Shown: positions 1 to 21,227 of the stretch, in pieces
How the letters are laid out: every line of letters starts with the position of its first letter
Numbering within the stretch: the first letter of the stretch is position 1
IMG/VR virus record: IMGVR_UViG_3300026094_000044
Location: 1-21,227 of that record
Direction: 5' to 3' (one strand)
DNA from: a virus
Length of the DNA stretch: 21,227 nucleotides
Position numbers and translations under genes: made by a program
The notes under the pieces: model-generated
Seen by the model: the letters and a program-made list of their open reading frames with translations, nothing else
Database searches by the model: none
Told to the model about the DNA's origin: nothing

Positions 1-121
1 TGATTTGGATTCCGGGTCTGCAAATTTTTTATGAATCCCATATATATTTCGTAGAACGCAATGTCAAAAAAGTTATGGGGCACTTTGCCCGCCAATAACA
101 CAGATTCAACATAAACCCAAC

Positions 122-619
122 ATGGCTTTTGAGACATTACAGCAAAATGAGATGCTTTTCAGTCGGTTTGAGCCAAAGGTCGCAAACCGATTTCAATTCA
201 AATTGGGGGATACAAACGTTCCTACGTATTTGATCAAGCAGGCGAGCCGTCCAGAGATTAGTTTCAATACACTTGAACTTCCACATATCAACATGACTCG
301 CAAGCTAAAAGGCAAGGTGAGTTATGGGGATGTTTCACTCACTTTATATGATCCCATTTCACCAAGTGGTTCACAAGCCGTGATGGAATGGGTTCGTCTG
401 CACCATGAGACAGTCACAGGACGTGACGGATACAGCAATGTATACAAGAAAGATGTGATTTACAATACGCTTGATCCATCTGGAACGCGAATTGAGGAGT
501 GGAAACTAAAAGGTGCATTCGTAACATCTGCAAGTTTCGGTGAAGCAAGTTTTGATAATGATGCTCCAATGGAAATTTCATTGTCCCTTGCATACGATTA
601 CCCAATTCAAAACTACTGA
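122..619 (+). CDS. Tail tube protein, T4 gp19-like
   Basis: 165 residues, the usual size for T4-type tail tube subunits. These stack as hexameric rings around the tape measure inside the contractile sheath and form the channel for DNA. Family-like features are the start MAFETLQQNEMLFSRFEPKVANRF, read here as two stretches: a short N-terminal arm (1-15) and the conserved FEPKVANRFQF segment (16-26), followed by a beta-rich body with VSYGDVSLTLYDP (66-78), and the end SLSLAYDYPIQ. No Shine-Dalgarno sequence precedes the ATG; the leader is A/C-rich (cattcaacataaaccc-like). The tube gene normally follows the sheath gene, which would lie just outside the left edge. Assignment is from recognisable family sequence and from the tail genes downstream. 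Confidence is high for the role and lower for the exact T4 orthology. Confidence 0.85.
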   Translation: MAFETLQQNEMLFSRFEPKVANRFQFKLGDTNVPTYLIKQASRPEISFNTLELPHINMTRKLKGKVSYGDVSLTLYDPISPSGSQAVMEWVRLHHETVTGRDGYSNVYKKDVIYNTLDPSGTRIEEWKLKGAFVTSASFGEASFDNDAPMEISLSLAYDYPIQNY

Positions 620-650
620 TGATATAGAGCAGTATAACAAGGGGTTTTAT

Positions 651-681
<31 letters not shown>

Positions 682-697
682 TAAAACAAGCAAAAAA

Positions 698-1036
698 ATG
701 AGACGACAAATGCGACGAAAATTGCAAAGGGTCATTCAAGATGAGATTCAGATGCAACTTGATGAATATGGTTCATCGTATGCAGGGATTGATGATGAAA
801 GCATCAAACAATCACTTTCTCGGCATCTTAGTGTTACTCCGGGAGAGATAGAAGTCATGGATGTTTTTCCGAAGGGCCGCAACAGCCTTCGCATTGATGT
901 TTCTGTATCTGGAGCACGAAGTCTTCTTTATGTTGGTGGCCTGCAAAACTCTGGTTTTAATATTGTTGGTGTGGCTCCACGAAGCCAAGGAAAACTACGG
1001 CTCGTGTTGACCGCAACAGTTGGCGCTCTTCAGTAG
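698..1036 (+). CDS. Small shared-leader protein 1, unknown function
   Basis: 112 residues. The N-terminus MRRQMRRKLQRVIQDEIQMQL (residues 1-21) is a basic amphipathic helix; its last part matches the helix KLRRLIREEIRxQL seen in the genes at 1066, 1598, 2044 and 2663. The rest (25-112) is a compact alpha/beta-looking domain ending GKLRLVLTATVGAL that I do not recognise. There is no signal peptide or membrane segment. The leader holds a (CA)14 tract and no Shine-Dalgarno sequence. Its position after the tail tube gene suggests late expression with structural genes. It may be a virion-associated or packaged protein, but that rests only on the shared helix and location. Confidence 0.7.
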   Translation: MRRQMRRKLQRVIQDEIQMQLDEYGSSYAGIDDESIKQSLSRHLSVTPGEIEVMDVFPKGRNSLRIDVSVSGARSLLYVGGLQNSGFNIVGVAPRSQGKLRLVLTATVGALQ

Positions 1037-1050
1037 AAAAAATCAAATAT

Positions 1051-1062
1051 ACACACACACAC
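1051..1062 (+). repeat. (AC)6 tract before the 1066 start
   Basis: Twelve bases of perfect AC repeat lie 3 bases upstream of the ATG at 1066. This is the shortest of three CA tracts that sit directly before start codons in this window. No Shine-Dalgarno sequence is present. Confidence 0.85.
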
Positions 1063-1065
1063 GCC

Positions 1066-1439
1066 ATGAACGGTAGAAAAATCAGACGAATCATCCGAGA
1101 AGAGGTTTCACGAGTACTTCGTGAAACGCAAAATATCACGAATTATGGGAGGCCACTCTCCAAATCTATAACACAACCGATGAACCCGCCGCTCGTTTAG
1201 CCAAACATGTTGAATATGTAATTTCAAATCACTATCTTGATGGGTATGCGGATGTTCTTCACGATGGTCACGTATACATTACATTTGATGAAAGTGTGAG
1301 AAGACACGAAGTAAAAGAGCTTATGGTTGATCTCAATAATCAAATTTCAAAGATTAAGTTTTCAGATATGAGAATCAAAAACTCAACTAAAATGGAACCA
1401 ACAACAAGTTCTGATTTCCACAGATTATTGAATATGTAA
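1066..1439 (+). pseudogene. Shared-leader protein 2, broken by a frameshift
   Basis: The ATG at 1066 opens MNGRKIRRIIREEVSRVLRET, the same N-terminal helix as the neighbours, but this frame stops at 1198-1200 after 44 residues. The -1 frame is open from 1125 to the stop at 1437-1439 and reads KYHELWEATLQIYNTTDE and onward to FHRLLNM. Adding one A to the AAAA run at 1130-1133 joins the two frames into one protein of about 124 residues, the size of the intact relatives. The run is not a canonical -1 slippery heptamer (GCAAAAT), so a real one-base deletion or a homopolymer sequencing error is more likely than programmed frameshifting. The C-terminal part is not recognised. Confidence 0.65.
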
Positions 1440-1453
1440 AAAACATACACAAC

Positions 1454-1556
1454 ATAAATAAATTGAGACGACTGATCCGTGAAGAAGTTTCACGATAAGT
1501 ACCTTATCTGGAACTCCGACACGTTTGCAAGGGACTTCGTAAGAAAATTCGGATGA
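1454..1556 (+). pseudogene. 5' remnant of a shared-leader gene, start codon lost
   Basis: ATA at 1454-1456 stands where the start should be. It is followed in frame by NKLRRLIREEVSR and a TAA at 1496-1498. In the +1 frame from 1494 the sequence continues DKYLIWNSDTFARDFVRKFG to a TGA at 1554-1556. With ATG for ATA and a small indel near 1494 this would be a leader helix plus a short tail of about 35 residues. At the DNA level, 1460-1489 is close to the helix-coding stretches at 1652, 2065 and 2675. It looks like a duplicated and decaying copy. It could also be residue of recombination between leader sequences. Confidence 0.5.
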
Positions 1557-1597
1557 TATCAAACAAAAAATAACAACATAGTCACAACACACAAACC

Positions 1598-1972
1598 ATG
1601 AGACGACGTAGAAAGCACAGAAGAGCACGCCGACGCAGTTCACGAACCAACAAATTGCGACGCTTGATTCGTGAAGAAATTAGGCATCAACTTAATGAAG
1701 CATCTTTTGATCCATATGTTCCTGCAACGATTGTCTCGGACCGAATGGGAAATATCCTATTGACGTTTGAGTATGGTAATGAACCGGTGGAAGTTTACTT
1801 GCAGCGCAGTCAAGAAATTGAAACCTTGAAGAGAGACTCACAGCCAGACGAACCTGGAATTGTTGATATGGATGAAGCCATTGACACAGCCAGAAGCGGC
1901 TATAGCGTAGATATCAAAGTCCACGACAGCAGAGCACATGCGTATTGGCGGAGTCAAGACGTCTACCGTTAG
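1598..1972 (+). CDS. Small shared-leader protein 3, unknown function
   Basis: 124 residues. Residues 1-20 are extremely basic (MRRRRKHRRARRRSSRTNK). Then comes LRRLIREEIRHQLNEA (21-36), the motif shared with the neighbouring genes. The C-terminal region (40-124) looks like a small beta-strand domain (NILLTFEYGNEPVEVYLQ, about 50-67) followed by an acidic, poorly structured end. I know no match for it. The leader is A/C-rich (acaacacacaaacc) with no Shine-Dalgarno sequence. The arginine block could bind nucleic acid or scaffold. Packaging into the head is one reading of the shared N-terminus, unproven here. Confidence 0.7.
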   Translation: MRRRRKHRRARRRSSRTNKLRRLIREEIRHQLNEASFDPYVPATIVSDRMGNILLTFEYGNEPVEVYLQRSQEIETLKRDSQPDEPGIVDMDEAIDTARSGYSVDIKVHDSRAHAYWRSQDVYR

Positions 1973-2000
1973 AAAAAAGCCACACACATACAAATAGTGT

Positions 2001-2008
2001 TATATATT
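2001..2008 (+). promoter_or_regulatory. AT-rich TATATATT box, possible late promoter
   Basis: TATATATT lies 36 bases before the ATG at 2044 in a short gap between genes. Similar boxes occur before 2663 (TATATAAAG) and 6171 (GATATAAAG). T4-type late promoters have only a TATAAATA element near -10, which these resemble. No other promoter element is visible, so this is a weak call. Confidence 0.25.
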
Positions 2009-2043
2009 CACACACAAAACTATTTGAACATAACATGTGAAAT

Positions 2044-2583
2044 ATGAGATCAAGAACAAAACGAAAATTGCGGCGGTTGATTCGTGAAGAAATCAACCGC
2101 CAACTCATCAATGAAGGGGGCCGGTATAACCATGCCAGTAACATGACTCCCGTCAAAAACATTGGAGTCAATGATTTCAAAATTGGCGACTTCATCAGGC
2201 TTTCATATCCCCACAAAACGAAAGGGGACGTTGAACGGCACTTGCTCGTCATGAACCCAGAGAACGATCATGGCAACGTCGCCTTTTTGGACCTTAGCTA
2301 CCTTTCAGAGAAAACCATTGCCAAGGTTTTTGCCAATCTTCATGATCGCATGTCGCCAATGGCTGCACAAATGATGAACAAAACCTTTCCGGCTGAATAT
2401 AAAGCAGGGCCAATCAAAGGTGGACATGACGAGTTCTATTATGACGTTGTCAAACAGATTCCAAAAGCGCGGAAAGCATACCGAACGTATAGAAAAGAGC
2501 GCATTTCGGATGGCCTTATCACTCGCATGAAATACAAGCCTTCATTGACAGGGGATCTTCGTGATTACAAGTACATTGACTGA
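2044..2583 (+). CDS. Small shared-leader protein 4, unknown function
   Basis: 179 residues, the longest intact member of the cassette. The N-terminus carries KRKLRRLIREEINRQLINEG (about 6-25), nearly identical at the DNA level to the helix-coding part of the 1598 gene. After a linker, GDFIRLSYPHK and RHLLVMNPENDHGNVAFLDL (about 50-85) suggest a small beta-barrel (SH3-like) domain; the alpha-rich end holds FYYDVVKQIPKARKAYRTYR (about 140-160). The combination of a beta-barrel and a late AYRTYR-type motif is reminiscent of hypothetical proteins in marine T4-like phages, a memory I cannot verify here. There is no transmembrane segment. The start is preceded by AT/A-rich sequence without a Shine-Dalgarno sequence. 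Confidence 0.7.
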   Translation: MRSRTKRKLRRLIREEINRQLINEGGRYNHASNMTPVKNIGVNDFKIGDFIRLSYPHKTKGDVERHLLVMNPENDHGNVAFLDLSYLSEKTIAKVFANLHDRMSPMAAQMMNKTFPAEYKAGPIKGGHDEFYYDVVKQIPKARKAYRTYRKERISDGLITRMKYKPSLTGDLRDYKYID

Positions 2584-2606
2584 AAAAAGAAAAGAAGCGC
2601 GTGTAT

Positions 2607-2615
2607 TATATAAAG
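2607..2615 (+). promoter_or_regulatory. TATATAAAG-type box, possible late promoter
   Basis: TTATATAAAG lies about 50 bases upstream of the ATG at 2663, in a gap whose other content is A/C-rich leader. It resembles the T4 late -10 element TATAAATA. No -35 element or binding site supports it further. Confidence 0.3.
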
Positions 2616-2662
2616 CAAGCGAGAGTACACACAATTAAATTCACAACAAAACAACAAAGCCC

Positions 2663-3130
2663 ATGAAAAATCAAAAATTGCGTCGCTTGGTTCGCCAAGA
2701 GATACGCAGACAACTACGAGAGAACACCAGAAAACGACCGCCCATGAGCAGACGGAACGCCGTCAACGAATTCAAAGCAACCAAAACACGACAATCCATG
2801 CATTCTGATCGGGAAGCATTGTCGCGTGACGATGAAGCCACGTTTGTGCGTGCCGTTAAAAGCTCTTTGAGTGATCTTGGATTTAAAGACGTGGATATGT
2901 CATACCATAGTCCACAAAATGAGTTTGAATTTGAACCTGCATACCAACCACCGGTTACGCTTTCGTTGAATGCAACATCAAAACAAGGCGTTTACATTCT
3001 TGAGTTGATGGCTGGAGATGAACGTCGCCCCCAAATCAACCGATTCAAGATCACCGTTGATGGTTCGTTGGATAATAATTTCAATGAATTGGATGATATG
3101 ATTCACGATTTGCTTGATGAAACCCTATGA
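2663..3130 (+). CDS. Small shared-leader protein 5, unknown function
   Basis: 155 residues. It starts MKNQKLRRLVRQEIRRQLREN (1-21), again the basic helix of the cassette. Residues 22-50 are a basic, low-complexity linker (KRPPMSRRN). A folded domain of about 100 residues follows, starting near DEATFVRAVKSSLSDLGFKD (55-74) and ending NFNELDDMIHDLLDE. The pattern of helix, several strands (VTLSLNATSKQGVYILELMA) and C-terminal helix could fit a small alpha/beta cargo domain, but I recognise no family. A strong terminator at 3261-3305 closes the transcript after this gene, which marks the end of this sub-operon. Confidence 0.7.
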   Translation: MKNQKLRRLVRQEIRRQLRENTRKRPPMSRRNAVNEFKATKTRQSMHSDREALSRDDEATFVRAVKSSLSDLGFKDVDMSYHSPQNEFEFEPAYQPPVTLSLNATSKQGVYILELMAGDERRPQINRFKITVDGSLDNNFNELDDMIHDLLDETL

Positions 3131-3232
3131 TGAAATGAACACGAAGATTGGTCTCTATTATGGATATGTGGTTGGCCAGGTTTTCTATCAACGTTTTCAA
3201 GAAACATCCATAACTTAGGACCGTTATGGACG

Positions 3233-3253
3233 CGGGGTGACATCGTCACCCCG
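3233..3253 (+). other. Perfect 9-bp hairpin without U-tract
   Basis: CGGGGTGAC, loop ATC, GTCACCCCG. The next bases are acacagag, so it is not an intrinsic terminator by itself. It lies 7 bases before the terminator hairpin at 3261 and may stabilise the 3' end of the upstream transcript against exonucleases. Confidence 0.6.
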
Positions 3254-3260
3254 ACACAGA

Positions 3261-3305
3261 GTGGAGTCTCATATGACAAGGGTGAGACTCCACCTTTTTA
3301 TTTTT
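3261..3305 (+). terminator. Intrinsic terminator after the 2663 gene
   Basis: Stem GTGGAGTCTCA (3261-3271) pairs perfectly with TGAGACTCCAC (3283-3293) around an 11-base loop. It is followed by CTTTTTATTTTT. This is a classic Rho-independent terminator, and it separates the shared-leader genes from the 3338 gene. Confidence 0.9.
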
Positions 3306-3337
3306 CGCACACATGTTCACACAAACATTCATGGTTC

Positions 3338-3811
3338 ATGCAGATACACATATCAAAACAGGACACGATTACCCTCACGCCAGTCAAAGAGAACGAACGC
3401 CTTCATCACGTCAACAAACCATCAAAGGGGTTGTGGACATCAACGGCATGCCGACCACACGGTGAATGGACAAGTGATTGGTGGGAGTTCATCAAAACGA
3501 ACCATCTCGTCCGTCGTGCAAAATACGTTCACATGTTTACAATTGTCGGATCACCACGCATTTTGTCTGTGAACCGAGTCTCTGAAATTGATGATGTATA
3601 CGCGAAATGGGGACACGATGGACTTCGTTCCACATGGAGAGAAACAGATATGCTTGATTGGGTCCAAATTGCCCATCATTTTGATGCATTTTACATATCA
3701 AAGGCTGTTGCACAAACGACACAATTTAGAACGTGGGATTGCGAGTCGTTTGTTTGGTTTGACCCTACCTATTTGAAAAAGCAATTCACTTGGAAAATTT
3801 CCAAAAAATGA
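3338..3811 (+). CDS. Putative ADP-ribosyltransferase-like protein (GLWxS / WDxxS family)
   Basis: 157 residues. Three blocks stand out: LHHVNKPSKGLWTST (about 22-36) followed by WTSDWWEFI (44-52); RILSVNRVSEIDDVYAKWG (about 74-92); and LDWVQIAHHFDAFYIS (about 106-121) with TWDCESFVWFDP (132-143). The order KPxGLWxS, SxWxxW, IDWxxIAxxYDxxxI, WDxxSxxWF matches a widespread bacterial, fungal and phage protein type that I associate with the ADP-ribosyltransferase fold; the family name and catalytic residues are not certain to me. T4 carries ADP-ribosyltransferases (Alt, ModA, ModB) that modify host proteins, so the role is plausible. Its stop overlaps the next ATG as ATGA, so the two genes are probably translationally coupled. 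It follows a terminator and so needs its own promoter. Confidence 0.5.
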   Translation: MQIHISKQDTITLTPVKENERLHHVNKPSKGLWTSTACRPHGEWTSDWWEFIKTNHLVRRAKYVHMFTIVGSPRILSVNRVSEIDDVYAKWGHDGLRSTWRETDMLDWVQIAHHFDAFYISKAVAQTTQFRTWDCESFVWFDPTYLKKQFTWKISKK

Positions 3812-4284
3812 ATAGACAACAACGTAGGATCAGAACGGTCATTCAAAAGTTGGTTGAACAAGAAATTGACAGCCGCTCGGTGTTGAACGAGAGAATCAAC
3901 ACACCGCAAAAGTTTTCTGCCGATTTTCAAATCGGCAGGTTTCTTCAAAAATGCATCAACATGATTTTGAATCAGGTCAAGCGAAACGTTGGTGACAGGA
4001 ATGTGAAAGTGACGCATGGACCAACGCACAACAATGGCACATCACATGTTGAATTTGATGGATATGCACGTTCGGACATCGGAGTTTCTGTTTCGCTAAC
4101 GAGTGTGTATTACAATCACGATGTTGAGTTTGAAGTTGCAATTCATACCCCACAAAACCCGGCTCCCGGATCGCTGAAAGAAACATGGACCGTGGATGGT
4201 GACAAAAATCCTGAAAAAACCCTTAATGATGTTGCACGCTATATCATCGGTACGGCGTTTCAATATGACACAAAATTGAAATAG
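3808..4284 (+). CDS. Small protein with divergent basic leader helix, unknown function
   Basis: The start at 3808 is chosen over 3790 because ATGA overlaps the upstream stop and because translation then begins MNRQQRRIRTVIQKLVEQEI, a divergent version of the basic helix found in the cassette. The length from 3808 is 158 residues. The C-terminal domain (about 45-158) contains FQIGRFLQKCINMILNQVK, then beta-strand-like HVEFDGYARSDIGVSVSLTS and DVEFEVAIHT, and a final helix (LNDVARYIIGTAF). The layout (helix, strands, helix) is close to that of the 2663 protein, though the sequences are not visibly related. Coupling to the ADP-ribosyltransferase-like gene may mean a partner or immunity-type role; that is speculation. 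Confidence 0.65.
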   Translation: MNRQQRRIRTVIQKLVEQEIDSRSVLNERINTPQKFSADFQIGRFLQKCINMILNQVKRNVGDRNVKVTHGPTHNNGTSHVEFDGYARSDIGVSVSLTSVYYNHDVEFEVAIHTPQNPAPGSLKETWTVDGDKNPEKTLNDVARYIIGTAFQYDTKLK

Positions 4285-4289
4285 AAAGC

Positions 4290-4748
4290 ATGAATAGAGT
4301 GATCAACGAAAAAATTGTTGATAAGGACGCCATTGATTTTGTTCGTTTTACCGCGAGTGCAAAACATTTCATGATCAAGAGATTGAGTTTTTGAAGAGCT
4401 ATATTATCTTATCCCATGAAACCCAACTATTTGTCGTTGGACACGATCCCTGCACAATTTCAATGGCAGTGAAAGCGCATATTGGAACAATTGCATACAG
4501 ACTTATTTTTCATAAACAGGCGTACCACGATGATTCTGAAGTCCCTGATTTATTATGATATAACATCCGGAACCGCAAAAAGGTATGTTGTGAAATGCGT
4601 GAGTAGTATATTGGAACAATTCAAACGACAATACGGACACCATTCCAAGTTATTCCCATGCCCCACCATCTTTTCAGAGCGGCACATACGATACCGGGGT
4701 TCCTTGACAGTCTTGAATTTCTTCCCGCTGTATTACATACACGTGTGA
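4290..4748 (+). pseudogene. Decayed gene, possibly a phage metallopeptidase-like protein
   Basis: The ATG at 4290 reads MNRVINEKIVDKDAIDFVRF and stops at 4392-4394. The -1 frame, open from 4337, continues coherently: FYRECKTFHDQEIEFLKSY, QLFVVGHDPCTISMAVKAH, IGTIAYRLIFHKQAYHDDS, to a stop at 4555-4557. The original frame then picks up again with YDITSGTAKRYVVKCVSSIL (about 4551-4620). Two frameshifts would restore one protein of about 120-150 residues. The stretch IGTIAYRLIFHKQ resembles the LRTLAHELVHHKQ zinc-binding helix of metallopeptidase-like proteins I recall from marine T4-like phages, but the HExxH residues are absent. So this is either a dead relative or an unrelated protein. It holds most of the 548-base gap before 4833; after about 4680 I see only AT-rich sequence. 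Confidence 0.45.
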
Positions 4749-4832
4749 TGTAGTATATTTTATTATATCACCAACATTTTTCGGATCTACCGGAGGATTT
4801 TGAACCAATAACAAACAGACCGAGCGTTTCAA

Positions 4833-5573
4833 ATGAAAACACAATCTTTTGAACTACCAAGTAAAGGGTACTTTTACGATGCGGATGATCCATTATCATC
4901 CGGAACATTAGAACTTCGTTACATGACTGCAAGTGACGAGGATATTTTAACCGACAAGCAATATGCACAGAAGGGTGAAACGTTGGACCGCCTTTTGAAA
5001 TCTGTCATTGTCAATGATAACGTCAATTTAGATACCATGCTTGTTGGAGACAAATCTGCTGCCGTGGTTGCAACTCGTATCATGGCATACGGTCCCCAAT
5101 ACACCTTCAGTTTCACGCCACCGGGTGAAACGTCGTCTCGGCGCGCCACCATTGATTTGACCGACATCAAGGACAAGCAAATAAACTTTGATGCATATGA
5201 AAAACACCAAAAAACCTTTGAACATACGCTTCCCGTTTCAGAAGACACTGTTGAGTTTCGTCTCCTGCGTCATGCAGATCAACGAGACATTCGGTTTGAG
5301 ACGAAAAAACTCAAGCAAGCGGGAGGACCATCGCCAACTGTCACACTTCGTTTGAAGCATCAGATCGTGTCTGTAAACGGTTCAAATCAAGACATTGGGT
5401 CATATGTGGATAACATGCTTGCACGTGATAGCATGTCTCTGAGAGGGGCCATAGATGATGTGACACCGGATATTGATATGACATATGAGTATGAAAACAA
5501 TAACGGGGGGATTGACAGTGTTCCAATCAGCATTGAACCAGACTTTTTTTTTCCTTCGGAGATGACTACATAA
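4833..5573 (+). CDS. Baseplate/tail assembly protein, T4 gp26/gp51 family (zero-frame product)
   Basis: 246 residues. The N-terminus FELPSKGYFYDADDPLSSGT (5-24), then LRYMTASDEDILTDKQYAQK (28-47), LDRLLKSVIVND (51-62) and LDTMLVGDKSAAVVATRIMAYG (66-87) are typical of the T4 baseplate/assembly family (PF12322, which includes gp26 and gp51). T4 members act in hub assembly. In phages with long tape measures the same position, just upstream of the tape measure gene, is held by tail assembly chaperones. The zero-frame protein ends PDFFFPSEMTT just after a run of nine T. The -1 frame is open across this point, so a longer form is likely. No Shine-Dalgarno sequence is visible. Confidence 0.75.
   Translation: MKTQSFELPSKGYFYDADDPLSSGTLELRYMTASDEDILTDKQYAQKGETLDRLLKSVIVNDNVNLDTMLVGDKSAAVVATRIMAYGPQYTFSFTPPGETSSRRATIDLTDIKDKQINFDAYEKHQKTFEHTLPVSEDTVEFRLLRHADQRDIRFETKKLKQAGGPSPTVTLRLKHQIVSVNGSNQDIGSYVDNMLARDSMSLRGAIDDVTPDIDMTYEYENNNGGIDSVPISIEPDFFFPSEMTT
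5546..5552 (+). other. Candidate programmed -1 frameshift site T_TTT_TTT
   Basis: In the frame of the 4833 gene the codons are GAC TTT TTT TTT CCT (5541-5555), so the last seven T form an in-phase X_XXY_YYZ slippery heptamer. A -1 slip leads from SIEPDFFF into SFGDDYIIKVHREITQ and onward to 5944. The zero frame ends seven codons later at 5571-5573. I did not find a convincing downstream stem or pseudoknot by eye. Confidence 0.6.
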
Positions 5574-5944
5574 TCAAGGTTCATCGGGAAATCACACAAC
5601 TGATCTACTATAGCAACGGCGGATATAGTTGGAACGAGTTATACTACCACGTTCCAGTGCATATGCGCCGCCTGTATTCACGCCAAATTCAAGAGATCAT
5701 GGACAATGAGCGTGAACAAGCAAAGAAAGAATCCGCCTCCAAGCAATTTGACATTACCAAGTCTCAACTACCAGATGACATCAAACCTGGTGATCCAACC
5801 CAAGTTAAAAATGAACACCTGAATCACGATCCTCGGATTTATTCCCCAGACAACAATAATAAATCGGCTCAAGCATCGGAGTTTGAATTGCCAGAGTCCG
5901 CAAAGCAAAAGATTCGTGAATCACAACAACCATCAACACAATGA
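5552..5944 (+). CDS. -1 frame extension of the assembly protein (gpT-like part)
   Basis: Open in the -1 frame from 5537 (after a TGA at 5534-5536) to the TGA at 5942-5944; entry at 5552 gives 130 residues and a fusion of about 370. The part SNGGYSWNELYYHVPVHMRR (about residues 21-40 of the extension) looks like a conserved phage motif, with helices around it (REITQLIYY before, LYSRQIQEIMDNEREQAKKE after). The rest is charged and probably disordered. No ATG precedes the conserved part; the first candidates are GTG 5657 and ATG 5663, which would cut it in half. This supports expression by frameshifting. The stop overlaps the next start as ATGA. Confidence 0.6.
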   Translation, partial: SFGDDYIIKVHREITQLIYYSNGGYSWNELYYHVPVHMRRLYSRQIQEIMDNEREQAKKESASKQFDITKSQLPDDIKPGDPTQVKNEHLNHDPRIYSPDNNNKSAQASEFELPESAKQKIRESQQPSTQ

Positions 5945-6141
5945 AAAATATATCAGAAGGCATTTGGAGTTTCCTCCAAGACATCATTTCAGGAGAAAGT
6001 GCGAGGAAGTCATACATCAACCAACTCAAAAACAGTGACCCGGAAATCCGGGATGCAATCAACCAACTTGAAAAGAACCGTGAAAAGGTCAAGAAAGCAG
6101 TTGACAAAACACGGGAAGATACCGGAATTCGGTTCAAATGA
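5941..6141 (+). CDS. Small protein upstream of the tape measure, unknown function
   Basis: 66 residues, starting at an ATGA overlap with the upstream frame. The N-terminus MKNISEGIWSFLQDIISG could form an amphipathic helix. Residues 30-60 (DPEIRDAINQLEKNREKVKK) are strongly charged and helical, probably a coiled coil. There is no cysteine and no clear membrane segment. Its position between an assembly protein and the tape measure gene suggests a minor tail or assembly function. I recognise no family. Confidence 0.7.
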   Translation: MKNISEGIWSFLQDIISGESARKSYINQLKNSDPEIRDAINQLEKNREKVKKAVDKTREDTGIRFK

Positions 6142-6144
6142 AGA

Positions 6145-6151
6145 TATAAAG
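6145..6151 (+). promoter_or_regulatory. TATAAAG box before the tape measure gene
   Basis: GATATAAAG lies 20 bases before the ATG at 6171. It resembles a T4-type late -10 element, and if used it would give a leader of about a dozen bases. It lies in the 29-base gap after the 66-residue gene. Unconfirmed. Confidence 0.25.
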
Positions 6152-6170
6152 AAATAAAACGCGGTCCAAC

Positions 6171-9100
6171 ATGCCAATCAGCTTTGATCAATTGATGGAA
6201 GGGTTTCAAAACACCTTCGGAAGTTCAGCATCCGGGGGTGTGGGGTCGTCCATGCAACAATTGCAAGAAACCGTTGAGCGATTGGACGAAACTGAACAGG
6301 AACGCGTTGAAAGTGCCGAAATGTTGATTCAAGCCATTGAATCAACTCAAGAAGTTGGACAAGCCGCTTCCCAACAGCTTCCCGATTTTCTATCCTCCAT
6401 TTCCGGGCTTGAAAGCATTGGAGAATCATTCGCAGAAGCGATCATCAGCCCCGAGGTGATTAGAAGCATTGAAAGCACAGAAAATGTTGAAGACTTCACG
6501 AATCTAACCCAAGAGCTTGCGTCATACATCCAACAAGCCAACGATCTCCAAATGCAGTTTGTGGATGGATCCATTGAACGCAAGCAACTTGAAGAAGAGT
6601 TCAACGACCTTCAAGAGCAGACCATTGAAAACCTTCAAGAACAAAATCAAGAACAACAAGAATTTCTCGGACTCTTGGAACAAAACTTTTCAGTGGCCCA
6701 AGATGCTCAACAAGGATTCACAAATCAAATTGAACAAGGACGTGGTGTGTCTGAAGCACTGAACACCGGATTGGGAGACGCGGCGGCTCCCGCATTGCAA
6801 CTTGCAGAAATAGCCACCGGGTGGAAAGACACGATTGCATCAGCATTCAACGTATGGGCACTGGGACTTGCAACGGTTGGACTTGTTATTGCAGAGTTTT
6901 TGACGTTGAACAACGCAACATCAAAATTCGTTGAACAAACGGGGATGAGTGTGGACCAGTCCCAAGAATTGGTTGGAAACCTGACTGAAGTTCGCAGGCA
7001 GGCTGCTCTTTCTGGCCTTGAATTTGACGATTTGGTTGATGCCAGCGTTGAACTCACGGAACAATTTGGAAGCATTCAAGCCGCATCACGCGCACTTCAG
7101 AGCACGCAATCGGAGATCAACCAAGAAGTCACTGCCATTGCAGGGCGTTTGCGAGTGAGTGGAGAGCAAGCAGCCACGTTTGTCACACAGTTTGAAGATG
7201 TTGCAGAACTCACCGGCACAACACGCCGCAGTTTGGAAACGTCGGCCATTCAAGCTGCAAACATTGCGGGGGTTGCTCCAAAAGCGGTGTTTCAAGATAT
7301 TGCAAATAACGCAGAAAAACTTGCCACGTTTTCCGGTCAGAGTGGAGACAAGCTTGCAAGTGCAGCGGCGCGAGCGCGTCAACTCGGAACCAACATTGGA
7401 GAAGTGGTTGGAATTCAAGAACAATTCTTGAGTGACATTCCATCCACGTTTCAAAATATCGCACAGGCAAGCGTGATCACCGGCATTCAGTTTGACGCAC
7501 AAAGTTTGGTTGAAAGTGCAGCCCAAGGAACGGATGAATTTACAGACACATTGTCCCGTGAGTTGGAGCGCATCAACTTTGACGACATGAGTTTCCTTGA
7601 CAAACAAGAGGTTGCAAGCGCGTTCAACATTGGGGTCACGCAGTTGCAACGCATCTCCGAGCAAGCCAAGCAAACGGAAGACAGCGTTGCATCATTGTCA
7701 GAACAAGTGGAGTCTGGCGATGTTAGTTTTGCAGATGCATTTGCTGCAACCGAAAGTTTCACGGCTCTTGAACGGCTTCAAAATCAATTTTCAAGTTTGC
7801 TTTTCACGGTGTCCGAAAATCTTGTTCCTGTGTTTGAAGCATTGGAATCGGTGTTGGGTTTAGTTGCAAGTGGAATTACAGTTGTTGCGGATCTTGTTGC
7901 GCTTCTTTCAGATGGGGTTTCATGGGCAACAACCAACATATCTGATTTCGTGGGACAATCTGAAATGCTGGTGTCTGCATGGTCATCCGTGACTGACATG
8001 TTTGGGGGGGCAATATCTTCTCTTGAAAACGTTCAAAAAACGTCCACCGGCGCAAAAGCAAGTCTTGCCGGGTTTGCATTGGAGTTCCAAAACATTGGAT
8101 CCATTCTTGCAGGGGGGGTCATCGCGACGGGGCTGTTCAAACTTGCAAGTGTTTTTGTGAACACGCTTGGATTTGGTGGTGGCGGTGGTCAAGGAATCAT
8201 CAGCAAATCCATATCTGGATTCGGAAAATTCTTCAAATCTACACTCAAATCCATCAAAGGCGTTCTCACAGGATTCATTGATTTGATCACCGGGGTTCTC
8301 AAAAGCGCATTGACGGGTGTTGCACAAGCATTCACAAGTTTTGCACAGGCGTTGGCTCCCATTGCCAACCCCACAACACTTGCTGGTCTTGCTGCATTTA
8401 CATTAACTGCAATCGGACTTGCAGGTGCATTCAATCTCATGTCAAATGGATTGGCGAACCTGATTGAATCACTTGGACCTGCACGAGAAATTCTTGCAGG
8501 TGGATTTGCCGATGTTCTCAATAATGTGAGTCAAGCATTTTTGACCCTTGCAAACAGTGTGGTTCCTATCATAGAGACGCTGGTTCAAGGATTTTTGAGC
8601 GCGGTTGTTTCGTTGGGACAGACGGCTGTTGATATCTTAGATCGCATGTTTAACGGAATTGTTCAAGTTGCAAGCGCTGGACCCCAAATTGCCGTTGCAG
8701 CAGCAGGAATTGCAGGACTGGCTGGTGCTTTGACCACGTTGACCGCAGGGGGAATCGTTTCCGGGCTTGCAAACTTTGTTGGAATTGGATTCACGGATCA
8801 ATTGGAAAGTATTGCATCTTATGCAGATCCAATCTTGATGGTGTCTAATGCGCTTGAATCATTGGTTTCAAGCATTCAACGTCTTTCTTCTCAAGATATT
8901 CAATCTCAAATATCGGGAATTTCTGAATCGGTTGGAACGGTTGCAGCATCAGCCAACGTGATGACTCCCCAGGCTGTGAATGCAACATCCGAGACAGATC
9001 AAACCATCATCAACAACACCAGCAACCAACAAACGGTTAGGTCGGTAAATCAGAATGAAACATTGGAATCACGCAATAAAGATTCCACGGTTGTAGATGC

Positions 9101-9242
9101 ATTGTCTGCCATCCTTGAGAGCAACAAACAAATTGTACAATTGATCCAACAAGGGGCATTTGATGTTTACTTGGACGGGCGGAAAGTTACAGACCAATTG
9201 CGACGTCGCAACTCAACGAATTCACTCATAGCATCTGGATGA
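6171..9242 (+). CDS. Tail tape measure protein
   Basis: 1023 residues, the longest gene here, placed between assembly protein and baseplate genes as expected. Residues 1-210 are Q/E/S-rich coiled coil (runs such as QEQTIENLQEQNQEQQ). Hydrophobic stretches that could insert in the host membrane on ejection occur near 218-245 (FNVWALGLATVGLVIAEFL), 545-580 (VLGLVASGITVVADLVALL), 640-665 (ILAGGVIATGLFKLASVFV) and 735-760 (LAGLAAFTLTAIGLAGAF). A Gly-rich hinge follows (LGFGGGGGQG, about 665). The C-terminus is basic (LDGRKVTDQLRRRNS), as often seen where the protein meets the tip or baseplate. At about 0.15 nm per residue it predicts a tail near 150 nm. No lysozyme or peptidase domain is apparent. 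It is very likely coexpressed with 9244, whose ATG is 1 base downstream of its stop. Confidence 0.9.
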   Translation: MPISFDQLMEGFQNTFGSSASGGVGSSMQQLQETVERLDETEQERVESAEMLIQAIESTQEVGQAASQQLPDFLSSISGLESIGESFAEAIISPEVIRSIESTENVEDFTNLTQELASYIQQANDLQMQFVDGSIERKQLEEEFNDLQEQTIENLQEQNQEQQEFLGLLEQNFSVAQDAQQGFTNQIEQGRGVSEALNTGLGDAAAPALQLAEIATGWKDTIASAFNVWALGLATVGLVIAEFLTLNNATSKFVEQTGMSVDQSQELVGNLTEVRRQAALSGLEFDDLVDASVELTEQFGSIQAASRALQSTQSEINQEVTAIAGRLRVSGEQAATFVTQFEDVAELTGTTRRSLETSAIQAANIAGVAPKAVFQDIANNAEKLATFSGQSGDKLASAAARARQLGTNIGEVVGIQEQFLSDIPSTFQNIAQASVITGIQFDAQSLVESAAQGTDEFTDTLSRELERINFDDMSFLDKQEVASAFNIGVTQLQRISEQAKQTEDSVASLSEQVESGDVSFADAFAATESFTALERLQNQFSSLLFTVSENLVPVFEALESVLGLVASGITVVADLVALLSDGVSWATTNISDFVGQSEMLVSAWSSVTDMFGGAISSLENVQKTSTGAKASLAGFALEFQNIGSILAGGVIATGLFKLASVFVNTLGFGGGGGQGIISKSISGFGKFFKSTLKSIKGVLTGFIDLITGVLKSALTGVAQAFTSFAQALAPIANPTTLAGLAAFTLTAIGLAGAFNLMSNGLANLIESLGPAREILAGGFADVLNNVSQAFLTLANSVVPIIETLVQGFLSAVVSLGQTAVDILDRMFNGIVQVASAGPQIAVAAAGIAGLAGALTTLTAGGIVSGLANFVGIGFTDQLESIASYADPILMVSNALESLVSSIQRLSSQDIQSQISGISESVGTVAASANVMTPQAVNATSETDQTIINNTSNQQTVRSVNQNETLESRNKDSTVVDALSAILESNKQIVQLIQQGAFDVYLDGRKVTDQLRRRNSTNSLIASG

Positions 9243-9243
9243 T

Positions 9244-11721
9244 ATGTCAAATTTCAAAGACTTGCTTATCGGCATTCCAAAACAGTCTGGGAACATCCAA
9301 CGCCAAGATCCTGATATTGATCCGTCTTTAGATCAATCTTCTAACGAATCGCAACGCCCAAATATAACCGTTCCGAGTCCTGCTGAACCTCAACCCGGAC
9401 AAACCCCCGAAATTCCTGAACAAGCTGGGAATATTGAATCCCAAGATCCGAATGTTGGATTTCCACGTGACGCGAATGTTCAGCAACAAGCCCCGGATGT
9501 ATCACGCGAACGAAATATCCCATCGTTAGTTCGGGAGGTGAACATTCCATTTGTTGAAAATCGGGGAAACATTGTTTCTGAATCTATTGATGGTGTTTCC
9601 ACCGAACCACGAAGTCTTGAAGTGTCACAAAACCCGTTGTCAGACCCAACCGAATTGAAATCCTCTGACCAAGAAACCCCGGAAACCGATCCCCGCGTCC
9701 AAGAAGTTCCACGGCGCAATCAGATCGTGCCACAAGATCATGATTTGGAGTTGGCTGTTCAAGAAGGCAACATCCAAGTCCAATCGGTTGATGATATTCA
9801 ATATCAACCGCCCGATAATTTTCGTGATGATGACAATTTTCAAGTGGACATTTCGGATCAAGAAATTGAACGAGAATCGCAGCGAGTGAATATCCCAGAA
9901 CAGCGGATAATTTCACCCCAAGATCCGGGCGTTTCCGAGACCATCCCATCCGACAACACACAAGATCCCGATGGAGTTCGGGAATCAGAGAATTCGGGAT
10001 CTCTTTCCACAATTGATGATTTGGACATTCAAGAACGCTCTGAATCTCGTTTGGATGAACAAAATCAGCAAGCCCGAGATCAAGAATTTGAGAAGTTTGA
10101 TTTGGGTGGGCGATTCCAAGAACCCTTTGTGACCGTGAGACCTGACAGCACACGAGCAGATATTCCGGCGGGCACTCCTGCAATTCCAGGACGTGCAGCA
10201 GCCGATGATCAGCAACGTCTTGGAACGTTTCTTGCAAGCCCAAAGGGCATTTTATTTTCTGCTGAAGAAGCGACCAAGCAAACACAAAATACACGCCGCC
10301 TCACCCGGTTTTATGATCCGGCAGCCATTCGCAATTCGGCACCCACGTGGTTGGTATCTGACACACGCCACGTGGATGCAAGCGAAGGCATTCTTGGAAA
10401 TATCGTGAATGGCATCGGCGGTCTCACGGAAGCAATTTCAGACATTGGAAATGTTCCCAAAAGCAGCAAGTGGGAAGATGAAATCCGTGATCTCACGGAT
10501 GGTGAAGGGTATCTTGTCAATCAGACACCCGATTTGGGCGGCCCCGGAAACATTCCAAACCGAATTACAGGAGCCGAATACAGACAGCGAGCACAAACCA
10601 TTCTTGCAAACCAAGTGCAAAGTTTGCGACCTGACTTTTTCAGCCGTCTTCCGGATGGGCTTCAGAAATTCCAAGCCGAACAGCAAGCCATTCTTGATGG
10701 AGAACGCAATCAATTTATTGGAATGAGAACCCGATCAGGATCCCAGATTGCATTCAACCGTTTGGGAATCCAAGAACGTCCAAGTCAAGAGTTGTTTGAT
10801 GCGTATAACCCAATACGAACGTATCAAGTGTTTCTTGACAATGAATATGATGGAGGTCAACAAAGCCCGCTCTTGGAGCGCACGCGACGTGAAGCAGAAG
10901 CCCGTGATGCAAAATCATATGGTAATGTGGATGCTCAGGAAAATGCTGTGAGTCCATTCCATCCAGCAGTTCAGGGCGAGCCGCCGGAAGATGCGCCCCG
11001 TGATGAAACGTTTCAAGGCGATGAAACATATCGTGTTGTGTATCGCAGAAAGTCAAGCGGAGAAACATCGTATGGGTATCCAAATCACTCGGTATCTGAA
11101 AAGGATGAAGATTTGGTTAATTTAACTGGAATTGAGGATGTGTCTTCGGATGATGATCCGGACGTGCTGACCAATGATCAGGGGGAAGAATTTCAAGACA
11201 TCATTCCGCTTCGCTTTTACGACATTGTCAACAACAAGCGAATCGCATTCCGTAGCTATGTGTCGGGTATCAGCGTTAGCAACAGCGTAAACTGGAACAG
11301 TACACAATACATTGGAAGACCCGAGCAATATCATATTTATGGGGGGAACAGCAGACAACTTAGTTTTAGCTTTACTGCATTTGCCGGATCTCAAAAAGAA
11401 TTGGAGTCGCAGTGGACAAAATTGAATTACCTGCAAAGTCTTGTTTATCCAAGCAATTTTTCAACGTTGGAAGGAGGTGGTGCATACATGATTGCACCAT
11501 TTTTGCGTCTCACCATAGGAAACTTATACCGAAAACATCCCGGATTCATTCAAAGTTTGGATTTCACAATGCCGGATGATAGTCCGTGGGAAACCGCCGC
11601 AGGCCGCCAACTGCCAAAACAGGTTGAAATTTCAACCACATACACACTCATTGAACGTGAATTCCCAAACGCAGGGGACAAGTATTTTGATGCTGACATC
11701 ATTCCCGATGAAAGTTTGTGA
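9244..11721 (+). CDS. Baseplate-associated protein with long disordered repetitive N-terminus
   Basis: 825 residues in two very different parts. Residues 1-300 are acidic, Q/N/D/P-rich and repetitive, with degenerate units of the type GNIxxQDPxV (SGNIQRQDPDI, AGNIESQDPNV, EGNIQVQS, NIPEQRIISPQDPGV), most likely disordered. Residues about 315-350 (DDQQRLGTFLASPKGILFSA and onward) begin a structured section. The C-terminal 190 residues (from about 645: FQDIIPLRFYDIVNNKRIAF; ISVSNSVNWNSTQYIGRPEQ; YGGNSRQLSFSFTAFA; APFLRLTIGNLY) resemble a conserved baseplate protein of marine T4-like phages that I know only as structural. The position between tape measure and LysM/hub genes supports a baseplate or tail tube initiation role. 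The stop of the tape measure gene is directly before its ATG. Confidence 0.75.
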   Translation: MSNFKDLLIGIPKQSGNIQRQDPDIDPSLDQSSNESQRPNITVPSPAEPQPGQTPEIPEQAGNIESQDPNVGFPRDANVQQQAPDVSRERNIPSLVREVNIPFVENRGNIVSESIDGVSTEPRSLEVSQNPLSDPTELKSSDQETPETDPRVQEVPRRNQIVPQDHDLELAVQEGNIQVQSVDDIQYQPPDNFRDDDNFQVDISDQEIERESQRVNIPEQRIISPQDPGVSETIPSDNTQDPDGVRESENSGSLSTIDDLDIQERSESRLDEQNQQARDQEFEKFDLGGRFQEPFVTVRPDSTRADIPAGTPAIPGRAAADDQQRLGTFLASPKGILFSAEEATKQTQNTRRLTRFYDPAAIRNSAPTWLVSDTRHVDASEGILGNIVNGIGGLTEAISDIGNVPKSSKWEDEIRDLTDGEGYLVNQTPDLGGPGNIPNRITGAEYRQRAQTILANQVQSLRPDFFSRLPDGLQKFQAEQQAILDGERNQFIGMRTRSGSQIAFNRLGIQERPSQELFDAYNPIRTYQVFLDNEYDGGQQSPLLERTRREAEARDAKSYGNVDAQENAVSPFHPAVQGEPPEDAPRDETFQGDETYRVVYRRKSSGETSYGYPNHSVSEKDEDLVNLTGIEDVSSDDDPDVLTNDQGEEFQDIIPLRFYDIVNNKRIAFRSYVSGISVSNSVNWNSTQYIGRPEQYHIYGGNSRQLSFSFTAFAGSQKELESQWTKLNYLQSLVYPSNFSTLEGGGAYMIAPFLRLTIGNLYRKHPGFIQSLDFTMPDDSPWETAAGRQLPKQVEISTTYTLIEREFPNAGDKYFDADIIPDESL

Positions 11722-11755
11722 AAAAAATCACTATTTCCACACCAATCCTTGTTAT

Positions 11756-11779
11756 ACACACACACACACACACACACAC
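11756..11779 (+). repeat. (AC)12 tract before the 11784 start
   Basis: Twelve perfect AC dinucleotides end 4 bases before the ATG at 11784 (CCAA between). Together with the tracts at 652-679 and 1051-1062 this makes three pure CA tracts, all placed directly upstream of a start codon on the coding strand. Confidence 0.9.
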
Positions 11780-11783
11780 CCAA

Positions 11784-12020
11784 ATGACTTTATTCCAATC
11801 CAGCATGCCCATGAAACACGTTGACCACATCACGCTAAAATTCAGTATTGGATTTACCAGACACGACTCATGCAGTGTTGAACTTGGTGAACAAATCGTG
11901 TGGGCCATGTACGATGAAATCAAAGATAAGTTTTCAGAACACGGAGAAATTGTCAATATCACAGTTAAGAATCGCCATGATCAAACTATGGAGGTGTATG
12001 ACATCACTCACAAGGATTGA
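11784..12020 (+). CDS. Small protein, unknown function
   Basis: 78 residues from the ATG at 11784. An upstream in-frame ATG at 11718 would read through the CA tract as HTHTHTHT and is rejected as a start. The protein has a beta-like part (ITLKFSIGFTRHDSCSVELG) and a helix (EQIVWAMYDEIKDKFSEHG), then strands (EIVNITVKNR); this is a small alpha/beta fold with no motif I recognise. Internal ATGs at 11808 and 11814 are alternative starts. It sits between two baseplate genes but may be an unrelated insert, since it has its own CA-tract leader like the accessory genes. Confidence 0.6.
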   Translation: MTLFQSSMPMKHVDHITLKFSIGFTRHDSCSVELGEQIVWAMYDEIKDKFSEHGEIVNITVKNRHDQTMEVYDITHKD

Positions 12021-12040
12021 AAACGCCAAGAATATAACTC

Positions 12041-12346
12041 ATGAACGGAAGATACAGAAACAACTCAATACAAACAAAGCCCAATGAAGAAACTCGTGTG
12101 TTCAGCAGTACGATCCTTCCTGATTTTGATCGTATGAATATTGAATTTACTCACGTCCTGGTAGAATATGGAGATCGGTTAGACCTTGTTGCAAAGCGTT
12201 ATTATGATGATAGCACGTTGTGGTGGATCATTGCAAGGGCTAACAATGTGTCGGATTTTTTCGTTGACAGCCAAACGCAGCTTAGAATCCCACGGCGCAA
12301 TGAAGTATCTCGGATTCTACGACGATTAGATCAACTCAATTCGTGA
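12041..12346 (+). CDS. LysM baseplate protein, T4 gp53-like
   Basis: 101 residues. The LysM-type core runs from about 38 to 88: VEYGDRLDLVAKRYYDDSTL, then WWIIARANNVSDFF and LRIPRR. In T4-like phages this wedge component (gp53) joins hub and wedges; P2-like phages have the analogous tail protein X. The N-terminal 35 residues are a flexible arm. It lies 16 bases before the hub gene, which is the usual neighbour. There is no Shine-Dalgarno sequence. Confidence in the LysM domain is high; exact equivalence to gp53 is inferred. Confidence 0.8.
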   Translation: MNGRYRNNSIQTKPNEETRVFSSTILPDFDRMNIEFTHVLVEYGDRLDLVAKRYYDDSTLWWIIARANNVSDFFVDSQTQLRIPRRNEVSRILRRLDQLNS

Positions 12347-12362
12347 ACCCAACACAAAAATC

Positions 12363-14351
12363 ATGGAACTCCTTTATCCGCTTCCCAAGTTTATTCAAGA
12401 CGAGCTTGATTTGCGCAAAAACAACACACAGAGATTTCAACAACCACGAACACCGTGGTTCCGATTCATCTCCAATGTCCAACCGGAAGGACAGCCCGAA
12501 GGGAAAATTCTATCCAGTGGAACGTATCAGTTTGGACAAAGTCAACCACAAGGAGGATTTTTCCAGCAGTACGATGGCGAACGGGGCGGCGCATTGCGTC
12601 CGGAACCGGGTGCAGAAAGTATATCCATTGAATATCAAAATAGCTATCTTGATGTTACTGTGAACTGGAAATGTTGGACACCCAATCAGTTTGAAGAACT
12701 GATTCCATATTTCATGGTTCCTGGAAACACGGTGATCGTTGATTTTGGGTGGCAAGATGCACCCGCTGGAATTGAATTGGACGTTAATGATCAACAAGCG
12801 CGACGGGAGTTGTTCACAGCAGGTCAAGTCAAGGGACAACCGTATACCGTCAATCCTGAAACCGTGAACGAAAACCGTCCGCTGTTTCCTATTGTTCGGT
12901 ACGAGAAACGCGGGCAAGGCCGTTATGGCATCTTTGCGGGGCAAATCAGTGGATTTGACGCGTCATACAATTCCGATGGTGGGTTTGATTGTCAGACCAA
13001 ATTCACGGCTCCCAATGCCAGTATGCTCGGAATTCAGATTCGGAATCAATTTGAACGACGAAATTCCAACAACGAAAAAAAGAAACCCACCGTCTTTGAA
13101 TATCTGTGGGAGGATTCCATTGCTGAAAATGACTTTGAGACTGCATTGTCATCACCCCGGCGGGTTCAAAGTGCAAAGGGAGGGAACTTGGTTCGCATTG
13201 ATGAATATTCATTCATGAGTTGGGGGTTTTTTGAAGAAAATGTCATCAACCAACATCTTGGAGTGGAGGATGACAATATTGAGATATACCGATTCAACAA
13301 CAAAAACACGATTGTCGGATATTATCCCAATCTTCTTACAACCGATTTGAGAAAATGCATGGTGGCACCGCAAAGTGGAACTGGAAATGGTCTTGATTTA
13401 TCGGGATTCCGTGAAAAACCGTTTGGTGGGACACCACAAGAAAGCGCCCCGGATCTTCCCAACAACCGAACTGGATACCTATGGAATCTTTACTTGAACA
13501 TTGATTTCGTCAAACAAGTGTTCAAAGAAGAGACGTTGATTGTGGATGCGATTGAACGCATTCTCCAAGCGTGCAGCATTTCATGTTTCAAGATATGGAA
13601 CTTTTCAATTCAAATAGAAGGAAACGTGTTGACCGTCGTGGATTTGAATTCACCCATTCAATCTGCTGACGAAAGTCGGGACACGTCATATGAGTTTTTC
13701 CCGTATACAACAGACACCATTGTTGATGATTTCAGTTTCAACTTTGATTTGGACAGTGTGTTCCAAGCGCAAATGTTCATTGGAACTCAACTCAATGAAA
13801 CGGGAAGTGAAGAAGGTGGCATCTTCAATGGCAAAAAAGGTGTATTGCAAGAAGTGTTTGGGAGCATCCGAGACCCCATTCGTGAAAACCTTGTGCGAAG
13901 CGGCAATGAAAAAGCATCGCCGCAAAATAGTTCATCCGCTGTAGAAGAGGCATTGAAACGCCCGCTCACAGACCTTGACTTTCAAGCCCAACAAAACGTT
14001 TCTCAAGGAACAGCAACAGAGCAAGAAATCAAACTGGGATATAAAAGACCGTCATTGGATGGATATGTTTATTCATCAGATGAAGCAGACGAATTCAAGC
14101 AACAAGTTCTGAATGATACATCACCCAGTTCCCCCCGGAACTCAAACCAAGTTGTTCCTGTAACCGTGGATCTCACCATCCAAGGTATTAGCGGCATTCG
14201 TTCGTTCCAAAGCATCAAAGTTGCAAATCTTCCACGTCCATTCAAAGGAGGTGTGTACCAGATCAACAGCGTGTCGCACAACATCAGCCGAGATGGATGG
14301 ACAACCAGTCTTTCAGCCAATTTTGTGACTTCAAACCCGCTTGCTTCATGA
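12363..14351 (+). CDS. Baseplate hub protein, gp27-like
   Basis: 662 residues. The segment SISIEYQNSYLDVTVNWKCW (about 84-103), then FEELIPYFMVPGNTVIVDFGW (about 108-128) matches the first tube-like domain of gp27-type hubs in marine myoviruses (a strand-rich domain followed by a long-range motif for length-setting of the orifice). The C-terminus (PFKGGVYQINSVSHNISRDG, then WTTSLSANFVTSNPL) is the typical end of hub proteins, where the last strand follows a GW(T/S) turn. The middle (about 470-560) is low complexity and poorly conserved. In T4 the gp27 trimer connects tube, spike (gp5) and wedges. No separate lysozyme domain is visible. The stop overlaps the next start as ATGA. Confidence 0.75.
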   Translation: MELLYPLPKFIQDELDLRKNNTQRFQQPRTPWFRFISNVQPEGQPEGKILSSGTYQFGQSQPQGGFFQQYDGERGGALRPEPGAESISIEYQNSYLDVTVNWKCWTPNQFEELIPYFMVPGNTVIVDFGWQDAPAGIELDVNDQQARRELFTAGQVKGQPYTVNPETVNENRPLFPIVRYEKRGQGRYGIFAGQISGFDASYNSDGGFDCQTKFTAPNASMLGIQIRNQFERRNSNNEKKKPTVFEYLWEDSIAENDFETALSSPRRVQSAKGGNLVRIDEYSFMSWGFFEENVINQHLGVEDDNIEIYRFNNKNTIVGYYPNLLTTDLRKCMVAPQSGTGNGLDLSGFREKPFGGTPQESAPDLPNNRTGYLWNLYLNIDFVKQVFKEETLIVDAIERILQACSISCFKIWNFSIQIEGNVLTVVDLNSPIQSADESRDTSYEFFPYTTDTIVDDFSFNFDLDSVFQAQMFIGTQLNETGSEEGGIFNGKKGVLQEVFGSIRDPIRENLVRSGNEKASPQNSSSAVEEALKRPLTDLDFQAQQNVSQGTATEQEIKLGYKRPSLDGYVYSSDEADEFKQQVLNDTSPSSPRNSNQVVPVTVDLTIQGISGIRSFQSIKVANLPRPFKGGVYQINSVSHNISRDGWTTSLSANFVTSNPLAS

Positions 14352-14791
14352 AAAATCAATACAAACGTACACAGGCATCCATTTTTTCGGAAGAAATTTA
14401 TGATCCCAAGCAACCGCGTACTGTTTCCCCCAAGCCCACTGAACAAGATTATCAGCGGGGGTACATGACCCGGTATTTCTTGAAGCGACGCCACCCCGCA
14501 AAACGCCTGCCATTTGAAGTTGACGAACGGCAATATCAGAGTTGGGCATTGCGAGGCCGTGGGATCTCTCAAAAAGAATACCAAGCAATCGTGGTGAAAT
14601 GGAGAATTCGGGGATCTGTGGAACCCGTTGACAATGATCTCGGTTATCCCATTGAACGAGGCGTTCGGGAAACCAATAAACGATTGATTGAACGCGTATA
14701 CGAACCAGAAATGAGTGGCATCAGTCGCGTTCTCGGAAATAACCTGTTGCAATATCACAATAATTCATTTTCACCAAATGGAAATCCTTGA
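14348..14791 (+). CDS. Conserved hub-associated phage protein, unknown function
   Basis: 147 residues from the ATG at 14348, chosen because ATGA overlaps the hub stop; the in-frame ATG at 14297 lies inside the hub gene. Conserved-looking parts are GYMTRYFLKRRHPAKRLPFE (about 38-57), ISQKEYQAIVVKWRIRGSV (about 75-93) and GVRETNKRLIERVYEPEMSG (about 104-123). The pattern (RYF, a WRI/LTG-like strand, GVRxxN) is one I recall next to hub or baseplate genes in marine T4-like phages, with no assigned function. Probably a small baseplate or assembly component. It overlaps the polymerase gene by 14 bases. Confidence 0.7.
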   Translation: MKNQYKRTQASIFSEEIYDPKQPRTVSPKPTEQDYQRGYMTRYFLKRRHPAKRLPFEVDERQYQSWALRGRGISQKEYQAIVVKWRIRGSVEPVDNDLGYPIERGVRETNKRLIERVYEPEMSGISRVLGNNLLQYHNNSFSPNGNP

Positions 14792-16145
14792 AGATCACAC
14801 GACAAAATTTCTAAGTTCTATTGCAACCACAACATGCCCTGTTGTGGTTTTTGCATTCCCAACCAGTTACGACATCCATCCCAAAATGGATCACCTTAAC
14901 TTGATTTACATCAAAACGTTGGATGGGCACGAATGGCTTGTTCCTGGAATGCATCATGAAGGAGTGTCCGTGTGTGATGATGAATTTCTTGATGGCTTGA
15001 ATGTTGCTCTGGATGGTGTTGATGCATGGACCATCAACAAAAAGCAACTGTTGCATCTGACATCCGGTGCGGTTTCCAATATAGATGATATCAATCTTTA
15101 TCAGCATTCAAACGGCGCATCCATCATCACGTCTCACATCAAATTTCCACCGCGCTTCAAAAAGTTGTATCGCCCACTTTCGCACGTGCCCATTTATCAC
15201 ATCGTCTCACAAGCCCGTCAGATGGCTTCTAACGCGTTCAAAGTTTTGCGTGAGGCTGACCCCATAAAAAGAGATTCGTCTTATTCTCGGCACCACAGTC
15301 ACGTTCTCATGCCATTTTACACGATGGAACGAGTTGGAATTCATGTTGACCGAGACGTGTTCATTGAAAAATACGGAAAATCAAAGGCCCACCTTATTGA
15401 TGACGATTCCCTTGTATACCCGAGTTACGATCTATACAACACATCCACGGGACGCCCGAGCAATGCATTTGGGGGCGTGAACTATGCCGCGATCAACAAA
15501 TCAGATGGAACGCGAAAAGCATACACATCCCGGTTCCCAAACGGAACATTGGCATCATATGACTATGATGCATTTCATCTTCGTCTCATCTCAAAATTGA
15601 TTGATGGGGACCCACTTGCCAAATTATCATATGACACCAATGTTCATGAGCACTTTGGAACCGCGTATTACTTCAAGACATCATCATCATTAACTCCTGA
15701 TCAATACAAAGAATCCAAGAAAAGAAGTTTTAGCAACCTATATGGAACTGTGAACCCGAGTGTTGCTTTATCCGGGTTCTTTGCAGATGTAAAAACGTTC
15801 AAACAACGATTGTGGAACGCATATCAGCGATACGGTCACATCCAAACACCCATTTTCAAAAGACGCATCAGTGATATTGAAGACCCGTCCACATCAAAAG
15901 TGTTTAACTACATGCTCCAAGCCTTTGAATTGGAAGTCATGTCCATTGTCATGAAACGTTTGCAATCAACACTGGACATGGATGGCGTGAATCTTTGCAT
16001 GTACACGTATGATTCACTATTATTTGACATTTCTCAAGAGAGAGACACTCCAGATTTACATGATACCATATTCAAGGTCATGGAATGGAATGGAATCAAG
16101 GTAAAATGCACCAAAACTCAAGAATCATACCATGATCTTGGATAG
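14778..16145 (+). CDS. Short divergent family A DNA polymerase
   Basis: 455 residues from the ATG at 14778; an ATG at 14715 would add 21 residues read out of the upstream gene and is not used. Polymerase motifs are in order: NTSTGRPSN (221-229); motif A YDYDAFHLRL (261-270), D262 being the metal-binding Asp; motif B KESKKRSFSNLYG (311-323) with K314, F318, Y322; motif C MYTYDSLLFDI (408-418) with D412. Compared with E. coli Pol I, the steric-gate Glu710 position is His267, Arg754 is replaced by Tyr/Lys, and motif C HDE is YDS. The N-terminal 190 residues show no DxE exonuclease motif. It may be a repair, translesion or accessory polymerase, or the replicative enzyme with proofreading elsewhere. 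T4 itself uses a family B enzyme, so this is an unusual pairing with T4-type tail genes. Confidence 0.8.
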   Translation: MEILEDHTTKFLSSIATTTCPVVVFAFPTSYDIHPKMDHLNLIYIKTLDGHEWLVPGMHHEGVSVCDDEFLDGLNVALDGVDAWTINKKQLLHLTSGAVSNIDDINLYQHSNGASIITSHIKFPPRFKKLYRPLSHVPIYHIVSQARQMASNAFKVLREADPIKRDSSYSRHHSHVLMPFYTMERVGIHVDRDVFIEKYGKSKAHLIDDDSLVYPSYDLYNTSTGRPSNAFGGVNYAAINKSDGTRKAYTSRFPNGTLASYDYDAFHLRLISKLIDGDPLAKLSYDTNVHEHFGTAYYFKTSSSLTPDQYKESKKRSFSNLYGTVNPSVALSGFFADVKTFKQRLWNAYQRYGHIQTPIFKRRISDIEDPSTSKVFNYMLQAFELEVMSIVMKRLQSTLDMDGVNLCMYTYDSLLFDISQERDTPDLHDTIFKVMEWNGIKVKCTKTQESYHDLG

Positions 16146-16172
16146 ATGATGGTGGATATTTTGTTTGCTGGG

Positions 16173-16180
16173 TATATAAA
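16173..16180 (+). promoter_or_regulatory. TATATAAA box, possible promoter
   Basis: GGTATATAAAATC lies 28 bases after the polymerase stop and about 175 bases before the ATG at 16355. It is one of several TATAAA-like boxes in gene gaps. If it is used, the transcript has a long leader with two hairpins (16201-16218 and 16267-16315). Confidence 0.25.
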
Positions 16181-16200
16181 ATCAACAAACGTGTGTTTTA

Positions 16201-16315
16201 TGTGAAAAAGTTTTCACATTCGCATATATGATGTTATCATCATCATCATCATTATTATTCGCATTTTTTCAAACTCAAACACGCGCGATGCATTTTGTCG
16301 TGCTTGAGTTTGAAA
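16201..16315 (+). promoter_or_regulatory. Structured leader of the 16355 gene
   Basis: Three elements occur in order. Hairpin TGTGAAAA/AG/TTTTCACA spans 16201-16218 (8 bp). A trinucleotide tract (ATC)5(ATT)3 lies at 16236-16259. A long inverted repeat has TTTCAAACTCAA at 16267-16278 pairing with TTGAGTTTGAAA at 16304-16315, extended inward by 4 more pairs after one mismatch. The last hairpin has its T run on the 5' side (16264-16269) and no U-tract after it, so it is not a terminator on either strand. It could be a regulatory 5' UTR or a protein-binding site. The rest of the 209-base gap is featureless. Confidence 0.55.
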
Positions 16316-16354
16316 GCACACATGGAATTCAGTTAAAACTAACCCACAAATAAA

Positions 16355-16774
16355 ATGTCAAGTCAACTGTTATGCACCTTCACCAATGAAGATGATGTAG
16401 AGGAAACACTTTCGGATATTCAAAATCACTATGACGTGATCTTTGGCAAAATCTTTGTTCTTCAAGACAAGGAAAATCCGGATGATCTGTTTTGCACATA
16501 CAACATTGAGAAAAGGCAGGAGGAGCACAAAAGAAATCGTTTGGACAAAACGATCAGCATTCATAGAAAAAAGGAAACAAACACGATCTATACGATCAAC
16601 GCATTGAATAGCTTGATTATCATGCTTAATGGGAGAATTGATGAAACGTATCCTGTTCCCTGGGAAAATTACCAGAACGAGATTTTACTGACCATCAATG
16701 GATCCCTCCGTGAAATCCCAACAAAACTGTATGATATCAGGCACCTTGATGACCAACACACTGACAGTTTTTGA
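16355..16774 (+). CDS. Conserved phage protein, unknown function
   Basis: 139 residues. Recognisable blocks are LLCTFTNEDDVEETLSDIQN (5-24), KIFVLQDKENPDDLFCTYNI (32-51), ISIHRKKETNTIYTINALNS (67-86) and LREIPTKLYDI (118-128). The combination HRKKxTNTxYTINALN is, from memory, a signature of a protein common in T4-like marine phages but without known role. It has no membrane segment and is rich in Asn/Thr. The leader is A/C-rich (aactaacccacaaataaa) with no Shine-Dalgarno sequence. It is followed by a very strong terminator and the convergent UVDE gene. Confidence 0.75.
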   Translation: MSSQLLCTFTNEDDVEETLSDIQNHYDVIFGKIFVLQDKENPDDLFCTYNIEKRQEEHKRNRLDKTISIHRKKETNTIYTINALNSLIIMLNGRIDETYPVPWENYQNEILLTINGSLREIPTKLYDIRHLDDQHTDSF

Positions 16775-16821
16775 TCCGAACGTCTTCACACCACTTCTTT
16801 ATTTTTTTCGTATGCACACAC

Positions 16822-16872
16822 CACGGAAAAGCGTGATCCTTTCAACGAAGGTCACGCTTTTCCGTGTTTTTT
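16822..16872 (+). terminator. Strong intrinsic terminator between convergent genes
   Basis: A perfect 15-bp stem, CACGGAAAAGCGTGA (16822-16836) with TCACGCTTTTCCGTG (16852-16866), has a small inner stem CCTT/AAGG in the loop and TTTTTT after it. It ends the plus-strand transcript. On the minus strand the same stem directly follows the UVDE stop but is followed by GTGTGTGC, not a U-tract, so it would not terminate efficiently that way. The last U-tract base overlaps the UVDE stop codon. Confidence 0.92.
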
Positions 16873-17792
16873 CACTGGATTTCATCAACATATTTCAACA
16901 AAGCTTGTTCCTTCATCTTGCTTTCCAGCATAATGTCCACGTCACGATTCCGGGTATTCGGAAATGCTGTATAGTAGTAATCAGAATGAGCATTGATCCG
17001 AGAACGTGGATCTTCAAACAACTGACGGCTTTCTGAATGATGGACCACAGGCGTCACATCATCGGGCCATGTAGACAATGCGGCATCCAATGCATCTTCG
17101 TCACTCAATGATCCGGGGTTGCACTCGTGATGCAAACTGTCAAACACAACGGGAATCTCTGAACCCAACCAACCCACCAACTCTTTCACCGTGAACATGT
17201 TAGGACCATCATCATTTTCAACTGTCAACCGGGACCGGACCGACTCATTCAAATCGTTCATGACGGTGTCAATAAACCGCAGAGCCGTTTTCTTCTTGTT
17301 TCCATATGCCCCCCCAACATGGATGTTCAAACTGCTGAACGGACTCCTGGGCATCCCCATCACATCAAACACTTTGGCTTGTTGTTTCAACGTGCGAACA
17401 GACTTGTCAATGAGTTTTTGGTTGCCCTTGCTTGCGAGTTTGACAAAATGATCTGGATGCTGAGTGATGCGTTGATCTGTCTGCCGTGCAACCTCACCTG
17501 CGTCAACCAATCGTGGAACAATCTTCGTCTCCCATCCTGGAAGATCCTCAAACTCGTACCAATCAATGAACGGAAACATGCTTGATGACATTCGGAAGAA
17601 CCTAATGTCATGTTCTGAATTCCACTTCAAAATATCAACCAGATCCGAAGCATTCTGATAAATCAAGCTGGAGACATATGACAATCCCCGCTCGTTGAAT
17701 GTCCGTTTGACCAAACCCCGGTTTGTTGTGACCCCTTGCTCTTTGAGTTCTGTGTTGATGCAGGCATATCCAATTCTCATGTCGTCTGTCAT
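16872..17792 (-). CDS. UV damage endonuclease, UvdE/UVDE family
   Basis: 306 residues on the minus strand, the only gene of that strand here. UVDE is a TIM-barrel enzyme that cuts DNA 5' of UV photoproducts and abasic sites, starting an alternative excision repair. Family motifs are present throughout: MRIGYACIN (5-13), RFFRMSSSMFPF (64-75), HPDHFVKLAS (112-121), NIHVGGAYGNK (156-166), LTVENDD (189-195), VVFDSLHHECNP (215-226), VVHHSES (249-255), HSDYY (269-273), and DVDIMLESKMKEQALLK (284-300). The metal-binding His/Glu/Asp set appears complete, so it should be active. Either Met1 or Met5 may be the start. A minicistron, ATG to TGA, overlaps its ATG (17803-17789). It likely protects phage DNA from sunlight damage. 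Confidence 0.92.
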   Translation of the reverse strand: MTDDMRIGYACINTELKEQGVTTNRGLVKRTFNERGLSYVSSLIYQNASDLVDILKWNSEHDIRFFRMSSSMFPFIDWYEFEDLPGWETKIVPRLVDAGEVARQTDQRITQHPDHFVKLASKGNQKLIDKSVRTLKQQAKVFDVMGMPRSPFSSLNIHVGGAYGNKKKTALRFIDTVMNDLNESVRSRLTVENDDGPNMFTVKELVGWLGSEIPVVFDSLHHECNPGSLSDEDALDAALSTWPDDVTPVVHHSESRQLFEDPRSRINAHSDYYYTAFPNTRNRDVDIMLESKMKEQALLKYVDEIQ

Positions 17793-17820
17793 TGACGTCT
17801 CATTCTTGTGAACACTCCTT
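17789..17820 (-). promoter_or_regulatory. Shine-Dalgarno and minicistron coupled to UVDE
   Basis: On the minus strand AAGGAG (17820-17815), the only clear Shine-Dalgarno sequence I found at a gene start here, is 11 bases before an ATG (17803) that encodes just MRRQ and a TGA (17791-17789). The TGA overlaps the UVDE ATG (17792) as ATGA. UVDE itself is 22 bases from the AAGGAG, too far for direct use. This suggests reinitiation coupling; chance is possible. Confidence 0.4.
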
Positions 17821-17944
17821 CAACCCAAATCACAAACGTGGTGTTCCGCCAAAGTCTTCACTGAATCATGAATCCGTGTTGTGTTTTCCAACTCGTGTGA
17901 ACTTATGGAACTGAACTGAAATGAATAGAATGGAAGCTATAAAA

Positions 17945-17959
17945 CACTACACTACACTA
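17945..17959 (+). repeat. Short (CACTA)3 tandem repeat
   Basis: Three perfect CACTA units, preceded by a TATAAAA box (17938-17944), lie just to the left of the iteron-like array. The gap from 17793 to here contains no other feature I recognise beyond the UVDE leader. Confidence 0.6.
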
Positions 17960-17988
17960 CATACTATCTGTTTCACACACAACGTGAA

Positions 17989-18608
17989 CCATATAGTGTC
18001 ACAGGGAAATCATACATCGTGCTACACGTACCATGTAGTGACAAAGGGAAACCTGACTTGAGTGTAGTTGATATGAACCATATAGTGTCACAGGTGATGA
18101 AGTGCGATGCACAACCATATAGTGACACAGGGGAATCATATACCGTACCATGTAGTGTCACTGGGGTTGGGTTTCACACATAACCATATAGTGACACAGG
18201 GAAACCATATAGTGTCACAGGGAGACACACAATACCATACCATATAGTGTCACAGGGAAACCATATAGTGTCACAGGTGATGAACGGACAACCATATAGT
18301 GACACTGGGGTTGGATTTCACAAACACAAAGCATAACCATGCAGTGACACAGGTGTTGGTGATGAACGGATAACCATATAGTGCCACAGGGAAGACACAC
18401 AGAGCACATACTATATAATGTCACTGGGAAACTATACCATGTGGTGTCACAGGTGTTGAGATGGATTGGACAACCATATAGTGACACAGGGAAATGAGAT
18501 TCAAGTGTGATTGATATGAACCATGTAATGACACAGGGGAGACATGCATTGGATCCACCATATAGTTACACTGGGGTTGGTGGTGGATAACCATATAATG
18601 TCACAGGG
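17989..18608 (+). repeat. Iteron-like array, 18 copies of CCATATAGTGwCACAGGG
   Basis: Eighteen copies of an 18-bp element on one strand start at 17989, 18031, 18078, 18115, 18148, 18184, 18205, 18240, 18261, 18292, 18337, 18374, 18411, 18437, 18474, 18521, 18558 and 18591. The least changed parts are CCAT and GTGwCAC; the tail is AGGG, AGGT or TGGG. Start-to-start spacing varies from 21 to 47 bases. Spacers are not unique: TTGATATGAACCAT occurs at 18067 and 18511, and GATGAACGGA before two copies (18274, 18361). GTGwCAC is itself palindromic about w. The array fills the gap between UVDE (minus) and gp32 (plus). Candidate roles are replication origin iterons, a partition or packaging site, or an operator array. 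Irregular spacing and degenerate non-unique spacers argue against CRISPR. Confidence 0.9.
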
Positions 18609-18676
18609 CAAGGCAAAAGAATCTTCAATACATCATATCTTAATACACGCTTAACCGTGTCTTCACATAAGAATTC

Positions 18677-18706
18677 TTGTTGGGCTTCTATATATGGGTG
18701 TACAAT
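18677..18706 (+). promoter_or_regulatory. Possible sigma70-like promoter for gp32
   Basis: TTGTTG (18677-18682), 18-base spacer, TACAAT (18701-18706), about 95 bases before the gp32 ATG at 18802. The -10 matches five of six consensus bases; the -35 is weak. The region between the array and gp32 (18609-18801) otherwise contains a small ACACG/CGTGT hairpin near 18640-18660 and A/C-rich leader. Confidence 0.35.
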
Positions 18707-18801
18707 ATGAGACAAGGCAACAGACAAGCCAACCTCTCAAAAGTTTTCATACGCCACCACAAAGGCAATTTAAACACTCATTAAACACTCTTTAGAACAA
18801 T

Positions 18802-19686
18802 ATGTCAGGTTTCAGTATTGATACCTCCAGTCTCAAAAATACACTTAACCGTTTGGACAACAAGCGAAGCAAAGGGGACCACATCTGGAAGCCAAATGAA
18901 GGCACTCAAAAAATTCGTCTTGTGCCTTACAAGTACAACAAGAACAATCCGTTCATTGAACTTCTCTTCCATTACAATATCCCCGGAAAAAATTGGTTGA
19001 GTCCTGCAAGTGACCCCATCGGAGATCGTGATCCAATTTACGAGTTCACACAGAAACTCAAGAATCTTGGAGACACCAAAAGTTACAACCTTGCACGGGA
19101 AATTGAACCCAAATTACGCACATATGCACCTGTTGTCGTGAGAGGTGAAGAAGATCAAGGTGTTCGGTATTGGGGATTTGGAAAGACCATTTATAAAAAG
19201 CTCGTGACAATGCTTCTTGATGAAGATCAAGGAGATTACATTGACCCCATCAATGGAATGGATCTCAAGGTCAAGTACATCCCAAGGGAGCAATCGCCAA
19301 CCCAGTTCCCACAAACCGAGATCAGCCCGGTGTTCAAGCAAGTTCCCTTGACAGAGAATGAAAACCAATTGGAATCGTGGCTTGAAAATCAGGTCAAGAT
19401 CACCGAAGTGTTTGATATTCCAACCGAAGAACAGCTGCTTGAAATTCTTGAAGACTTCAAGAATGCTCAGTTTGACGAAGATCGCTACAATGAAATGAAG
19501 CGCAATCAAGTCATGGGTTATGGTTTCGTGACCGACGATGAACTTGAAGGTGATGATGATGAAACCGGTTCGGCAACTGCTGAATCAAGCGTGGATTCAT
19601 CGTCCAATGGTTCCGCCCAAGAAACTGAAGTCATGGAAGATGACATGGACAACCTTGACGACGAACTTGATGCATTTCTTGGTTGA
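18802..19686 (+). CDS. Single-stranded DNA-binding protein, T4 gp32-like
   Basis: 294 residues. The N-terminal arm (about 1-25) ends in a basic stretch NKRSKGDHIWKPNEGTQKIR that corresponds to the gp32 cooperative-binding arm and the start of the core. The core has RLVPYKYNKNNPFIELLFHY (about 36-55) and YAPVVVRGEEDQGVRYWGFG (about 109-128), typical of marine T4-like gp32. T4 gp32 binds zinc through three Cys and one His; this protein has no cysteine at all, so the zinc site is lost. The C-terminus (DDDETGSATAESS, then DDMDNLDDELDAFLG) is an acidic tail that in T4 recruits polymerase and recombination partners. It lies directly before recA, the usual functional partner. There is no Shine-Dalgarno sequence. 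Confidence 0.88.
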   Translation: MSGFSIDTSSLKNTLNRLDNKRSKGDHIWKPNEGTQKIRLVPYKYNKNNPFIELLFHYNIPGKNWLSPASDPIGDRDPIYEFTQKLKNLGDTKSYNLAREIEPKLRTYAPVVVRGEEDQGVRYWGFGKTIYKKLVTMLLDEDQGDYIDPINGMDLKVKYIPREQSPTQFPQTEISPVFKQVPLTENENQLESWLENQVKITEVFDIPTEEQLLEILEDFKNAQFDEDRYNEMKRNQVMGYGFVTDDELEGDDDETGSATAESSVDSSSNGSAQETEVMEDDMDNLDDELDAFLG

Positions 19687-19737
19687 GGCAAAAAAAGGTT
19701 GCGTCCAAATCGCATGATTGAGCAAACAACGGTGGAC

Positions 19738-19773
19738 GTGAAGCGGGGGCATCCCCGCTTCACTTTTTATTTC
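19738..19773 (+). terminator. Intrinsic terminator between gp32 and recA
   Basis: GTGAAGCGGGG (19738-19748) pairs with CCCCGCTTCAC (19753-19763), loop GCAT, followed by TTTTTATTT. A perfect stem of 11 bp and a U-tract make it strong. It ends 20 bases before the recA ATG, so recA expression needs readthrough or another promoter. This would keep gp32 more abundant than the recombinase. Confidence 0.88.
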
Positions 19774-19792
19774 AAAATACACAAGTTTTCAT

Positions 19793-21227
19793 ATGTCAAC
19801 AGAAGACAAATTAGCACGTAGTATTGCGAGTACGCTGAACCGTTCAAATTCCGGCGGATCGGGAAAGATTGCGCACTTCTTGAACGATAACGACAGTCCA
19901 ACCAATGTGAGCCGATTTGTTCCCACGGGTTCCACGGTTTTGGATATGTTGATTTCAAACAAGCCCGATGGTGGGCTTCCTGTCGGCAAAATCGTGGAGT
20001 TTTACGGGCTTCCGGCTTGCATCCATCCCAGTACCAAAATTGATGTTCGTGTGGATGGCAATCATAAAACATGCAGTGCTGCAAAAATTCAAGGTCTCCT
20101 TGATCAATCATCTCTTGTTGAAGTTCCCACTAAAAACGACGAATGGACTCAAGTAACAGACTTTGTTCACAAGGGCATTCAAAAAAGTTACCGTGTGATA
20201 ACAGATTCCGGAGATTCCATTGTGGTAAGTGAAAACCATCTCTTCTTCACAAACCAAGAATGGGTGTATACCAAAGACCTTGACCCGCATCAACATCAAA
20301 TCATGAGTCAAGATGGGCTTGTTGACATTGCAGTGATTGAGTCTGCTGGAATGCAACCCACGGTTGATATCACGGTGGATCACCCGGATCAATGCTACTT
20401 TGCGCAAAACATGTTGCATCACAACACCGGAAAATCGTTGATTGCAAGCCACGTTCTTGCACACACTCAAAAGATGGGTGGGCTTGCAGTCTATATTGAC
20501 ACTGAAAGTGCAGCCAAACCGGAGTTTCTGGAAACCATTGGAATTGATCTCAACAACCTTGTATACATTGCACAAAACCGTGCAGAACACATTTTTGCGG
20601 TGATTGAAAAGTGTATTCAGAAGGTCAAAAAAGAAGATAGTGATCGTTTCATCACGGTGGTTGTTGATTCCATTGCAGGCATGACCACGGAGAATGAAGA
20701 CAGTGCAGATTACGCAAAAGAGGGGTATGCCACGGACAAAGCGATCATCTTGTCAAAAGCCATGCGCAAAATCAACAAGATGATTGGAAGTGAGCAAGTT
20801 CTTTTGCTTTTCACAAATCAAGTCCGGCACAGCATGAACATGTATGGACCGGAATATACAACTCCAGGTGGACAAGCTGTGCCATTTCATTCCAGTGTTC
20901 GTGTTCATCTACGCAAGGCCAAAACCATTGCGAAAACCATCTCTGGCAAGAAACAGCAAGTTGGTGCAAAGTTGCGTCCCAAGGTGGAAAAGAATCGTCT
21001 TGCTCCGTCTGGACGATCTTGCGAATTTGATCTGTTCTTCAACACGGGGATTGATGATGTGGGAAGTTGGTGGGATGTTCTCAAAGAGCATCAATGGATT
21101 AACCACAAGTCTCGTGGGTGGTATCTCATTGTTGGCGAAAAAGATGACGACGGGAATCCAATCTCTTGGTGGGCAGGACAAGGCCAAGAAACAACAGATG
21201 ACAAGGATGATGCAAGGAATGTGCAAG
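19793..21227 (+). CDS. RecA/UvsX recombinase, intein-containing, 3' partial
   Basis: Reads from the ATG at 19793 through the window end without a stop. The N-extein is 75 residues (MSTEDKLARSIAS; FVPTGSTVLDMLIS; GKIVEFYGLPA) and stops in the middle of the P-loop. The C-extein resumes at TGKS (20426) and has the glutamate region VYIDTESAA, Walker B TVVVDSIAGM, and the loop L2 region FTNQVRHSMNMYGPEYTTPG, then QAVPFHSSVRVHLRK. The spliced P-loop is GLPATGKS, a canonical GxxxxGKS. The gene promotes strand exchange in recombination-dependent replication with gp32. C-extein shown: 267 residues. The sequence is closer to cellular RecA in motif L2 than to T4 UvsX, from memory. It lies behind a terminator. 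Confidence 0.93.
   Translation, partial: MSTEDKLARSIASTLNRSNSGGSGKIAHFLNDNDSPTNVSRFVPTGSTVLDMLISNKPDGGLPVGKIVEFYGLPACIHPSTKIDVRVDGNHKTCSAAKIQGLLDQSSLVEVPTKNDEWTQVTDFVHKGIQKSYRVITDSGDSIVVSENHLFFTNQEWVYTKDLDPHQHQIMSQDGLVDIAVIESAGMQPTVDITVDHPDQCYFAQNMLHHNTGKSLIASHVLAHTQKMGGLAVYIDTESAAKPEFLETIGIDLNNLVYIAQNRAEHIFAVIEKCIQKVKKEDSDRFITVVVDSIAGMTTENEDSADYAKEGYATDKAIILSKAMRKINKMIGSEQVLLLFTNQVRHSMNMYGPEYTTPGGQAVPFHSSVRVHLRKAKTIAKTISGKKQQVGAKLRPKVEKNRLAPSGRSCEFDLFFNTGIDDVGSWWDVLKEHQWINHKSRGWYLIVGEKDDDGNPISWWAGQGQETTDDKDDARNVQ
20018..20425 (+). other. Mini-intein in the RecA P-loop
   Basis: 136 residues in frame. It starts with Cys1 (CIHPSTKIDVRV, block A) and ends HHN (block G), followed by Thr as the +1 nucleophile. 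Block B is GDSIVVSENHLFFT (65-78) with His74; block F is TVDITVDHPDQCYFAQN (115-131). No room or motif exists for a LAGLIDADG or HNH homing endonuclease. So this is a splicing-only mini-intein, with all the key residues (Cys1, block B His, penultimate His, terminal Asn) present. RecA cannot bind ATP until the intein is removed. Confidence 0.92.

What the first reader, a model, noticed from the sequence alone, without database searches (positions are those of the whole stretch)
17989..18608. Array of 18 iteron-like elements between UVDE and gp32
Seen: 18 direct copies of CCATATAGTGwCACAGGG in about 620 bp, with irregular spacing (21-47 bp), non-unique spacers and a palindromic GTGwCAC core. Known: phage and plasmid replication origins and partition sites often consist of direct iterons beside replication genes, and tandem operators control divergent promoters. 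Inference: an origin, a partition or pairing site, or a multi-site operator. T4-like phages are not known to me for such arrays.
Basis: partly seen in the sequence, partly recalled or inferred. Interest (0 to 1): 0.8.

Follow-up and report, generated by a model that had tools for sequence, protein, structure and literature searches.

The report
Repeated protein-binding-site arrays in giant phage
A very large virus of bacteria carries a cluster of 18 near-identical 18-letter DNA sites between a DNA-repair gene and its replication genes, with further copies at one and probably two other places in its genome, most likely a landing strip for an unknown DNA-binding protein that controls the genes that follow, although a replication start is not excluded.

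Summary
Eighteen co-oriented copies of CCATATAGTGWCACAGGG (extended consensus WACCATATAGTGWCACAGGGRW) lie at 17989-18608 and nowhere else in the window; chance expectation is zero. An independent contig reproduces 16 copies exactly. The conserved unit is the element (86% pairwise identity), not the related spacers (about 65%). RNA folding is at chance level, the palindromic GTGWCAC core has a symmetric centre (9 T, 8 A), and the next-best match in 59 kb scores 10.5 bits against 27-36. This is a set of DNA sites for a protein.

The array is not unique. The phage is a relative of the 484-kb huge phage LR756508. A contig from the same metagenome, colinear and adjacent, ends in at least two copies 62 bp upstream of the neck/tail-sheath operon and shares array 1's terminal module of about 83 bp. 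A probable third site is on a contig of matching composition. All three point along transcription. LR756508 lacks the element, and none of 128 relatives with the same 139-aa ORF-to-gp32 order has an array there.

Best reading: a duplicated cis-regulatory cassette (operator or activator array) at operon heads. Rivals: iteron origin, partition site, neutral satellite. No partner protein was found, so function is inferred.

The parts
17989..18608 (+). Array 1: 18 direct copies of CCATATAGTGWCACAGGG, irregularly spaced
   Evidence: 0 expected by chance; 16 copies identical in an independent contig
17987..18008 (+). element copy 1 with conserved edges (AACCATATAGTGTCACAGGGAA)
   Evidence: PWM 36.0 bits
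18031..18048 (+). element copy 2
18078..18095 (+). element copy 3 (contig G001 begins here)
18115..18132 (+). element copy 4
18148..18165 (+). element copy 5
18184..18201 (+). element copy 6
18205..18222 (+). element copy 7 (21 bp after copy 6)
18240..18257 (+). element copy 8
18261..18278 (+). element copy 9 (21 bp after copy 8)
18292..18309 (+). element copy 10
18337..18354 (+). element copy 11; a 28-bp stretch around it (AAAGCATAACCATGYAGTGWCACAGGTG) recurs in G007 with 2 differences
18374..18391 (+). element copy 12
18411..18428 (+). element copy 13 (most divergent, 26.8 bits)
18437..18454 (+). element copy 14
18474..18491 (+). element copy 15
18521..18538 (+). element copy 16
18558..18575 (+). 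element copy 17
18591..18608 (+). element copy 18 (last, 193 bp before the gp32 start)
18556..18638 (+). terminal module shared with array 2 (L184): last two elements, their spacer and AGAATCWTCAAT..TCATAT
   Evidence: local alignment of about 83 bp, blastn E 2.7e-7; the 3' flank alone p about 0.01
16872..17792 (-). UVDE (UV-damage endonuclease), 306 aa, leftward; the only clear minus-strand gene in the joined 59 kb
   Evidence: ORF; Pfam UvdE 1.2e-52; orientation survey
17793..17988 (.). gap between the UVDE start and copy 1, AT-richest point 30% GC
18609..18801 (+). gap between copy 18 and gp32, 36-40% GC; would hold the gp32 promoter
   Evidence: promoter inferred
18802..19686 (+). gp32-like ssDNA-binding protein, first gene of the replication operon (RecA with intein, 5'-3' exonuclease, DnaB helicase, RNR, PolB, clamp-loader ATPase follow on G001)
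16355..16774 (+). 139-aa conserved ORF that normally sits directly before gp32

Best explanation
The array is a cis-acting cluster of binding sites for one sequence-specific DNA-binding protein of the phage (or its host) that reads a two-fold symmetric GTGWCAC core plus asymmetric flanks. It exists as a duplicated cassette in at least two, probably three, intergenic gaps of a huge T4-type phage, always pointing along transcription, with a conserved end on the gene side. The most likely job is transcriptional: cooperative loading of the protein on many sites makes an operator or upstream-activating array that sets the output or timing of the operon that follows (gp32 and the replisome at array 1; neck and tail-sheath genes at array 2). 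Shown: the sites, their number, polarity, selective conservation, DNA-level nature, recurrence at other loci, shared terminal module, absence from relatives. Inferred: the binding protein, cooperativity, and the transcriptional effect.
For: 18 copies, 0 expected. Elements 86% identical pairwise, related spacers about 65%, so selection acts on the element. Centre base 9T/8A/1C while most other positions are near-invariant, as expected for a dyad. No RNA structure above chance on either strand (z -0.30 and +0.78). PWM scores 27-36 bits at the sites, next best 10.5 in 59 kb. Second array with at least 2 copies (36-bp period) whose last copy ends 62 bp before the start codon of a neck-type gene heading the tail-sheath operon, same orientation as transcription. 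That contig (L184) and the window's left neighbour (G002) are from one metagenome and colinear with LR756508 at 201.0-208.4 kb, 139 bp apart. Arrays 1 and 2 share the last two elements plus about 25 bp downstream. Third site scores 33.6 bits on G007, whose tetranucleotide profile correlates 0.71-0.75 with the window phage against 0.73-0.80 within it and 0-0.44 with others.
Against: No promoter could be placed with confidence: sigma-70-like sites are at chance level (6 found, 4.4 expected) and the host is unknown. No regulator family (HTH, RHH, ParB, Rep) turned up among 91 smaller ORFs of the held contigs (the second lists only its top 25 families). Eighteen copies is far more than known phage operators need. 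Site 3 lies just 3' of a fibre/baseplate gene and what follows it is unknown. Only about 97 kb of a probably 300-500-kb genome is in hand.
Confidence: 0.4

Rival explanations
1. Iteron-type replication origin(s): an initiator binds the iterons and melts the AT-rich flank; replication starts at the divergent UVDE/gp32 junction, and the other arrays are further origins, as T4 has at least five.
For: Array 1 heads the replisome operon and sits at the only clear divergent gene pair in 59 kb; the cumulative GC-skew minimum of the joined contig coincides with UVDE/array; flanks are AT-richer (30-40% GC); T4 oriE has a cluster of 12-nt direct repeats and T4 origins E, F and G lie near points of transcriptional divergence (PMC3016281).
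Against: The skew dip is largely where the minus-strand UVDE lies, and third-position skew does not change sign; LR756508 shows uniform skew with no inflection at gp32; no Rep_3 initiator in the held contigs or LR756508; array 2 leaves only 62 bp to a tail gene; absent in all relatives examined.
Confidence: 0.25
2. Partition, pairing or genome-organising site (centromere-like): a ParB/ParR/TubR-like protein loads on the arrays to segregate, cluster or compact the large phage chromosome.
For: Many direct repeats in several clusters on one chromosome resemble multi-cluster centromeres; extrachromosomal mycobacterial prophages carry parS loci with five direct repeats (PMC7157519).
Against: No ParB_N match in any held contig of this phage; only a sub-threshold match (18.9 bits) in LR756508; no par operon beside array 1; nothing suggests plasmid-like or lysogenic life.
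Confidence: 0.1
3. Neutral or selfish satellite: the array grew by unequal recombination and was copied to other gaps without function.
For: Spacers are related in classes, so the array did grow by segment duplication; it is lineage-specific and sits in an insertion hot spot; contigs break at arrays, a sign of repeat instability.
Against: Elements are more conserved than the related spacers between them (86% against about 65%), which copying alone does not give; a symmetric centre position and uniform orientation at all sites.
Confidence: 0.17
4. Tandem promoters of a phage RNA polymerase (each element one promoter; GTGACAC recalls the SP6 promoter).
For: All copies point towards the downstream operon; TATAGT/TATAAT inside the element; the resemblance to SP6 is from memory only.
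Against: No single-subunit RNA polymerase (PF00940) match in the held contigs or LR756508 (its control genomes gave no match either, so weak); 18 tandem promoters would be unusual; elements are not found singly before other genes.
Confidence: 0.06

Closest known systems
T4 oriE iterons (12-nt direct repeats, T4-type phages)
   Same: Direct repeats in a T4-type phage, near replication functions; role still undefined (PMC3016281)
   Different: T4 repeats are 12 nt and evenly spaced; here 18 bp, unevenly spaced, with a palindromic core, 18 copies, and a second array before tail genes
Stoperators/operators of cluster A mycobacteriophages
   Same: More than 20 short asymmetric sites in promoter regions and intergenic gaps of one phage, orientation correlated with transcription (PMC9283540)
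   Different: 13-bp sites bound by a monomeric repressor and spread through the genome; here dense clusters of up to 18 and no repressor gene found
Mobile regulatory cassettes (PeSL) of T4-type phages (Arbiol et al. 2010; content from memory, paper not held)
   Same: Intergenic regulatory cassettes that recur in one genome at junctions where genes are swapped
   Different: PeSLs carry an early promoter and a stem-loop; this array shows no RNA structure above chance
Iteron origins of plasmids and P1/lambda-type phages
   Same: Clustered direct repeats of about 18-22 bp read by a dedicated protein
   Different: No linked initiator gene found; arrays at more than one operon
Uncultured huge phage LR756508 (484 kb)
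   Same: Closest long genome: colinear gene order, 26-69% protein identity
   Different: Has neither UVDE at this junction nor the element at any of the three orthologous places

Membership tests
Iteron-type replication origin | cluster of direct repeats of about 17-22 bp | tested here: met
Iteron-type replication origin | cognate initiator gene linked to the repeats | tested here: not met
   no Rep_3 match in the five held contigs or LR756508; no Rep family among 91 ORFs; the full genome is not held
Iteron-type replication origin | AT-rich unwinding region and compositional shift at the site | tested here: inconclusive
   flanks 30-40% GC; cumulative GC-skew minimum at the site but GC3 skew unchanged
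Iteron-type replication origin | initiation of DNA synthesis at the site | not testable with these tools
   needs read-depth or nascent-DNA data
[quoted passage not shown]
   18-bp elements, spacing 21-47 bp
Partition (parS/parC/tubC) site | adjacent par operon (ParA/ParB, ParM/ParR, TubZ/TubR) | tested here: not met
   neighbours are UVDE and gp32; no ParB_N in the held contigs
Stoperator/operator system | asymmetric sites oriented with transcription in intergenic gaps | tested here: met
   all copies at the three sites are co-directional with neighbouring genes
Stoperator/operator system | mostly single sites dispersed over the genome | tested here: not met
   no site outside the array in 59 kb
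Stoperator/operator system | repressor that binds the site | not testable with these tools
   no candidate found in the held contigs
CRISPR array | uniform repeat of 23 bp or more with unique spacers of uniform length | tested here: not met
   18-bp element, spacers of 3-29 bp that are related to each other
PeSL cassette | stem-loop in the intergenic cassette | tested here: not met
   RNA folds no better than shuffles on either strand
T7/SP6-type promoter array | single-subunit RNA polymerase encoded by the phage | tested here: inconclusive
   no PF00940 match, but the control genomes did not ring either

The most novel reading that the evidence does not exclude
A lineage of huge T4-type phages uses a dedicated DNA-binding protein loaded on several dense, same-orientation arrays of an 18-bp dyad-centred site to switch or spatially organise whole operons (replisome, neck/sheath, baseplate/fibre): a genome-wide array-based control or chromosome-organising system not described for T4-type phages.
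Probability: 0.2. Interest if true: 0.75.

Novelty: new variant of a known kind. Interest (0 to 1): 0.5.

Why it matters
How huge phages of 300-500 kb time the expression of replication and virion operons, or start replication, is largely unknown. A recurrent, high-copy site is a direct handle: its protein can be fished with a short DNA, and the complete genome would show the whole regulon. The role of the T4 oriE iterons is also unresolved, so a second, larger iteron-like array next to T4-type replication genes gives a comparison.

Tried and rejected
CRISPR array: rejected by irregular related spacers. RNA leader or riboswitch-like element: no fold above chance, no Rfam match. Coding repeat: spacings are not multiples of three; repeats found by the same detector in the relatives of the site-2 gene region were, with few exceptions, codon-periodic. 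Link to UVDE: L106 carries UVDE at the same junction on the + strand, with gp32 only 84 bp after the match and no array; UVDE loci L011-L015 have no such array. Host or other genome copies: one match in 257 Gb of bacterial and archaeal genomes (Roseomonas), below chance expectation. Single matches in unrelated viral contigs (L183, L185-L195, L197-L199) taken as chance. Helical phasing: spacings fit 5.25 bp (R 0.60, p about 0.002), but the period was chosen among several and spacings are inherited by duplication, so not relied on. A search for the contig left of array 2 found none from that metagenome. Literature searches gave no report of this element.

Full report
OBSERVATION. The array is real and correctly placed: 18 co-oriented copies of CCATATAGTGWCACAGGG within 3 mismatches between 17989 and 18608, none elsewhere in the window, none expected in shuffles. 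Spacings are 21-47 bp. The conserved unit is slightly longer, WACCATATAGTGWCACAGGGRW. An independent IMG/VR contig (3300008963_000006, 39,163 bp, here G001) begins at copy 3 and is identical to the window over 3,152 bp; it has copies 3-18 and no others. The same metagenome's contig G002 matches the window's left part at 99.9% (4 mismatches and 2 gaps in 16.9 kb; the gap examined is a change in CA-repeat length) and adds 2 kb on the left.

NATURE OF THE REPEAT. Elements are 86% identical pairwise, while spacers that can still be recognised as related are about 65% identical. The array therefore grew by segment duplication, and the elements were then kept while the spacers drifted. The core GTGWCAC is a perfect odd palindrome; its centre is 9 T, 8 A, 1 C, whereas most other core positions are near-invariant. 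That is the signature of two-fold symmetric recognition with additional asymmetric contacts (CCATATA on the left, AGGG on the right). Neither strand folds as RNA better than shuffles, and Rfam is silent. A weight matrix separates the array copies (26.8-36.4 bits) from everything else in 59 kb (next best 10.5). I conclude that it is a DNA site for a protein.

GENOME CONTEXT. Right of the array the contig continues gp32, RecA (with intein), 5'-3' exonuclease, DnaB helicase, ribonucleotide reductase (intein), PolB (intein) and a clamp-loader ATPase. Left are UVDE on the minus strand, a conserved 139-aa ORF, a PolA-like gene and tail genes. UVDE is the only clear minus-strand gene in the joined 59 kb. 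The nearest long genome is the uncultured 484-kb phage LR756508: the window phage's proteins map to it in order from 201 kb to 251 kb, and largely in order on to about 328 kb, at 26-69% identity. In LR756508 the 139-aa ORF and gp32 are separated by only about 0.2 kb, with no UVDE and no array, and the element scores at background level over the whole 484 kb (best 11.7 bits).

THE ELEMENT RECURS. A scan of IMG/VR with relaxed patterns found two further relevant contigs. L184 (3300008963_000372, 4,488 bp, the same metagenome as G001 and G002) begins, on its coding strand, with at least two 36-bp units holding AACCATATAGTGTCACTGGGG; the last element ends 62 bp before a 163-aa gene, followed by a 292-aa gene, a tail sheath and a second, truncated sheath. 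Its end and the start of G002 map 139 bp apart on LR756508 (205,946-206,203 and 206,342-208,417), so L184, G002, the window and G001 are one genome, with array 2 about 25 kb upstream of array 1. Arrays 1 and 2 share more than the element: the last two elements, their spacer and the following AGAATCWTCAAT..TCATAT align over about 83 bp (the flank alone p about 0.01), so the array is a duplicated cassette with a fixed gene-side end. The third site is on G007 (3300026094_000018, 33.5 kb): AACCATGTAGTGTCACAGGTGA, 33.6 bits, at the contig end next to 17 tandem CCACTTA units and just 3' of a 1,266-aa gene of a baseplate operon, co-oriented with it. G007's baseplate wedge is 50% identical to LR756508, and its tetranucleotide profile correlates 0.71-0.75 with the window phage, as well as parts of that phage correlate with each other (0.73-0.80), against 0-0.44 for other phages. 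It is the same phage or a very close one; in contrast to the window phage it has no long CA repeats, so I do not insist on the same species. At all three sites at least one assembly breaks at or beside the element, so copies are probably under-counted.

RELATIVES. gp32 and 139-aa-ORF searches gave 160 loci. In 128 both genes are present in the same order: 94 have gaps of 56-244 bp, and 34 have inserted sequence of 526-3,868 bp, mostly plus-strand ORFs. None has an array there. L106 has a UVDE at exactly this junction, on the plus strand and without an array, so UVDE and array are independent tenants of an insertion hot spot. The array is therefore a lineage-specific addition.

MECHANISM. The data fit a multi-site binding array for one protein. 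I favour transcriptional control because arrays 1 and 2 stand at the heads of operons, point along transcription, and share their gene-side end, and because array 2 is too close to its gene to leave room for much besides a promoter. The origin reading is the main rival: array 1 is at the divergent point next to the replisome genes; the cumulative GC-skew minimum falls there; and T4, which uses at least five origins, has direct repeats at oriE whose role is still undefined (PMC3016281). Against it, third-position skew does not change sign, LR756508 shows no inflection, and no Rep_3 initiator is in the held contigs. Partition lacks any ParB_N match in this phage's contigs. A neutral satellite does not explain elements more conserved than their own spacers. 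None of the 91 smaller ORFs of the held contigs matched a known DNA-binding regulator family in Pfam (PHROGs top families likewise), but most of the genome is not in hand.

LIMITS. The host is unknown, no expression or read-depth data could be used, the genome is incomplete, and the two assemblies of the array are identical, so no within-population variation tests the selection claim. The estimate of genome size (300-500 kb) rests only on colinearity with LR756508. Probabilities are judgements.

Noticed in passing
window 652-679 and about 11,750-11,780; further runs on G001: Long (CA)n or (TG)n microsatellites (7 of 6 units or more in 59 kb), several directly before start codons; the one at 652-679 differs in length between two assemblies of the same phage. 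LR756508 has one in 484 kb, G007 none.
   Followed up: partly
L018:3961-12007 (G001 24.0-32.0 kb): Cluster with a NeuB-type sialic-acid synthase (1e-61), two GT29-family sialyltransferase-like proteins (5e-26 and 4e-9), a CMP-sugar-synthetase-like ORF (by eye only), two group-1 glycosyltransferases and a sulfotransferase-like protein: unusual cargo for a phage.
   Followed up: partly
L017:1718-3319, 6058-9996, 11475-16240: Inteins interrupting RecA, ribonucleotide reductase and PolB: an intein-rich replication operon (intein splicing domain matched in RecA; the others by reading the sequence).
   Followed up: no
window 16775-18801: The junction between the 139-aa ORF and gp32 is an insertion hot spot across the clade: 34 of 128 relatives carry extra sequence there; L106 carries UVDE in the opposite orientation.
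   Followed up: yes
L201:1-118 (G007): 17 tandem units of CCACTTA at the contig end, directly abutting a copy of the element.
   Followed up: no
L011/L012:1582-1993: tmRNA gene predicted in viral contigs that also carry a UVDE relative.
   Followed up: no
window 14715-16145 and L017:11475-16240: The phage encodes both a short PolA-like protein (weak DNA_pol_A match, 1e-8) and a PolB-type replicative polymerase colinear with LR756508.
   Followed up: no
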